Assembly: GCF_023913755.1 (NCBI RefSeq) | Contig: NZ_JAMXBJ010000046.1 | Coordinates: 101,923-165,922, forward strand | Direction of reading: 5' to 3' | Origin: Pseudarthrobacter cellobiosi | GTDB taxonomy: Bacteria; Actinomycetota; Actinomycetes; Actinomycetales; Micrococcaceae | DNA length: 64,000 nucleotides | In this document: positions 1 through 64,000 of the stretch, piece after piece | Position numbering within the stretch: position 1 is the first letter of the stretch | Layout: every line of letters starts with the position of its first letter | Notes under the pieces: generated by a model | The model's input: only the letters and a program-made list of their open reading frames with translations | Told to the model about the DNA's origin: nothing | Databases searched by the model: none | Made by a program: the position numbers and the translations under genes

Positions 1-115
1 GATCTGGGCCTGCTTCGTGGCCACCAGTGCAGCAAGCCAAGAACGACCAACAGCTATGACGACGAAAACGGGCGCGAAGTCGCCTCACTGATGCCCCATC
101 AAGAAGAGGAATGCT

Positions 116-1020
116 TTGACCAACCATCATCTTCCCCAGCTCCCCGATGCCAAGAAGCGCCGGCAGTCCGTCACGAACCTGCAGGACCGCCCCCCCGCGC
201 GCAAGTACTGATTATCGGTGGCGGTGTAAACGGAGTGGGTACCTTACGCGATCTCGCGTTGCAAGGCATCGACGTCGCCCTTGTGGAACGCGGCGACTTC
301 TGCCAGGGAGCATCCGGCGCCTCCTCGCACATGATTCACGGCGGGATCCGTTACCTGGAAAACGGGGAATTTCGCCTGGTGAAAGAATCTGTGACCGAGC
401 GCAACGCACTGCTCAACCTTGCTCCTCACTACGTCAAGCCGCTGAAGACCACGATCCCTATTTTCAGTACTTTCTCCGGAGTACTCGCTGCTCCCCTCCG
501 CTTCCTCACCCACAAACAGCAGTGCAGGCCGAAAGAGCGGGGAGCGTTCCTCATCAAGGTCGGATTAAGTCTTTACGATGCGTTTTCCAGGGATGGGGGT
601 TCGGTTCCCCGATATGAGTTCAAGGGACGCAAGAAAGCCCTGCGCGAGTTGCCTCGGCTCAATTCCGGGATTAAGTACACGGCCACCTACTTCGATGCAC
701 ACAATCCCGAACGAATGACGCTTGACCTCCTTCAAGACGGCGAGCGTACCAACGAGAACGCCCGGTCCTGCAACTACGTCAACGTATCGGGCATCCGCCA
801 GGACGGCATCGAACTGACCGATGAGCTGACCGGAGAATCCTTCACTTTCGCCGCCGACGTCATTGTTAACACCACAGGAGCATGGGTCGATCTGACCAAC
901 CAATCCCTCGGCGCTCCGACATCCTTCATGGGCGGCACTAAAGGTTCCCACATAGTGCTTGACCACCCTGAGCTGCTGAACGCGTGCAACGGCCGGGAAA
1001 TCTTCTTCGAGCACACAGAT
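116..1020 (+). pseudogene. glpD: glpD-like FAD glycerol-3-phosphate dehydrogenase, frameshifted and 3'-truncated
   Basis: Family role: oxidises glycerol-3-phosphate to dihydroxyacetone phosphate with FAD at the membrane. The N-terminal half is clear: the GGGVNG dinucleotide-binding loop, then GASGASSHMIHGG and RYLENGEF, all typical of GlpD. A TTG start at 116 after AGAGGA (105-110) opens the expected leader peptide, but a run of seven C at 190-196 throws it out of frame with the FAD loop, so the gene is frameshifted. An alternative in-frame start at 91 reads an unrelated leader. Homology stops at IFFEHTD (about 1020), where transposon sequence begins; the C-terminal half of the enzyme is not found in the window. 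Probably dead. A complete glpD elsewhere in the genome is possible but not visible. Confidence 0.85.
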
Positions 1021-1068
1021 GTGACTGTTGGTTCGAAATGGCGGTTTCTTCACAGCTCGCTTTGGCGG

Positions 1069-1823
1069 TTAGCTGATTCCTATTACGAGGGTTGAGCGTG
1101 CGGCCTCGATGACGTCGTCCGTGATCGTGTTGAGCTCGTTGATTTTCATGACCCGTTCGACCTGGGTGAAGAGCCGGTCGATGAGGCGGATGTTGCCGCG
1201 GGTGATCCGGGCGACGGCCGCGATGGCCTGGGCGTCGGTGAAGTCTTCCGGGTTCAGGGTCTGGCCAAGTTTGTGCCACCGGCGCTCCAGGACGAAGTGC
1301 AGTTCTTCCTGGGCGAGCGGACGGTATTCGTGGGCGAAGCCGACCCTGCTGTAGAGCTGTGCGTAGCGGCTGAACCATTTTTCGATCCCGGGCATCCCGA
1401 TGAGAATCAGGGCTATGTTGTCCCGGTCGTAGCGGTCACGCAACAGCTCCAGGGCCGTGGCGTTGAGCCGCTCGGATTCGTCAATGATGAGCAGCTCCAC
1501 ATGCTTGCCGGTGCGGGTGGGTGGTCCTGTCTTCTTGCCGATCTTTTCCAGATGCTGGTCAACACAGATCGATACGCGGGTGCTGATGTGCTCGAGTTCG
1601 GCATGGATCTGTTTGGGCGAGGTGAGCGCAGCGGGGGTGTAGAAGACGCTGCGTGCCCCGGGCCAGCGCTGCATAGATCTGGTAGTCAGAGTCGTCCCGG
1701 GGACCCCACTGATCAGGAGGTTCTCGGCCTTGTGCCAGTTTGCGTAGCGCCTGGCGGAGAGGGTCTTGCCGATTCCGCGAACCGGCGGTGCTCTTTCGTT
1801 GCGATGAAGCTCTGTGTAGTCAT
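1069..1823 (-). pseudogene. TniB/TnsC-like AAA ATPase, frameshifted
   Basis: Role in the family: an ATPase that selects the target and activates the transposase. The ATG at 1823 overlaps the TniA stop (ATGA), the usual coupling. The protein begins MTTQSFIATKEHRRF and then jumps to a Walker-A remnant GIGKTLSARRYANWHKAE in another frame, so a segment between the N-terminus and the P-loop is deleted. A second frameshift lies near 1670-1690, where DDSDYQIYAAL and ARSVFYTP are in different frames. From 1674 down the rest is intact, with Walker B LLIIDESERL, sensor region LILIGMPGIEKWFSRY and the winged-helix tail. Not functional as it stands. Confidence 0.8.
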
Positions 1824-2465
1824 TGGCCGTCCTCCAGGTAGGTGCTTAGCTTTGGGCGCTTCTTGGGTGGATCAACAGCGTCCGGGGCGGGAGTCGGTTT
1901 CGCTGATGCCAGGTCCGGCAGGTGCCGGGCCACGACTGCGATGCGCTGGTTGATTTGTCCGCGCAGTTCCCGGCGGCGGGCCGATCGCGCGGCCTGGATG
2001 TCTTTCAAAGTGAGAGTGGAGGTTTCATGGTCAGGGTCCACGGCCCTGCAGATGAACTGGTTCTTGTGGAAGACGCGGATCTCGGTGATGTCCCGCGGGT
2101 CGTAGCGGACGATGACCGGTTCTCGGACGTAGGCGGCCAGGAGTGGCGAGACGTATCTGAGCCCCTGGAAGTGCACGCCGTCGCGGTGGACGATCCGGGA
2201 TTTGGCCACGGTCAGCAACAATAGATTCAGTTCGTCCATGGTTGCCGGGAGCCTGGGCAGCCAGCCGTCGCCTACCCAGGCAAGATGCGGGGTGTCTTTG
2301 ATCTCGAGGTGCTCGCTCTGGCGGTAGTCATCCGTGATGAAACGGCAGATGGCCGTGTCTAGCTCTTTGAGGGTCAGCACCGGTGCCGGCTGCGGGTGTC
2401 CGCGGGTCAGGTGTCCGGGCAGTTCGGTCAACAGCTCGGTATTAACGCTGCCGGGTGGGTCGGCC
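1820..2465 (-). pseudogene. TniA/Mu-type transposase, C-terminal fragment
   Basis: Only the C-terminal part of a Mu-family integrase-core transposase remains: the helical region LTLKELDTAICRFITDDYRQ and the Mu C-terminal beta-barrel with SRIVHRDGVHFQGLRYVSP and VIVRYDPRDITEIRVF. These are the hallmarks of TniA and IS481-like Mu C domains. The catalytic DDE core and N-terminal DNA-binding domains are absent; upstream of about 2465 the sequence changes to intron-like DNA. The stop overlaps the ATPase start. The fragment cannot catalyse transposition. Confidence 0.8.
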
Positions 2466-2600
2466 ACGCGGCGAGGTGCCCTTGATGGGGTCCTTTTCCG
2501 CGTGGCCTCCCTCCGAACCGGACGTGCCAGTTTCCCGGCATCCGACTCTCCAATGATGTTGACGTGACGCCAGAAAACCCGCCTCATGAAAGATCGAGGC
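2466..2600 (-). mobile_element. Probable group II intron fragment
   Basis: Read on the minus strand, 2504-2552 gives GGAGAGTCGGATGCC, a GGGAAA loop, then GGCACGTCCGGTT and CGGAGGGAGG. This combination is what I remember as a conserved stem found upstream of the maturase gene in many bacterial group II introns. The following stretch (AAAGGACC...GGCACCTCGCC, ending near 2466) also fits. No maturase coding sequence is present. It sits exactly between the truncated transposase and the IS5 copy. The call rests on remembered consensus, so treat it as a hypothesis. Confidence 0.45.
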
Positions 2601-3512
2601 TAGGGCATGTCTCCTAATTCCTTGAGGCAGATGGTGATGGCGCGGAGCACAACTCCGCCGCGGTAGGTCAGGGCGGGCTTGTCGTCGCGGTGGCGAGGCC
2701 ACGCCATTTGCTTGAAGATGTTGAAGGACCGTTCGGCGACGTTTCGGCGCTTGTAGGCTTCCTTGTCCAGCCCTACTGGTCTGCTGCGGCGTTTGCGGTT
2801 CGCTTCCTGAACGGACCGTTCCGGGATCACCGCCTGGATGCCGCACCGGCGCAGAAGTTCCCTGTTGGCCTTTGAGGAGTAGGCCTTGTCCGCCAGGGCT
2901 CGGGCGGGAACGGGCCCAGCCCGGACCCAGCCGGGGAGCGCTGAGGGAGTCCAGCAGGTGCGGGAACATTGGGGAGTCCCCGCCCTGCCCGGGACCGAGC
3001 AACATGACCAGTGGGCGCATCTTGCCGTCGCAGAGGTGATGGATCTTCGTTGTCAGCCCGCCGCGGGATCTCCCGATCCCGTGGTCAGGCGGTTCCTCTA
3101 ACAGATTCATGTAATTCGACAGGTCCCCCTGTGTGGCGGGGAAGGTTCGTGGCGTGTTGGTGGGCCCGGTTGACCGTGGAGTCGAGGAGACTTCCCAGTC
3201 GGTCATCCCGGCCGCGTCGGCCTCCGCCAGGATCCGGGAGTGGATCTTGTCCCAGGTTCCGTCGCCGCTGAAGCGGCGGTGGCGTTTCCAGACTGTCTGT
3301 CACGGGCCGAAGGCCTCCGGCAGGTCGCGCCAGGGAATTCCCGCCCGGAAACGGTAGATAATGTCTTCGACGATCAGACGGTGGTCTTGGAACGGCCTCC
3401 CACGGCTCCCGTCGGAACTGGGCATCAACGGTTCAATCCGCTCCCATTGGGCATCGGGCAGGACGGGCAGTTCGCGACATGATTCCAGCATGCCAGAGCA
3501 GACAATAACCAA
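2600..3512 (-). pseudogene. IS5-family DDE transposase, multiply broken
   Basis: The N-terminal domain (LPDAQWERIEPLMP, then GRPFQDHR, YRFRAGIPWRDLPEAFGP) is followed by an in-frame TGA at 3300-3302 where a TGG tryptophan codon is expected before QTVWKRH. The catalytic segment with DSTVNRAHQHA lies in one frame, RSRGGLTTKIH in another and ADKAYSSKANRELLRR in a third; the C-terminal part with RRNVAERSFNIFKQ runs to the stop at 2600. At least one nonsense mutation and several frameshifts make it inactive. Start is a TTG near 3512 or ATG near 3491. Confidence 0.85.
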
Positions 3513-3529
3513 TTGGGAGACACGCCCTA
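2601..3529 (-). mobile_element. IS5-family insertion sequence, decayed
   Basis: Imperfect terminal inverted repeats bound the element: 2601-2619 tagggcatgtctcctaatt and the reverse complement of 3511-3529 tagggcgtgtctcccaatt, matching at 17 of 19 positions. A TA dinucleotide ends each repeat and may be either part of it or the target duplication (the IS427-like group duplicates TA). Length of about 0.93 kb fits the family. The single gene inside is broken. The right end lies only 19 bp from the stop codon of the beta-helix gene at 3549. Confidence 0.8.
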
Positions 3530-3548
3530 AGTGCCTTACGCATGCTGG

Positions 3549-5486
3549 TCAGGGGAAGCTGGGTACGTAGCTGGGCACCCCGACGGCGTCCGTCGAGACC
3601 GGAGCGCCGGTGTCGTTGATGACGTGGTCCAGGGTTCCTGCGCCGAGGTTGACGGTCAGCAGGCTGTGGAGCTTCACTCCGGGTGTGACCGGTACTTCGA
3701 AGCCCCGGGTGGCGTGAATCGTGGGGTCGACGTTGTTGTAGACGTAGCTTCCCCCGCCCCAGAGTTCGTGGGTCTTGACGGAATCGGCGATTTTGTAGCC
3801 CGCCCAGCCAAGGACCCCGTCATGCTGCCAGGCTGCCTGGTTGGGAGCGTCGTAGGGCAGTTCGTTCTGGAAGAACACCGTCCTGCCGTGTTCGCCGTTC
3901 CAGATGACGTTGTACTGCTGGTAGTGCTCCACGAACAAGCCGGTGGCCGTGACGTGGTCGCCGTTGATGATGACGCCGTTGTCCCCCGTATTGGTGGTCC
4001 AGCCGACGCCGTTGCCGTGATCCGCCCGCCAGGCCCAGATGTGGTCCAGGAGCACGTTGTCGCTGTTGACTTCCAGGCTCACCGAGGCTTTGCCCACGTG
4101 CGGGCCGCCGATGCGGAAGAACACGTCGTGAAGCGTGGTGGGATTGGCCGGGTCGCTGTGATTCAGGGACTTCCGGGCTGCGCCGGCCTCAGGTTTAGCG
4201 GCCTTCCCGATTCGCATCAGCGCGGGCGAGTTGACCTCGCCCGCATCAACTGTGATGGCGGCGATATCGACGCCGGGGACATCCGCGACCGTCAGTGGCA
4301 CGGCGCCATTGACAGCCGTGAGGGTAGCCATGCCGAGTCCGAGCACAACCGTGTTGGCACGCTTGACCTCAATGCTTTGGTCGATGTCGTATACCCCGGG
4401 GGTCAGCAGCAGGTCCTTGCCGCGAGCCAGCTGGGAGTTGATGGTCTTGACTGAATCACCGGGCCTGGCCACGTAGAAGTCGGACAGCGGGATACTGCGG
4501 CCGGCCGTAGGGCCGTTTTCCCACGTCGTCCCGGCGGAGTCCTTGCGGACCGCGGGAACGAAGACGCCGTACTGGCCCGCGGCGTCGAGGGTGAGGTATG
4601 GCTTCTCCCGGCTGACCGGGGTGCTCGCCAGATTGGTGTACGGCGGATTCGGGAAAGACTGCTCCGGGGCGCCCTCCACTCCGGAGAAGACCTGATTCCA
4701 GACCCCGTTGGACCAGTCGCCGATGCTGCTGTCACGCACGAAGTACTGCTGCTGTGAACCGTTGATCACAGGGCCGGTCTTCGAGTCGGAAATGAAGCCG
4801 CCGCTGGCATACTGCGGTCCGGCGGTGCAGTAGTCCATGAGGGAAAGGTTGCCGCCGGTGACGTTGACCCGCCGCATGGGGGAGGCCTGCGAGGCAGCCC
4901 AGAAGTTGGCCGAACTGCGGCAGCCCTCGAGGCCGGTGACGTTGATGGTGAGGTTGGACAATGAGCGCCAAAAGTTGTTTAGGGCAATGCAGTTGTCCGC
5001 GGTCAGGCACCGGTTGTAGACGTCAACGTGCCCGTTGATGGTGACGTCCGTGGGTGAGGCGCCCAGGCCCGCGACCTCCGTCGAGTAGCCAACCTGGACA
5101 ATGAGGGGCTCCTCGGCGCTGCCGTAGGTTCCGGGCTTGAACAGCAGGGAATACCGCTTGGATCCCATTTCGTCGTCGACCTGTTCGGCCGCAATGGAGT
5201 CGACGGTGGCCTGGATATCGGCCACCGGCATGCTGGGGTCGAAGATTCGGACATTGGGGCCGAAGCCGGGGTCGCCCGCCTGCGGGGCGGCCGGGGCCTG
5301 GCGGGGTGCGGGCGCGGGGGTCTGCGGCGCTCCCGCCACCGAGGCAGCCGCAACGCCGCCGCCGCTGCCGATGAGGCCGATGAGGAGTGCGGCAGTGCCG
5401 GCAATGGACCGGATCCGGAGACGCCGCTGCTGCGGAACGTCGGCCGGGGTGCCCGCTGAACGAGCGGGGAAATGGGCTAGCGGCAT
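3549..5486 (-). CDS. Secreted right-handed beta-helix protein, probably beta-glucan-related
   Basis: A 645-aa exported protein. The start chosen is the ATG at 5486, because the open frame upstream runs through the control region and across the divergent lipoprotein gene. A signal peptide with a hydrophobic stretch AALLIGLIGSGGGVAAASVAG lies at about residues 30-50. The mature part has a pectate-lyase-3/GH55-like look: FKPGTYGSAEEPLIVQVGYSTEVAG, then repeated short turns such as NLTINVTGLEGC and NVLLDHIWAWRADHGNGVGW, consistent with two stacked beta-helix lobes. I recall homologues in Streptomyces and Arthrobacter annotated as coagulation factor 5/8 or adenylyl cyclase proteins, names that say little. 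The promoter carries the same palindrome as the importer operon and the GH81 gene. Enzyme activity is not assignable from sequence alone; a glycoside hydrolase or lyase on glucan is the best guess. Confidence 0.8.
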   Translation of the reverse strand: MPLAHFPARSAGTPADVPQQRRLRIRSIAGTAALLIGLIGSGGGVAAASVAGAPQTPAPAPRQAPAAPQAGDPGFGPNVRIFDPSMPVADIQATVDSIAAEQVDDEMGSKRYSLLFKPGTYGSAEEPLIVQVGYSTEVAGLGASPTDVTINGHVDVYNRCLTADNCIALNNFWRSLSNLTINVTGLEGCRSSANFWAASQASPMRRVNVTGGNLSLMDYCTAGPQYASGGFISDSKTGPVINGSQQQYFVRDSSIGDWSNGVWNQVFSGVEGAPEQSFPNPPYTNLASTPVSREKPYLTLDAAGQYGVFVPAVRKDSAGTTWENGPTAGRSIPLSDFYVARPGDSVKTINSQLARGKDLLLTPGVYDIDQSIEVKRANTVVLGLGMATLTAVNGAVPLTVADVPGVDIAAITVDAGEVNSPALMRIGKAAKPEAGAARKSLNHSDPANPTTLHDVFFRIGGPHVGKASVSLEVNSDNVLLDHIWAWRADHGNGVGWTTNTGDNGVIINGDHVTATGLFVEHYQQYNVIWNGEHGRTVFFQNELPYDAPNQAAWQHDGVLGWAGYKIADSVKTHELWGGGSYVYNNVDPTIHATRGFEVPVTPGVKLHSLLTVNLGAGTLDHVINDTGAPVSTDAVGVPSYVPSFP

Positions 5487-5567
5487 TGCTGGTCCTGTTC
5501 TCTGAGGGCGGGTTTCGTCGCGTTCGGCGGGAAAGGCGGTTGATCCCGACTGGACCACCACCGTAGT

Positions 5568-5615
5568 GGGAGCGCTCCCGCACTGGAGCGTAACATCGCC
5601 CCAGGCCCCGGGCAA
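5568..5615 (-). promoter_or_regulatory. Promoter and CebR-type operator of the beta-helix gene
   Basis: On the minus strand TTGCCC (5610-5615) and TACGCT (5587-5592) are separated by exactly 17 bp and form a good -35/-10 pair. Seven bases below the -10 lies the perfect palindrome GGGAGCGCTCCC (5568-5579), in the position where a LacI-family repressor would block initiation. The motif equals the core of the Streptomyces CebR box TGGGAGCGCTCCCA. Confidence 0.8.
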
Positions 5616-5643
5616 GGGTTTGCTACCCCGGAGGAGCCCGGCC

Positions 5644-5691
5644 TTGACAAGCGGATGTGAGGTGGGACACCATGTTCGTGAGAGCGCTCCC
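5644..5691 (+). promoter_or_regulatory. Likely promoter and CebR-type operator of the importer operon
   Basis: GAGAGCGCTCCC (5680-5691) is one base off a perfect palindrome and matches the operator of the GH81 gene exactly. TTGACA at 5644-5649 is a candidate -35; no convincing -10 lies at standard spacing (CATGTT at 5671-5676 is 21 bp away), so the promoter call is weaker than the operator call. The lipoprotein gene starts 102 bp downstream. Confidence 0.7.
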
Positions 5692-5793
5692 ATATGATCG
5701 CCCAGCCCGCAGACGGTGCGGCTGACCCCCCACCGGCCACGGCGACTTCCGGCGCTGTGAACCGGATGGAATCTTGACGAAGGAGTCTTCCCT

Positions 5794-7086
5794 GTGAAAA
5801 ACCCAAACAAGTTCTCTGTGCTGTCGGCTGCGGCCGCCTGCCTGGCCCTTTCGCTGACGGCCTGCGGTTCATCCGCCCCCGAGAAGGCCGGTGCGGACGG
5901 GGCCACCGGTTCCAAGCCGGTGACCCTGACGGTTGGCACGTTTAACGAGTTCGGCTACGAAAAGCTTTTTGAAGAATACGAAACGCTGAACCCCAACGTG
6001 ACCATCGAGCACAAGAAGGCCGCCACCACCAACGAAGCCCGGGACAACCTCACCACCCGGCTGGCCGCCGGCTCCGGATTGTCCGACATCGAAGGCGTCG
6101 AGGTGGACTGGCTGCCCGAGCTGCTGCAGTATCCGGACCGTTTTGCCGACCTAAGCGACCCCGCTGTTGAAGGACGCTGGCTGGACTGGAAGGCCGACGC
6201 TGCGAAGACTGCCGACGGGAAGCTTCTGGGCTACGGCACCGACTCCGGGCCCGAGGCGGTCTGCTACAACGCCGAGCTGCTCAAGAAGGCAGGCATGCCT
6301 ACCGAGCGCGGGGAAGTTGCGAAGATGCTGGGCACAACCTGGGACAGCTACTTCGAGGCCGGCAAGACATTCAAGGCCGCGAACCCGGGAGCGGCGTGGT
6401 TCGACTCCGCAGGAGCCATCTACCAGGGAATGAGCAACCAGCTCGAAAAGGCCTATGAGGAGGAGGACGGGACCGTCATCGCGACGGACAACGAGAAGGT
6501 CAAGGACACCTACAACCAGGTCCTGGAAGCCTCCACCGCGGACGGGCTTTCGGCCCACCTGGGCCAGTGGAGCGATGACTGGGCTTCCGGTTTCCAGACA
6601 GGCGCCTTCGCCACAACGCTTTGCCCGGGCTGGATGCTCGGGGTCATCGAGGGCAACGCGGCCGGAGTTACGGGCTGGGACGTGGCCAACGTCTTTCCCG
6701 GCGGCGGCGGAAACTGGGGCGGCTCCTACCTGACCGTCCCGACCCAGAGCGAGAACCAGGCCGAGGCCAAGAAACTGGCCGGCTGGCTGACCGCCCCCGA
6801 GCAGCAGGTCAAGGCTTTCACCGCAAAGGGCACCTTCCCGAGCCAGAAGGCGGCACTGGAAAGCAGTGAGCTGCTGGGCCAGACCAATGCGTTCTTCAAC
6901 GGTGCCCCCACCGGCAAGATCTTCGCCGAGCGGGCCAAGGCCGTCGAAGTGACGCCGTTCAAGGGCACCAAGTTCTTTGCCATCAACGACGCCATGCAGC
7001 AGGCCCTCACCCGTGTGGACGTTGACAAGACGGACGATGCAGCCTCCTCGTGGGAGAAGTTCGTCACTGCCGTGAAGTCCCTGTAA
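5794..7086 (+). CDS. ABC transporter sugar-binding lipoprotein (CebE-like)
   Basis: Extracellular solute-binding protein of 430 aa that delivers an oligosaccharide, here probably a beta-glucoside or laminari-oligosaccharide, to the two permeases that follow. GTG start at 5794 with GAAGGAG at 5779-5785. Signal peptide residues 1-24 end in the lipobox LTAC, giving a lipid-anchored Cys. The body shows the family-1 binding-protein pattern (LTVGTFNEFGYEKLFEEYE, NLTTRLAAGSG, FPGGGGNWGGSYLTVP). First gene of a five-gene operon; expression should respond to the repressor encoded at its end. No ATPase gene is present, so a shared MsiK-type ATPase elsewhere is expected. Ligand is inferred from neighbours. 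Confidence 0.9.
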   Translation: MKNPNKFSVLSAAAACLALSLTACGSSAPEKAGADGATGSKPVTLTVGTFNEFGYEKLFEEYETLNPNVTIEHKKAATTNEARDNLTTRLAAGSGLSDIEGVEVDWLPELLQYPDRFADLSDPAVEGRWLDWKADAAKTADGKLLGYGTDSGPEAVCYNAELLKKAGMPTERGEVAKMLGTTWDSYFEAGKTFKAANPGAAWFDSAGAIYQGMSNQLEKAYEEEDGTVIATDNEKVKDTYNQVLEASTADGLSAHLGQWSDDWASGFQTGAFATTLCPGWMLGVIEGNAAGVTGWDVANVFPGGGGNWGGSYLTVPTQSENQAEAKKLAGWLTAPEQQVKAFTAKGTFPSQKAALESSELLGQTNAFFNGAPTGKIFAERAKAVEVTPFKGTKFFAINDAMQQALTRVDVDKTDDAASSWEKFVTAVKSL

Positions 7087-7089
7087 GCC

Positions 7090-8085
7090 ATGACGGTTAC
7101 GGACCAGGTCAAGCCCGGGAGCGCCGGTGCTGAGGCACCTCCGCCGGACGCCGGCGGCAGGGGTGTCCGGCGTCTGGCCTTCTCCCAGCAGGTCTCCAAA
7201 TGGGACGTAAAACTCTCCCCCTACCTCTACATTTCCCCGTTCTTCCTGCTGTTTGGCGTCACGGGCCTCTTCCCGCTGCTCTACACGGGCTGGGTATCGC
7301 TGCACAACTGGAACCTCATCGGCGGGCAGGGGAAGTTCACGGGCCTGGAGAACTATGCGTTCGTCCTGGCGCAGCCCTACTTCTGGAACGCGGTCGGCAA
7401 CACCCTCAGCATCTTCCTCCTCTCCTCCGTGCCCCAGGTCATCATTGCCCTGGTGATAGCGGCGGTGCTGGACGCGAACCTGAGGGCCCGGACGTTCTGG
7501 CGGATGGGGGTCCTGGTTCCGTTCGTCGTCGCGCCGGTGGCGGTGGGCCTGATCTTCAACAACCTCTTCGCGGACCAGTTCGGCCTGGTCAATGAGATGC
7601 TGAAAGCTATTGGCCTGGACCCGGTCCGGTGGCATTCCGAGTCGCTCGCCAGCCACACGGCGATCGCCACCATGGTGAACTTCCGCTGGATCGGCTACAA
7701 CGCCCTCATCTTCCTCGCAGCCATGCAGGCGATCCCGCGGGATGTGTTTGAAGCTGCCACGATCGACGGCGCCGGCCGGCTGCGGCAGTTCTTCTCCGTC
7801 ACCGTACCCATGCTGCGGCCCACCGTGATCTTTGTGGTCATCACGTCCACCATCGGCGGACTGCAGATTTTCGATGAGGCGCGGGTCTTCGACCAGTCCG
7901 GGCTGGGCGGGGCCGACAGGCAGTGGCAGACCCTGACCATGTACATCTGGGAACTCGGCTGGGGCCAGCGGAACTTCGGCAGGGCCTCCGCCGTGGCGTG
8001 GCTGCTCTTCGTGATGATCGTGCTGATAGCCCTGCTCAACTTCATCATCACCAAGCGCATCGCAAGCCAGGGAGGCCGCAAATGA
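7090..8085 (+). CDS. ABC sugar permease, MalF/CebF type
   Basis: Membrane subunit of the beta-glucoside importer, 331 aa, starting 3 bp after the binding-protein stop. After a cytoplasmic tail of about 45 residues come six predicted membrane spans (for example LSPYLYISPFFLLFGVTGLFPLLY and VLVPFVVAPVAVGLIFNNLFA). The EAA loop that docks the ATPase reads EAATIDGAGRLRQFFSVTVPML near residue 220. The stop overlaps the next start (ATGA), so translation is coupled. Confidence 0.9.
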   Translation: MTVTDQVKPGSAGAEAPPPDAGGRGVRRLAFSQQVSKWDVKLSPYLYISPFFLLFGVTGLFPLLYTGWVSLHNWNLIGGQGKFTGLENYAFVLAQPYFWNAVGNTLSIFLLSSVPQVIIALVIAAVLDANLRARTFWRMGVLVPFVVAPVAVGLIFNNLFADQFGLVNEMLKAIGLDPVRWHSESLASHTAIATMVNFRWIGYNALIFLAAMQAIPRDVFEAATIDGAGRLRQFFSVTVPMLRPTVIFVVITSTIGGLQIFDEARVFDQSGLGGADRQWQTLTMYIWELGWGQRNFGRASAVAWLLFVMIVLIALLNFIITKRIASQGGRK

Positions 8086-8996
8086 GCTCCATCCCCATGA
8101 TCGAACAGAGCGCCGGCAAGGGCGCCGCCCGGGCCGCGGCACGGCGGGGGCCCGGCGCCGGGCACCGAACGGGCTCCTCCAGCGTCCGCCGGCCCGGGTT
8201 CCTGACGTACGGGTTCCTCGGCGCCGTTCTGCTCGCATCCCTTTTTCCCCTGTACTGGTCCTTCCTCGTAGGCAGCCATGACAACACCGTCCTGAGCCGG
8301 GGAATCCCGCTGCTGCCGGGCGGGAACTTCCTGGCCAACGCGGGGAAGGTCTTCGACAGCATCCCGTTCTGGAAGGCCATGGGCAACAGCCTCATCGTCT
8401 CCAGCGTGACGGCGGCATCCGTCGTGGTGTTCTCCACGCTCGCCGGGTTCGCCTTCGCGAAGCTTAGGTTCCGGGGGAGCAAGGGGCTGCTGGTTTTCGT
8501 TGTCGCCACCATGGCGGTCCCGACGCAGCTGGGTGTGGTCCCGCTGTTCATTGTGATGTCCAAACTGGGCTGGACCGGCTCGCTGTGGGCCGTCATCATT
8601 CCCGGTGTTGTCACGGCTTTCGGGGTGTTCTGGATGACCCAGTATCTCCGGGACGCCCTACCGGACGAGCTCATCGAGGCGGTGCGGATGGATGGCGCCT
8701 CGATGATCCAGGCCTTCTGGTACCTCGGATTCCCGGCCGCCCGGCCCGCGGCCGCCATGCTCGCCCTCTTCACGTTCGTAGCCACCTGGACAAACTTCTT
8801 CTGGCCGTTCATCGTCCTGGACCCCTCAAACCCCACCCTTCCGGTGGCACTGCAGCTGCTGCAGGCCGCACACTTTGTGGACTACTCGGTAGTTCTGGCA
8901 GGTGCGGTCCTGGCCACCGTTCCACTGCTGCTGTTGTTTGTCGCTGCCGGCCGCCAGCTCGTTTCCGGAATTATGCAAGGAGCAGTAAAAGGATGA
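8082..8996 (+). CDS. ABC sugar permease, MalG/CebG type
   Basis: Second membrane subunit, 304 aa. The ATG at 8082 overlaps the previous stop by 4 bp and is preferred to longer in-frame starts that would lie inside the upstream permease. A basic, Gly/Arg-rich N-tail of about 40 residues precedes six spans, starting with LTYGFLGAVLLASLFPLYWSF. The EAA loop EAVRMDGASMIQAFWYLGFP is near residue 200. Its stop overlaps the beta-glucosidase start by 4 bp. Confidence 0.9.
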   Translation: MSSIPMIEQSAGKGAARAAARRGPGAGHRTGSSSVRRPGFLTYGFLGAVLLASLFPLYWSFLVGSHDNTVLSRGIPLLPGGNFLANAGKVFDSIPFWKAMGNSLIVSSVTAASVVVFSTLAGFAFAKLRFRGSKGLLVFVVATMAVPTQLGVVPLFIVMSKLGWTGSLWAVIIPGVVTAFGVFWMTQYLRDALPDELIEAVRMDGASMIQAFWYLGFPAARPAAAMLALFTFVATWTNFFWPFIVLDPSNPTLPVALQLLQAAHFVDYSVVLAGAVLATVPLLLLFVAAGRQLVSGIMQGAVKG

Positions 8997-10477
8997 GTTC
9001 CACCCAATTTCCGTTTCCGCAGGGCTTTCTGTGGGGGGCAGCTACCGCTGCCTACCAGATCGAAGGCGCAGCGCACACCGACGGCCGGCAGGACTCCATC
9101 TGGGATACGTTCGCACGGATCCCCGGCGCCGTAGCAGACGGCCACAACGGCGATCTGGCCTGTGACCACTACCGTCGCTACAAGCAGGACGTGGCGCTCA
9201 TGAGCCACCTGAACATGAAGGCCTACCGGTTCTCCACGTCGTGGGCCCGCTGCATGCCCGACGGCGTCACCCCGAATCCCGAAGGCATCGCCTTCTACTC
9301 CCGGCTGGTGGATGAACTGCTGGCAGCCGGAATCACGCCCTGGCTGACCCTCTACCACTGGGACCTCCCCCAGGCCCTGGAGGACAAGGGCGGCTGGGCC
9401 GACCGGGACACCGCCTACCGCTTCGCCGAGTACGCAGCCCTCATGCATAACGCGCTCGGGGACCGGGTCCGGATCTGGACCACCCTCAACGAGCCGTGGT
9501 GCTCGGCTTTCCTCGGCTACGCGGCAGGCATCCACGCGCCGGGACGGCAGGACCCGCGGTCAGGGCTGGCTGCCGCCCACCACCTGCTGCTCGGTCACGG
9601 TCTGGCGGCCCGTGATCTCCGCAGCCAGGACCCGGATGCCACCCTGGGCATCACGCTGAACCTGACGGTCGCCGACCCGCGGGACCCCGACAGCGCCGGC
9701 GACCGCGACGCCGCGCGACGGATCGATGGCCAGTTCAACAGGATCTTCCTGGACCCGTTATGCAGGGGAGAGTATCCGGCCGACCTTCTGGCAGACGTGG
9801 CACACCTGGGAATAGCTGACTTCGTCCACGACGGGGACCTGGACATCATCTCCACCCCCGTGGACCTGCTCGGTGTCAACTACTACCACGGGGAATCGCT
9901 CACCAAAGACCCTGCGGACCCGGAGGACCACGCGGAGCAGAAGACGGCGGCGGACCCGGAACAGGCGGCCCGCCCGGTGTCCTCCCCGTTCGTGGCAGCC
10001 GACGGCGCGCGCTCGGTATCCCGCGGCCTGCCAGTGACGGGAATGGGCTGGGAAGTCCAGCCGGAAGGGCTGCGGCGCCTGCTCAACCGGCTGCAGGCCG
10101 AATACACCGGCCCGGCCGGGATTCCCATCTACATCACCGAGAACGGCGCAGCCTACGACGACGTCCCTGACGACGTAGGGTTCGTGGACGACCAGGACCG
10201 GCTGGGATTCTTTGCAGCCCACCTCCAGGCGGTGCACGGCGCCATCGCAGACGGCGTGGACGTCCGCGGGTACCTGGCCTGGTCGTTGCTGGACAACTTC
10301 GAATGGTCCTTCGGTTACCACCAGCGCTTTGGCCTGGTCCGGGTGGACTACTCAACCCAGGAACGCATCCCGAAAGCCAGCGCAGTGTGGTACGCGGCGG
10401 TGGCGGCCACCAACGCCATCCCGGTCGGCAGCATCCCCGTGCCGTCTTCGGAGTCTGGTGTCGTATTGTCTGTGTAA
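8993..10477 (+). CDS. bglA: GH1 beta-glucosidase
   Basis: Cytoplasmic family-1 glycoside hydrolase of 494 aa, no signal peptide. The N-terminal signature FLWGAATAAYQIEGA is present. The acid/base glutamate is E167 in TLNEPW and the nucleophile is E383 in ITENG; the aglycone-site motif SLLDNFEWSFGY is near the C-terminus. Family members release glucose from cello-, laminari- and gentio-oligosaccharides; here it would finish the sugars imported by the preceding transporter. Starts with ATGA overlap; its TAA shares a base with the ATG of the repressor gene. Gene symbol by analogy with CebR regulons. Confidence 0.93.
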   Translation: MSSTQFPFPQGFLWGAATAAYQIEGAAHTDGRQDSIWDTFARIPGAVADGHNGDLACDHYRRYKQDVALMSHLNMKAYRFSTSWARCMPDGVTPNPEGIAFYSRLVDELLAAGITPWLTLYHWDLPQALEDKGGWADRDTAYRFAEYAALMHNALGDRVRIWTTLNEPWCSAFLGYAAGIHAPGRQDPRSGLAAAHHLLLGHGLAARDLRSQDPDATLGITLNLTVADPRDPDSAGDRDAARRIDGQFNRIFLDPLCRGEYPADLLADVAHLGIADFVHDGDLDIISTPVDLLGVNYYHGESLTKDPADPEDHAEQKTAADPEQAARPVSSPFVAADGARSVSRGLPVTGMGWEVQPEGLRRLLNRLQAEYTGPAGIPIYITENGAAYDDVPDDVGFVDDQDRLGFFAAHLQAVHGAIADGVDVRGYLAWSLLDNFEWSFGYHQRFGLVRVDYSTQERIPKASAVWYAAVAATNAIPVGSIPVPSSESGVVLSV

Positions 10478-11538
10478 TGAACGAAAACACCCGCCGCCCT
10501 GCCCTCCTGCAAGCAGGGCGGCCCAGTCCGACGCTGGAGGATCTAGCCACGGCTGCCGGAGTGTCCCGCTCCACCGCGTCCAGGGCGATCAACGGCGGAC
10601 TGAAGGTCAGCCCCGCAGCCCAGGCCGCCGTTGACGCCGCGGTCGTGGCCCTCGGGTACACACCCAACCGGGCGGCGCGGAGTCTGGTAACAAAGCGCAC
10701 CGCTTCGGTTGCGCTGGTGATTCCGGAGCCCGACGCGCGGGTCATGATGGATCCCTTCTTCGCCGCCGTCATTACGGGCGTCAATGAGGCCCTCCGGGGT
10801 ACCGACATGCAGTTGGTGCTGCTGATGTCCCGCGCAGGCGATGACTCCGCGCGGACCATACGGTACCTGCGCGGCGGCCACGTCGACGGCGCCATTGTCG
10901 TCTCGCACCACAAGGGCGACGACTGGGCGGAGACGCTCGGGAGCACAGGCCTGCCGACCATCTTCATAGGCAGACCCTGGGATACGAGCTTCGGCGTTCC
11001 GTTTGTGGATCTGGACAATTTTGAAGGCGGCAGGTTGGCCGCACGGCACCTGGCCGGCATCGGACGCACCCGGCTTGGGACTGTGGCCGGACCTGTTGAC
11101 ATGCCCGCCGCAGCCGACCGTCTCGATGGATGGCTGCAGGGGTTGCGGGACGCCGGATTGCAGCCTGGGCCCGTCGTCCATGGGGACTTTACGACGCCGG
11201 GCGGTGCGGATGCCGCACGGCACCTGTTCACCGAGGCGCCGGAGCTGGATGGCGTTTTTGCCGCCTCGGACCTGATGGCGCTGGGCGTGATCGAGTTAGT
11301 GCGGAGCGGAGGCCGCAGGGTGCCGGAGGATGTAGCCGTCGTGGGGTTCGATAATCATGCTCTCCTGGCAGCCCACGGCTTGGGCCTGACCACGGTGACA
11401 CAGCCCATGGTGGACATGGCCGTGACGGCCGGGCAGCTCCTGATCCGTGCCATTGAAGATCCGGAGCTGCCTCTGGAGCCGGTTATCTACCCGGCCGAGC
11501 TCGTGGTGCGCGGCAGCACTGCAGGGCCAACCACTTAG
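10477..11538 (+). CDS. cebR: LacI-family repressor, CebR-like
   Basis: 353-aa transcription factor. The helix-turn-helix TLEDLATAAGVSRSTASRAINGG lies at about residues 19-41 and the hinge helix NRAARSLVTKRT follows near 66. The periplasmic-binding-like effector domain spans the rest, with FVDLDNFEGGRLAARHL and VVGFDNHALLAAHGLGLTTVTQP. Encoded last in the importer operon, so it is autoregulated through the operator at 5680-5691. The three GAGCGCTC-centred palindromes in this window are its obvious targets. In Streptomyces CebR is released by cellobiose; the effector here may instead be a laminari-oligosaccharide, which is inference. Confidence 0.88.
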   Translation: MNENTRRPALLQAGRPSPTLEDLATAAGVSRSTASRAINGGLKVSPAAQAAVDAAVVALGYTPNRAARSLVTKRTASVALVIPEPDARVMMDPFFAAVITGVNEALRGTDMQLVLLMSRAGDDSARTIRYLRGGHVDGAIVVSHHKGDDWAETLGSTGLPTIFIGRPWDTSFGVPFVDLDNFEGGRLAARHLAGIGRTRLGTVAGPVDMPAAADRLDGWLQGLRDAGLQPGPVVHGDFTTPGGADAARHLFTEAPELDGVFAASDLMALGVIELVRSGGRRVPEDVAVVGFDNHALLAAHGLGLTTVTQPMVDMAVTAGQLLIRAIEDPELPLEPVIYPAELVVRGSTAGPTT

Positions 11539-11597
11539 AACCCGGGCCCGCCTGCTGGGCCCGTTTCACTTTTCCGTCACCCTCCCGAAAAAAGTCC

Positions 11598-11642
11598 TTG
11601 CGCTTTCCAGCGGGGATGCCTACTCTGTGTGAGAGCGCTCCC
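11598..11642 (+). promoter_or_regulatory. Promoter and CebR-type operator of the GH81 gene
   Basis: TTGCGC (11598-11603) and TACTCT (11621-11626) are 17 bp apart. The operator GAGAGCGCTCCC (11631-11642) begins 4 bp after the -10, so it covers the expected start of transcription. It is identical over 12 bp to the operator of the importer operon. The GH81 start codon is 77 bp further on. Confidence 0.8.
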
Positions 11643-11718
11643 ACGACCCCGTATGGGTTGACCCATGGGTTGCTTGCCCGTGAAGCAACGTCGCGACACG
11701 GAACACAGGGAGAGCATC

Positions 11719-14700
11719 ATGACCATCCACCACAACGTCCGGGCACCAGGAGAGATCCGAAGGAGGGGAGGCACCACAGCCTCCCGGCTTGCCGTTCTCA
11801 GCGTCGCCGCCGTTCTCCTTGGCGGGCTTATCCCGGCCGGCGCGGCGCAAGCCGAGACCCTGCCCGCTGGCAGCGGCAGCTACACCACGGACACCATCGG
11901 CCCGGCTCCCGAGGGTTGCGCACCGCTGGCCACGGATGCCCGCGCCTACGTGACCGACACCGCCCCGGCCGGAGCTGTTCCCACCAATGACTGGTGGTCC
12001 TCGCTCCTCTTCAAGAAGTACAACTGCGTCGGCAGCGAGCCCCTGCACGCGCATCCGCTCTCCTACCTCCCCCAGGCCGCCGGCCTGGGACTCTCAAACA
12101 CCACGACGCCGACCATGAGCGGCACCCCGGGCGAAATCGGCGAGTTCCACTATGCCTACGCGCAGGACGTGACGGTCGGCGTCGCCGGGCTCACCGCCCC
12201 GGTCGTCGAGGTCGCCGACTGGACCGACTGGACTGTCACCCCCTCGTGGAGCGACGGCACCCGGTCGATGACCGCGACCATCGGCCACGGCCTGCCATTC
12301 AGCTGGTACGACATCGCCGGCGGAGACGCAGTCATCACCGCAGGAGCCGACCTGCGCGTCTGGCTCAATGACGGTGAGCGCATCGGGTTTAGCTCCGGCG
12401 GCGGGGACTACGTCGCGTTCGCCCCCACCGGCGGGGCCTGGACTGTCTCGGGCACGAAATTGAGCAGCACCCTCGACGGGAAGGGGTATCTCTCCGTGGC
12501 GGCACTGCCGACGAGCCCCACCGACACGGACGCGGCGCGCACCGCAGTCGCCGACAGCTACACGCCGTACGCGTACGCCAAGGTCACCGGAACCCGGGCT
12601 GATTTCGTCTATAACGAGGCCGGGAGCGTGGTTGAGACCACCTACTCGGCCGAGACTAAGGTGCAGGAGGGAGCCAACTCAGGCACCGTGCTGTCGCTCT
12701 ACCCGCACCAGAGCGCCTACCTCGATGGCGTGACCGGCGACGGACCATCGGCCGGAGCGACCCTGGACCGCACCTACGTGTCCCCCCGCGGGGCCATGAC
12801 CACGCTGGTCGGGGCAACCTCCTTCACCACGGCCACCCCCTTCACCGGGGTGCTGCCCGAGGTTCCCGCCGTTGCGACCGGGGCCGGTGACGCCAACGCC
12901 CGCCTGGACGCCCTGCTGGACCAGGTTGCGGCCGATCCGATGAGCATCGACAAGGACGACACCTACTGGACCGGCAAGGCCCTCGGTCGCGCCGCCCGCA
13001 TCGTGGAGATCGCCGACCAGCTCGACCGCACGGCCGTGCGCGACACGGCATTGGCCCAGATGAAGGAGACCCTCACCAACTGGTTCACTGCCTCACCCGG
13101 CGAGACCGAACAGGTCTTCTCCTACAACTCCAACTGGGGCACCCTCGTCGGGTTCCCGGCGTCGTACGGCTCCGATAAGGAGCTCAACGACCACCATTTC
13201 CACTATGGCTACTTCGTCGTGGCGGCTGCCACCCTGGCACGGTTTGAACCGGAGTGGGCAGCCGATGCGGCCTACGGCGGCATGGTGGATGAGCTGATCG
13301 CGGATGCGAATAACTTCGAGCGCGCCGATACCCGCTACCCGTACCTGCGCGACTTCGACATCTACGCCGGCCACGACTGGGCCTCCGGCCATGGCGCCTT
13401 CGGTGCCGGAAACAACCAGGAATCGAGTTCCGAGGGACAGAACTTCGCCAACGGCCTCATCCAGTGGGGAACGGCCACCGGCGACACCGCCACCCGCGAC
13501 GCCGGAATCTACCTCAATGCAACCCAGACCGCCGCCATCCAGCAGTACTGGTTCGATGAATCCGGCGCCATGCCCGACTCCTTCGGGCACACCACCGCGG
13601 GCATGATCTGGGGCGACGGCGGAACCTACTCCACGTGGTTCAGCGCCGAGGCCGAGATGATCCAAGGCATCAACACCCTGCCGATCACCGGCGGGCACCT
13701 CTACCTGGGCCTGCGCCCGGATGACGTTGTGTCCAACTTCGCCGAAATGGTCGACGTGAACAACGGCAACCCGACCGTCTGGCAGGACATCCTGTGGTCC
13801 TACCTGGCCCTCGGGGACGGGCTGGCAGCGCTTTCGGCACTGGATAACGACCGTGAATACCCCGAGGAGGAAGGGGAGAGCCGGGCCCACACCTATCACT
13901 GGATTGCCAACCTTGCAACGCTTGGAAACCTGGACAGCAGCGTCCACGCCGATGACCCGATGGCCGCCGTGTTCACGAAGGACGGCGCCAGGACCTACGT
14001 GGCGAGCAACATCACCCAGGAACCCCTCAAGGTCACCTTCTCCGATGGCACCGTGCTCGACGTCGCCGCCGGCAAGACAGTGACGTCCGGTGCGCAGACC
14101 TGGAGCGGTGGCGGAGCGCCGAGCGGCACGGAAGAGCCCACGGACCCCACGGACCCGCCCGCCCCGACCACCACCACGTTCTACCTCGGCACCGACGGAT
14201 CGTTCCTGTCCCAGCCCGGCACCGCGCCGGTGGCGACACTCGCACCCCGCAGCGGACCCGACGCCGTCGGTGATCCGACAACCGGCCTCACCCTAACGGC
14301 CGAAAACCTGAACGGCACTTTCGCGGGCAGCAGGACCGCGTTCGATATCGGTGTGGACACGGCAGGTGTCGGGAACGGAACGCGCATCAGGGTCTCATAT
14401 GACCTGACCGGCGACGGCACCTTCGACCGGATCGAAACCTACAACTATTTCCCCACCGACCCGGTGGCGGGATTTGAGCGGTACACCTCGGAGCTCGGCT
14501 TCACCTCCGTCGAAGGGGAGCTTGGAGCCTTGGTGGATGGTTCCATGAAGGTTGAGCTATGGAACGTCCTGGGCACTTCGCCGTCAACCATCGACTTGGC
14601 CACTTCGGTGGTCAAGGCACCCTTTGCAGGGCTCACCCTGACGGGCGGCGGTTCGGAGCCCGAGCCGGAGCCTTCAGGTCTGCCCGGTAGCCCCGCCGAA

Positions 14701-15252
14701 GTGAAGCTGACTCCTGTCAGTGGTTCCGCTATTGATGTCGTCTGGGCGGCCCCGACCGTCACCGGCACGGCTCCGGTCACTGACTACCGGCTGCAGTACC
14801 GTGCCACCGGTGCCACTGAGTGGGTGCCGGTGTATGACGCCGTAACGTCCACGCCGGGAGCCCGGATCCAAGGACTCAACCCCGGGACTGAATACCAGGT
14901 CCGGGTGCAGTCAGTCTCGGCAGCGGGGCTCGGCGAATTTTCCCAGCCGGTGGCGGCCAGCACCTCCCCGGCACCATCCGCCCCCCGCGGTGCGGTAATA
15001 AAGGTCCAGGGCAAGTCTTTGCTGGCGTCCTGGACCGCACCTGCCTCCGATGGCGGGTTTCCCATCACCGATTACCTGATTGAGACATCCACCGACGGCG
15101 TGAACTGGAAGACCTTCGGCGACGGGGTCAGTACCGCAACCAATACCAAGATCACGGGACTCCTCGGGAAAACCGAATACCTAGTGCGGATCGCCGCGGT
15201 CAGCGAGATCGGCACCGGAGCCTGGTTGACCACCAAGGCTACGACCAAGTAG
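11719..15252 (+). CDS. Secreted GH81 endo-beta-1,3-glucanase with beta-sandwich and two FN3 domains
   Basis: 1177-aa exported laminarinase-type enzyme cutting beta-1,3-glucans inside the chain. Start at 11719 follows AGGGAGAG; a Tat/Sec-like signal with RRRGG then LAVLSVAAVLLGGLIPAGAAQAE ends near residue 48. The GH81 domain covers about 75-780, with NDWWSSLLFKKYN at its start, the catalytic DHHFHYGYF aspartate and the SSSEGQNF glutamates. A Pro/Thr linker leads to a beta-sandwich of about 160 residues that may bind carbohydrate, then two fibronectin-III modules (about 990-1085 and 1090-1177). It has no C-terminal sorting signal, so it is released. It should supply oligosaccharides for the importer. 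Confidence 0.93.
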   Translation: MTIHHNVRAPGEIRRRGGTTASRLAVLSVAAVLLGGLIPAGAAQAETLPAGSGSYTTDTIGPAPEGCAPLATDARAYVTDTAPAGAVPTNDWWSSLLFKKYNCVGSEPLHAHPLSYLPQAAGLGLSNTTTPTMSGTPGEIGEFHYAYAQDVTVGVAGLTAPVVEVADWTDWTVTPSWSDGTRSMTATIGHGLPFSWYDIAGGDAVITAGADLRVWLNDGERIGFSSGGGDYVAFAPTGGAWTVSGTKLSSTLDGKGYLSVAALPTSPTDTDAARTAVADSYTPYAYAKVTGTRADFVYNEAGSVVETTYSAETKVQEGANSGTVLSLYPHQSAYLDGVTGDGPSAGATLDRTYVSPRGAMTTLVGATSFTTATPFTGVLPEVPAVATGAGDANARLDALLDQVAADPMSIDKDDTYWTGKALGRAARIVEIADQLDRTAVRDTALAQMKETLTNWFTASPGETEQVFSYNSNWGTLVGFPASYGSDKELNDHHFHYGYFVVAAATLARFEPEWAADAAYGGMVDELIADANNFERADTRYPYLRDFDIYAGHDWASGHGAFGAGNNQESSSEGQNFANGLIQWGTATGDTATRDAGIYLNATQTAAIQQYWFDESGAMPDSFGHTTAGMIWGDGGTYSTWFSAEAEMIQGINTLPITGGHLYLGLRPDDVVSNFAEMVDVNNGNPTVWQDILWSYLALGDGLAALSALDNDREYPEEEGESRAHTYHWIANLATLGNLDSSVHADDPMAAVFTKDGARTYVASNITQEPLKVTFSDGTVLDVAAGKTVTSGAQTWSGGGAPSGTEEPTDPTDPPAPTTTTFYLGTDGSFLSQPGTAPVATLAPRSGPDAVGDPTTGLTLTAENLNGTFAGSRTAFDIGVDTAGVGNGTRIRVSYDLTGDGTFDRIETYNYFPTDPVAGFERYTSELGFTSVEGELGALVDGSMKVELWNVLGTSPSTIDLATSVVKAPFAGLTLTGGGSEPEPEPSGLPGSPAEVKLTPVSGSAIDVVWAAPTVTGTAPVTDYRLQYRATGATEWVPVYDAVTSTPGARIQGLNPGTEYQVRVQSVSAAGLGEFSQPVAASTSPAPSAPRGAVIKVQGKSLLASWTAPASDGGFPITDYLIETSTDGVNWKTFGDGVSTATNTKITGLLGKTEYLVRIAAVSEIGTGAWLTTKATTK

Positions 15253-15273
15253 CCCCTACAGGCAGCCAGCCGG

Positions 15274-15325
15274 CGGCCGCTGCGACTCTCTCATTATGGA
15301 GAGTCGGAGCGGCCGTTCGTTTGCA
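15274..15325 (+). terminator. Stem-loop terminator after the GH81 gene
   Basis: The 17-bp arms 15274-15290 and 15299-15315 pair at 16 of 17 positions around the 8-base loop TCATTATG. TTCGTTTGC follows. It begins 22 bp after the stop codon and no other gene is near. Confidence 0.75.
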
Positions 15326-15372
15326 GACATAGTTCCGTACCCCCGCCCGCCGCCAAGGCAGAAAGGAAACCC

Positions 15373-15510
15373 CACGATCCTGACGAAATTCGCCCTCGTG
15401 CGCCAAGGCCGGTCCGACGGATGGGCAGCCTGCAAGGATCCACGGACACGTCGCTCAACGACGACGGCCGCCGTCAGACGCGTGACGACTCCCCTGACCG
15501 GCATTTGACT
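15373..15510 (+). pseudogene. Fragment of a histidine-phosphatase (phosphoglycerate-mutase-like) gene
   Basis: The translation from 15373 reads LTKFALVRQGRSD, recalling the LVRHGQTD catalytic motif with the essential histidine changed to Gln. About 20 codons on, a different frame gives LQGSTDTSLNDDGRRQTRD, the segment that normally follows. One frameshift and loss of everything downstream leave about 45 codons of a protein of roughly 200 residues. An upstream AGAAAGGAAA could be the old ribosome site. Clearly dead. From here to 15845 (about 330 bp) I see no other gene, only low-quality open frames. Confidence 0.6.
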
Positions 15511-15845
15511 GTCACACAGGTTTGGATCGGCCCCGGTACGACCGGGGTGGATAACCCTTGCCGCAACACCCAAGCACCTTCAGGAGTTGCATTGGCTTCG
15601 GACAAAGACACCGCAGTTGAGGCCGCGGCGTGCGGGAAAGGCGGCCGTGTGGAAGCACTATGTTCGGCTCACGAGGCAAAGGGAGCATCTCCTCGGCACT
15701 GAATATTTCCTGTCCACTTCTCTCATAAAGTGACCGCTCACCGACGACGTTCCGTTAATCCGCTCGCTCGATCCTCGTCATAGGAATCTGCTAGAACCGC
15801 CATATCTAAGTGTGATTTGACCGCCAATGCCACCTAACATCCACA

Positions 15846-16450
15846 ATTGGGTACGCCCGCATCTCGACCGCGAAACAGGACCTCGACCGGCAGATCGACG
15901 CACTGCGCAGCGAAGGCATCCCTGCCCGGCACATTTACGTGGACAAGAAATCCGGATCCACCGCAAACCGGCCTGGACTTCATGAAGCACTCGACCAGGC
16001 CCGCGACGGGGACGTGATCGTGGTGCACACCCTGGACCGGTTGGGCCGCACCGTCCGCGACACCCTGAACCTCATCCACGACCTGGCCGGTCGCGGCGTC
16101 GGAGTCCGGAACCTGGCTGACCCGATCCGGGTTGATTCCGCCAAACCGGAGGATCCCATGTCGCAGCTGGCAGTTGTGATGCTCGCGCTCTTCGGCCAAA
16201 TGGAACGAACCTACGCGATCGAACGCGCAGCCCACGCGCGTGCCGTTGCTGCCGCTAAAGGCAAGAGGATCGGCCGCCCCAGCGTGGTCGATCCAGCGAA
16301 ACTCGCCTACGCCGCGCACCTTCGCGACCAGGAAAATCAGTCCATCTCCGAGATCGTCAAAGCCACCGGTGTCAGCGCTCCAGCCTCTACCGTTACCTGC
16401 CGCCCCGACCACCGGAGACGCTGACCGCCGATGACCAGCCGAAAGCCTAA
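15846..16450 (+). pseudogene. Serine recombinase (Tn3-type resolvase/invertase), frameshifted
   Basis: The catalytic domain is recognisable: IGYARIST with the nucleophilic Ser, QDLDRQIDALRSEGIPARHIYVDKKSGS, then VVHTLDRLGRTVRDTLNLI and the E-helix MLALFGQMERTYAIERAAHARA. No ATG or GTG exists upstream in frame before a stop at 15813, so the start codon is lost or is the ATT at 15846. In the C-terminal helix-turn-helix a missing base near 16376 moves SSLYRYLPPRPPETLTAD out of frame. Two defects suggest a pseudogene. The family cuts res or inversion sites; repeated sequences follow directly at 16470. Confidence 0.8.
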
Positions 16451-16469
16451 AAGTCCCTGACGTCGGCGG

Positions 16470-16620
16470 CGGTTCGTGCAGGCGGCTTCAGACAGAATGA
16501 CGGTTGGTGCACGCGACTTCGAACAAAACGACGGTTTGTGCAGACGACTTCGAGCGCTTCCGTGTCAGGAGTCGTCTGCACAAGGCCCGTACTTCCACGG
16601 GATCCAGTGCAGACGACTTC
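16470..16620 (+). repeat. Array of 31-bp repeats with inverted and dispersed copies
   Basis: Three adjacent units start at 16470, 16501 and 16532, each beginning CGGTTyGTGCA (the middle one CGGTTGGTGCA) followed by a GCGACTTC-like block; the period is exactly 31 bp. A further copy of the core is inverted at 16571-16583 (GTCGTCTGCACAA) and another direct copy is at 16608-16620 (TGCAGACGACTTC). The array sits between the broken resolvase and the exonuclease gene. Candidate roles are resolution-site subsites, transposon-end repeats or regulator-binding iterons. There are no unique spacers, so it is not CRISPR. Confidence 0.75.
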
Positions 16621-16698
16621 TGAAACTGACAAACGGCCTGCGCTGGCTTTCCCGCCGCGGCAACGCCTCCGGGCAACAAGTTCGGTAAGTTAGGAACT

Positions 16699-17505
16699 GT
16701 GAAGATTGCTACCTGGAATGTAAACTCCCTCCGTGCCCGCGCCGACCGTGTGGAGGCCTGGCTGCAGCGCAGCGATTGCGACGTCCTGGCCATCCAGGAG
16801 ACCAAATGCAAGGACGAAAACTTCCCCTGGGAGCTGTTCGAACGCATGGGCTACGAGGTGGCCCACTTCGGTGTGAACCAGTGGAACGGCGTGGCCATCG
16901 CGTCCCGGGTTGGCCTGGAAGACGTGGAGCGCACGTTCCTGGACCAGCCTCCGTTCGGGAAGGCCGGCAAGGATCCCGTCCAGGAGGCCCGCGCCATGGC
17001 GGCGACGTGCGGCGGCGTCCGGGTCTGGAGCCTCTACGTGCCCAACGGCCGCTCCCTGGACGACGAACACATGCCCTACAAGCTCAAATGGCTCGAATCC
17101 CTCAAGGGCCATGCCCACGGACTGGTCGCGGCGAACCCGGATGCCCAGGTTGCGCTGATGGGTGACTGGAACATCGCGCCCCTGGATGAGGACGTCTGGG
17201 ACATCGGTCTCTTCCTGGCCCAGGGCTACACCCACGTCAGCCCGCCGGAGCGGGCGGCCTTCCACGCTTTCGCAGAGGCCGGCTTCACCGACGTGGCACG
17301 CCAGTACACGCCCGGTCCCGGCGTCTACACCTACTGGGATTACACCCAACTGCGCTTCCCCAAAAAGGAGGGCATGCGCATTGACTTTGTCCTTGGCTCC
17401 CCCGCGTTGGCGGCCCGCGTCACGGGCGCGTCGATCGACCGCGAGGAACGCAAGGGCAAGGGCGCCTCGGACCACGCCCCCGTTCTGGTGGAACTGGCGG
17501 ACTGA
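16699..17505 (+). CDS. xth: Exodeoxyribonuclease III (AP endonuclease)
   Basis: 268-aa base-excision-repair nuclease that nicks DNA at abasic sites and degrades 3' ends. GTG start at 16699. Motifs of the exonuclease/endonuclease/phosphatase fold appear in order: TWNVNSL, IQETKC with the metal-binding Glu at residue 34, LYVPNGR, GDWNIAP (catalytic Asp/Asn), RIDFVLGS and the final SDHAPV with the catalytic His. Full length. It begins 79 bp after the repeat array and is followed by a gene of unknown function 34 bp on. Confidence 0.93.
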   Translation: MKIATWNVNSLRARADRVEAWLQRSDCDVLAIQETKCKDENFPWELFERMGYEVAHFGVNQWNGVAIASRVGLEDVERTFLDQPPFGKAGKDPVQEARAMAATCGGVRVWSLYVPNGRSLDDEHMPYKLKWLESLKGHAHGLVAANPDAQVALMGDWNIAPLDEDVWDIGLFLAQGYTHVSPPERAAFHAFAEAGFTDVARQYTPGPGVYTYWDYTQLRFPKKEGMRIDFVLGSPALAARVTGASIDREERKGKGASDHAPVLVELAD

Positions 17506-17539
17506 TGGCTGCAGCCGGGGCCCAGGAAGGGAAACTGTA

Positions 17540-18574
17540 ATGACGGGAAACCTCTACCGGGGCCAGGCCGGGCTGCCGTTCTCCTCCACCCTGCGCGTCT
17601 ACGAACCGCTGGAAGCCTTCCCGGAAGGACAGCGGGAGGCCATCCGGACCGCCGGTGCCCGCACAGCCTCCCGGGCCGCCGTCGAAAACGCCGAACTGCT
17701 GGCCTCGCTGGGCCGGATCACCCGCTCCGGTGGTGACCCGTTCCCCACCGGGCGGACGGACCTGGTCCGCGTCACCAGCATTCCCGGTGTACCCCCCGGG
17801 CGGACGCCGCAGCCAGGAACGCCCGACGCCGGTGCTGCCGCCGGCCCCGGTGGTGCTGCCGGCCCGGGTGCCGAGGCCGGGGTGGGTACCGAGTCAGGCT
17901 TGGGTACCGGGATAGGCGCCGGTTCCGACCTTGGGCCTGACGCTGGGGGCGACGGCGGGCGTGACGCTGGGTCCGGGCGCGTCCTGCTGTACTGCCCCAG
18001 CCAGCTGGTCCTGCGCGCCGGCCTCGCCGCCAATGCCCTCATGGAAGGCATCCACGGCCCGCTGGCCGAGATGCTGATTCCGGAAGAGCAGCGGGACAAG
18101 CACCAGGAACGCATTGACCAGGTCAAAGCACGTGACGGCGCCATCCGCGTGCATACCCGCGCCTCCACGTGGGGCATCCCCTTCAGCTGGTTCTCACTGT
18201 TTATGGAAGGCGACCATAAGGACGTGGTGGAATCAGGCGGGCGCATCCTCACCGTCAGGGTGTGGGCTCCCATCACCGAAGCCATGGAGCGGGCCCGGTA
18301 CGCCGTAGCCCACCTGGCATTGGCCGCCCCGGACCTGGACATGCTGGACGACCTCGCCCAGCTGACCGAATGGCTGGAGCTGTTCCACATCAATTCCATG
18401 GTGGAACTCGACTATGGCGCCGTGGCGGACAAGGTGTACCCGGACGAGTCGCCGATGGACATCAGGCTGGGCATCGAATGCCTGGCAGAAGGCGACATGA
18501 CGGGCGCCGCGGCGGCCTACCGCAGGCTGGCCTCCCGCTGGATTCCCATCCGGCAACTCGCCCGCGCGTCCTGA
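17540..18574 (+). CDS. Conserved protein of unknown function with Gly-rich insert
   Basis: 344 aa, ATG at 17540 after AGGAAGGGAA. I do not recognise a characterised function; the layout resembles actinobacterial proteins of the DUF8083 type. No signal peptide or membrane segment. Residues 1-85 start MTGNLYRGQAGLPFSSTLRVYEPLEAF. Residues about 90-150 are a Gly/Ala/Pro low-complexity stretch (AAGPGGAAGPGAEAGVGTES). The C-terminal half is well ordered (LLYCPSQLVLRAGLAANALMEG, ASTWGIPFSWFSLF, VWAPITEAMERARYAVAHL). Likely transcribed with xth. The low-complexity insert may vary between strains. Confidence 0.75.
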   Translation: MTGNLYRGQAGLPFSSTLRVYEPLEAFPEGQREAIRTAGARTASRAAVENAELLASLGRITRSGGDPFPTGRTDLVRVTSIPGVPPGRTPQPGTPDAGAAAGPGGAAGPGAEAGVGTESGLGTGIGAGSDLGPDAGGDGGRDAGSGRVLLYCPSQLVLRAGLAANALMEGIHGPLAEMLIPEEQRDKHQERIDQVKARDGAIRVHTRASTWGIPFSWFSLFMEGDHKDVVESGGRILTVRVWAPITEAMERARYAVAHLALAAPDLDMLDDLAQLTEWLELFHINSMVELDYGAVADKVYPDESPMDIRLGIECLAEGDMTGAAAAYRRLASRWIPIRQLARAS

Positions 18575-18604
18575 CCGAGGCTTCCTGGATCAGATGCGGC
18601 GCAG

Positions 18605-18630
18605 CGCCTCCTCAGGAAGGAGGCGGCGCC
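18605..18630. terminator. Weak hairpin between convergent genes
   Basis: CGCCTCCT (18605-18612) pairs with AGGAGGCG (18618-18625) around a 5-base loop. No T-run follows on either strand and it overlaps the regulator stop, so the call is tentative. Confidence 0.3.
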
Positions 18631-19664
18631 GTCGTACGCCTGATGATGAGTTGGTGGGGCGCGACGGCGGACCGGACCGCCCCGGCTGTGCCGTCCAGTT
18701 CATCGATGAGCATCTTGGTGGCCAGCTCGGCCTGTTCGTCGGGCCGTTGTCCCACTGTGGTCAGGCCCATCGCGTCGGCGAAATCGTGGTCATCGATGCC
18801 CACCACCGAGAGGTCCTCAGGGACCCGCACGCCTACGCGTGTGGCCTCGAAGATGACGCCCATAGCCATTTCGTCGGAGGCGCAGAAGATGGCGGTTGGT
18901 TTGGGGCCTGACCGGGCCCAGAGGCGCCGGAAGGCCTCCTGGCCGCTGCGGACCGTGAAGTCTCCCCATTCGTCCCACTCGGGGCGGGTGGGCAGCCCGG
19001 CTCCTGCCATGACGTCCTTGAAAGCCAGGATCCGCACGCGGGGAACGTCGAAGTTAAGGTCCGTTTCGTCGTCGCCGTGCAGGAGGGCAATGTCGCGGTG
19101 ACCGAGGTCGATCAGGTGCCGGACGGCGGTGGATGCAGCGGCGTAGTCGTCGATGCCGATGTACGCGCACTCCTCCACATGACCGCCCACCACGATCAGC
19201 GGGATATCAATCTTCTGGAGGTGGTCCAGTTCGTCGTGGCTCAACGCCATACAAAGGACAAGCAAGGCGTCAATCTGCTTGTAAACCATGGTCTTGCTGA
19301 ACAGGCGCTCACGGTTGCTGCCGTGACCGCCCAGGTTAAAGAGGGAAAGGTTGTAGTGGCGGGCGTGAAGTTCGCGGTCCGCGCCCTCGATGGCCTTGGA
19401 GAAGAACCAGCGGCTCACGAACGGGGCCAGCACGCCGATGGTCTTGGTGCGGCCGGTGGCCAGTCCTGACGCCGACGACGACGCCACGTAACCCAAAGCC
19501 CCCGCCACCTCGAGGATCTTCTCCCGGGTAGCGGGTGAAACCCTGGGCAGCCCGCGAACGGCCCGGGAAACGGTGGCGGTGGATACGCCGGCGGCCGCTG
19601 CCACGTCCTCAATGCTGACGCCGCTGTGGCCACCCCGTTGAGACCTTTCAGCCATGCGTGCCAC
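18612..19664 (-). CDS. LacI-family regulator of the alpha-glucoside transporter
   Basis: 350-aa repressor with helix-turn-helix SIEDVAAAAGVSTATVSRAVRG at residues 17-38 and hinge LGYVASSSASGLATGRT. The sugar-binding domain contains YIGIDDYAAASTAVRHLIDLGHRDIALLHG and VVGIDDHDFADAMGLTTVGQ. It lies 115 bp downstream of the aglEFG-type permeases on the same strand, so it is probably the local regulator. A core AAGCGTTT, matching the AANCGNTT half-site rule of the family, sits at the aglE promoter. It converges on the gene ending at 18574 with an 8-bp stem at 18605-18625 between them. Confidence 0.85.
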   Translation of the reverse strand: MARMAERSQRGGHSGVSIEDVAAAAGVSTATVSRAVRGLPRVSPATREKILEVAGALGYVASSSASGLATGRTKTIGVLAPFVSRWFFSKAIEGADRELHARHYNLSLFNLGGHGSNRERLFSKTMVYKQIDALLVLCMALSHDELDHLQKIDIPLIVVGGHVEECAYIGIDDYAAASTAVRHLIDLGHRDIALLHGDDETDLNFDVPRVRILAFKDVMAGAGLPTRPEWDEWGDFTVRSGQEAFRRLWARSGPKPTAIFCASDEMAMGVIFEATRVGVRVPEDLSVVGIDDHDFADAMGLTTVGQRPDEQAELATKMLIDELDGTAGAVRSAVAPHQLIIRRTTAPPPS

Positions 19665-19779
19665 CGTTTCCCCTCATGGGCTCAAACTTAATATCCGCTA
19701 TGCATTTGCCCCCAAGCCATGCTAGGTTGCGGGCCGTCCGACGTCACAGTGTTACCTGCTTGCCTCCCCTTGCATCCGG

Positions 19780-20757
19780 TCAGCCCTTGAGGCCGCCGGC
19801 CAGGAGACCCCGGACAAAGTAGCGCTGCAGGCCGAAGAACACAGCGAGCGGCACAATGATCGACACGAACGCAGCCGCAGGGTTCAGGTAGTCCCTGTTT
19901 CCCCGGGTACCGGAGATCTCGGCGAGCCGTTGGGTGATGGGCGCTACGTCTGCCGTTCCACCGGAGAACACCAATGCCACCAGCAGGTCATTCCAGACCC
20001 ACAGGAACTGGAAGATTGCCAGGGATGCCAGAGCCGGCACGGACAACGGCAGGATGATCCGCCAGAAAATGGTGGTGTGTCCTGCCCCGTCCACCTTCGC
20101 GGCCTCGATAACTTCGCCCGGGATCTCCGAGATGAAGTTATGCAGCAGGAAGATGCCCAACGGGAGCCCGAACATCGTGTGGGCGATCCAGAGCTGGGTA
20201 TAGGAACCCGGCGGAATCTGAAGCACCTGGGTGAACAGCGTCAGCAGCGGAATGAGGGCCATCTGCAGCGGGATGATCTGCAGCGCGAAAACGATAATGA
20301 ACGCCCATTCGCGGCCTTTGAAGTTGCCCCACGCGAACATGTAGGCCGCCATGGAGGCGAGCACCAGGACAAAGACGGTTACCGGGATGACAATCGCCAG
20401 GGAATTGACGAAGTACTGCGAAAGGTTTGCCGACTGCGATCCCGCCGCTGCCGTGACATCGACGTAATTCTTAAAGGTGAAATCCCAGTCCGCAAAAAAG
20501 TTCCACCAGCCATCCGAACGCGGGCCCACCTGCTTGGCCGCCGGACGGATGGAGGACACCAGGAGACCGAACGTGGGCACGGTCCAGATCGTCGCAATGA
20601 TCACGGCGGCCGCGGTGGCCCACCGTGAGGTCAGCTTGGTCTTGACCCGCCGCATGATCGGCGCGGAATCCTCCGGGGTCGCCGGACGGACCTTGTCTTT
20701 GCGTGACTGGGTCCGGGAAGTGTTGGCCGCCTCATCCGGCGCTGGCATCACGGTCAT
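19780..20757 (-). CDS. aglG: ABC alpha-glucoside permease, AglG type
   Basis: 325-aa MalG-class inner-membrane subunit. About 45 polar residues precede the first span AAAVIIATIWTVPTFGLLVSSI; six spans are predicted. A long extracytoplasmic stretch with FFADWDFTFKNYVDV after span 1 is typical of AglG. The EAA loop EAAKVDGAGHTTIFWRIILP lies near residue 225. Start overlaps the AglF stop by 4 bp. Substrates in the characterised system (Sinorhizobium AglEFGK) are sucrose, maltose and trehalose; which of these applies here is not visible. Confidence 0.85.
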   Translation of the reverse strand: MTVMPAPDEAANTSRTQSRKDKVRPATPEDSAPIMRRVKTKLTSRWATAAAVIIATIWTVPTFGLLVSSIRPAAKQVGPRSDGWWNFFADWDFTFKNYVDVTAAAGSQSANLSQYFVNSLAIVIPVTVFVLVLASMAAYMFAWGNFKGREWAFIIVFALQIIPLQMALIPLLTLFTQVLQIPPGSYTQLWIAHTMFGLPLGIFLLHNFISEIPGEVIEAAKVDGAGHTTIFWRIILPLSVPALASLAIFQFLWVWNDLLVALVFSGGTADVAPITQRLAEISGTRGNRDYLNPAAAFVSIIVPLAVFFGLQRYFVRGLLAGGLKG

Positions 20758-21719
20758 CGAATTTCCCTTTGCTGACGGAGTACGCGGGCGTTGTAGACCA
20801 CGATTGGCAGGACGAGGAGGAACAGGATGAGGGCAAGTGCTGCGCCCCTGCCCGGTTCGCCGGCACGGAAGGCCTGCGTGTACATCTCGTTGGCGACCAC
20901 TGAGGTGTCATAGTTGCCCGCCGTCATGGTGCGGACAATGTCGAAGACCTTCAGCGTGGCTATGGTGATGGTTGTCAGCACCACCACCAAAGCACCCCGG
21001 ATGCCGGGAACGGTCACATTGCGAAACTGCTCCCAGGCGTTGGCTCCGTCGAGGCGCGCGGCCTCAACCAGTTCCATCGGAACGCCCTTGATGGCAGCAG
21101 AGAGGATCACCATGGCAAAGCCTGTTTGGATCCAAACCATCACGATGATGAGGAAGACGGTGTTTTCCGGGGCATCGAGGAGGAACTGCTTGGGATCCAT
21201 TCCCAGCATGACCCGCAGAGCGTTAATAACGCCCGTCTGTTCGATGCCGGGGCCGCGGTAGTCGTAGACGAGCTTCCAGATGATGCCGGCGCCAACGAAT
21301 GAGATGGCCATCGGCATAAAGACCAGGGCTTTGAGGACCTTTTCGCCGCGGGCTTTGTCGATGAACACCGCGTAAGCGAGGCCGAAACCGGTGGAAAGGA
21401 ACGGCACCAGCACCGTCCAAATGACAGTGTTTCGCAGCGTAACCAGCGCCTCGGGCTGCGTGAACATCCAGACGAAGTTATCGACTCCGTTTGGTTGTCC
21501 GGAGGCATTCGTGAATGCCAGGAACGACGTCTGAACTGCGGGATAGACCAAGCCCACCAGCATCAGGATTGCCGCTGGCGCCAAAAAGCCAACGATCGTC
21601 AGTTTGTCTTTGACTGATTTGGGAGCCCTGTCCACAATCAGCATGATCAGCCCAATTAGCGCGGCAAAGACCGCTAAGGCGATAAAAACTTGAAGAAACT
21701 TTCCTCCAAGAAACTCCAT
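20754..21719 (-). CDS. aglF: ABC alpha-glucoside permease, AglF type
   Basis: 321-aa MalF-class subunit. The ATG at 21719 is chosen for its GGAGG ribosome site (21726-21730) rather than an in-frame start 48 bp upstream. A first span FLQVFIALAVFAALIGLIMLIV is followed by VGFLAPAAILMLVGLVYPAV and four more. The EAA loop reads EAARLDGANAWEQFRNVTVP near residue 245. Coupled by ATGA overlap to AglG. Lies 92 bp after the binding-protein gene. Confidence 0.85.
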   Translation of the reverse strand: MEFLGGKFLQVFIALAVFAALIGLIMLIVDRAPKSVKDKLTIVGFLAPAAILMLVGLVYPAVQTSFLAFTNASGQPNGVDNFVWMFTQPEALVTLRNTVIWTVLVPFLSTGFGLAYAVFIDKARGEKVLKALVFMPMAISFVGAGIIWKLVYDYRGPGIEQTGVINALRVMLGMDPKQFLLDAPENTVFLIIVMVWIQTGFAMVILSAAIKGVPMELVEAARLDGANAWEQFRNVTVPGIRGALVVVLTTITIATLKVFDIVRTMTAGNYDTSVVANEMYTQAFRAGEPGRGAALALILFLLVLPIVVYNARVLRQQREIR

Positions 21720-21811
21720 TGCCCAACCTCCGTGGTGTGCGTGGATTAGTTTGTTCGGTATCAACATTGCGCCCTTGGGACTTGTTGTCCCAAGGGCGCG
21801 ATGCGAGGAGG

Positions 21812-23152
21812 TTAGCTCTTAGGCCAGCTGCCTTCGATGCTGTCGGCAACCTGCTGGGCGGGAGTGCCGTTGATCCATGCAACGATGCCCTTCCAGAAGG
21901 AGTTGGAGCCTACGGCGCCGGGCATCAGGTCAGAGCCGTCGAAGCGGAAGACGGTGTCCGGATCCTGGAGCAGGGCGATGGACTGCTTGTCGAGTTCCGT
22001 CTGTGCGTTTGCCGGGTCAAGGCCCTTGTTGGCGCTGATGCTGCCGCCGAGTTTGACGCGGTTGTTGGCGAACTCGGCACTGGCCAGGTAGGCCTGGAAT
22101 GCCTGGACCTCGGGGGTGTCCTTGTAAGCGCCCACCATCTCGCCGCCGCCGGTGATTGCCTGGCCCTTGCTGGCGTCAACGGGAGGCGTCATGAAGGCCC
22201 AGACGTCGCCCTCGGGAGCCACAACGGTCCCTTCCGGCCAGTTGGCTGCCTGGAAGTTGGCCTGGTGGTGCATGGCGCACTGGCCATCGAGGACAGGCTG
22301 ACCTGCCTGCGCGAAGCCTGTTGTCAGGATGGAGCGCACATCGCCGAAGCCGCCGTTGACGTACTTAGAGTCAAGGAGGATCTCGCCGGTCTTGTTCATG
22401 GCATCCACGATCTTGGGATCGTTGAAGGGGATCTCATGGGTCACCCACTGGTCATACACTTCGGGGCCCTGGGCGCGGAGGACAACGTCCTCGACCCAGT
22501 CGGTGCCGGGCCAGCCGGTCGCTTCGCCGGATTCGAAACCTGCACACCAGGGCTTCATGGCGCCGTCATCAGCGATCTTCGACGACAGTGTCATCATTTC
22601 GTCCCAGGTCTTTGGAACTTCCCAGCCCTTGTCCTTGAACGTATTCGGGGCGTACCAGACGTAACCCTTGACGTTCGCGAGCATCGGTGCCGCGTAGAAG
22701 GTCCCGTCCACCGTGCCGTACTTCTTCCAGTCAGCGGACCAGTTCTTGTCCACAAGATCCGAGACTGCCTTCGGAGCCGGCTTCAGGCCGCCTGCCTTGG
22801 CCTGATCGGCCAGGAGGCCTGGCTGCGGGAAGATGGCGAGGTCCGGGGCGTTTCCTGCCTTGGCCCGGACACCGATCTGGGTCTCGAATTCCTTGCTGCC
22901 CTCGTATTTGATGGTTGCGCCGGTGCATTCCTCAAACGTTGCCCAGGCGGTTTCCAGGTTGGTAGCTTCGATGTCCACGATGGTGGAGTAGACGGAGACG
23001 GTCTTGCCGTCGTGCTTGCCGTAACTCTCGTAGGCAGAACAGTCGCTGCCGGTGGTGGTGCCGCCACCGCCACCGCCGGGACTACATGCCGTCAGGGACA
23101 GCGCCAGAATTCCGGTGGCAGCAACCGGAAGCAGGTATTTGCGGTTTTTCAT
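21812..23152 (-). CDS. aglE: ABC alpha-glucoside-binding lipoprotein, AglE type
   Basis: 446-aa extracellular solute-binding lipoprotein. Signal peptide ends in LTAC (Cys about 23) followed by a Gly/Thr spacer. The sequence VSVYSTIVDIEATNLETAWATFEECTG and the Trp-rich YVWYAPNTFKDKGWEVPKTWDEM and WPGTDWVEDVVLR match the AglE group rather than the CebE group. First gene of the importer operon, with its own promoter region at 23221-23267. No dedicated ATPase gene is present, so the shared sugar ATPase (MsiK type) is presumed. Confidence 0.87.
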   Translation of the reverse strand: MKNRKYLLPVAATGILALSLTACSPGGGGGGTTTGSDCSAYESYGKHDGKTVSVYSTIVDIEATNLETAWATFEECTGATIKYEGSKEFETQIGVRAKAGNAPDLAIFPQPGLLADQAKAGGLKPAPKAVSDLVDKNWSADWKKYGTVDGTFYAAPMLANVKGYVWYAPNTFKDKGWEVPKTWDEMMTLSSKIADDGAMKPWCAGFESGEATGWPGTDWVEDVVLRAQGPEVYDQWVTHEIPFNDPKIVDAMNKTGEILLDSKYVNGGFGDVRSILTTGFAQAGQPVLDGQCAMHHQANFQAANWPEGTVVAPEGDVWAFMTPPVDASKGQAITGGGEMVGAYKDTPEVQAFQAYLASAEFANNRVKLGGSISANKGLDPANAQTELDKQSIALLQDPDTVFRFDGSDLMPGAVGSNSFWKGIVAWINGTPAQQVADSIEGSWPKS

Positions 23153-23220
23153 GCTGAGGACTCCTCGGTGAGTTACAGAACTTCAACAGGTGAGACTAAG
23201 GTGACCGACATCTTCACGTG

Positions 23221-23267
23221 GTGTGAATCACACACTAATCAGGCTCCGGCAAGGAATGCAAGCGTTT
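23221..23267 (-). promoter_or_regulatory. aglE promoter with two palindromic elements
   Basis: On the minus strand TTGCAT (23256-23261) and TAGTGT (23232-23237) are 18 bp apart and form a plausible promoter. AAGCGTTT (23260-23267), the LacI-family AANCGNTT core, overlaps the -35. The perfect 13-bp palindrome GTGTGAATCACAC (23221-23233) overlaps the -10 and likely start site. Two repressor sites, or one repressor and one global regulator, are possible. Confidence 0.6.
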
Positions 23268-23395
23268 ACATGCGGTTGTGTCCGAAAAGATATCTAGGCC
23301 CAGTCCACGGGCGTTTGACGCCGCAGCGTTGTCGTTCGAGGCGCTAAGATGCCCTCGACTCAGTGTTCTCATGCCCGCAGGCTGCACAAAGGAAT

Positions 23396-23441
23396 GGGCG
23401 CCGCGCTCCCTGGGGAGCGCGGCGCCCGATAAGGCCTTTTT
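23396..23441. terminator. Strong GC-rich hairpin between aglE and the 52-aa gene
   Basis: Perfect 15-bp arms 23396-23410 and 23413-23427 (GGGCGCCGCGCTCCC and its complement). On the plus strand CCTTTTTGG follows at 23435-23443; on the minus strand ATTCCTTTG follows. Its place 38 bp beyond the stop of the 52-aa gene suggests it ends that minus-strand transcript. Confidence 0.75.
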
Positions 23442-23464
23442 GGGGCATGCCCCACTGATTTGGC

Positions 23465-23623
23465 CTACTTGCCGCCCTTGAACAATCCCGCGATTCTGGC
23501 GCCGAGGCTCTTGACGAACTGCTTGACGTTGTCAATGGCTTCGCCGGCGAACTTCCTGGCCTTTTCAGCAGCGCCTTCGATTCCGTGTTTGGGTGCTTCG
23601 GTGCCGGTTACTTCTTCGCTCAT
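23465..23623 (-). CDS. Small 52-aa basic/amphipathic protein
   Basis: Too short for most gene finders but convincing: ATG at 23623 preceded by AAAGGAG seven bases upstream, and a terminator just after the stop. The product starts MSEEVTGTEAPKHGIEG and continues as an amphipathic helix AAEKARKFAGEAIDNVKQFVKSLGARIAGLFKGGK. The pattern recalls stress-induced CsbD-like or LEA-like helices, but no family can be named. It lies 212 bp downstream of the Asp23/AmaP cluster on the same strand and may belong to the same response. Confidence 0.75.
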   Translation of the reverse strand: MSEEVTGTEAPKHGIEGAAEKARKFAGEAIDNVKQFVKSLGARIAGLFKGGK

Positions 23624-23834
23624 GTTGTTCTCCTTTAGTTGACCGGCATTCCAGCCGGCCGGTGAGACCCTCCGCCAGGCGAGGACCGCCGGGCAGGGAT
23701 GACCAGCTGTCCCCGCATCACCTTACGGCCAGGAAGCGCGCACCATTCACCAACAGGGTCGTTTCGGGTCACTTGGCCACCTTGACATGACGCGGAGGGC
23801 ATCCATGCCCTATGGGTCGTCCCCTTCAGAGCAG

Positions 23835-24446
23835 CTAACGGACGCGTTCGGCCCGGCTGAACCGTGTCCTGGCCCCGGCACCGATGTGGATCAGGACCGG
23901 CGTCTGCTTGCCCACGACTTGGTCCAGGGCGTCCACCAGGGCAGAGACCTCGGCCGCCAGAAGGTGCGGCGCCACGCCCTGGCGCGGCTGGAGCCGGATT
24001 TTCAAGGCGGGGCTGCCCTGGACATCGTAGGTTGCCACCGTGGCACCCGCCAGGTCGGGCCGTTCAGCCAAGGCGTGCTTCAACGCCTGCTCGGCTACTC
24101 CCCCGCTGATCCGCACATCCCCGGCCACTGTCCCGGGATCGTACTCGGCCACCAGCAGGTTGCTCCGGCCTTTGCCCTGCTGCGCGATCCAGGCAACCAT
24201 CAGGCCGATCAGAACCACCAGGGCAAGCGCCATCACAATCCAGAGCCAGCTTTCCGGACGTCCCGGAAAGCGGGTGTTGTCGAAGGACTGGTTGACGCTG
24301 CGCCAGGCCGCGCCGGACCAGGCATGCCACCAGGTTCCCACGGGCGGAACCGTGGCCAGCAGGACGAGCAGGATGCCCACGGCGAGCAGCTTGAGACCGA
24401 GGAGGCCCAGCAGGATCCTGTTGAGGAGCGAGGGTGTGGCCGTCAT
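23835..24446 (-). CDS. amaP: AmaP-like alkaline-shock membrane anchor
   Basis: 203-aa membrane protein, last in a run of five overlapping genes. Two spans are visible: ILLGLLGLKLLAVGILLVLLATV (about residues 11-33) and SWLWIVMALALVVLIGLMVAW (about 66-86). Between them is an external loop rich in Trp. The cytoplasmic tail of about 110 residues (DVRISGGVAEQALKHALAERPDL, LLAAEVSALVDALDQVVG) resembles an Asp23 module. In staphylococci AmaP tethers Asp23 to the membrane. Start overlaps the upstream stop by 4 bp. Confidence 0.75.
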   Translation of the reverse strand: MTATPSLLNRILLGLLGLKLLAVGILLVLLATVPPVGTWWHAWSGAAWRSVNQSFDNTRFPGRPESWLWIVMALALVVLIGLMVAWIAQQGKGRSNLLVAEYDPGTVAGDVRISGGVAEQALKHALAERPDLAGATVATYDVQGSPALKIRLQPRQGVAPHLLAAEVSALVDALDQVVGKQTPVLIHIGAGARTRFSRAERVR

Positions 24447-25090
24447 GCTCCAATTACTCCTACGGTGGAAATGTTGACGCGGACGTCAGGCAACGGGACC
24501 AGTGACATCCCGCTGAGTTCGGCCTGGACCGCGGCCAATACCATCGCTTCGGCCACGGGAACCCCTGACGTGGGGCGCACGTTCACGATGACCTGCCGCC
24601 GGGACACCACCACCATGACCTGTTCCGGGGTGACATTGGCGGCGAGCCGTGCGCTGCGCGCCAGGGCGGAGGCGATGACTTCGTCATCGACCACCACAGC
24701 GGACGAAGATCCGGTGCCGTTCAGCACGTGCCGGGCGAGTCGTCCCGGCAGGATGGCGTTGAGTAGGAAAAACAGTCCCACCATGGCGACGACGGCGCCA
24801 CTGGCACCGAGTAGCAACGGCGGGATACCCGCCGGCAGGGCAACGATGCGCTCCGCCGCCAGCTGTGGTTCGATCAGCCAGGCCGGCTGTCCAATGGCGT
24901 GCACGGCCGCTTCGAGAAGACCGTAGCCGGCCAGCCCCATCACCAGGACAGCCGCCATTGTTGCCACCGCTGCCCGGGTGGAATGCGTTTCCCGGTAGAC
25001 GACCCTGCGCATATCAGGTTGCGCCTGGGCCCGGGCGCGGCTTGCTGGCCTCGAATCCGCCAGGTCCCCGTCAACTGATCCGCCGCTCAC
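24443..25090 (-). CDS. DUF6286-type membrane protein of the Asp23 cluster
   Basis: 215 aa. A polar N-tail precedes two spans (AAVATMAAVLVMGLAGYGLLEA and PLLLGASGAVVAMVGLFFLLNAIL) and a soluble C-terminal domain of about 95 residues, with VVVDDEVIASALARSARLAANVTPEQVMVVVSRRQVIVNVRPTSG cut here into its visible parts: an Asp23-like beta-alpha pattern. ATGA overlaps link it to both neighbours. Function unknown; most likely a second membrane anchor or an assembly partner in the same complex. Confidence 0.65.
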   Translation of the reverse strand: MSGGSVDGDLADSRPASRARAQAQPDMRRVVYRETHSTRAAVATMAAVLVMGLAGYGLLEAAVHAIGQPAWLIEPQLAAERIVALPAGIPPLLLGASGAVVAMVGLFFLLNAILPGRLARHVLNGTGSSSAVVVDDEVIASALARSARLAANVTPEQVMVVVSRRQVIVNVRPTSGVPVAEAMVLAAVQAELSGMSLVPLPDVRVNISTVGVIGA

Positions 25091-25467
25091 TGGACCCTGC
25101 CTCCCTCGATCGGCTTAACGCCACTGATACGGATATCTACCCTGCTCAGACGGGCGCCGCTGAGGGCCGTGACCGTCGAAAGGATCCTGGCTTTAGCATC
25201 GACCGTCCGGTCCCAAATGGATCCGCCGAACGCGGCGACCCGGCCTGCGTCCCTGAGCACGGTGGCCAGCGGCGGGATCCTGATAGGTGACACCAGCGAC
25301 AAAGCCAGCAGGCCGTCGTCGTCCGTCCAGTCCGCCCGGACATCGTGGGGATCCACACCGAGGGCCTCCGCGGCCGCCGTCCTGGCAAGGCTGGTCAGGG
25401 CCTGCGTGCTGATGCGGTTGTGTCCGCTCAGGACCTGCCCGGGGACGGAAGGTGCCACTGACGTCAT
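25087..25467 (-). CDS. Asp23-like small protein
   Basis: 126 aa. The ATG at 25467 overlaps the previous stop (ATGA), which decides the start. Soluble, no signal peptide. NRISTQALTSLARTAAAEALGVDP and VTALSGARLSRVDIRISGVKP follow the Asp23 layout (two helices and a C-terminal strand) although overall identity to the first gene of the operon is low. It may be a diverged Asp23 paralogue. Function inferred only from the cluster. Confidence 0.6.
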   Translation of the reverse strand: MTSVAPSVPGQVLSGHNRISTQALTSLARTAAAEALGVDPHDVRADWTDDDGLLALSLVSPIRIPPLATVLRDAGRVAAFGGSIWDRTVDAKARILSTVTALSGARLSRVDIRISGVKPIEGGRVQ

Positions 25468-25655
25468 GACGAGGAGCGCCGGCCGATGATGGCATCCAAG
25501 ACGCCGCGCAGGTCCAGTTTCCCTTCCGCAGCGCGGCCCAGGAGGGCGCCGATGGCCATAAAGAGGAGCGAGACCAGGAAGCCCCACAGCCCGAACTGGA
25601 AGGACATAAACGCCACGAAGGCGCCCATGGCGATCCCCACAACGGTCAGATTCAC
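25464..25655 (-). CDS. Small membrane protein, DUF2273-like
   Basis: 63 aa. Two tightly packed hydrophobic segments (VVGIAMGAFVAFMSFQFGLWGF and LVSLLFMAIGALLG) followed by a charged tail EGKLDLRGVLDAIIGRR. Such proteins accompany Asp23 and AmaP in many Firmicutes and Actinobacteria. Overlaps its neighbours by 4 bp on both sides, so it is strictly coupled to them. Confidence 0.7.
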   Translation of the reverse strand: MNLTVVGIAMGAFVAFMSFQFGLWGFLVSLLFMAIGALLGRAAEGKLDLRGVLDAIIGRRSSS

Positions 25656-26128
25656 AGCAGTGCCTCCCTCTCGGCGACGGCAGGGGCTCCGGCCTTCACC
25701 GGCGGCGCCACGTAGACATCGGTTACTTCGACATTGACTTCAATGACCTGCAGGCCGACGAGTTCCTCGACCGCGCGGTAAACGGCTGATCTGACCTGAT
25801 CGGCCAGGGAATGCAGGGGCGTGCCGTAGGAGGCCACCAGGCTGATGTCCACTGCCACCTGTGTCTCGCCGACCTCTGCGCGGACACCTGCAGCATGGTC
25901 CGAACCGCCGACGGCGTCCCGGATGGCTCCCAGCGCCCGGGACGGGGCCGAGCCCAAAGAATAGACACCGGGCACGGCACGGGCCGCAATGCCGGCAACT
26001 TTTGCCACGGCGGTCTCAGCGATCACGGTGCGGCCATGCCCGGGTACGGGCGCCTGGCTGGCGGCATTGTGGCTGGCAGCCAACTGGCGCTCGACGCCCG
26101 CATCGGGTTGTGGGTTCTGGTATTCCAT
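25652..26128 (-). CDS. Asp23/Gls24 family envelope stress protein
   Basis: 158 aa, first gene of the cluster. ATG at 26128 after AAGGGGAG; in-frame starts further upstream read through the repeat region and are rejected. The Asp23 core is complete: GRTVIAETAVAKVAGIAARAVPGVYSLG, VAVDISLVASYGTPLHSLADQVRSAVYRAVEEL and VIEVNVEVTDVYV. In Staphylococcus aureus Asp23 is abundant, membrane-associated through AmaP and linked to cell-wall stress. No obvious promoter can be named in the 86 bp upstream. Confidence 0.88.
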   Translation of the reverse strand: MEYQNPQPDAGVERQLAASHNAASQAPVPGHGRTVIAETAVAKVAGIAARAVPGVYSLGSAPSRALGAIRDAVGGSDHAAGVRAEVGETQVAVDISLVASYGTPLHSLADQVRSAVYRAVEELVGLQVIEVNVEVTDVYVAPPVKAGAPAVAEREALL

Positions 26129-26214
26129 CAGGCACTCCCCTTCTATTGCTCCCAACCCTATCTCCTGCGTGCGCAGGGGTGCCCGCATGGATGGTCCGGG
26201 TTGCCGATGGCCCG

Positions 26215-26258
26215 GGGTTAAAGAAGAAAACACCAGTTCGGAAGAACTGATGTTTCCC
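26215..26258. repeat. Terminator-like direct repeat, copy 1
   Basis: 44 bp, beginning GGGTTAAAGAAGAAAA and containing the hairpin ACCAGTTC-GGAA-GAACTGAT flanked by A and T tracts. It matches copy 2 at 26555-26599 apart from one inserted G and two substitutions, one of them in the loop. Confidence 0.85.
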
Positions 26259-26313
26259 GGGGTCCGCATGCCGCTCGACGAGCGAGCTGGCGGCTACTTG
26301 CCGTATTCGATCG

Positions 26314-26574
26314 CTAGGCCCATGAGGGAATGTATCGGGCGTACTTCTTCGCTACGCCGTAGCTCACATCCTGTTTGATGAGTCCTTGTTCGATGGCAGC
26401 GCTGATTATTTGTGAGGTAGTCGAGGACTTGTCAGGTCCCAGCCCAAACCGCTTGCGCAGTGACGCATTGGTCATGTGGTCGCTGGCCAAATACCGCAAA
26501 ACGCGTTCCAGAACGTGGTGCATTCCCGGAATCCTGATGGCCCCACCAGCTGCCGGGTTAAAGAAGAAAAGCAC
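26314..26574 (-). pseudogene. C-terminal fragment of an AlbA_2/RecG-like ATP-binding protein
   Basis: The reading frame encodes HHVLERVLRYLASDHMTN, ASLRKRFGLGPDKSSTTSQI, ISAAIEQGLIKQD and KKYARYIPSWA. This is the winged-helix C-terminus of COG2865-type proteins (Schlafen AlbA_2 domain regulators), whose full length is over 400 residues. The first in-frame methionine before the match is at 26523; the longer frame up to 26574 only translates copy 2 of the flanking repeat. The fragment lies exactly between two copies of that repeat beside tRNA-Phe, as expected for a leftover of an integrated island. Confidence 0.65.
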
Positions 26575-26599
26575 CAGTTCCGAAGAACTGATGCTTCCC
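26555..26599. repeat. Terminator-like direct repeat, copy 2 (next to tRNA-Phe)
   Basis: 45 bp matching copy 1 at 26215-26258. On the minus strand it follows the 3' end of tRNA-Phe after 2 bp and forms AAGCATCAGTTC-loop-GAACTGGTGCTT ahead of a TTTTCTTCTTT tract, a classic intrinsic terminator for the tRNA transcript. Confidence 0.85.
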
Positions 26600-26601
26600 A
26601 G

Positions 26602-26677
26602 TGGTGGCTCCGACCGGCGTCGATCCGGTGACCTTTCGATTTTCAGTCGAACGCTCTACCAACTGAGCTACAGAGCC
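26602..26677 (-). tRNA. tRNA-Phe (GAA)
   Basis: Minus-strand cloverleaf starting GGCTCTGTAGCTCAGTTGG, anticodon loop CTGAAAA with GAA, T-loop GGATCGACGCC, acceptor CGGAGCC, then ACCA. The 3' CCA is encoded (26602-26604). Confidence 0.95.
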
Positions 26678-26725
26678 TAGGTGACATGTCACCTTGACCG
26701 CCGGAATTTCTTCTGGCAATCAGAG

Positions 26726-26799
26726 CGACCCTGACGGGACTTGAACCCGCGACCTCCGCCGTGACAGGGCGGCGCGCTAACCAACTGCGCTACAGGGCC
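26726..26799 (-). tRNA. tRNA-Asp (GTC)
   Basis: 74 nt. Acceptor GGCCCTG pairs with CAGGGTC, D-arm GCGCAGTTGGTTAGCGC, anticodon loop CTGTCAC giving GTC, T-arm CGGGTTCAAGTCCCG. CCA is not encoded. 48 bp upstream of tRNA-Phe on the same strand. Confidence 0.96.
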
Positions 26800-26890
26800 T
26801 TGATTTTTCTTGCTTCGCGGCATCGCTACCGCTTTTTTCAAGGCTTCCAGCTTACCAGACCTTTTAAGCCTGCCAGACCACTTCCTTGCG

Positions 26891-26963
26891 TACCCCCAAC
26901 GGGATTCGAACCCGTGCCGCCGCCGTGAAAGGGCGGTGTCCTAGGCCGCTAGACGATGGGGGC
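26891..26963 (-). tRNA. tRNA-Glu (TTC)
   Basis: 73 nt. Acceptor GCCCCCA, anticodon loop CTTTCAC giving TTC, T-arm CGGGTTCGAATCCCG, discriminator A; CCA not encoded. First of three tRNAs reading Glu-Asp-Phe on the minus strand. Confidence 0.95.
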
Positions 26964-27129
26964 CAGAACCCGTTCGGCACAAAATAAAAGGCTTCGAGCC
27001 GAGGCTCTCAGTCTTTCGTTTGCAGTTGCTCCGAACTGGACTCTAAAACTATAGGGCCTCGGCGGGAATAACTCAAAATCGGCTCCCAGACACCTGACCG
27101 AAGCCGCCGATACAGGCGAAGATGGACAG

Positions 27130-28179
27130 ATGGATGCCGTCGCCGCGCTCAATGAAATTGCTTTCTGGTTGGAACGGGAACGCGCTGCCGCCTTCAAGGT
27201 CCAGGCTTTCCGGAAGGCGGCCGGGATCATCGCCGGGCTTGACCCTTCCGACGTGACGGCCCGGGCCCGTGACGGCAGGCTCAAGAGCATGAAGGGCATC
27301 GGTGACAGGACCTACCAGGTGGTCCGGCAGGCAGTGGACGGCGAGGTGCCCGAGTACCTTGAGGGCCTTCGCCAGCGCAGCGCGGCGCCCCTGGCGGACG
27401 GCGGGGCCGAGCTCCACGCAGCACTCCGCGGCGACCTCCACAGTCACAGCGATTGGTCCGACGGCGGCTCACCCATCCAGCTCATGGCAGACGCCGCGCG
27501 CCTGCTGGGCCGCGAGTACCTGGCCCTGACAGACCACTCTCCGAACCTGACCATCGCCAACGGGCTCAGCGCCGAGCGCCTGACCGAACAGCTCGACGTT
27601 GTGGCTACCGTCAACGCCGCCGCCGCAGTTGACGGCAAAAAGGACGGATTCCGGCTCCTGACCGGCATCGAGGTGGACATCCTGGAATCCGGCGAACTGG
27701 ACCAGTCGCCGGACATGCTGGAACGGCTGGATATTGTGGTGGCCAGCGTCCACTCCAAGCTTCGGGCGGACCGCGACACGATGACCCAGCGGATGCTCCA
27801 GGGCATCCAGAACCCCCAGACCAACGTGCTCGGCCACTGCACCGGACGCCTGGTGGAGGGCTCCCGTGGCACGCGGCCGCAATCGGACTTCGACGCCCGG
27901 GAGGTCTTCGCGGCGTGCGCGGAATCCAACGTGGCGGTAGAAATCAACTCCCGCCCCGAGCGGCAGGACCCGCCGGATGACCTGATCCAGCTGGCCCTCG
28001 ACGCCGGCTGCCTGTTCTCGATCGACAGCGACGCCCACGCTCCGGGCCAGCTCGACTTCCTCCAGTACGGGGCTGCCCGCGCCGCGCATAACAACATTCC
28101 CGCGGAGCGCATTGTGACCACCTGGCCCCTGGAGCAGCTGCTGGAGTGGTCGGCCCGGGATTGGCAGAAACTCGACTAG
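27130..28179 (+). CDS. PHP-domain metal-dependent phosphoesterase with HhH N-terminus
   Basis: 349 aa. The N-terminal 90 residues (NEIAFWLERERAAAFKVQAFRKAA and LKSMKGIGDRTYQVV) match the helix-hairpin-helix region found in PolX polymerases. The PHP domain follows from about residue 98: GDLHSHSDWSDG, LALTDHSPN, TGIEVDIL, VVASVHSKL, NVLGHCTGR and SIDSDAHAPGQ supply the trinuclear metal ligands. The polymerase palm is absent, so it is a PolX-like phosphoesterase rather than a polymerase. Role probably in DNA repair or histidinol-phosphate-like chemistry; not resolved. Monocistronic, 48 bp before the next gene. Confidence 0.85.
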   Translation: MDAVAALNEIAFWLERERAAAFKVQAFRKAAGIIAGLDPSDVTARARDGRLKSMKGIGDRTYQVVRQAVDGEVPEYLEGLRQRSAAPLADGGAELHAALRGDLHSHSDWSDGGSPIQLMADAARLLGREYLALTDHSPNLTIANGLSAERLTEQLDVVATVNAAAAVDGKKDGFRLLTGIEVDILESGELDQSPDMLERLDIVVASVHSKLRADRDTMTQRMLQGIQNPQTNVLGHCTGRLVEGSRGTRPQSDFDAREVFAACAESNVAVEINSRPERQDPPDDLIQLALDAGCLFSIDSDAHAPGQLDFLQYGAARAAHNNIPAERIVTTWPLEQLLEWSARDWQKLD

Positions 28180-28232
28180 ACGTGACCGATTCCCGCCAGC
28201 TGCCGGCGTCGCCCCGGGGATAGATTGGCAGC

Positions 28233-29177
28233 ATGGCTTCAAGCACCCCTCCCAGCGCAGCAACAACAACGGCGCTTCGCCCACCACCTGGCCGAACAAA
28301 TGCGCTCGGCGTCGCCGCCGTGGTGGTCACCGTGGTGCTCTGGGCTTCGGCGTTCGTGGGGATCCGGGCCATCGGCCCCACCTTCTCCCCCGGATCCCTG
28401 ACCCTGGGCAGGCTGGCGGTTGCCGCCGTCGTGCTCGGTGCACTGGTGCTGCCGCAGCTGGCCAAGAGCAGAGGGCTGCCGCAAGGCCGCGAATGGTGGC
28501 CCATCCTGGGGTACGGCGTGATGTGGTTCGGCGGCTACAACGTGGCCCTGAACGCGGCGGAACACCTGCTGGACGCCGGGACCGCCGCGCTGCTGATCAA
28601 CGTCAACCCCATCCTCGTTGCCATCATGGCCGGTTTCTTCCTGAAGGAGGGCTTCCCGCGCTGGCTGATTATCGGGAGCCTGGTGGCGTTCGGCGGGGTG
28701 GCGCTGATCGCGCTCGGATCCGGCTCAGGTTCCGGGGAACGTTCGACGGCGGATGTGGCGGGCGTGCTGCTCTGCCTCCTTGCCGCCGTGCTCGCCGCCG
28801 TCAGCGTCATCATCCAGAAGCCGGTGTTGCGGAAGTTCCCGGCGGGCCAGGCCACCTGGTTCGGCATCATGGTGGGGGCGGTCTGCTGCCTGCCCTTCAG
28901 CGGCCAGCTGGTGTCCGAACTGCAGTCCGCCCCGCTGCCGGCAACACTGGGCCTGGTGTATCTGGGCGTCTTCCCCACCGCCATTGCATTCACCACGTGG
29001 GCCTACGCGCTGTCGCTGATTGACGCCGGAAAACTGGCGGCCACCACCTACCTGGTGCCGGGCACCACCATCCTGATCTCCTGGCTGGTCCTCAGCGAAG
29101 TCCCCGCCGTGCTGGGCCTCGTAGGCGGGGTGGTCTGCCTGGTGGGTGTGGGCCTGACGCGCCGCAGGTCCCGGTAG
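28233..29177 (+). CDS. EamA/DMT-family transporter
   Basis: 314 aa with ten predicted spans in two EamA repeats. The first starts LGVAAVVVTVVLWASAFVGIRAIG and the second with STADVAGVLLCLLAAVLAAVSVII. Conserved TAALLINVNPILVAIMAGFFL and TTYLVPGTTILISWLVLSE mark the repeat ends. Family members export amino acids or metabolites; substrate unknown. Converges on the methyltransferase gene with 17 bp between stops. Confidence 0.85.
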   Translation: MASSTPPSAATTTALRPPPGRTNALGVAAVVVTVVLWASAFVGIRAIGPTFSPGSLTLGRLAVAAVVLGALVLPQLAKSRGLPQGREWWPILGYGVMWFGGYNVALNAAEHLLDAGTAALLINVNPILVAIMAGFFLKEGFPRWLIIGSLVAFGGVALIALGSGSGSGERSTADVAGVLLCLLAAVLAAVSVIIQKPVLRKFPAGQATWFGIMVGAVCCLPFSGQLVSELQSAPLPATLGLVYLGVFPTAIAFTTWAYALSLIDAGKLAATTYLVPGTTILISWLVLSEVPAVLGLVGGVVCLVGVGLTRRRSR

Positions 29178-29194
29178 GAGCGGTCCATTCAGCG

Positions 29195-29815
29195 TCAGGA
29201 GCGCTTCACTGCCGTGCCCGCGATGATCGGCGTGGCCAGGGCAACAGCCGGAGCCTCCAACCTGCTGACTTCCGTGAATTCGAACCCGGCTTCGCCGATG
29301 GATGCCACCGTGTTCCGGTTGAGGTGGCACCCGGGCGCCACGCAGCGGCCCCACAGACCGTCCAGCCTGTCCTGCCAGCGGGCCGCACGGCCCTGTCCGC
29401 GGACATGTTCCAGCACCGCAAGGGTACCTCCGGGTTTGAGCACCCTGCGGGCCTCCAACAGGGCAAGCCGCTGATCCGGCACCGAGCACAGCACCAGGGT
29501 GAAAACGACGGCGTCAGCTGTCCCGTCCGGCAGGGGCAGGTGCTCCGCATCAGCGTCGGAAACCTCCACCGGAACGGGCGACTCCCCCAGACGTGCCCTC
29601 AATCTGGCCCGCATGTAGGGATCCGGTTCCACAAGGATTACGCGGTCAGCATGGCGGAAGTGCCGCAGGTTGGCCCCGGTGCCAGCGCCGACGTCCACCA
29701 CTGTTCCCGCCAGCGCGGAGAGCAGACGCGCCCGGCGCGGAGACAGCTCCCTGCGCTCTACAGAGGCCGACAACGTGTCGTACATGGCGGCAAAAACGCG
29801 ATGGCGGACGGACAT
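29195..29815 (-). CDS. Class I SAM-dependent methyltransferase
   Basis: 206 aa. ATG at 29815 chosen because GAGGAG lies 5 bp before it; an in-frame GTG at 29827 falls on that site. Motif I is VVDVGAGTGANLRHF, acidic end of strand 2 is VEPDPYMRARL, then DADAEHLPLPDGTADAV and the post-motif RVLKPGGTLAVLEHV. This is the UbiE/Methyltransf_11 type. Acceptor unknown. Confidence 0.85.
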   Translation of the reverse strand: MSVRHRVFAAMYDTLSASVERRELSPRRARLLSALAGTVVDVGAGTGANLRHFRHADRVILVEPDPYMRARLRARLGESPVPVEVSDADAEHLPLPDGTADAVVFTLVLCSVPDQRLALLEARRVLKPGGTLAVLEHVRGQGRAARWQDRLDGLWGRCVAPGCHLNRNTVASIGEAGFEFTEVSRLEAPAVALATPIIAGTAVKRS

Positions 29816-29887
29816 CCGGCTCCTCACAGGCGGTCAGGGATCGGATTCAGTATGCGCGCCAACCCGGCTGCGGACTAGAGTCTGCTT

Positions 29888-30316
29888 ATGCCCGTCAACC
29901 TGCCGCCCGGCCTGCCCATCATCCCCGATGGCCCGCAAGAGTCCGGTCCGTTTGAGATGTCCGCTGACGATTTCGAAGCCGCCGTCACGGATGCCCTGGG
30001 CCTGATCCCCGCCAAGCTTGCGGCCGCCATGGACAACGTGGCGGTGTTTGTCGAGGACGACTACGTGCCCGGCCCGGGCGAGGACCCGGACACCGTTCTG
30101 CTGGGCCTCTATGAGGGTGTTCCCTTGACGGAGCGGGATTCCTGGTGGGACGCCGGTTCGCTGCCGGACCGGATCACCATCTTCCGCCAACCCATCCTGG
30201 ACATCTGCGGGTCCCGCGACGAGGTGATCCAGGAAGTGGCCGTGACGGTGGTCCACGAGATCGCCCACCACTTCGGCATCGATGACCGGCGGCTGCACGA
30301 GCTCGGCTGGGACTAG
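29888..30316 (+). CDS. Small zincin-like metallopeptidase
   Basis: 142 aa of the DUF/Zincin_1 (PF06262-like) group. The catalytic motif HEIAHHFGIDD with two zinc-binding His and the Glu base sits near the C-terminus (residues about 126-136). The N-terminal half contains FEAAVTDALGLIPAKLAAAMDNVAVFVEDD, typical of this family. No signal peptide, so cytoplasmic. Ends 10 bp before the CDF exporter. Substrate unknown. Confidence 0.85.
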   Translation: MPVNLPPGLPIIPDGPQESGPFEMSADDFEAAVTDALGLIPAKLAAAMDNVAVFVEDDYVPGPGEDPDTVLLGLYEGVPLTERDSWWDAGSLPDRITIFRQPILDICGSRDEVIQEVAVTVVHEIAHHFGIDDRRLHELGWD

Positions 30317-30326
30317 CCTTGTAGGC

Positions 30327-31247
30327 ATGGGACACGACCACAGCCACACACACGGGATCACGGCAACAGGACGGCACCGCAAACGGCTCATCGCCGTCCT
30401 GACCATCACCCTTGCGGTGGTGGTGGTCCAGGTGATCGGCGCGGCACTGTCCGGATCATTGGCCCTGCTGGCGGACGCTGGCCACATGCTCTCCGACGCG
30501 GCAGGCGTGACCATCGCGCTCCTGGCTGCCTGGATCGCCGGACGCCCGGCGAGTGACCAGCGGACCTACGGCTACCAGCGTGCAGAGGTCCTGGCCGCCC
30601 TGGCCAACGCCCTGATCCTGATTGTCATCTCGGTGGTCATCTTCACCGAGGCCATCCGGCGGATCGGCTCGGCGCCCGAGGTCCACACCGACATCATGCT
30701 CTTCGCCGCTATCCTGGGCGCGGTGGCCAACCTCGTTTCGCTGCTGATCCTGCGCGGCGCGCACCAGGACAGCCTGAACGTCCGGGGCGCCTACCTTGAG
30801 GTGCTGGGTGACCTGCTGGGCTCAGTCGCTGTCATCGTTGCTGCCCTCGTCATCATGTTCACCGGCTACCAGGCCGCCGATACGATCGCCTCCGTGCTCA
30901 TCGCCCTGATGATCCTGCCTCGGGCCTGGAGCCTGCTGCGGGATGTGGTGGACGTCCTCCTGGAGGCAACCCCGAAAGGCGTGGAGGTGCAGATGATCCG
31001 CGAACACATCCTCAGCGTTGAAGGAGTAGTCGACGTCCATGACATCCACATCTGGACCATCACGTCCGGCGTGCCGGTGTTTTCGGCCCACGTGGTGGTG
31101 GAGGACGGCGTCCTTAATGCCCGCGGCGCCGACCAGCTCCTGGACAAGCTCACCACCTGCCTGGGCTCCCACTTTGACACCGAGCACTGCACTTTCCAGC
31201 TGGAACCCGCCAGCCACTCAGAGCACGAATCGCGCCAGCACGCCTGA
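30327..31247 (+). CDS. czcD: Cation diffusion facilitator metal exporter (CzcD-like)
   Basis: 306 aa. ATG at 30327 starts the His-rich tail MGHDHSHTHG. Six spans follow, with the metal-site motifs LLADAGHMLSDAAG in span 2 and GAYLEVLGDLLGSVAV in span 5 (HxxxD and LxxxD). The cytoplasmic ferredoxin-like domain has DVHDIHIWTITSG and a His-containing C-tail. This pattern fits zinc or cobalt efflux coupled to protons. No metal-responsive regulator is adjacent. Confidence 0.9.
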   Translation: MGHDHSHTHGITATGRHRKRLIAVLTITLAVVVVQVIGAALSGSLALLADAGHMLSDAAGVTIALLAAWIAGRPASDQRTYGYQRAEVLAALANALILIVISVVIFTEAIRRIGSAPEVHTDIMLFAAILGAVANLVSLLILRGAHQDSLNVRGAYLEVLGDLLGSVAVIVAALVIMFTGYQAADTIASVLIALMILPRAWSLLRDVVDVLLEATPKGVEVQMIREHILSVEGVVDVHDIHIWTITSGVPVFSAHVVVEDGVLNARGADQLLDKLTTCLGSHFDTEHCTFQLEPASHSEHESRQHA

Positions 31248-31458
31248 CCCTTGCGGCGGACGACACAGGGACGGCCTCCGACACGCCGGTCCAGATGTGC
31301 CGGAATCGCACTCTTGTTGTTTATGTTATTGATGTGACCAGTGTTGCCAAAGTGCACACGCTCACGTAGCCTCGGACTGCTGGGAGATCAGCAGAGGGGC
31401 CCCTTGTGCCGCCACCAGACCTCGCTCCCCCAGCCTTACTGCGTGCGAGGTTCTGCGA

Positions 31459-32868
31459 ATGGGTTTGACCGGATCCGGCCTGAAGGCCGCCGTACTGTGC
31501 ACCGCCGTCGTACTTTTCGGCACCCTGACCCTCCCCGCCCAGGCAGCGCCGCTACCGCAGGCTCCAACACTCCAGCGCCCGGCGTCGCCGGAACTTCCCA
31601 CCCCGGGGGACATTGCCACGGCTAAGGCGAGTGAACGCGCGACGGCGGATCAGGTCGCCGTCATCGAGCGCCTCCTGGCCGACGCCACCAGCGCCCAGCA
31701 AGCCACGTTTGCCTTGTCGCTGCAGGCCAACAACGCCTACGGCGAAGCCTTGGTTGAACTGCAGGACCGCAGGATGACGGCGGAAGCGGCCACGGCCAAG
31801 GCCGCCGCTGCGACGCACGAGCAGGACAGGACCCGGAAGCAGGTAGGCCAGCTCGCCGGTGACCTCTACCGCAACGGCGGGCTGAACCCGACGCTGGGCA
31901 CGTTCGTCAGCGGCAACGCCGAAGCCCTGCATCAGGCCGCGACGCTGCAAGCCATTTCGGCCAGCCGGAGCCGCGCCTTCGAAGCGGCCGCATCCGCAGC
32001 GTCCGCGGCGCAGTCCCTGACGGCCGCCGCCGACGACGCCAACCGGGCCTCCGATAACGCCGCCCAGAAGGCCGAAGCCCGCAAGGAAGAGGCCGAACAA
32101 GCCAACGCCACCCAGGCCAAGGCCGTAGCCGAAGCCGCGGCGCAACGGACAATCCTCGTGGATCAACTCGCCCAGCTGCGGAACACCACTGTTGCCCTCG
32201 AATCGGCACGCATTGACGCCTTGGACCGGCAGCGCGAGGACGCCAGGCTCGCTGCGGTGACGGCGGCTGCTGATCGGGCTGCGGCGGCGCAAGCAGCAGA
32301 CCGGCCTGCCGCCGGACCGGCCGCCGGCGGGAACCTGCCGGCCGCGCCGGCTCCCGCTCCAGTTCCAGCACCGGCTCCAGCACCCGCCCCTGCACCCGCT
32401 CCAGCTCCAGCTCCCGCGCCTGCACCGGCTCCGGCACCCGCGCCTGCACCAGCTCCGGCTCCAGCACCCGCGCCGGCTCCAGCCCCATCGCCGGGCGGTT
32501 CCAACGAGACTGCCATCTCCGTGGCGATGTCCAAGGTGGGGGCGCCGTACTTCTACCAGTACGGCGGGACCGGCCCCAACGGCTTTGACTGCTCCGGCCT
32601 CGTGCAAACGGCGTTCGCCGCCGCGGGCAAGTACCTGCCGCGCACCGCTGCGCAGCAGTACGCGGCAGCTCCCGTTCACGTGCCGATCTCCCAGGCGCGG
32701 CGTGGAGACCTGCTGGTCTGGGGCTCAGCGCCGGGCTTCTATCACGTGGCGATCTACCTGGGGAACGGCCAGGTGGTGCAGGCGCTGAATCCGGACGAGG
32801 GCATCGGCGTGACCCAGTTGAGCTGGATGGCCGGGATGCAGCTCCACCCTTACGCAGCCCGCTACTGA
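31459..32868 (+). CDS. Secreted NlpC/P60 peptidoglycan endopeptidase with coiled coil and Ala-Pro linker
   Basis: 469 aa. Signal peptide LKAAVLCTAVVLFGTLTLPAQAA ends near residue 30. Residues about 50-280 form a long Ala/Gln-rich coiled coil (ERATADQVAVIERLLADATS onward). A linker of about 55 residues (nt 32340-32490) is almost pure Ala-Pro. The C-terminal NlpC/P60 domain has the catalytic Cys in NGFDCSGLVQ, His in FYHVAIYLG and the third residue near NPDEG. This is the RipA/CwlO-like layout of cell-wall hydrolases acting in daughter-cell separation. The 5' region carries a small hairpin CTGCTG-GGAGAT-CAGCAG at 31378-31395. Confidence 0.9.
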   Translation: MGLTGSGLKAAVLCTAVVLFGTLTLPAQAAPLPQAPTLQRPASPELPTPGDIATAKASERATADQVAVIERLLADATSAQQATFALSLQANNAYGEALVELQDRRMTAEAATAKAAAATHEQDRTRKQVGQLAGDLYRNGGLNPTLGTFVSGNAEALHQAATLQAISASRSRAFEAAASAASAAQSLTAAADDANRASDNAAQKAEARKEEAEQANATQAKAVAEAAAQRTILVDQLAQLRNTTVALESARIDALDRQREDARLAAVTAAADRAAAAQAADRPAAGPAAGGNLPAAPAPAPVPAPAPAPAPAPAPAPAPAPAPAPAPAPAPAPAPAPAPAPAPSPGGSNETAISVAMSKVGAPYFYQYGGTGPNGFDCSGLVQTAFAAAGKYLPRTAAQQYAAAPVHVPISQARRGDLLVWGSAPGFYHVAIYLGNGQVVQALNPDEGIGVTQLSWMAGMQLHPYAARY

Positions 32869-32972
32869 CCGGGCCTGGGCTCCGGCCCGGGATTCCAGGC
32901 GCAGCGCTCCAGTCTCAGGGAGGAATGGCCCCAGGAGGAAGGCGCAGGCATGAAAGCTCAGGGCATTCAGCC

Positions 32973-33902
32973 TCAGGACAGAACGTCCTTGGTGACGAAC
33001 CGGCCATAGGCGAGCGCCCCGAAGACGGCGATGTAGCCCGCCTGCAGCAGCGCGTTGCTGGCAAAAGAGTCCCACAGCATCGGTTGGCGCAGGACGTCCG
33101 CGAAGCCGAACCAGTAATGCGTAAACAGCCAAGGGTGCAGCCATTCCAGCTGCGGCAATTGGTCCAGGACCTGCGAGACGACTGACAGCACCACAGTGGC
33201 AGCCATGGCGCCCACCGGGACCACCGTCAAGGTGGACAGGAACAGGCCGATCGCCGAGAGTCCGGCCAGGGACACCGCAAGGTAGGCAGCAATCAGGACC
33301 AGCCGCAGCGCGGCCTCAGGGGGCTGGACGACGTCGCCGGACAGGAGCGTCACCGGCCCAACAGGGAACAGCGAAGCTCCGATCGCCGCCCCGGCAAGGG
33401 CCACCGTGACGGGGGCGGCCAGGCAGAACGCCAGCGCTCCCGCGTATTTCACCAGCAGCAGGCGCACGCGCCCGGCGGGCGCCACCAACAGGTACCGCAG
33501 CGTGCCCAGGCTGGCCTCGCCGGCGATGGTATCGCCCGCCACGACGCCAATGGTCAGGGGCAGGAACAGCGGCACCGACACCAGCATCGCCGTGACCGCG
33601 ACAAACAGCCCGTTCTGGCTGATCCGGTCCAAGAAGGCAGGTCCCCTTCCGGGCGGAACGGATGACGAGAGCCGGACGGCGACGGCGATCAGCACCGGTA
33701 TCGCGGCAAGGGCCACCAGCATGGCCGCGGTCCGGCGACGCTGGAACAGCGTCTTCAGCTCAGACGCCAGCAGGGACAGGCTCGACGGCGCACCTGGAGC
33801 GCTCATGGGCCCGGAACCACTGCCGGTTTCGGAACCACTGCGGGCATCAGGAACGCTGCTGGCTGAAGGAAAACTACTGGCGTCGGAAGCACTATTGGGC
33901 AA
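32973..33902 (-). CDS. ABC-2 type transporter permease
   Basis: 309 aa. TTG start at 33902 is supported by a GGGGGAGGGG ribosome site just upstream and overlaps the ATPase stop by 11 bp. The first 45 residues are Ser/Gly-rich and disordered. Six spans follow, such as TAAMLVALAAIPVLIAVAVRL and LAGLSAIGLFLSTLTVVPVGAM. PGRGPAFLDRISQNG and GDTIAGEASLGTLRYLLVAP are typical of ABC-2 exporters. An alternative start is the ATG at 33806 (MSAPGA). Substrate unknown. Confidence 0.85.
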   Translation of the reverse strand: MPNSASDASSFPSASSVPDARSGSETGSGSGPMSAPGAPSSLSLLASELKTLFQRRRTAAMLVALAAIPVLIAVAVRLSSSVPPGRGPAFLDRISQNGLFVAVTAMLVSVPLFLPLTIGVVAGDTIAGEASLGTLRYLLVAPAGRVRLLLVKYAGALAFCLAAPVTVALAGAAIGASLFPVGPVTLLSGDVVQPPEAALRLVLIAAYLAVSLAGLSAIGLFLSTLTVVPVGAMAATVVLSVVSQVLDQLPQLEWLHPWLFTHYWFGFADVLRQPMLWDSFASNALLQAGYIAVFGALAYGRFVTKDVLS

Positions 33903-34926
33903 TGTCGAACCCCTCCCCCGTCAGCGCCACAAAGCGCTCCTCCAGGCTCTCCCGCTCAACGGAAAAGCCCCGCACGCGCACCCCGGCCGACACGAGCTCC
34001 GCCACAATGTCCTCCGGGGCCTCCAGCCGGGACGCAGCCGCGACGGCGGTCAGCACGTCCCCGTCCGGTTCAGGTGTTCCGGCCTCAGGGCTTCTTTCCG
34101 GGGACATGCCCAACCGCAGCAGGACCTCACTGGCCGTCCCGGCGTCGGGCGTTAACAGGCGGATCCGGGTTTCGCCGGCCTGGCGGAGCTCCGCCAGCGG
34201 CCCCTGGGCCACCAGCCGCCCGGCGCTCATGATGGCCGCGTGCGTGCAGATCTGTTCCACTTCTGCCAGGAGGTGGCTGGAGACGAAGACGGTGGCGCCG
34301 TCGGCGGCCAGCGACCGGACCAGGCTCCGCACTTCCCGCGTTCCCTGCGGGTCCAGCCCGTTGGTGGGCTCATCGAGCACCAGCAGTTCCCGCGGCGACA
34401 GCAGCGCGTTGGCGATCCCCAGCCGCTGCTTCATGCCCAGGGAGTAGGCGTGGACCCGCTTGCCGGCGGCGTGTGAGAGGCCCACGCGCTCAAGCGCGGC
34501 AGCAACGCGGGCGGCCCTGGTAGCGGGCGCCGCATGCCGGCTGGCGGCATCCAGGCGGTGCAGGTTGGCGGTGCCGGAAAGGAACGGATAAAACGCCGGC
34601 CCCTCCACCAGCGCACCGACGCGCGGCAGGACCTCATGCAGCCGCTGCGGCATCTGCAGGCCCAGGACGCTGACGGTTCCGGCCGACGCCGCGGCAAGGC
34701 CCAGCAGCATCCTGATGGTGGTGGTTTTGCCCGACCCGTTGGGGCCCAGGAACCCGAACACGGCGCCGTGGGGAACTGCGAGGTCCACGTTGTCGACCGC
34801 CAGCTGGTGGCCGAAACGCTTGGTCAGGCCTTGGGTCTCGATGGTCAGCCCGGCTGTCCCATTCCCTGCGGAAGTGGTCCGGGCGGCGGCTATCCCGGCG
34901 GCAGCCGTCCCCCCGGCCGCGGTCAC
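33892..34926 (-). CDS. ABC exporter ATP-binding protein
   Basis: 344 aa. After an Ala/Thr-rich N-tail of about 25 residues comes the nucleotide-binding domain: Walker A GPNGSGKTTTIRMLL, ABC signature region YSLGMKQRLGIANAL, Walker B LLVLDEPTNGLDPQG and switch His in VFVSSHLLAEV. The C-terminal 100 residues form the extension seen in CcmA/NatA-like ATPases. Start overlaps the stop of the LolA-like gene by 4 bp. Partner of the permease that follows. Confidence 0.9.
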   Translation of the reverse strand: MTAAGGTAAAGIAAARTTSAGNGTAGLTIETQGLTKRFGHQLAVDNVDLAVPHGAVFGFLGPNGSGKTTTIRMLLGLAAASAGTVSVLGLQMPQRLHEVLPRVGALVEGPAFYPFLSGTANLHRLDAASRHAAPATRAARVAAALERVGLSHAAGKRVHAYSLGMKQRLGIANALLSPRELLVLDEPTNGLDPQGTREVRSLVRSLAADGATVFVSSHLLAEVEQICTHAAIMSAGRLVAQGPLAELRQAGETRIRLLTPDAGTASEVLLRLGMSPERSPEAGTPEPDGDVLTAVAAASRLEAPEDIVAELVSAGVRVRGFSVERESLEERFVALTGEGFDIAQ

Positions 34927-36332
34927 GCCGCGCCGGCGGCGGCCTGCAGCCGCTCCGCCGGGACCATCCCCACAAAGATCCTGCCGTCGTCGGTCAGCAG
35001 GATGTTGACCAGTGCCGTGGACAGGAGCCGTCCGCCGGGAACGACGACGGCGGCCTGGGACAGGAGCGGATCTTTCAGCAAGGATTCAGTCCACGCAGCC
35101 CCTTGCCCGTTGGGTGCCGCGGGGAACCCGATCACCGTTTCCCAGCCCCGGCCGGTCACCGTTGGCCGGGGTGCATCGCGGTGCCGCAGGCTGGCGTCGC
35201 TGCCGGGAACCTTGTCCGGGGCGGGGAGCCATTCCGGCCGGGTGGACTGATCCGGCGGAACCTGATCCGGAGGTGTAGGCTGGCCCGGCGCGGCAGGCTG
35301 GTCCGGGGCTTGCTGATCGGGCGCGGCGTCCGGGACTACGCCGGGAGTAACCCCGCCGGGAGCGGGCGGGAGGGCTGGCATGCCGGGCTGGAGCGGGAGC
35401 GGTGGTACCTTCAGCTCCTTGACCGTGGCGCCCGGCGGGGCAACAAAAGTAAACACCGAGTCGTCCGGGGCCGCCAGGGACAGGCTGGTGAAGCCGGCCT
35501 CAAAGGCCGGTTCCGCCTGGCCGCGTGCCATCACAGTTACGCGCAGCGGCATTCCTGTCTCGCCGTCGACGGCGATGACAACCTTCTCCAGCAGTGTTCC
35601 CTGCGTCCTTGGCGCCAGTGCCAGGCTGTAAGCGGACCGGCCGGCGACTTCGACGTCCGGGCCCACCGTCACCTCGGTGGAGTTGTCCACGACGGCGAGG
35701 AACTTCCGGGCCAGATCCTCGGGCGTCGGCATTACGGGCGGGCCGGGCAGGTTCTCGCCGGGCAGGATGGGCAAGGGCAGGTCGGGCTTCGGAAGGTCCG
35801 GACCGGGCAAGTCCCGGCCCGGCAGGTCGCCGGGCGGTGCGGGAGGTTCAGGCAGGGCGGGAACTCCGGGCACAGGCAGCGGCAGGTCGCTGGCGAACGC
35901 CGGCAGGGCCAGGTGGGCGGCGGTGTTGTCCTTGGAGTTGTAGAACCACACGTCGTTGTCGCGCCGGATGACGTCACGTTCAGCGAGCCGGTCCATCACT
36001 TGGACCCGCATCTTGGTTGGCCCGTCCATAAAGATCCGGGCGGTGTGCTCACCGGTCAGGAACTCCAGGACCGACGCGGCCCCGCCGGCCGACACCGGTC
36101 CGGAGCTGGGACCGGCGGTCGGCAGTTCGGGCAGGCCCAGCTCGGCGGACTGCTGGACTGTTCCGGAGAATGACTTGGTGTTGTGCTGGCCCAGGAGGGT
36201 CAGGACCTCAGCCGGAGACTTTTGTGGCAGCGGATCGCCGGCCCGCGCCGGAATGGATCCCACCAGCACACCGGCGGCGATCACTGCAGGTACAGCTGCG
36301 GCAGGCACCCAGCGCAGCCATGCGCGCTTCAT
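34923..36332 (-). CDS. LolA-like/DUF2092 exported protein coupled to the ABC exporter
   Basis: 469 aa. Signal peptide WVPAAAVPAVIAAGVLVGSIPARA. The body has the half-barrel of lipoprotein-sorting proteins (LTLLGQHNTKSFSGTVQQSAELG, then TARIFMDGPTKMRVQVMDRLAERDVIRRDNDVW, shown here only in part) interrupted by two Pro-rich stretches: LPGRDLPGPDLPKPDLPLP near residue 175 and a second of about 70 residues near 330. The C-terminal VNILLTDDGRIFVGMVP closes the fold. First gene of the three-gene set, all linked by overlaps. In actinobacteria such proteins may carry lipids or lipoproteins across the wall; no direct evidence here. Confidence 0.8.
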   Translation of the reverse strand: MKRAWLRWVPAAAVPAVIAAGVLVGSIPARAGDPLPQKSPAEVLTLLGQHNTKSFSGTVQQSAELGLPELPTAGPSSGPVSAGGAASVLEFLTGEHTARIFMDGPTKMRVQVMDRLAERDVIRRDNDVWFYNSKDNTAAHLALPAFASDLPLPVPGVPALPEPPAPPGDLPGRDLPGPDLPKPDLPLPILPGENLPGPPVMPTPEDLARKFLAVVDNSTEVTVGPDVEVAGRSAYSLALAPRTQGTLLEKVVIAVDGETGMPLRVTVMARGQAEPAFEAGFTSLSLAAPDDSVFTFVAPPGATVKELKVPPLPLQPGMPALPPAPGGVTPGVVPDAAPDQQAPDQPAAPGQPTPPDQVPPDQSTRPEWLPAPDKVPGSDASLRHRDAPRPTVTGRGWETVIGFPAAPNGQGAAWTESLLKDPLLSQAAVVVPGGRLLSTALVNILLTDDGRIFVGMVPAERLQAAAGAA

Positions 36333-36431
36333 GCCAGCCCCGCTTCATCCTTGGAGCCCATACTTCAGGTTACGCCTGGGGACCGCCGCCGCACACGTCC
36401 CTTCTGGAAGTCAGGCCGAGGGGCACTCCGG

Positions 36432-39170
36432 CTACGACGGCACCACGGTTCCGGCGCCGCCGTCGACCGTTATTTCCTGCCCGGTGAAGAGCCGGAGCGT
36501 GGCGTCCGGGACGCCCACCACCGCCGGGATGCCGTACTCCCGCGCCACCACGGCCCCGTGCGAATTGGGTCCGCCCATCTCCATCACCAGTCCGCCCGCG
36601 GTGAGGAACAACGGCGTCCAGCCGGGGTCCGTGGACGGCGCCACCAGGATTTCTCCCGGTTCCAGATGCGCACCCACCGGGTCGAGGATCACGCGGGCGG
36701 CCGCTGTGACAACACCGGCCGACGCCGGGCTCCCGCTCAGTGCCCCCGGCACCTTGGATGCCGTCACAGCGTCGCCGGATGGAATGGCTTCCGGCTCCGT
36801 GCCGTCCGACAGCAGCACCCGGGGTATGTGCCGCCGTTCAAGTTCCACGGCGTAGTCCGCGCGCCGCTGCGCCACCAGGTCCCGGAGGTCAGCTGCTCCC
36901 GAATCGAGGCCGGTCCGGGCTTCATCCATGTCCAGGAAGAAGATGTCATCCGCCTCGGCTACCACCCCTGCCGCAGCCAGCGCCGCGCCGGCCAAGGCCA
37001 GTTGCTTCCGCACTTCGGCGAGGCCCACCACCAGCTGGTACTTGGGCAGCTCGCGCAGTCCGGCGAATAGCCTGGCCCGACGCAGCGCGGCCCGGACCAC
37101 CGTTCCGCGCAGCCGGCCGCGGCTCCGCGCCTCCGCGACGAGGCGGCCAATGCAGGCGTCCGCTTCCTCGGCGGCGTTGCTGAACTGGACATCCGGCGCC
37201 AGCGCGGAACCCTCAAGCCGGAGATAGTTGGCCAGGACACCCAGGATATGGGTGGGATCATCAGACCAGCGCGGCATACCGACATCGATCTCGGCCACCG
37301 CCCGGTGACCGTACTGGCCCATGAACCGCGCCAGCCCGGACTGCAGCACCGCGGGCAGCTGGCCCGCGCGGAAGTCTTCGGCCAGCTCGGCGGGTTTCCG
37401 GTCCGTCACGGCGGCGCGGGAACCGCCGTCGTCCTTAATCACCTGGGCGAGGCGCCACAGCTCCAGGTCCATCTCCGTGGTGACGTTGTTAGGCAGCCCG
37501 CGGAGCACAACCTGCAGGTCATCCCACCGGCCGCCGCCCAGCAGTTTTCCGGCGAGCGCCAGGGCAGCGAACCCGAGAGCCGGAAGCGGCAGGATGGACG
37601 GCACCACCGAGAAGATGCGCGTGCCGAGTACGTGTTCAGCGTGGTCCAGGCGCTGCAGCGGGGTGAGGCCGGCGGGCGGTTCGAGGGAGCCAGCGAACTC
37701 GCGCGCCCGTCGGTTGGTCCTGCGGAGGGCCGCGTCCGGGCGGAAAACGGCCCGGAGCAGCGTCTCCGGCACCCTGGCATGCACCGCCGCCGGGACCACG
37801 TGCCGCAGCAAGCCCAGCGGCGTCCTGCGCGTCACGGAAAACCGTGGGTCCTCGAAAACCCTGCGCAGCACCGTGGCCGAGCGAGCTTCCATCACGTCAA
37901 AGACGCGGGGAACGATCCGCCGGCCGGTGGTGCTGCGGGCTACGGCGGTCAGATCAAAGTAGATCCGTTGGGCCGCCACTGCGTAAGGGGACGGACCCTT
38001 GCGCGGCTCGGGCACATCGAACTGCGCCGCGCGGGCCACCGAGGAGGCAATGAGCCGGAAGGCTGCCAGACCCATGGGCGTGATGGGGCGGGTCAGGCCC
38101 TGCGCCAGGCTGAAGCAAAGGTAAACGCGCGTGCCCGCCCCGCCGGCGGCAGTGCCCACCCCGGCCGCCCGTTGCGGGACGGGGAACAGTGTGGTGATGG
38201 GCCGCGACTGGGTCAGCCAGAAATGACCATCGCCGGCAATGGCCCATTCAATGTCCTGCGGCGAGCCAAAGTGACCCTCCACCCGGTGGCCTAAGGCTGC
38301 AAGCTCGGCGGCCTGCTTGTCCGTCAGGCACGCCGCGGCCCCGCCGTTGCTGATGGCCAGAGTCCGTGTGCCGCCGCCGGGGATGGGTCGGACCGCGATC
38401 CGTTTGTCGCCAAGCCGGCGTTCCAGCACGCGCCCGGCGAGTGGGTCAACGACGAAATGGTCCGGGTTCACGGCCCCGGACACTACCGCTTCCCCCAAGC
38501 CCGGGCTGGCATCGATCACGGCCTGTTTCCGGCGGCCCGTCAGCGGGTTGGCCGTGAAGAGCACACCGGCGGCAGTGGCGTCCACCATCCGCTGGACCAC
38601 CACGGCGAGCGCCACTGCTGCCGGGTCAATCCCCCGGCTTGCCCGGTAGCTGACGGCCCGGTCCGTCCAGAGCGAGGCCCAACAGTCACGCACGGCTTCC
38701 ACGACGGCGGCGGCACCCACCACATTGAGGTAAGTGTCCTGCTGGCCGGCGAAGCTCGCCGACGGAAGGTCTTCCGCAGTGGCCGAGGACCGGACGGCCA
38801 CCGGAACGTTGTCCCCCAGGGCTGCATAGGCCTGTTCGACGGCGGCGGCGACCTCGGTGGGGACCGGGGCGTTTTGGATAATACCCCGGGCCCGGGACGC
38901 CAGCGCAGCCAAGGCGGGGAGGTCGCCGTCGGGCGTTGCCTGAAGAGCAGTGTGGACGTCGGCGAGCAGACCGTCCGTTCGATGCGCGTGGCCCGCGGTC
39001 GCCTCGCGGTAGGCCTCCGTGGTGAGGCAAAAACCGTCCGGCACGGGCAGCCCGGCGGCGAGCAGCTCCCCCAGGTTGGCCGCTTTGCCACCCACCAGGG
39101 GAACCATTGCTGCGGTTACCGCCTCCAATCCGAGGATGGGAGACGAACTGCCGGTGTCAGGCATTTTCAT
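36432..39170 (-). CDS. PEP-synthase-like/rifampicin-phosphotransferase-like enzyme
   Basis: 912 aa. The N-terminal ATP-grasp pyruvate phosphate dikinase domain runs to about residue 325 (VGGKAANLGELLAAGLPVPDGF, AVRSSATAEDLPSASFAGQQDTYL, DIEWAI). A central helical region of about 470 residues follows. The swivelling His domain is at the very C-terminus with MEMGGPNSHGAVVAREYG, whose His carries phosphate. This order and the absence of a PEP-binding TIM barrel fit rifampicin phosphotransferase (Rph), not PpsA. GGAGG lies too close to the ATG at 39170, so the ATG at 39164 may be the true start. It follows the tandem stress protein by 24 bp, which suggests a stress-linked enzyme; drug inactivation is only one possibility. 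Confidence 0.75.
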   Translation of the reverse strand: MKMPDTGSSSPILGLEAVTAAMVPLVGGKAANLGELLAAGLPVPDGFCLTTEAYREATAGHAHRTDGLLADVHTALQATPDGDLPALAALASRARGIIQNAPVPTEVAAAVEQAYAALGDNVPVAVRSSATAEDLPSASFAGQQDTYLNVVGAAAVVEAVRDCWASLWTDRAVSYRASRGIDPAAVALAVVVQRMVDATAAGVLFTANPLTGRRKQAVIDASPGLGEAVVSGAVNPDHFVVDPLAGRVLERRLGDKRIAVRPIPGGGTRTLAISNGGAAACLTDKQAAELAALGHRVEGHFGSPQDIEWAIAGDGHFWLTQSRPITTLFPVPQRAAGVGTAAGGAGTRVYLCFSLAQGLTRPITPMGLAAFRLIASSVARAAQFDVPEPRKGPSPYAVAAQRIYFDLTAVARSTTGRRIVPRVFDVMEARSATVLRRVFEDPRFSVTRRTPLGLLRHVVPAAVHARVPETLLRAVFRPDAALRRTNRRAREFAGSLEPPAGLTPLQRLDHAEHVLGTRIFSVVPSILPLPALGFAALALAGKLLGGGRWDDLQVVLRGLPNNVTTEMDLELWRLAQVIKDDGGSRAAVTDRKPAELAEDFRAGQLPAVLQSGLARFMGQYGHRAVAEIDVGMPRWSDDPTHILGVLANYLRLEGSALAPDVQFSNAAEEADACIGRLVAEARSRGRLRGTVVRAALRRARLFAGLRELPKYQLVVGLAEVRKQLALAGAALAAAGVVAEADDIFFLDMDEARTGLDSGAADLRDLVAQRRADYAVELERRHIPRVLLSDGTEPEAIPSGDAVTASKVPGALSGSPASAGVVTAAARVILDPVGAHLEPGEILVAPSTDPGWTPLFLTAGGLVMEMGGPNSHGAVVAREYGIPAVVGVPDATLRLFTGQEITVDGGAGTVVPS

Positions 39171-39194
39171 GCCTCCTGCTGCGAAGGTGATGGG

Positions 39195-40232
39195 TCAGGC
39201 TGCGCCGGGGATCGGTCCGAACTGCGCCCGGTCCGCCAGCCGCGGATCGTCGCGGTCCGGAACCACCAGGACCGGGCTCTTGGCGTGGTGGAGCACGCCG
39301 CCGGACGTGGAGCCCAGGAGCATGCCGGTGAACCCGCCACGGCCCCGGGTGCCCACAACCACCAGTTCTACGTGCCGGCTGGCCTCAACGAGAACATCCA
39401 CGGCCGAACCGTCCAGCAGTTCCGACTCCACGGAAAGGTTGGGGTAATGGCTTTTGAGCCAGGCCATCCCGGCGTTAAGTTGGACCCGGATGTCATCGAA
39501 GAGGGCTTTGCGGTCCATGGGGGCCGGAACCCAGGCCAGGGAGCCGCTGAACTGCGGCACCGCACAGATCACGCGCAGGGTTGCCCCGAGCCGTTCAGCC
39601 TGGTCCGCAGCCTCCAGCACGGCGATGCGTGCCTGTTCGGACCCGTCCACGCCCACCACCACAACGTTCTCGACCTGCTTGTGCCCGGGCTTGGCCTGCT
39701 CGGCCCTGATGCGCTTGTCTTCGGTGGTTTCGCCCAGCCGGTCCGAACACACCAGCGGCACCGTGACCGTGGGGCACTTGGCGTGTGCCGGCAGGGCGCT
39801 GCTCACCGAGCCCAGCAGGCGTCCCACAAATCCGCCGCGGCCGCGGGTGCCGAACACCAGCAGATCCGCTGTCTCGGACATTTCCAGGAGCACGCCTGAA
39901 GCGTCGCCGTTCTCCACGGAGCCGTCAACTTCGATGTTGTAGCCGGAAACCTTGTCCAGCGCCTGCTTGACGATTGCTTCAGCGCCCTCGCGGATCACGG
40001 AATCATCCACGGTGGCGTACCCGCCGTCCAGCCCGGACGCCGCAAAGATCGGCACTGAATACGCGGTGACAATATGCAACGGCCGACGGCGGCGCTCGGC
40101 TTCCCGGGCAGCCCACACCAAAGCGCACTGGCCGTGGTCGGAACCATCCACCCCCACAACAATTCCCACCGGAGCAGCCGAATTTCCGGCCCGGTCCTGT
40201 TCCGGATCCGGATGCATCTCTTGTGCGCCCAT
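39195..40232 (-). CDS. Tandem universal stress protein
   Basis: 345 aa with two UspA domains. Domain 1 starts VGIVVGVDGSDHGQCALVWA and ends with LLVFGTRGRGGFVGRLLGSVS; domain 2 starts VVVVGVDGSEQARIAVLEA and ends with LVVVGTRGRGGFTGMLLGSTS. Both keep the G-2x-G-9x-G(S) ATP-binding pattern. GAGGAGG precedes the ATG at 40232. Probably cotranscribed with the Rph-like gene. Mycobacterial proteins of this layout (Rv2623 type) bind ATP and respond to hypoxia. Confidence 0.9.
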   Translation of the reverse strand: MGAQEMHPDPEQDRAGNSAAPVGIVVGVDGSDHGQCALVWAAREAERRRRPLHIVTAYSVPIFAASGLDGGYATVDDSVIREGAEAIVKQALDKVSGYNIEVDGSVENGDASGVLLEMSETADLLVFGTRGRGGFVGRLLGSVSSALPAHAKCPTVTVPLVCSDRLGETTEDKRIRAEQAKPGHKQVENVVVVGVDGSEQARIAVLEAADQAERLGATLRVICAVPQFSGSLAWVPAPMDRKALFDDIRVQLNAGMAWLKSHYPNLSVESELLDGSAVDVLVEASRHVELVVVGTRGRGGFTGMLLGSTSGGVLHHAKSPVLVVPDRDDPRLADRAQFGPIPGAA

Positions 40233-40641
40233 CGGGCCGCCTCCTCGCGATACTGCCTTATGTTGCGGCTATTCTGCCAGAAGCGGCGCCCTCCGCCCGC
40301 ACCGGCCGCGATGTGGGCCCCGACGGGCTGGAGAACCCTGCTTCCGCTTCTCACTATTCTCGGTCCGCAGACACTTAGCAAGCGGCTGCGGACCGCTGGA
40401 TGGCGGGTTATCCACAGCCCATGGCAAACGGAGTGGCAACCGTATTCAACGATAAGAAGAATGTTTGTGTTTGGGCTATCCACGGCCCTGAATGTTCTGT
40501 AGTCTTCGAGGCACTGCCGGTCCGCCGACGCCCAATTCAGGTGCGTCCCGGGCCGGTGCTGCGGCCGGACTTTGGGGGTAACGGAACGCATGCGGGGCAA
40601 CGCTGCCTGCATCCGAAAGCCTTTGAAGGAGGAAAACTGTA
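40233..40641. promoter_or_regulatory. Divergent intergenic region (409 bp)
   Basis: No gene seen. It should contain the promoters of the stress-protein pair (minus) and the FAD-binding protein (plus). A perfect DnaA box TTATCCACA lies at 40408-40416. A strong AAGGAGG at 40625-40631 serves the plus-strand gene. I found no rifampicin-associated palindrome. Confidence 0.5.
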
Positions 40642-41283
40642 GTGTCAAGCATGCCTGTGAATGGCGGGACCGAACGGACCACCACGGTGATCATCGGCAC
40701 GGGGCTCTCAGGCCTGGCTGTTGGCGCAGAACTGCGCCGCCGCGGCGTGGACGCCATTGTGGTGGACGGGCTCGACATCCTCGGCGCCGGACAACCGGCC
40801 AACACCGCTTCACTGCAGCGCTGCGACGCAGCAGACTCCGACTCTCTCCGGGAGCGCAACGAGATCCTCCGCCACCTGCGCAACTACGCCGCCAGCCACC
40901 ACATGGATGTCCGCAACACCACCCGGGCGGTTCAGCTGACCATGGTGGGCGGCGCACCAGGCGGAAATACTGCGGGAACAGCCGCGGGCTCCCCGTCCGG
41001 CAAGTGGGAAGTCCATACGCCCAACGGAATCCTGCTGGCTGACAACATTGTGCTGACCCGGTGCGCGCACAGCCAGTTGCGGCGCATGCTCAGCGACTTC
41101 GGCATCACGGTTGGCCGCAACCTAGTGACAGCCATGCGGCAGATCGGCATCTACCTCGTGGGAGTGGGCGAGCTCATCACGCCCTCACCCAAGGAAGTCC
41201 TGCGTCAGGCGAAGACCGTGGGCCAAGCCATTTCAGCCACGGTCCAGGCCACGGTCCACCCGGAAAGCGCCGCCGCCGTCTAA
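40642..41283 (+). CDS. Short FAD/NAD(P)-binding Rossmann protein
   Basis: 213 aa, GTG start at 40642 with a near-perfect AAGGAGG site. Begins with a dinucleotide-binding fold: TTVIIGTGLSGLAVGAELRRRGVDAIVVDGLDILGAG shown in part, the pattern of flavin monooxygenases. It lacks the rest of such enzymes; after NTASLQRCDAADSDSL the sequence diverges, with KWEVHTPNGILLADNIVLTRCA as a second recognisable piece and no catalytic domain. It may be a truncated relative that became a stand-alone protein. Converges with the CopC gene, sharing 4 bp. Confidence 0.65.
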   Translation: MSSMPVNGGTERTTTVIIGTGLSGLAVGAELRRRGVDAIVVDGLDILGAGQPANTASLQRCDAADSDSLRERNEILRHLRNYAASHHMDVRNTTRAVQLTMVGGAPGGNTAGTAAGSPSGKWEVHTPNGILLADNIVLTRCAHSQLRRMLSDFGITVGRNLVTAMRQIGIYLVGVGELITPSPKEVLRQAKTVGQAISATVQATVHPESAAAV

Positions 41284-41912
41284 GCCTGTTCGGTTTCGTC
41301 GATGTCGCTGCCCGCAGTGAGGCGGCGCTTCGCGAGGATACCGATGGCCACCAGCAGCCCGACGGCCACTGCGGCAAAGATCACCAGGCTCCAGGGGAAC
41401 GGTTCGGACGCGCTTTCTGCCGGGGCCGGAGACGCCACGGTTCCCGGCTGCGCGGTTCCCATCGTGGGAATGGCGGCCGACGGCGATGCTCCCGCCGACG
41501 ATGTTCCCGGGGGCGCGGCTCCCGCCGCCGCGGCGGTCGCCGTGAAGCCGAACGTCCCCTCGATCGGGTGGGAATCCGAGCTGACCACCCGCCAGGCCAC
41601 CGTGTACGCCCCCGCCGGAGCGCCGGCCTTGAGCTTTTGGGTGGCAGTGCTGTCCACGATCTGAACAGCGCCGTCCGCCCACTCAGCCCCGGCGGAATCC
41701 TTGACGGAGAACTGTGCGCCGATGCCCAACGGGTTCTTGTTGAACGTGACGGACACCTGCTCCGGGGCCGTGGCCACCGTGGCGCCCTGCGCGGGGCTGC
41801 TGGACTCGGCGGCATCGTGTGCCGAGGCCGGAGCCGCGAATCCCAGGACCGCGGCTACGAAAACGAAGGTCCCGAGCACAACACTCAGCAACTGGCGGCG
41901 GATGGATCGCAT
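41280..41912 (-). CDS. CopC-domain copper-resistance-type membrane protein
   Basis: 210 aa. Signal peptide LLSVVLGTFVFVAAVLGFAAPASA is followed immediately by mature HDAAESSSPAQGATV, with the N-terminal His that binds copper in CopC. The beta-sandwich includes VSVTFNKNPLGIGAQFSV and AGAYTVAWRVVSSDSHPIEG. A Pro/Ala-rich linker and one span (FPWSLVIFAAVAVGLLVAIGIL) anchor it. No CopD, DyP or other copper gene is adjacent, so it acts alone here. Start ATG at 41912. Confidence 0.88.
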   Translation of the reverse strand: MRSIRRQLLSVVLGTFVFVAAVLGFAAPASAHDAAESSSPAQGATVATAPEQVSVTFNKNPLGIGAQFSVKDSAGAEWADGAVQIVDSTATQKLKAGAPAGAYTVAWRVVSSDSHPIEGTFGFTATAAAAGAAPPGTSSAGASPSAAIPTMGTAQPGTVASPAPAESASEPFPWSLVIFAAVAVGLLVAIGILAKRRLTAGSDIDETEQA

Positions 41913-42027
41913 AGGTGTACTGCTCCCTTGGGTTGGCGTCCTTCCAGCGTAGGCGAACTTCCGTAGGCGAGCTGCCCGGGCAGCGGCCGCGCACACAGCC
42001 CGGGCACTGGCATTCAGCCGCCGGCGT

Positions 42028-44421
<2,394 letters not shown>

Positions 44422-44540
44422 GGTGTCTCCAACATTGCTCGGCATTGTGAGGTTCCTGACAGACATTCTAGGCGCGCATACTAGGCGCGGTCCCCGCCCT
44501 CTAGGATCAAGTAACCCCAACAACACATCCCGGAGGACTA

Positions 44541-45983
44541 ATGCTTAAGCAGGGCTCTGCCTTGGACCGGTACTTCAAGATATCCGAGCGGGGGTCCAAC
44601 CTCTCCCGCGAGATCCGCGGCGGCTTTGCCACGTTCTTCGCCATGAGCTACATCGTGGTCCTTAACCCCCTGATACTCTCCGGCCCGGATTCCAGCGGCA
44701 ACACACTTGGTTTTGCCGCAGTGGCCGCTGTGACGGCTTTTGTGGCAGGCATCCTCACCATCCTGATGGGCGCCTGGGGCAGGCACCCCTTCGCGCTGGC
44801 CGCGGGGCTGGGCGTGAACGCGTTTGTGGCCGTCACGGTCGCCACGAACCCGGGCCTGACGTGGCCGGACATGATGGGCCTGGTGGTCCTGTCCGGCGTG
44901 ACCATGATGATCCTGGTCCTCACCGGCTTCCGGACCGCCGTCTTCAAGGCCGTCCCGGACGGGCTCAAGACCGCCATCGTGGTGGGAATCGGCCTGTTCA
45001 TCGCCCTGATCGGGCTGGTGAATGCCGGCTTTGTTCGCCGGATCCCCGACGCTGCCGGCACCACCGTTCCCGTGGGCCTGGGCTTCGACGGCAAGCTGCT
45101 GGGCTGGCCCACGGCCGTCTTTGTTTTCGGTCTGATCCTCACCATCGCCCTGGTGGTCCGCAAGGTCAAGGGCGCCATCCTGATCGGCATCATCGCCTCC
45201 ACCATCGTTTCCGTGATCCTGGAAATGACCCTCCACATCGGTCCCAGCTTTGACGGCACTACCGCCAACCCGCAGGGGTGGTCCCTCGTGGCGCCGTCCT
45301 TTACGGGGTGGAGCGCCCCGGACCTGTCGCTGATCGGCAAGGCCAACCCATTCGGCGCTTTTGAACACCTGGGCTTCGTGGCCGCCACACTGCTGGCATT
45401 CGTGATCCTGCTCAGCATCTTCTTCGACGCCATGGGCACCATGGTGGGCCTGGCCAACGAGGCCGGCACGGTGGACAAGGACGGCAACATCCCGGACGTG
45501 GACCGCGTGCTCCAGGTGGACGCGCTCGGCGCGATCGTGGGTGGCGGCGCCTCCGTCTCCTCGAACCAGATCTACGTTGAGGCCGGCGCCGGGATCGGCG
45601 AGGGTGCGCGGACCGGCGTGGCGTCCATCGTCACCGGCCTGCTGTTCCTGGTGGCCATGTTCTTCACCCCGCTGATCAACCTCGTTCCGTTCGAGGCGGT
45701 GGCCCCTGCCCTGGTGGTGGTGGGCTTCATGATGGTCTCCCAAGTGGGCAAGATCGACTGGCAGGACTGGGGAATCGCCATCCCGGCGTTCCTGACCTTG
45801 ACCCTGATGCCGTTCACGTACTCCATCGCCAACGGTCTCGGCGCAGGCTTCATCGCCTATGTCCTGATCCGGACGTTCCAGGGCCGCATCAAGGACGTCC
45901 ACCCGCTGATGTGGGCGGTGGCCGGCGCGTTCCTGCTGTTCTTCGCCGTCGGTCCGATCGAGGCTGCGCTGGGCATGCCCTAG
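44541..45983 (+). CDS. AzgA-type purine permease (NCS2 family)
   Basis: 480 aa with about 12-14 spans. LDRYFKISERGSNLSREIRGGFATFFAMSYIVVLNP (seen in part) is the AzgA signature, followed by LAAGLGVNAFVAVTVA and IFFDAMGTMVGLANEAG. Family members import hypoxanthine, guanine or adenine with protons. Divergent from the UvrA-like gene; converges with the response regulator, whose stop overlaps by 4 bp. No purine riboswitch is recognisable upstream. Confidence 0.88.
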   Translation: MLKQGSALDRYFKISERGSNLSREIRGGFATFFAMSYIVVLNPLILSGPDSSGNTLGFAAVAAVTAFVAGILTILMGAWGRHPFALAAGLGVNAFVAVTVATNPGLTWPDMMGLVVLSGVTMMILVLTGFRTAVFKAVPDGLKTAIVVGIGLFIALIGLVNAGFVRRIPDAAGTTVPVGLGFDGKLLGWPTAVFVFGLILTIALVVRKVKGAILIGIIASTIVSVILEMTLHIGPSFDGTTANPQGWSLVAPSFTGWSAPDLSLIGKANPFGAFEHLGFVAATLLAFVILLSIFFDAMGTMVGLANEAGTVDKDGNIPDVDRVLQVDALGAIVGGGASVSSNQIYVEAGAGIGEGARTGVASIVTGLLFLVAMFFTPLINLVPFEAVAPALVVVGFMMVSQVGKIDWQDWGIAIPAFLTLTLMPFTYSIANGLGAGFIAYVLIRTFQGRIKDVHPLMWAVAGAFLLFFAVGPIEAALGMP

Positions 45984-46645
45984 CCCTTCAGCACATACCG
46001 CCGCTCGGGCCTGCCCACGCCGTACTTGAGCCGGACCTCCAGCACACCTTCGTCGTGGAGGTACTCCAGGTACCGGCGCGCACTGACCCGGGACGTGCCC
46101 AACTGGACGGCCACTTCGTTGGCGGACAGGTCGCCGTCGGCCTCCTTCAGGGCGGCTTCCACCAGCTTCAGCGTTTCGATGCTGCAGCCCTTAGGCAGCG
46201 GCCGATCGGTCCGGTCCAGCCCGAAAACCCGGTTCACGTCCGACTGCTCCGCCACATCCTTGGCCGAGTCGAGGCCCTGGTAGGCGCTGCGGTAGTGCTC
46301 CAGCCGTTCCTGCAGGTCAGTCTGCGAGAAGGGCTTGATGAGGTAGTGCACAATCCCGCCGCGGAGGGCCTTGCGCACCGTGTCCACCTCACGGGCCGCG
46401 CTGATCACCAGGACATCCAGCTCCGGCGCCACCTCGCGCAGTTTGTGCATAAGGTCCAGTCCGTTGATGTCCGGCAGGTGGATATCGAGCAGCACCAGGT
46501 CCGGTTGCAGCCGCCCCGTTTCGATGACCGCCTGGGCGCCGGTATGGGCCACCCCGACGACGGCGAACCCGGGGGTGCGCTGAATGAACCCTGCGTGGAC
46601 CTTGGCCACCATAAAGTCGTCATCGACGATCAGGACTTTGATCAT
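45980..46645 (-). CDS. CitB/DctR-family response regulator
   Basis: 221 aa. Receiver domain: KVLIVDDDFMVAKVHAGF, phosphoacceptor Asp in LVLLDIHLPDINGLDLM, Thr/Ser switch VISAARE and Lys in YLIKPF. The C-terminal helix-turn-helix contains DLSANEVAVQLGTSRVSARRYLEYL. Start overlaps the kinase stop by 4 bp. With the kinase it should activate the adjacent tctCBA genes in response to citrate or another di-/tricarboxylate. Confidence 0.9.
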   Translation of the reverse strand: MIKVLIVDDDFMVAKVHAGFIQRTPGFAVVGVAHTGAQAVIETGRLQPDLVLLDIHLPDINGLDLMHKLREVAPELDVLVISAAREVDTVRKALRGGIVHYLIKPFSQTDLQERLEHYRSAYQGLDSAKDVAEQSDVNRVFGLDRTDRPLPKGCSIETLKLVEAALKEADGDLSANEVAVQLGTSRVSARRYLEYLHDEGVLEVRLKYGVGRPERRYVLKG

Positions 46646-48282
46646 TGCTGCAGTCTCCGTGTTCGTTCCGGCGTAGTTGGTTCCGGCCGTGTTGGTTCCG
46701 GCCGGGTTCGTTCCAGCCGGGCGGTAAAGACCGCCCCGTTGTTGTTGGTTACCGTGAGGTCGCCGCCGCTGCGCCGGCAGACCACCCGGGAGAGCGCCAG
46801 GCCGAAGCCCCTGCTGCCGCCGGGGCCGGGGTCCTTGGTGGTGAAACCCTGCTGGAAGATTTCCCCCGGATCCCCGGTGACGCCGGGGCCGGAATCGCTC
46901 ACGGTGACCGTCACGCCGTCGGCTGTGTCTTCCACGAGCACCCTGACCACTGCCTCCGGAAGCCCGGTGACGGCGTCGAACGCGTTGTCCACGAGGTTCC
47001 CTACGACGGTGGTCAGGTCGCGGGACAGCTCATCATCAACGCGCTTCAGCCCGGATTCCGGGTCTAGCTGCAAGGTGACCCCGCGTTCGGTGGCGAGGCT
47101 CGACTTGGCGATCAGTAGTGCGGCGAGCGCCGGGTCCTCGATGCGGCTGGTGACCTCGTCGTTGAGCCGGGTCCGGTCCAGCGTGGCACCGTTGACGAAC
47201 TGGACCACGGAATCGTATTCCCCGATCTGGATGAGGCCGGATATCACGTGCAACTGGTTGGCGAATTCGTGGGCCTGGGCGCGGAGGGTGTCGGTGGCGG
47301 TCCGGGTGGCTCCGAGTTCCCGCTCAAGGGCGGACAGCTCCGTGCGGTCACGCAGCGTGGTGACGGAGCCGATGTCGCGGCCGCGCGAACGGATGAGAAC
47401 CCGGTTCAGCACCACCAGCCGGTCGCCAACGAGCACCAGCTGGTCCGGCTCCGGCTGCTCGCGGGTGAGGACTTCCTTGAGCGCGGGCTCCACGGACAGG
47501 CTGGCGAGCCGCTTGCCCACGCATTCGGCGGGGAGGCCCAGCAGCGCGCGGGCGCTGTCGTTGGCCACGGTGATCCGCTCGTGCGGGTCCAGCGCCACGA
47601 CGCCTTCCTTCAGGCCATGCAGCATGGCCTCGCGGTTTTCCACCAGGCCGGTGATTTCGCTCGGTTCCATGCCCAGGGTCTGCCGCTTCACCCGGCGGGA
47701 GAGCAGCAACGAGCCGGCAACACCCAGCACACTGGCCACGCCTAGATAGGTGAGAAGGTTGGGCACGGCATCCCCCAGCCGCTCCAAAGTGGAGGGGTAG
47801 TTCCGGCTGATGGACGCAATGCCGATTATTTTTCCGCCGTCGTCCAGGACCGGCACGTGCGCGGACAGTTCCTCCGTGCCGGATCCGTCCACCACGCCGG
47901 TCCACGCGCGGCCTTCCAGCACGCGGCTGGCGCCAAGTTCCAGCGGCTGGCCCAACAGGCTGGGATTGGAGGAGGCAACCACTGTGCGGTCGAGCTTCGC
48001 CAGCGCGACGTGTGAGGATCCGGAGACCGTCCGCACCGATTCGGCCACGGTGGGAAGGGCTGAGCCACCGCGGGGCTCGGCCGCCGGTAGAAGGGCCCGG
48101 ACGGTTGGATTGGCACCCAGTGCTTCGGCCGCGGAGAGCGCCCGGCGGCCCTCAACGCGCTCGAACGCCGCCGCGGACTGGGCCAGGGAGATGGCCACCA
48201 CGGCCACCAGGACGGCGAAAACGATAAGCAACTGCAGGACCAGGTACTGCCCCGCAAGGGACATGCCTCTTCGTCGAGTCAC
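46642..48282 (-). CDS. CitA/DcuS-family sensor histidine kinase
   Basis: 546 aa. Span LVLQLLIVFAVLVAVVAISLA at residues about 13-33, an extracellular PAS-like sensor to about 175 (SSHVALAKLDRTVVASSNPSLLG), span LLTYLGVASVLGVAGSLLL, a cytoplasmic PAS domain, phosphoacceptor His in AHEFANQLHVISGLI, and an ATPase domain with NLVDNAFDA, DSGPGV and GFGLALSRVV. The extracellular PAS is the citrate-binding site in CitA. Divergent from the transporter genes it likely controls. Confidence 0.9.
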   Translation of the reverse strand: MTRRRGMSLAGQYLVLQLLIVFAVLVAVVAISLAQSAAAFERVEGRRALSAAEALGANPTVRALLPAAEPRGGSALPTVAESVRTVSGSSHVALAKLDRTVVASSNPSLLGQPLELGASRVLEGRAWTGVVDGSGTEELSAHVPVLDDGGKIIGIASISRNYPSTLERLGDAVPNLLTYLGVASVLGVAGSLLLSRRVKRQTLGMEPSEITGLVENREAMLHGLKEGVVALDPHERITVANDSARALLGLPAECVGKRLASLSVEPALKEVLTREQPEPDQLVLVGDRLVVLNRVLIRSRGRDIGSVTTLRDRTELSALERELGATRTATDTLRAQAHEFANQLHVISGLIQIGEYDSVVQFVNGATLDRTRLNDEVTSRIEDPALAALLIAKSSLATERGVTLQLDPESGLKRVDDELSRDLTTVVGNLVDNAFDAVTGLPEAVVRVLVEDTADGVTVTVSDSGPGVTGDPGEIFQQGFTTKDPGPGGSRGFGLALSRVVCRRSGGDLTVTNNNGAVFTARLERTRPEPTRPEPTTPERTRRLQQ

Positions 48283-48503
48283 TGTGGTTCTTTCCTCTTG
48301 TTGCGTGGTCTTTGATTGTCGGGTCTCTGCTGGTCAGGCTACCTGAACTATGCCTGCTGCAGGGCCATGGTGTACCGCCGGAAACGTGAACGCAATGAAC
48401 TTAACTTTCTCTGCGTACACAAGAGTGATGCCGATCACTTGCGGGCCTAGCATCGGATCACCAGTCAGTTTCTTGCTGATCCGATTTAGAGAAGAGGAAC
48501 ACC

Positions 48504-49514
48504 ATGCGCCAGATCCGCGCATTGCGAATTGCCGCCGTCGCCGCCGGCATCGCCCTGATGGCCACCGGCTGCGGTGCCACCGGGAAAAGCTCCACCGACG
48601 GAGCCAGCTCCGGCGCCCCCGCCGGCCCGCTGACCGGGCTCCAGATCATGGTCCCCAACACTCCGGGCGGCGGCTACGACACCACCGCCCGTGTGGCGGC
48701 GAAGGTTCTCGATGACGAGAAGGTCGCCACCAACACCGAAGTCTTCAACCTCGCCGGCGCCGGCGGAACCGTGGGCCTGGCCCGCATCGTCAACGAAAAG
48801 GGCAACGGTGACCTCACCATGCTCATGGGCTTGGGGGTGGTGGGCGCGAGCTACACCAACAAGTCCGAGTCCAAGCTGACGGCCACCACTCCCCTGGCCC
48901 GGCTCATCGAAGAGCCCGGTGCCATCATGGTCAACAAGGATTCGCCCTACAAAACCATCGATGACCTGGTCACCGCCTGGAAGGCTGACCCCGGCTCCAT
49001 CAGCGTCGGCGGCGGTTCCTCCCCCGGCGGCCCGGACCACCTGCTGCCGATGCAGCTCGCCGGAGCCCTGGGCATCGACGCCACCAAGGTGAACTTTGTA
49101 TCCTACGACGGCGGCGGGGACCTCCTCCCGGCCATCCTGGGCAACAAGGTGGGCTTCGCGGCCTCCGGTGCAGGTGAATACCTCAAGCAGATTGAATCCG
49201 GCGAGGTCCGCGTCCTGGCCACGAGCGGCGAGAAGCGGCTCGACGGCGTGGACGCGCCCACCCTGAAGGAATCGAACATCGACCTGGTCTTTACCAACTG
49301 GCGCGGCATTGTGGCCCCTCCGGGCATCACCGACGCTGACAAGGCCAAGCTGATCGCGGCACTCGAAAAGATGCACGGAACGGCCGCCTGGAAGGAAGCC
49401 CTGAAGACCAACAGCTGGAGCGACGCCTTCATCACCGGCGCCGCGTTCGAAACCTTCCTGACCGAGCAGGACAAGCGGGTGGCGGACGTCCTCACGAAGC
49501 TTGGCCTGGCGTGA
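48504..49514 (+). CDS. tctC: Tripartite tricarboxylate-binding lipoprotein TctC
   Basis: 336 aa. Signal peptide ends in the lipobox ATGC (Cys about 23). The Bug-family fold is shown by MVPNTPGGGYDTTARVAAKVL, LTMLMGLGVVGASY, VGGGSSPGGPDHLLPMQLAG and NWRGIVAPPGITDADKAKL. It captures citrate or a similar acid outside the cell. Ends with a 4-bp overlap into tctB. The 221-bp region upstream, shared with the kinase, must hold the regulated promoter. Confidence 0.9.
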   Translation: MRQIRALRIAAVAAGIALMATGCGATGKSSTDGASSGAPAGPLTGLQIMVPNTPGGGYDTTARVAAKVLDDEKVATNTEVFNLAGAGGTVGLARIVNEKGNGDLTMLMGLGVVGASYTNKSESKLTATTPLARLIEEPGAIMVNKDSPYKTIDDLVTAWKADPGSISVGGGSSPGGPDHLLPMQLAGALGIDATKVNFVSYDGGGDLLPAILGNKVGFAASGAGEYLKQIESGEVRVLATSGEKRLDGVDAPTLKESNIDLVFTNWRGIVAPPGITDADKAKLIAALEKMHGTAAWKEALKTNSWSDAFITGAAFETFLTEQDKRVADVLTKLGLA

Positions 49515-50023
49515 GCTCCTCACCAACTTTGGCCTCACGGCTCAAAGGCCGCTCCGAGCTGGGGGTAGCCCTCTTGCTCGGGGCGGCCGGGGCCCTGGTC
49601 ATCTGGGATGCCACCCGCATCGGCACCACCTATTCCCGTGCTGATCCCGTAGGACCGAAGACCTTGCCCTTCATCGTGGGCGGCCTGCTGCTGGTCTGCG
49701 CCGTGATGCTGGCCATCAACGTCCTCCGCGGCGGCAAGGGTGAAGCGGAAGGCGGCGAGGACGTGGACCTCTCCCACCCCGCCGACTGGAAGACGGTCCT
49801 GCCGCTGGCTGGCGCCTTCATCGCGAATATCCTGCTGATCGACTGGGCAGGGTGGGTCATCTCCGGCACCATCCTGTTCTGGGGCAGCGTCTGGGCACTG
49901 GGCGGGCGGAACTACATCCGTGACGGCCTCATTTCTGTGGCTATGTCCCTCCTGACGTTTTACGGTTTCTACCTTGGCCTTGGCATCGCACTGCCCGCCG
50001 GCCTCCTGGAAGGGATTCTCTGA
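49511..50023 (+). CDS. tctB: Tricarboxylate transporter small subunit TctB
   Basis: 170 aa with four predicted spans ([61 protein letters not shown] and a long last pair ending YGFYLGLGI). Between spans 2 and 3 is a charged loop. TctB is poorly conserved; position between TctC and TctA decides the call. GTG start overlapping the tctC stop; its stop shares one base with the tctA start. Confidence 0.88.
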
Positions 50024-51642
50024 TGGATGTCTTTGCCTCCCTGATGGACGGCTTTGCCACCGCCCTCACTCCCATGAATTTCCTCTACGCCGTGATCGGC
50101 GTCGTCCTGGGTACCGCCGTCGGCGTCCTCCCGGGCCTCGGCCCGGCCATGACCGTGGCGCTCCTGCTTCCGGTCACGTACGCCCTGGAACCCACCAGCG
50201 CCTTCATCATGTTCGCCGGCATCTACTACGGCGGCATGTACGGCGGCTCCACCACCTCCATCCTGCTGAATACGCCGGGTGAATCGTCGTCGGTGGTCAC
50301 GGCCATCGAAGGCAACAAGATGGCGAAAGCCGGCAGGGCCGCGCAGGCACTGGCGACGGCGGCCATCGGCTCGTTCGTAGCCGGCACCATCGGCACCACC
50401 CTCCTCGCCGTCTGCGCGCCGATCGTGGTGAAGTTCGCCATCAGCCTGGGTGCCCCCAGTTACTTCGCCATCATGGTTCTCGCCCTGCTGGCGGTCACCG
50501 CGGTCCTCGGTTCCTCACGGCTCCGGGGCTTCGCGTCGCTTGGCCTGGGCCTCGCCATCGGCCTGGTAGGCCTGGACGTGGTCACGGGCCAGGCCCGGCT
50601 CACGTTCGGTGTGCCGCTCCTGGCTGACGGCCTGGACATCGTGGTGGTTGCAGTGGCTATCTTCGCCGTGGGCGAGGCGCTGTGGGTTGCCGCGCACCTG
50701 CGCCGCACACCCCTGCAGGTCATCCCCGTGGGACGTCCGTGGATGGGCAAACAGGACTGGAAACGGTCCTGGAAACCCTGGCTCCGCGGCACCGCGTTCG
50801 GCTTCCCGTTCGGCGCACTTCCTGCCGGCGGAGCCGAGATCCCCACCTTCCTCTCCTACGTCACCGAAAAGAAGCTCAGCAAGCACCCCGAGGAGTTCGG
50901 CAAGGGCGCCATCGAGGGCGTGGCCGGTCCGGAAGCAGCCAACAACGCTGCCGCTGCCGGCACACTGACCCCCATGCTGGCCCTGGGCCTGCCCACCAAC
51001 GCCACGGCTGCGGTAATGCTGGCAGCCTTCACGCAGTACGGCATCCAGCCGGGACCGCAGCTGTTCGAAAGCCAGGGACCGCTGGTGTGGGCGCTTATCG
51101 CGAGCCTCTTCATTGGCAACTTCCTGCTCCTGATCATCAACCTGCCCCTGGCACCGTTGTGGGCCAAGCTCCTGCAGATCCCGCGGCCCTACCTATATGC
51201 CGGCATCCTGTTCTTCGCCACGCTGGGCGCCTACTCGGTGAACCTGCAGGCGTTCGACCTGGTGCTCCTGTTGGCGCTCGGCGCGCTGGGCTTCATGATG
51301 CGGCGGTTCGGACTTCCCGTCCTGCCGCTCATCCTCGGAGTCATCCTCGGACCGCGCATCGAAAAGCAGCTCCGCCAGACGCTGCAGCTCAGCGCCGGCG
51401 ACCCCGCCGGCCTTTGGAGTGAGCCGATTGCCGTCGGCATCTACATCATCATCACCCTCATCCTCCTGTGGCCGCTGCTGTTCAAGCTGTTCAAGCTGAT
51501 CCGCAGGAACCGGCCGGCAGCAGTGCCGGCAGGGGTGCCCGCCACCCGCTCCGGCGCATCCGAACCGACGGATGCCAGTGGCAGCGCCAGCCATGGCAGC
51601 CACCGCGCCACCACTGGCGGCGACGGGGACGGCGACGGCTAA
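50023..51642 (+). CDS. tctA: Tricarboxylate transporter large subunit TctA
   Basis: 539 aa with about 12 spans. Diagnostic: [49 protein letters not shown], and its second-half counterpart [21 protein letters not shown]. Imports citrate or a related acid with sodium or protons. The C-tail of about 50 residues is Ser/Gly/Ala-rich and unusual in length. A UspA gene follows after 99 bp. Confidence 0.93.
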
Positions 51643-51741
51643 CCGGACGGCTACCCAGTCCTGGGCATCAGCCCCGCATCCGCCCAGCAGCAGCATCCGC
51701 CCCGCAGCAGAAGATCAACTGACAGAAAAAGAGGTACAGCC

Positions 51742-52143
51742 ATGACGATTGTGGTGGGATACGTCCCTACCCCGGAGGGCGAAGCGGCCCTGACCCAGGC
51801 CATCGCCGAGGCCAGGAAGAGCAACACCACCCTGCTGGTCATCAACTCCTCCAAGGGTGATGCACTGGTGGACAACAGGTACGCCCAGGAACCTGAGATC
51901 CAGAGCATCGAGGACCGCCTGGCCACCCAGGGCATTGACCACGTGATCAAGCAGCCGGTCCGTGGGCATGACGCGGCAGCGGAAGTACTCGATGCCGCGG
52001 AGGAGCACAACGCCGAGCTCATCGTGATCGGGCTGCGCCGCCGCACCCCGGTGGGCAAACTGATTATGGGCAGCACATCGCAGCGGATCCTGCTCGAGGC
52101 TGATTGTCCAGTACTGGCCGTCAAAGCGGGCATGGCGGGCTGA
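51742..52143 (+). CDS. Single-domain UspA protein next to tctCBA
   Basis: 133 aa. VVGYVPTPEGEAALTQAIAEA at the start replaces the usual VDGS with TPEG, while the ATP-binding end ELIVIGLRRRTPVGKLIMGSTSQRIL keeps the G-2x-G... arrangement in modified form. AAAAAGAGGT precedes the ATG. Probably the last gene of the tricarboxylate operon, since a strong terminator follows directly. A role in tuning the transporter is possible but only inferred. Confidence 0.85.
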   Translation: MTIVVGYVPTPEGEAALTQAIAEARKSNTTLLVINSSKGDALVDNRYAQEPEIQSIEDRLATQGIDHVIKQPVRGHDAAAEVLDAAEEHNAELIVIGLRRRTPVGKLIMGSTSQRILLEADCPVLAVKAGMAG

Positions 52144-52160
52144 TCCGGGCACCACCTTCT

Positions 52161-52226
52161 ATCCGAAGTTTGTTCGCCGGACCCCGCCTTGACGGCGTGG
52201 TCCGGCGAACAAGCTTCGGATTTTTG
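52161..52226 (+). terminator. Long hairpin terminator after the tct-usp operon
   Basis: Arms 52161-52183 and 52199-52221 are 23 bp and pair at 22 positions; TTTTT ends at 52225. It starts 18 bp after the UspA stop. The stem (ATCCGAAG...CGGACC) is unusually long for an intrinsic terminator. Confidence 0.88.
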
Positions 52227-52325
52227 GCGTCTGGGCGCACGAGACAGCAGTCATCTGACATCCTAGGTCCTGTATCCGGTACAGTGGATCGAGCCCTTTG
52301 GCACGAGACACAGAAAGTTCGGCAT

Positions 52326-52583
52326 ATGACTACAGCTATTTTGGAACGCCCCCTGACCGCCGTGGCGGCCGTCGAAGCCGCGGCTTCCCTGTCCATCGAC
52401 CTGCAGTTTTCCACAGCGCACGAGATGCACGAAGGACTGGAAAACGCAGTTGCCACGCTGATCGAGCCGGCAAAAGACGCCGCCTGCGGCATCCTTGTTA
52501 CGCGCCTGCGCCCGGGACGCTTCACCGTGGCCCTGGACGAGTCAGTCCCCTTTGGTGAAACGTACGAAAGCATTGCGGCCTGA
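52326..52583 (+). CDS. Small conserved protein, 85 aa, unknown function
   Basis: ATG at 52326; the open frame extends upstream but runs through the preceding terminator. Acidic, soluble: SIDLQFSTAHEMHEGLENAVATLIEPAKDAACGILVTRLRPGRF and VALDESVPFGETYE (parts shown). It has its own terminator. I do not recognise a family. The compact gene with promoter space on one side and a terminator on the other suggests a real, separately expressed small protein. Confidence 0.7.
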   Translation: MTTAILERPLTAVAAVEAAASLSIDLQFSTAHEMHEGLENAVATLIEPAKDAACGILVTRLRPGRFTVALDESVPFGETYESIAA

Positions 52584-52631
52584 GCTGATTCGGCCCTAGA
52601 TCCGGGCTTCAATCCAGCCCGCGATCCACGC

Positions 52632-52675
52632 AAGAGTCCCTGCCCTCCGGTAACGGAGGGCAGGGACTCTTTTTG
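52632..52675 (+). terminator. Intrinsic terminator after the 85-aa gene
   Basis: Perfect 18-bp arms 52632-52649 and 52654-52671 with loop GTAA, followed by TTTT. It also separates the convergent 78-aa gene on the minus strand. Confidence 0.9.
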
Positions 52676-52693
52676 CGTTTTGGTCTTGCGTTC

Positions 52694-52930
52694 CTAGCTC
52701 CTGCGGACTTCTACACCGTCGGATTTAAGGAAAAGTTCCCTTTCTGACGGAGTGGCCGGCACGAGCCACAGCACGTTCCCGCTCTGCGATACTTCTTCCA
52801 CTTCGCCCGCCGCAATGACGTGCGCGTGTTTGATAATTTCCACCTGGTCCCCAGCTTTGAGCGTTCCCCACTCCGAGATGGTGGCCGAATGGACATTGCG
52901 CCTCGACAGGACAGCCCCACGTGCTTTCAT
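52694..52930 (-). CDS. Small conserved protein, 78 aa, unknown function
   Basis: ATG at 52930 with AAAGGGG upstream; an in-frame GTG at 52966 would give 90 aa and has a poorly spaced AGAGG. The product (MKARGAVLSRRNVHSATISEW, LKAGDQVEIIKHAHVIAAGEVEEV) looks like a small beta-barrel of SH3/KOW type: GDQVEI followed by GEVEEV and VLWLVPA. No annotation can be given. Upstream 52931-53091 is AT-rich relative to its surroundings and probably holds its promoter. Confidence 0.65.
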   Translation of the reverse strand: MKARGAVLSRRNVHSATISEWGTLKAGDQVEIIKHAHVIAAGEVEEVSQSGNVLWLVPATPSERELFLKSDGVEVRRS

Positions 52931-53091
52931 TTGAACTACTACCCCTTTGTATACGTCCTGCGCCACAGCCTCTTTGATGTGACTTTTACTACACCTTCAG
53001 TTCTACTACACTTCCCGCCGTCGAATTGTTCGTGTTGCACCATATTTCGACATTGGACGAATATGGCGGAAGCGCCGAAGAATATTCCCAC

Positions 53092-54738
53092 TCAGGCAAG
53101 AATTCCGACGGCGGATTCGGCGGCCTCTCGGACCTTGCCGGAGGAAACCAAACGGTCAGCCGCCTCCAGTTCAGGTGACAGGAACCGGTCGGTTCCGGGG
53201 CCTTCGACGACGGACCGCAGCACCCCGATCACGGCCGCGCCTGCCGGGCCGGGGATGAGCTCGCCGTCGGACAGCTGCGTCCGCATGTCGATGGCGCGGG
53301 CGCTCGTCACGAGTTCGATGGCCAGGACGCGGCGAAGGTTCTCCACGGCCTTGCGCAGCTTCCGGGCCGCGTGCCAGCCCATGGACACGTGGTCCTCCTG
53401 CATGGCGGAGCTGGGAATGGAATCCACCGACGCCGGGACGGCCAGTCGCTTGTTCTCCGAGACCAGCCCGGCCTGCGTGTATTGCGCGATCATCAGGCCC
53501 GAGTCGACACCCGGATCCGCGGCCAGGAACGCCGGCAGCCCGTGCGAACGCGCCGGATCCAGCATCCGGTCCGTCCGGCGCTCGGCGATGGAGCTGAGGT
53601 CCGCAACGGCAATGGCCAGGAAGTCCAGGACGTAGGCCACGGGTGCGCCGTGGAAGTTGCCGTTGGAGCTGACGCGCCCGTCCGGCAGGACCACCGGGTT
53701 GTCGATGGCCGCGGCGAGCTCGCGGGATGCCACGAGGGCGGCGTAGTCCACTGTGTCCCGCGTGGCCCCGGCCACCTGGGGTGCGCAGCGCAGCGAGTAG
53801 GCGTCCTGGACTTTGGAGTCCCCCACCCGGTGCGAGGCCACGATCGGGGAGTTGGAAAGCACACGCAGCATGTTGTCCGCGCTGGCGGCCTGGCCGGGGT
53901 GCGGACGCAGCGCCGCATGCAGCTCCGGTACAAAGACCTGGTCCGTACCCAGCAGCGCCTCGACACTGAGCGCGGCGGTGATGTCCGCCGTCGTCAGCAG
54001 TTGGCGAAGGTCCGCGATGGCCATCAGGAGCATGCCCAGCATCCCCTCGGTGCCGTTGACCAGCGCCAGGCCTTCCTTCTCGGCGAGGGTGACCGGTTCG
54101 ATGCCGTGCCCGGCGAGCAGCTCGGCGACAGGCGCCTCACCCCGCCCGCCGTAAGTCACGCCGTCGGGCCCTTCCGCTTCACCCTCTCCCATCAGCACTA
54201 GGGCGCAGTGGGACAGCGGGGCGAGGTCGCCGGAGCAGCCGAGCGAGCCGAATTCGCGGACCACGGGCGTGATGCCGGCGTTGAGCACGTCCACCATAGT
54301 CTGAAGGACGACGGGCCGGACGCCGGTGCGGCCGGATGCCAGTGTCTTGGCCCGCAGGAACATGATGCCGCGGACCACCTCGCGTTCCACGGCCGGGCCC
54401 ATGCCGGCGGCGTGGCTGCGGATCAGCGATTTCTGCAGCTGGGTGCGCAGCTCGCTGGGGATATGCCGGTTGGCCAGCGCGCCGAAGCCGGTGGAAATGC
54501 CGTAGGCGGGGGTCTCGCTGTGCGCGAGTTCGTCGATGTGCGCGCGGACCTTCGCCACCGTGTCCAGCGCTTCCTGGGCGATGGTCACCTGGGCGTTGTG
54601 ACGGGCGACGGCGACAACGTCCTCGGGCGTGACGCCGCTGGAGCCGAGGGTGACGGTGAGCGGTGAGTGGGTTGGGGCCACGCGGACAGGGTTCCCTGGC
54701 CGAGCCTGCGAGGTTAGGGAGTTCGTGGGGATGGTCAC
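53092..54738 (-). CDS. hutH: Histidine ammonia-lyase
   Basis: 548 aa. Deaminates L-histidine to trans-urocanate, the first step of histidine breakdown. The catalytic tripeptide that cyclises to the MIO group is Cys168-Ser169-Gly170 in [14 protein letters not shown]; the Cys variant is known in actinobacterial enzymes. [14 protein letters not shown], the tyrosine-containing [11 protein letters not shown] region and [15 protein letters not shown] are all family marks. GTG start at 54738 overlaps the hutU stop by 4 bp. Second gene of the hutUH operon. Confidence 0.95.
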
Positions 54739-56438
54739 TTTGTGATTCCTTCTTGCATCGGGATGCGGACGCCGCGTTCTTTGGCTACTTCGGTGGCGCG
54801 GTCGTAGCCGGCGTCGGCGTGGCGGATGACGCCCATGCCGGGGTCGTTGGTGAGGAGGCGTTCGAGTTTCTGGGCGGCGAGGTCGGTGCCGTCGGCGACG
54901 GAGACCTGGCCGGCGTGGATGGAGCGGCCGATGCCGACGCCGCCGCCGTGGTGGATGGAGACCCAGGTGGCGCCGGAGGCGGTGTTGAGCAGGGCGTTGA
55001 GCAGCGGCCAGTCCGCGATCGCGTCGGAGCCGTCGGCCATGGCTTCGGTCTCGCGGTAGGGGGAGGCGACGGAGCCGGAGTCGAGGTGGTCGCGGCCGAT
55101 CACGATGGGCGCTGTGACCTTGCCTTCCTTGACGAGTTGGTTGAACAGCAGGCCGGCCTTGGCGCGGTCGCCGTAGCCGAGCCAGCAGATCCGGGCCGGC
55201 AGGCCTTCGAACTCCACGCGTTCCTGGGCGGCGTCGATCCAGCGGTGCAGGTGCTTGTTCTCCGGGAAGAGGTTTTTAATGGCGGCGTCGGTGACCGCGA
55301 TGTCCTCCGGGTCACCGGAGAGAGCCACCCAGCGGAACGGGCCGAGACCCTCGCAGAACAGCGGGCGGATGTAGGCCGGGACGAAGCCGGGGAACTCGAA
55401 GGCGCGGGCGTAGCCGCCCGTGCGGGCCTCGTCGCGGATGGAGTTGCCGTAGTCGAAGACCTCGGCGCCGGCGTCCTGGAACTCGACCATGGCCTGGACA
55501 TGCCGGGCCATGGAGGCCTGGGCTTTTTTGGTGAACCCTTCCGGGTCGGCGGCGGCCTCTGTATGCCATTCCTCGACCGTGATGCCTTCGGGCAGGTAGG
55601 ACAGCGGGTCGTGGGCGGAGGTCTGGTCCGTGACGATATCGACCGTGAGCTCGCCGGCGTTGTGGCGGCGCAGGATCTCGGGGAACACCTCCGCGGCGTT
55701 GCCCACGTAGCCCACGGACCAGCCGCGGCGCTCTTCCTTGGCCGCCAGGACCTTGGCGATCGCGGTGTCGAGGTCGGTTTCGACCTCGTCGAGGTAGCGT
55801 TTGCCGGCGCGGCGGCGCAGGTGACTTTCGTCGACGTCGACGATCAGGCAGGCGCCCTCGTTCAGGGTGACGGCGAGCGGCTGGGCGCCGCCCATGCCGC
55901 CGCAGCCGCCGGTGAGAGTCAGGGTCCCGGCGAGGGTGCCGTCCTCGTCGCCGGTGAGTTTGCGGGCGATCGCGGCGAAGGTCTCGAAGGTGCCCTGCAG
56001 GATGCCCTGGGTGCCGATGTAGATCCAGGACCCGGCGGTCATCTGGCCGTACATCATCAGGCCCTCGGCCTCGAGCCGGCGGAACTCGGGCCAGTTGGCC
56101 CAGTCGCCCACGAGGTTGGAGTTGGCCAGCAGCACCCGCGGCGCCCATTCGTTGGTGCGGAAGACGCCGACCGGTTTGCCGGACTGGACCAGCAGCGTCT
56201 CGTCGTTCTCCATGGTTTCGAGGGTGCGGGTGATCGCATCAAACGCCGCCCAGGACCGGACGGCACGGCCGGTCCCGCCGTAGACCACCAGGTCATCCGG
56301 GCGTTCGGCGACCTCGGGGTCCAGGTTGTTCATCAGCATCCGCAGCGGGGCTTCGGTCTGCCAGCTCTTGGCGGTGAGCTCGGTGCCGCGGGCAGCTTTG
56401 ACCGGGCGGGCACCGGTAGTGAAATCGGCGGGTGCCAT
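54735..56438 (-). CDS. hutU: Urocanate hydratase
   Basis: 567 aa. Converts urocanate to imidazolonepropionate using bound NAD. ATG at 56438 with AAGGAG eight bases upstream; a longer frame to 56486 lacks a site. Seen: [46 protein letters not shown] (NAD-binding), [13 protein letters not shown] and the C-terminal [21 protein letters not shown]. The promoter region carries a HutR-type box. hutI and hutG are not in the window, so the pathway continues elsewhere. Confidence 0.95.
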
Positions 56439-56532
56439 GAGGGGCTCCTTCTCGTGTTGGTGCTTGGGGAAGAGGTTCTGTATCAACTAAAGCCGTTCTA
56501 AACCGGGCGGGACAGGGCTTTCGGAGGGGTGG

Positions 56533-56550
56533 TGTCCGGGATTCCAGACC
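56533..56550. promoter_or_regulatory. HutR-type operator upstream of hutU
   Basis: TGTCCGGGATTCCAGACC, an imperfect palindrome 95 bp before the hutU start. Its core TCCGGGATTCCAGA fits the corynebacterial HutR motif TCTGwwATwCCAGA that I recall, with a few differences in the left half. Confidence 0.65.
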
Positions 56551-56604
56551 GCTGCAGTTCCTGTCGGGCCGTCGGCGGGCAGCGCCAGCCGACGGCGGGC
56601 AGGC

Positions 56605-57459
56605 CTACTTGGCAGGGCGGCCGTGGATGCGCACCGACAGCTCGTCCGCCACCTTCTGGACCCGGGCGGCGAGCGCCGGCCATTGGTCCGCCGGCAATTT
56701 GTCCTCGAGGAACGTAACGGCGACTGCCGCCGTCGGCCATCCCACGTGGTCCGTGACAGCGGCGGCGATCGAGCCGAAGCCGGGCGTCACCTCGCCGTGT
56801 TCGGTGGCGTAGCCGCGCTGCCTCACCTGGTCCAGGTGCGAGGACAGCGCGGAGTACTTCATGATGGCGCCCTCCACCTCATGCCGGGCGGTAAACGCCT
56901 CGGCATTCGGGTAAAGCGCACGGACCTGCGACTTCGGCAATGCCGCGAGAATGGCGCGTCCGCTGGCGGTGAGGTGGCTGGGGAGCCGGACCCCGACGTC
57001 GGTCACCAGGGACGGGCGGTTCTTGGCCCGTTCCTCCACGATGTACAGCACGTCGCGGCCATGAAGCACGGCCAGGTGCGCGCTCTCACCGATGACGTCC
57101 ACCAGCGACGCCAGCAGCGGCCGGCCCAGGCGGGACAGCGGTTCCTGCCGCGAATACGCCGAGCTCAGCTCGAAGGCACTGATCCCCAGCCCGTAGCGCT
57201 GCTCCTCGTGCAGGTGGAGGACAAAACCGTTCGCCTCCATCACCCCGAGCAGGTGGTAAACGCTGGAGCGCGGCAATCCCAAGGAGGTGGCAATGCTCGA
57301 CGCCGCCATGGGCCCCCGCTTCGAGGCCAGCAGTTTGAGGATACGGAGGGTGTTCTCGGCAGCGGGGACTTTGGACGTCGCCCTTGGTTCATTGCCGGCC
57401 TCAGGCCTGGCTTCCGTGCTCGACACCACTGCACTCGACTCCACTGTGCCCTCCGTCAT
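56605..57459 (-). CDS. hutR: IclR-family regulator of histidine utilisation (HutR-like)
   Basis: 284 aa from the ATG at 57459; the N-terminus is uncertain. A start at 57567 is unlikely because it would translate the operator, and no clear ribosome site distinguishes the others. The winged helix has AENTLRILKLLASKRGPMAASSIATSLGLPRSSVYHLLGVME (shown in part); the effector domain has RLGRPLLASLVDVIGESAHLAVL and SHLTASGRAILAALP. It lies 166 bp from hutU on the same strand and matching palindromes flank both genes. The inducer is probably histidine or urocanate, by analogy. Confidence 0.85.
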   Translation of the reverse strand: MTEGTVESSAVVSSTEARPEAGNEPRATSKVPAAENTLRILKLLASKRGPMAASSIATSLGLPRSSVYHLLGVMEANGFVLHLHEEQRYGLGISAFELSSAYSRQEPLSRLGRPLLASLVDVIGESAHLAVLHGRDVLYIVEERAKNRPSLVTDVGVRLPSHLTASGRAILAALPKSQVRALYPNAEAFTARHEVEGAIMKYSALSSHLDQVRQRGYATEHGEVTPGFGSIAAAVTDHVGWPTAAVAVTFLEDKLPADQWPALAARVQKVADELSVRIHGRPAK

Positions 57460-57480
57460 TTCTCGCGGGGCTTCCAGCCA

Positions 57481-57566
57481 TGTCCGGGATCCCGTACTTA
57501 ACCTTGCGCCCACGACTGGTCCCCTCATGGCCATCAAAACACGGCCGGTGTCCGGGATGCCAGACA
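57481..57566. promoter_or_regulatory. HutR-type boxes upstream of the regulator
   Basis: TGTCCGGGATGCCAGACA (57549-57566) is a palindrome with arms TGTCyGG/CCrGACA; TGTCCGGGATCCCGTACT (57481-57498) keeps the left half only. They lie 68 bp apart and would allow autoregulation. Confidence 0.6.
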
Positions 57567-57657
57567 TAGCCAGGCGTGCGCCCCCTTCCCGCCTACTGGG
57601 CCTGGCCGCCCGCCGGGCCCGCCCGGGTCCGGCGGCGCTGGTCGTAGGCTGAAGCGT

Positions 57658-58458
57658 ATGGCCTCAACCACCGATATTCTTGCCGCGTACGATTCCCAGC
57701 TCCGCCGGCTGGTTCCCCCAGCCGTTCCGGCAGGCCACGAGTATCAGCTGCTGGGCCCCCTGCTACGCGTGACCGGACAGCGGCGGGGCTTCATCGAATC
57801 GGCTCGTGACCTCGGTGTGGAGGGCGGGATGCTCGACCTGCTGATCGCCGAGCAGCGTGACTACTTTGCCGGCCGCGGGGAGGCCGTCGAGTGGAAGACA
57901 AGGGCGCATGACCTCCCGGATGATCTTGAGGCCCGCCTCCGCGCAGCAGGCTTCGTACCGGAAGACCGCGAGACCGTCTTGGTGGGTGAGACGGCCGCGA
58001 TGGCCGGTGACCCGGCGGTCCCGGAAGGTATTCGGGTGAGGCTGGCCAGCGAACGCCCGGACCTGGAGCGCATTGCGGCGATGAAGTCTGAGGTGTGGGC
58101 GGCCGACTACAGCTGGGTGGCCGCTGATCTGCAGCACCGGCTGGCCTCGGACCCAGAAAACCTGGTGGTCTTCCTGGCCGAGGCCTCGGGGGAAGTGGTT
58201 TCGGCGGCCTGGCTCGAGATCAATCCCGGCACGGACTTCGCCGGTTTGTGGGGCGGGTCAACTTTGCCTGCATGGCGCGGGCGCGGGATCTATAAGGCTC
58301 TGGTTTCCGCACGCGCCCAGGTGGCGGCCGCCCGGGGAGTGAAGTACCTGCAGGTGGACGCGTCCGTTGACAGTGAGCCGATCCTGCGAAGGTTGGGATT
58401 CAGGGCAGTCACCACCACCACTCCGTTTGTGTGGACACCTCCTGCGACGGGACGCTGA
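57658..58458 (+). CDS. GNAT-family N-acetyltransferase
   Basis: 266 aa. An N-terminal degenerate half (residues 1-115, LLRVTGQRRGFIESARDLGVEG) precedes the acetyltransferase domain with acetyl-CoA-binding loop LPAWRGRGIYKALVSARAQVA near residue 205 and C-terminal LRRLGFRAVTTTTPF. Acceptor unknown. Divergent from hutR by about 200 bp, convergent with the HNH gene. Confidence 0.85.
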   Translation: MASTTDILAAYDSQLRRLVPPAVPAGHEYQLLGPLLRVTGQRRGFIESARDLGVEGGMLDLLIAEQRDYFAGRGEAVEWKTRAHDLPDDLEARLRAAGFVPEDRETVLVGETAAMAGDPAVPEGIRVRLASERPDLERIAAMKSEVWAADYSWVAADLQHRLASDPENLVVFLAEASGEVVSAAWLEINPGTDFAGLWGGSTLPAWRGRGIYKALVSARAQVAAARGVKYLQVDASVDSEPILRRLGFRAVTTTTPFVWTPPATGR

Positions 58459-58471
58459 ACCGCAGAGCGAC

Positions 58472-60097
58472 TCACCGTCCTAGATGTTCCAAGACGCTGA
58501 CGTTCGATGTGGTCGGAGACGGCCGCTCATCCGGGGACGCGTCTTCTGTCCGGGGTTGGTCGGGCTGGTGGTCCTCGGGCAGGGACAGGTCGCCGGGCGG
58601 GTTTTGAGGATCCGGGCCAAAATCTTGACGTCTTAGCCATTCGCCAATTTCTTGATGCCCCAGCTGTTCTTCGATCTGGTGTGGCCAGGTTGGTGGTTCC
58701 CAGTCGGGGTATTCGCTGGCGCAGTGCCGTCCGGTGGGAGATATCCAGCCCGGTGGTTCGTTCTTGGTGGCGGTGGTGGGTTTCCAACTGGTGGTGTGGC
58801 GGAGTCTGTGATGTTTGGGGCAGGGCTGGCCGAGATTTGAGATGCCGGTGCTGCCGCCATGGGCCCAGGCGAGGAGGTGGTCGGCTTCGTTGTCCAAGGA
58901 CTGGTTGCTGCAGCCGGGGAACGGGCATTTCCCGTCGCGCAGCCGTAGCCATTGGCGTTGGGCTTTCGTCACCCGGTAGCTGGTCCGCCCGATCTCCAGC
59001 GGTGCACCGTCGCGGGGATCTGTCAGGACCCGGTGGAAGGACTCGGCGCCGTCGGCGGCGAGCGCGCTGGCCATGGACGGCGGTATGGGCCCGTACCCGT
59101 CCAGCATGGCGGGTTCATCGGTCAGGCCCATCAGCGCGAACACCGGCACGGTCACGAGGACCTGGGCCTTCGGTGACGGGATCAGATCGGCTTCGCCGCC
59201 CAGAAGCCAGGCCGCGGCCACGTCCGCCCGCAGCTGGGTGAGGGTCCGGGATTCGTCGGGGCCCTGCAGGGCCCGGGCTGCGGTGGTGGTCCGGTTCCAG
59301 ATCCCGGCTGCTTGGTCGGCGGGGAGGTAGGCGGAGAGCCAGGCCATGCCGTCCCGGTCCGGGGAATACTCCACCCGCCGGTCAGCGGCGCTGCGGGTGT
59401 GGCGTTTTTCGATGCTGTCCGTGTGGTGGCGTTCGCGCCAGGCCCGTGCCTTATGCCGGAACCGGCCTGGGACCATTTCCCCGGCCGGGCAGCCCCGCGC
59501 CGGGTTCACCGCGTCAGGATCCAAGAAATGCTGCTCCAACGCGTGCTTGCCGGCAGGGTCCAGGTTCACGGTTTCATCGACCATAATCCTCGCGTGCTGC
59601 CACGAGATCGTGCCGGCCTGCAACGCCGAGAACGTCAACGGCAAGGCCATGGTTAGCGCGTGCGATTCGCCGAGCAGCGCGCTGGCCGTGCGTTCACTGA
59701 CCGTCATGGCGCAGGCGACCTCGGCCTGGATGCCCATGTCCTGGGCGGTCTGGTCTGCCGGGGATGTGATAGGTGCGGCGATGGCCTGGGCCGCCTCATC
59801 GAAACCGTTCACTGCATGGACCTTCACGGCAGCCATCATGGCTTCCATCCCGGCAGTTCCGGACAGAACGGTCAGGCACGCCTCAGCCTGCCAACGCAGC
59901 AGGTCCGAGCCCGTAGCGGGGCCGGTTGTGGAAGGGGCATCAGCCGGGCAAGCGGCCGACGGTCCAGCCGCCAATGAGCCTGTTGCCAGGCCCTCAGCCG
60001 GATTTACGGCTGCCCCACGGAGCACACCGGCCATCTGCAAAGCAGAAGCCGCGATGGCCTCCAAAACCCCTGCAGCTGCCGTGTTATCCATACTCAC
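58472..60097 (-). CDS. DUF222/HNH nuclease-domain protein
   Basis: 541 aa. The N-terminal DUF222 region (about residues 60-330, with ALLGESHALTMALPLTFSALQAGTISWQHARIMVDE shown in part) precedes an HNH motif near 410-460: CPFPGCSNQSLDNEADHLLAW, GGSTGISNLGQPCPKHHRLRH. Such 13E12-like proteins are repeated many times in Arthrobacter and Mycobacterium genomes. GTG start at 60097 overlaps the preceding small gene. Function unknown; mobile-element association is suspected in the family. Confidence 0.9.
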   Translation of the reverse strand: MSMDNTAAAGVLEAIAASALQMAGVLRGAAVNPAEGLATGSLAAGPSAACPADAPSTTGPATGSDLLRWQAEACLTVLSGTAGMEAMMAAVKVHAVNGFDEAAQAIAAPITSPADQTAQDMGIQAEVACAMTVSERTASALLGESHALTMALPLTFSALQAGTISWQHARIMVDETVNLDPAGKHALEQHFLDPDAVNPARGCPAGEMVPGRFRHKARAWRERHHTDSIEKRHTRSAADRRVEYSPDRDGMAWLSAYLPADQAAGIWNRTTTAARALQGPDESRTLTQLRADVAAAWLLGGEADLIPSPKAQVLVTVPVFALMGLTDEPAMLDGYGPIPPSMASALAADGAESFHRVLTDPRDGAPLEIGRTSYRVTKAQRQWLRLRDGKCPFPGCSNQSLDNEADHLLAWAHGGSTGISNLGQPCPKHHRLRHTTSWKPTTATKNEPPGWISPTGRHCASEYPDWEPPTWPHQIEEQLGHQEIGEWLRRQDFGPDPQNPPGDLSLPEDHQPDQPRTEDASPDERPSPTTSNVSVLEHLGR

Positions 60098-60381
60098 GTC
60101 ATCCTGCGAGGCACTGACAATAACCGGGCAGAAGATGGCTCATGTGGATATCCCGCGGCCACCCTGGCCTTCAAAGCAGCGAGCTCAGCTTTCACCCGAG
60201 CGATGTCGGCGAGAATGGCCAAGAACACGCCCTGACGGGCCACTGAATCAATGTATGGCCCATAGCGCGACGGCTGGTCAGGCGCGGCCGCGACTATTCT
60301 CCTCGCGAGAGCGTAGGCCGTCGAGCGGATTGCCTCCACGGCTTTTCGATTTTCGGCTTCCCAGGCTTCTCGTCTTTCCAT
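60094..60381 (-). CDS. Hypothetical 95-aa protein coupled to the HNH gene
   Basis: Charged helical protein: MERREAWEAENRKAVEAIRS, then YGPYIDSVARQGVFLAILADIARVKAELAALKARV. Likely coiled coil from residue 50 on. Its stop overlaps the HNH start (GTGA), so the two are translationally linked. No known domain. A role as a partner of the nuclease-domain protein is only inferred from coupling. Confidence 0.55.
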   Translation of the reverse strand: MERREAWEAENRKAVEAIRSTAYALARRIVAAAPDQPSRYGPYIDSVARQGVFLAILADIARVKAELAALKARVAAGYPHEPSSARLLSVPRRMT

Positions 60382-60469
60382 ACCTCCAGCTTTCCGCGGG
60401 AGTCCGGCAAAAGCATCGTGCCCTCTTGCCTATGTGGATAACGTGACCCATTCAGACTCTGACAATCGC

Positions 60470-61444
60470 TCAGATGCTGACAACTACTTTGCCGCGGGCC
60501 CGGCCCTCGTGCATGTATTCAACGGCGGCTGGCGCCTCAGCGAGCGCGTAGACCTTGTCCACGGCAGGCTTCACACTGCCGGCTTCAATAAGCGTGGTCA
60601 GCGCCTCGAGATCGCGATAGTTCTCCGTCGAAACAAGCCCTTTGAATTTCTGGCCGGAGAACAGCGACACCAGCGGCGCACCCATCGAACGCTCAAACCC
60701 GCCGGTCAGCTTCCCACCGCCCTCGCCGCCGACGATCACCAGCGTCCCCCGCGGGGTCAGCACGCGCCTCAGGACTGAGAGCGGCCGGTTGCCGGCGGTA
60801 TCCAGGATGACATCGTAATGCTGGCCGGCGCGGGAAAAATCATCTCGGGTGTAGTCGATGACGTGATCAGCGCCGAGCGACCTGACCAGCTCCACTTTTC
60901 CCGTGCTGCAGACGCCTGTGACCTCCGCCGCCCCGAATGCCTTTGCCACCTGCACCGCAAAGGACCCTACTCCCCCGCCAGCACCGATGATCAGCACTTT
61001 CTGGCCAGTAGTTACCTGTCCGGCATCGCGGACAGCCTGCAACGCGGTAACAGCCGAAATGGGGGCCACAGCGGCCTCCTCAAACGTGAGGTTCGCGGGC
61101 TTTGTGGCCACCCTGCCCTCCCTGGCGCAGACAAATTCCGCGAAGGACCCCTCACACGTGCCGAACACTTCGTCGCCCAGCTGGAAGCGCGTGACGCCAG
61201 CCCCCACAGCCTCCACGACGCCAGCAACCTCACGGCCGCGGACCGGAAACTTGGGCTTCTTCAGCCCGAAGCCGAAGAGGCGGAGAAGGTACGGCCGCCC
61301 GGTCATGAGGTGCCACACACCCTGGTCGACGCCGGCCGCGCGGACCCTGATCAGCACTTCCCCATCGCCGGGCACCGGCTGCGGAGTATCCCGTAGCTGA
61401 AGCACATCGGAATTCCCGTAAACGTCCTGCACGATAGCTTTCAT
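60470..61444 (-). CDS. NADPH:quinone-oxidoreductase-type MDR enzyme
   Basis: 324 aa medium-chain dehydrogenase/reductase. Catalytic N-domain with VLIRVRAAGVDQGVWHLMTG; the Rossmann motif IGAGGGVGSFAVQVAKAFGA is near residue 155 and VIDYTRDDFSRAGQHYDVILDTAGN follows. The structural zinc cysteines are absent, so it is the zinc-free quinone-reductase branch. ATG overlaps the XRE regulator stop (ATGA). Last gene of a three-gene overlapping operon. Confidence 0.9.
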   Translation of the reverse strand: MKAIVQDVYGNSDVLQLRDTPQPVPGDGEVLIRVRAAGVDQGVWHLMTGRPYLLRLFGFGLKKPKFPVRGREVAGVVEAVGAGVTRFQLGDEVFGTCEGSFAEFVCAREGRVATKPANLTFEEAAVAPISAVTALQAVRDAGQVTTGQKVLIIGAGGGVGSFAVQVAKAFGAAEVTGVCSTGKVELVRSLGADHVIDYTRDDFSRAGQHYDVILDTAGNRPLSVLRRVLTPRGTLVIVGGEGGGKLTGGFERSMGAPLVSLFSGQKFKGLVSTENYRDLEALTTLIEAGSVKPAVDKVYALAEAPAAVEYMHEGRARGKVVVSI

Positions 61445-61671
61445 GATGCGTCTCCTTGGTGATTCGGGTACTGGAACACGTCCTCAAGCGGCACGCTGAG
61501 CACATGGGCGATCTGGAACGCCATCTCCAGGGACGGTGAGTACCGGCCCTGCTCTATGGCGATGACGGTCTGGCGGGTGACACCCACACGTTCGGCGAGT
61601 TCGGCCTGCGTCATCTCGCCCCGTTCGAACCGCAGGCGGCGGATGGAATTGGTCACCCGCGTTGGCTTCAC
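61441..61671 (-). CDS. XRE-family helix-turn-helix regulator
   Basis: 76 aa from the GTG at 61671, which overlaps the previous stop (GTGA); a GTG at 61656 (VTNSIRRLRFERGEM) is the usual start in the family and remains possible. The helix-turn-helix TQAELAERVGVTRQTVIAIEQGRYSPSLEMAFQIA fills most of it. Followed by the oxidoreductase with 4-bp overlap. These short regulators commonly sit beside a small membrane protein, as here. Confidence 0.85.
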   Translation of the reverse strand: MKPTRVTNSIRRLRFERGEMTQAELAERVGVTRQTVIAIEQGRYSPSLEMAFQIAHVLSVPLEDVFQYPNHQGDAS

Positions 61672-62096
61672 CACGGCTGGAACCCCCGGCGGTAGGCAAC
61701 GATTTTGGCCACGGAGCCCAGGATCGCGGACAGCACAAACGTCAGGTAGATGACGTTTGCGATCCAGAAGTGGTCCACCTCGGCCATCGCCAGGAGCAGC
61801 GCCGCGACTCCCCCGATGACCACAAACGACTGCCCGATGTACTCGCCGAAACGGTAGATCTCCCTGTCGCGCTGGTCCTTCTTCCCGGCTTCCTTGGGCG
61901 AAATAATGCCCAGGAGTATGTTCAGTGCGATGGACGCAGCAATGGATGCCCCGATGGTCCACAGCAGCGGAGCCACGTACGGAACCTCGGCAACGGGCAT
62001 TGTGCCGGCCATGCCCAGGACGATGGCCAGATACACGCCATAAGAGCCCGTGGCCACCACCCCCATGATCCAGGCGCTCTTCTCTTCGAAGGACAT
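61668..62096 (-). CDS. Small four-span membrane protein
   Basis: 142 aa. ATG at 62096 has GGAG six bases upstream; earlier ATGs at 62114 and 62141 lack a good site. Four spans: AWIMGVVATGSYGVYLAIVLGMAG, APLLWTIGASIAASIALNILLG, GQSFVVIGGVAALLLAMA and IANVIYLTFVLSAILGSV. Such proteins pair with an XRE regulator in many actinobacteria. Function unknown. Confidence 0.8.
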   Translation of the reverse strand: MSFEEKSAWIMGVVATGSYGVYLAIVLGMAGTMPVAEVPYVAPLLWTIGASIAASIALNILLGIISPKEAGKKDQRDREIYRFGEYIGQSFVVIGGVAALLLAMAEVDHFWIANVIYLTFVLSAILGSVAKIVAYRRGFQPW

Positions 62097-62322
62097 TTCC
62101 GCTCCCGCCATTCCCAAAAAGATGTAAAACAAAGCTGACATCTCAAAAGTAAAGAAAACCAGACATGATGTCAATAGTTTTGGACTACGTGCCACGCGAA
62201 GTTCAAATGCCAGCCCCAAGTCTGAGATCGAAGACACGAACCTCCAGTGAGTCTCATCACGTAAGGCGCCAAAGTGATCTGCTGGTTGGCGATCCCCCTC
62301 CCAATGACGAGAAGGTATTCGT

Positions 62323-63810
62323 ATGCAGCAAGCACCAAGCGCCGCCCAAGACGCAAGCCCGGCCGAAAAGCTCAGGCCGGGATCCGCCGTCGCGCACGTC
62401 CTGAACCGAGGATTGAACGTCCGCCATATCCGCTTTATGGCCCTGGGATCGGCGATCGGCACCGGCCTGTTCTACGGCTCAGCCTCCGCCATCCAAAAGG
62501 CGGGCCCGGCGGTACTGCTCGCCTACATCATCGGCGGCGCGGCGGTGTTTATGGTCATGCGGGCCCTCGGCGAGATGGCCGTCCGCCACCCCGTGTCAGG
62601 CTCGTTCGGCCAGTACGCCAGCCGCTACCTCGGGCCCCTGGCAGGGTTTGTAACCGGCTGGACCTATGTCTTTGAGATGGCGATTGTGGCCATCGCCGAT
62701 GTCACGGCCTTCAGCATTTACATGGGCTTCTGGTTTCCGCAGGTGGACCGCTGGATCTGGATCCTGGCCATCATCTGCTTCCTCGCCGCCTTGAACCTGC
62801 TCAGCGTGAAGGTCTTCGGCGAGCTCGAGTTCTGGTTCTCGCTGATCAAGGTGGTGGCCATCATCGCCATGATCGTCGGCGGCGCCGCCATCATCGCGTT
62901 CGGTTTCCAGGCCGGCGGGTCCACGGTAGCTCCGGGACTCGGCAACCTCGTGGAGCACGGCGGGCTGTTCCCCAACGGCTTCGAAGGGCTACTGGCGTCG
63001 TTCGCCGTCGTGATGTTCGCGTTCGGCGGGATCGAGACGCTCGGCATCACCGCCGGCGAGGCCGCGGACCCCAAGAAGGTCATCCCCAAGGCCGTGAACA
63101 CCGTTCCGGTCCGCGTCCTGCTGTTCTACGTCCTGACCCTCGGCGTCCTGATGAGCCTCTTCCCCTGGAACGAGATCGGCACCAACGGAAGCCCGTTCGT
63201 CCAGATCTTCAGCGGGCTGGGCATCCCGGCCGCACCGCACATCCTCAACGCCGTGGTCATCACCGCCGCTCTGTCCGCCATCAACAGCGACATCTTCGGC
63301 GCCGGCCGCATCCTGTTCGGGCTGTCCAACCAGGGCCACGCGCCGGCAGTCTTCGGCAAGGTCTCGCGCCATGGCGTGCCGTGGATGACGGTGGTGATGA
63401 TGGCCGGCATCCTTCTGGTGGGCGTGGTTCTGAACGCGGTCATTCCCGAAGACGTCTTTATCCTGATCGCCTCGATCGCCACGTTTGCCACTGTCTGGGT
63501 GTGGGTCATGATCCTGGCTTCCCATGTCGCGATGAAGCGGGAGATCGCACGCAAGGGACTGCCGGCGTCGGAATTCCCGTCCCCATGGTGGCCGGCGGCC
63601 TCCATCCTGACCATCGCGTTTATGGCGCTGGTCATCGCCGTCCTGGGCGCCTTCGAAGACACCCGCGTAGCGCTGTACGTGGGAGCGGTGTGGCTTGGGC
63701 TGCTGGTCCTCGCCTACCGACTCTGGGTCAGAGGGGACGGACGACGCCGGGCCGAACTTGTGGACGAAACCTCACCGCTCCCGGTGGTCGCCTCAGCCCG
63801 CCGGAGCTAA
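62323..63810 (+). CDS. APC-family amino-acid permease
   Basis: 495 aa with 12 spans. The family start [37 protein letters not shown] (seen in part) and the [27 protein letters not shown] segment match the AAT subfamily (proline/histidine/aromatic permeases such as ProY). [24 protein letters not shown] follows in the middle. A histidine permease partner of the hut genes is conceivable but the gene is 6 kb away and has no HutR box in the visible upstream. Confidence 0.88.
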
Positions 63811-63818
63811 GATCAGGC

Positions 63819-64000
63819 ATGGTTCAGCTCTCAAACCTGCTGGCGTTTGCGCTGGCATCCGTGGTGCTGATCGCTGTCCCCGGACCCAGCATGCTGTTCG
63901 TAATAGGCCGTTCCCTGGCCCTTGGCTGGAAGGGCGGCGTCCTGACGGTGCGGGGCAACGCGACCGGGCAACTGGTGCAGGTGGCTGCAGTCGCGCTCGG
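63819..64000 (+). CDS. LysE-family exporter, 5' part only
   Basis: ATG at 63819, nine bases after the permease stop. The first 60 residues, LLAFALASVVLIAVPGPSML, FVIGRSLALGWKGGVL and VRGNATGQLVQVAAVAL, are typical of LysE/RhtB translocators (PGP motif in span 1 and G-x3-G in span 2). The gene runs past the window edge, so its length and integrity are unknown. Confidence 0.85.
   Translation, partial: MVQLSNLLAFALASVVLIAVPGPSMLFVIGRSLALGWKGGVLTVRGNATGQLVQVAAVAL

Follow-up and report, generated by a model that had tools for sequence, protein, structure and literature searches.

A family 55 glycoside hydrolase with leucine in place of a published relay residue, encoded at a LacI-linked glucan locus

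Genes and operators of the locus

We analysed a stretch of 64,000 nucleotides from Pseudarthrobacter cellobiosi (the window), in which a minus-strand ATG-to-stop frame of 645 codons, running from position 5486 to 3549, encodes a protein of glycoside hydrolase family 55 (GH55). Its N-terminus, read from the sequence without a signal-peptide program, combines a hydrophobic stretch that resembles a signal peptide with a Pro/Ala linker. The MPLA start region is common to the window protein and the six near orthologues with a readable N-terminus (L006, L007, L008, L042, L043 and L045). The closest named relatives, among the best 80 of 566, belong to Arthrobacter and Pseudarthrobacter.

The first-pass annotation had described a 645-residue beta-helix protein divergent from an importer, with operators between the two. 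The frame and its double beta-helix model bear out the first point, and the second holds as well, since two palindromes lie between the GH55 gene and the importer's binding-protein gene, which starts at 5794 (Table 1). A Pfam search of seven locus proteins found no ATPase for the importer.

Table 1. Features of the window and of two related loci (positions in the window unless a locus is named; a dot marks features given without strand)
Feature	Position	Strand	Basis and remarks
GH55 gene, predicted beta-1,3-glucanase	3549..5486	-	645 aa; frame, homology, model
Signal-like N-terminus and linker; double beta-helix	GH55 protein, residues ~1-71; 72-645		sequence and model
Codon of Glu542 (SacteLam55A Glu502, general acid)	3861..3863	-	computed from frame, checked on DNA
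Codon of Leu169 (SacteLam55A Thr149, replaced relay residue)	4980..4982	-	computed from frame, checked on DNA
Operator TGGGAGCGCTCCCG	5567..5580	.	~85 bp before GH55 start codon; GGGAGCGCTCCC at 5568-5579
Operator TGAGAGCGCTCCCA	5679..5692	.	~105 bp before binding-protein start codon; GAGAGCGCTCCC at 5680-5691
ABC importer solute-binding protein (SBP_bac_8)	5794..7086	+	Pfam; divergent from GH55 gene
ABC importer permease 1	7090..8085	+	Pfam
ABC importer permease 2	8136..8996	+	Pfam; stretch searched, true start may be further upstream
GH1 hydrolase (beta-glucosidase type), presumably cytoplasmic	8993..10477	+	Pfam
LacI-family regulator, likely repressor of the locus	10519..11538	+	Pfam; stretch searched, true start may be further upstream
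Operator GAGAGCGCTCCC, third copy	11631..11642	.	before GH81 gene
GH81 glucanase with fibronectin type III domains, presumed secreted	11719..15252	+	C-terminal domain model matched
Deinococcus GH55-LacI gaps with TAGCGCTA	L138:3364-3809; L139:138-437

Each of the two intergenic 14-mers equals TGGGAGCGCTCCCA with one mismatch and is thus a putative site of the CebR/LacI type. The three operators of the locus are the best three of six window matches at up to two mismatches. The loose pattern is not enriched in the window (6 found, 11.3 expected); the strict form GRGAGCGCTCYC occurs at six sites in the 4.3-Mb genome, compared with none for the reversed control, and three of the six are those of the glucan locus. 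Of the other three sites, one lies inside a frame that we take to be a response regulator, one before a frame of no known function and one after two converging frames, and no hydrolase or importer gene follows any of them among frames of at least 150 aa or at least 200 aa. No sigma-70-like promoter was found in 5400-5900.

At window positions 91-2587, the frame of an FAD-dependent oxidoreductase, presumably resembling a glycerol-3-phosphate dehydrogenase, stops short and looks cut by an insertion; it borders on a minus-strand element that contains an AAA_22 frame as well as a Mu-transposase C-terminal frame (Pfam). Directly behind the 3' end of the GH55 gene, the minus-strand stretch 2442-3500 is what we take to be the remains of a second insertion element; its frame 2442-3206 matches no Pfam family at E up to 0.001. 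A frame with a resolvase N-terminal domain follows GH81 (15939-16424), so that remains of mobile elements flank the glucan locus on both sides.

Family, fold and active site

A phmmer search against solved structures aligned residues 63-645 of the window protein with 4pew (E 4.1e-177, 54% identity), which by its PDB title is SacteLam55A, the GH55 enzyme of Streptomyces sp. SirexAA-E (4pew, 4pex and 4pey). An E502A variant is also among the entries matched in the structure search; in the phmmer alignment, the Glu shared by 4pew and the window protein is Ala in 4pex.

The AlphaFold2 model, built on 57 sequences (pLDDT 87.2, pTM 0.86), superseded an earlier one built on 11 (pLDDT 79.2) and shows the GH55 rib cage of two joined beta-helix domains. 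Residues 72-645 superimpose on 4pew, 4pex and 4pey over 543 residues with an rmsd of 1.2 Å (Z 59.5), residues ~1-71 are modelled at pLDDT below 50, and the block 161-170 has a mean pLDDT of only 76. The next matches are the fungal GH55 structures of MnLam55A, PcLam55A and CtLam55 (8jhh, 3eqn and 5m5z; Z 26.4-27.1), which share the double beta-helix but have longer chains and only 15-20% identity to the window protein, followed by other beta-helices at Z of 18.0 or less. The structure prediction and fold search that the first-pass annotation had proposed thus led to a GH55 fold, and not to a structure unlike any glycan-active one.

GH55 identity rests on the match to SacteLam55A in sequence and structure, since the family libraries gave no usable assignment: PF12708 (Pect-lyase_RHGA_epim) reached 18.8 bits, under its curated cut-off of 27, the other two Pfam matches were weak and irrelevant, as was the single NCBIfam match, and PHROGs gave no match. 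The window protein has full-length homology to a characterised member of GH55_1, the subfamily in which passages of PMC10461819 lead us to place SacteLam55A.

The name "adenylyl cyclase", which the first-pass annotation mentioned, does occur: it stands on four (H1, H3, H15 and H17) of 18 plasmid records with a relative, whereas two read "glycoside hydrolase family 55 protein" and the remainder bear other names or none. As an identity for the window protein, a cyclase has practically no chance of being correct, given that the predicted fold is that of GH55 and that two relatives in the same plasmid list are already named as such. Pfam and NCBIfam yielded no nucleotide cyclase family for the window protein at E up to 1, and we reject the cyclase identity; the name itself is wrong. 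Our literature search found nothing that pairs "adenylyl cyclase" with GH55, and a direct search found nothing that combines Lam55A, Arthrobacter and GH55.

For SacteLam55A, the relevant passages of PMC10637969 give Glu502 as the general acid, Tyr505 as the residue that orients it, Thr149-Ser198-Gln174-Glu480 as the proposed water relay and Phe152/Trp444/Trp446 as an aromatic block. Our numbering of SacteLam55A uses an offset of 44, consistent with a chain range ending at 605; under the same numbering, the crystal sequence has Trp143 and Phe144 where PMC10637969, in the text available, prints Phe-143 and Trp-144. The alignment equates Glu542 of the window protein with Glu502 and Tyr545 with Tyr505, as in GH55_1. 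Except at the Thr149 place, the aromatic block and subsite -1 residues are kept (Phe172, Trp484, Trp486, Asp489, Glu520 and His521). At the places of Thr149, Gln174, Ser198 and Glu480, the window protein has Leu169, Gln200, Ser228 and Glu520; three of the four relay residues are thus retained and the complete SacteLam55A-type relay is not present. With Leu at this position, the catalytic water cannot be activated in exactly the same way as in SacteLam55A. The four-residue relay is a mechanism and does not define family GH55: MnLam55A has Glu where the window protein has Leu. According to parts of PMC10637969, MnLam55A shares the general acid, the Tyr and the aromatic block.

There are further differences from SacteLam55A: Cys160/Leu161 stand in place of the Trp143/Phe144 plug beside subsite -1, Asn170 replaces Gln150, Pro224 replaces Tyr194 and Tyr226 replaces Trp196, and the window protein has four cysteines (160, 166, 189 and 220) that SacteLam55A lacks.

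To place these residues in the family, we aligned 116 bacterial proteins: the window protein, 34 from further genomes, SacteLam55A and those of 80 named loci, which were the best 80 of 566 confirmed relatives in similarity to the window protein. Three entries were left out beforehand: L005, which is the window itself, L016, a C-terminal fragment, and L041, a partial match that shows Gln at the Glu502 place and Val at the Tyr505 place, both past the end of its matched part. Phe152, Gln174, Ser198, Trp444, Trp446, Asp449, His450, Glu480, His481, Glu502 and Tyr505 (SacteLam55A numbering) are invariant in all 116. Position 149 takes two states, Leu (95 proteins) and Thr (21 proteins), a ratio that is not a census because the sample leans towards the window protein.

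A glucan-binding or inactive GH55-like protein is conceivable, since one published relay residue is replaced by Leu and, according to passages of PMC10461819, the divergent third GH55 subfamily showed no activity. We consider it very improbable: the general acid and the Tyr, Gln, Ser, Glu and His of the active site do not vary among the 116 proteins, and the sequence is close to that of the active bacterial enzyme SacteLam55A. The window protein is, then, a GH55 member by sequence, fold and active-site residues, and its activity is not "unassigned", as the first-pass annotation had it. The same annotation proposed a new glycan-active enzyme or binding protein; the glycan-active part stands, a role in binding only is improbable, as the protein retains its catalytic residues, and the novelty is not supported. 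The enzyme is an ordinary one of an already-known kind, except for the feature of the Leu subgroup.

One branch separates the Leu from the Thr proteins (SH-aLRT 98; quick tree, midpoint root). Within the same sample, the plug is missing from the Leu group (Trp143 in 0 and Phe144 in 1 of 95), in which position 194 is Pro in 93 of 95 and position 196 is Tyr or Phe in all 95; cysteines 160/166 occur in 90 and 189/220 in 93 of the 95, and none of the four in the 21 Thr proteins. Median pairwise identity is 61% between Thr proteins and 49% between Leu and Thr proteins. On the quick midpoint-rooted tree, L037 and L038, both with Leu149, are long-branched and fall next to the Thr group; their 143-149 region is longer and different, and their genomes (G463 and G420) also hold a Thr-type copy.

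Five further relatives from the 18 plasmid records divide likewise, with Leu149 in L137, L138 and L140 and Thr in L139 and L141. L137 (3878-5743), a Novosphingobium protein annotated as adenylyl cyclase, keeps Glu480, His481 and Glu502 and has Glu, Phe and His at the places of Gln174, Ser198 and Tyr505.

The Leu subgroup departs consistently from the published relay, and of all the results here it most deserves the attention of specialists. Judging from the residues retained, its relay would work with three residues or with another partner. Among the matches listed for a literature search on GH55, proton relay and leucine, only PMC10637969 has both GH55 and the proton relay; a Leu variant may still be published.

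Linkage to the local LacI regulator

Among 101 congeneric genomes, 23 have both the GH55 and the LacI gene, one has GH55 only, none has LacI only and 77 have neither (GH55 at E up to 1e-100 and LacI at E up to 1e-110, cut-offs of our own choosing). The LacI search scored at most 21 candidates per genome, and a LacI-only genome could thus have been missed. The sole GH55-only genome, G629, holds a copy with 66% identity, and G641, which is 79% complete, gave only a partial GH55 match. Fisher's p for the co-occurrence is 7e-22, which is only indicative because related genomes share ancestry and are not independent events. In 22 of the 23 genomes, LacI lies on the 5' side of GH55 on the opposite strand, with a spacing between the matched stretches of 211 bp in one, 232 bp in one and 5.0-6.1 kb in twenty; in G651, GH55 and LacI sit on separate contigs.

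Named loci, again the best 80 of 566, preserve the arrangement to different extents. The block of importer, GH1 and LacI genes lies beside GH55 in L042, L043 and L045, whereas in L044 and L046 only LacI directly adjoins GH55 and the 10-kb flanks contain no match to the importer. Weaker single neighbour matches occur in L056, L075, L078, L107 (LacI, 45%) and L109, and the other 70 have no importer, GH1 or LacI match above 90 bits, some of their flanks being short. Of six genomes searched for GH81, only that of the window yielded it, and the gene seems to be a local addition that bears the same operator.

The operator follows the near relatives of the GH55 gene. It is found within one mismatch before GH55 in 10 of 10 near (Arthrobacter-type) loci, the window included. 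Among 82 of 83 farther Leu relatives, those with a readable upstream region, it occurs with up to one mismatch in two and with up to three in 30 (control mean 8.4); of 20 Thr-group loci, none has it at up to two mismatches and four have it at up to three (control mean 1.7). The controls were permuted palindromes of the same letters with the true one included, and hence the maxima for the near set equal the observed count.

A sister form, AGAGAGCGCTCTCA, occurs exactly in 11 of the 82 farther Leu relatives and in 2 of the 20 Thr-group loci. Upstream of the GH55 genes of Micromonosporaceae, we observed it or a one-letter variant in L061-L065, L068, L069, L072, L076, L077, L087, L094 and L103, exact in 11 of these and as the variant in L062 and L069. 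In two Deinococcus plasmids (L138 and L139), a LacI gene is divergent from GH55, and another palindrome, TAGCGCTA, occurs twice per gap.

Passages of PMC4898821 describe TGGGAGCGCTCCCA as the CebR site of Streptomyces, responsive to cello-oligosaccharides, and the operator is a likeness between this locus and CebR-type LacI regulation in actinobacteria; the inducer here thus need not be a beta-1,3-glucan product. Unlike in CebR-type systems, the LacI gene lies within the locus, beside the beta-1,3-glucan enzyme families GH55 and GH81. One could suppose that GH55 answers to a distant CebR-type cellobiose regulator instead of the local LacI, since the operator departs from the CebR box at a single base and the genome, counting the local LacI itself, has 20 matches to that regulator at E up to 1e-20. 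This is improbable: the strict sites number only six in the genome, half of them here and the others not before hydrolase or importer genes, GH55 is co-inherited and linked with the local LacI, and L044 and L046 keep LacI at the side of GH55 although their 10-kb flanks gave no importer match. Control of GH55 by the local LacI is well supported, and GH55 is probably switched together with the adjoining sugar importer. Operator and co-inheritance support the glucan-type control under which the first-pass annotation had placed the gene.

Proposed function and mode of action

Our reading is that the protein is very probably a secreted, inverting beta-1,3-glucanase of the bacterial GH55 subfamily, controlled together with the importer operon and GH81 by the local LacI. 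From the known activity of GH55, its substrate would be the beta-1,3-glucan of fungi and algae. Glu542, held by Tyr545, would serve as the general acid, and Gln200, Ser228 and Glu520 would activate the attacking water. Phe172, Trp484 and Trp486 would form a dead-end pocket, making the removal of glucose from non-reducing ends the likelier mode. GH81 is an endo-acting family, and the GH81 enzyme of the locus could supply new chain ends for GH55. Glucan products would enter through the neighbouring ABC importer, and the GH1 enzyme would then cleave them. The local LacI would bind the TGGGAGCGCTCCCA-type operators until a glucan oligosaccharide frees GH55, the importer operon and GH81 together.

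Exo action is somewhat favoured because the aromatic block, which caps subsite -1, is intact. However, the endo enzyme MnLam55A also keeps this block (PMC10637969, in the passages available), and parts of PMC10461819 state that exo or endo mode is not tied to GH55 subfamily. It is a real possibility that the window enzyme is endo-acting: with Cys160/Leu161 at the plug places, in a subgroup that lacks the plug, the cleft would be open beyond subsite -1 and the enzyme would cut inside branched beta-1,3/1,6-glucan, as MnLam55A does. A passage of PMC10637969 ascribes the missing -2 space of SacteLam55A to residues 143, 144 and 150. On the other hand, the loop with two conserved cysteines that takes the place of the plug may fill the same space.

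ALam55A, a commercial GH55 enzyme from a bacterium named Arthrobacter, bears on the same question. The passages of PMC8254974 at hand class it under the endo number EC 3.2.1.39, in contrast to the exo mode that we rate as somewhat the likelier for the window enzyme, and this speaks against simply assuming exo action; ALam55A may, however, belong to either the Leu or the Thr subgroup. It degraded 37% of the fission-yeast cell wall, too little in the authors' judgement (PMC8254974, same passages). We presume ALam55A to be the enzyme from Arthrobacter sp. NHB-10 described in Okazaki 2007; PMC8254974, in the part available, cites the NHB-10 cloning paper. According to part of PMC6100237, which gives AB289602 as the accession of the NHB-10 enzyme, the latter shares 57% identity with an enzyme of Streptomyces, a value compatible with either subgroup.

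Exo action thus remains our preferred mode for the window enzyme. Tentatively, and with more doubt than confidence, Leu, as opposed to the Thr of the Streptomyces type and the Glu of MnLam55A, may mark a mechanistic subgroup that makes up a large bacterial share of GH55, in which a two-cysteine loop replaces the Trp-Phe plug and a minus-side pocket opens, as in fungal enzymes, for branched or internal beta-1,3/1,6-glucan. If so, the four-residue relay of SacteLam55A would be no general rule of GH55, and the switch between exo and endo action would map to the cysteine loop.

With the assignment to GH55, a gene that occurs in several bacterial phyla gains a concrete function in place of a misleading "adenylyl cyclase" label, and a beta-1,3-glucan uptake locus becomes coherent, together with its operator. 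The Leu/Thr split offers a cheap way into how GH55 enzymes activate water and what sets exo against endo action.
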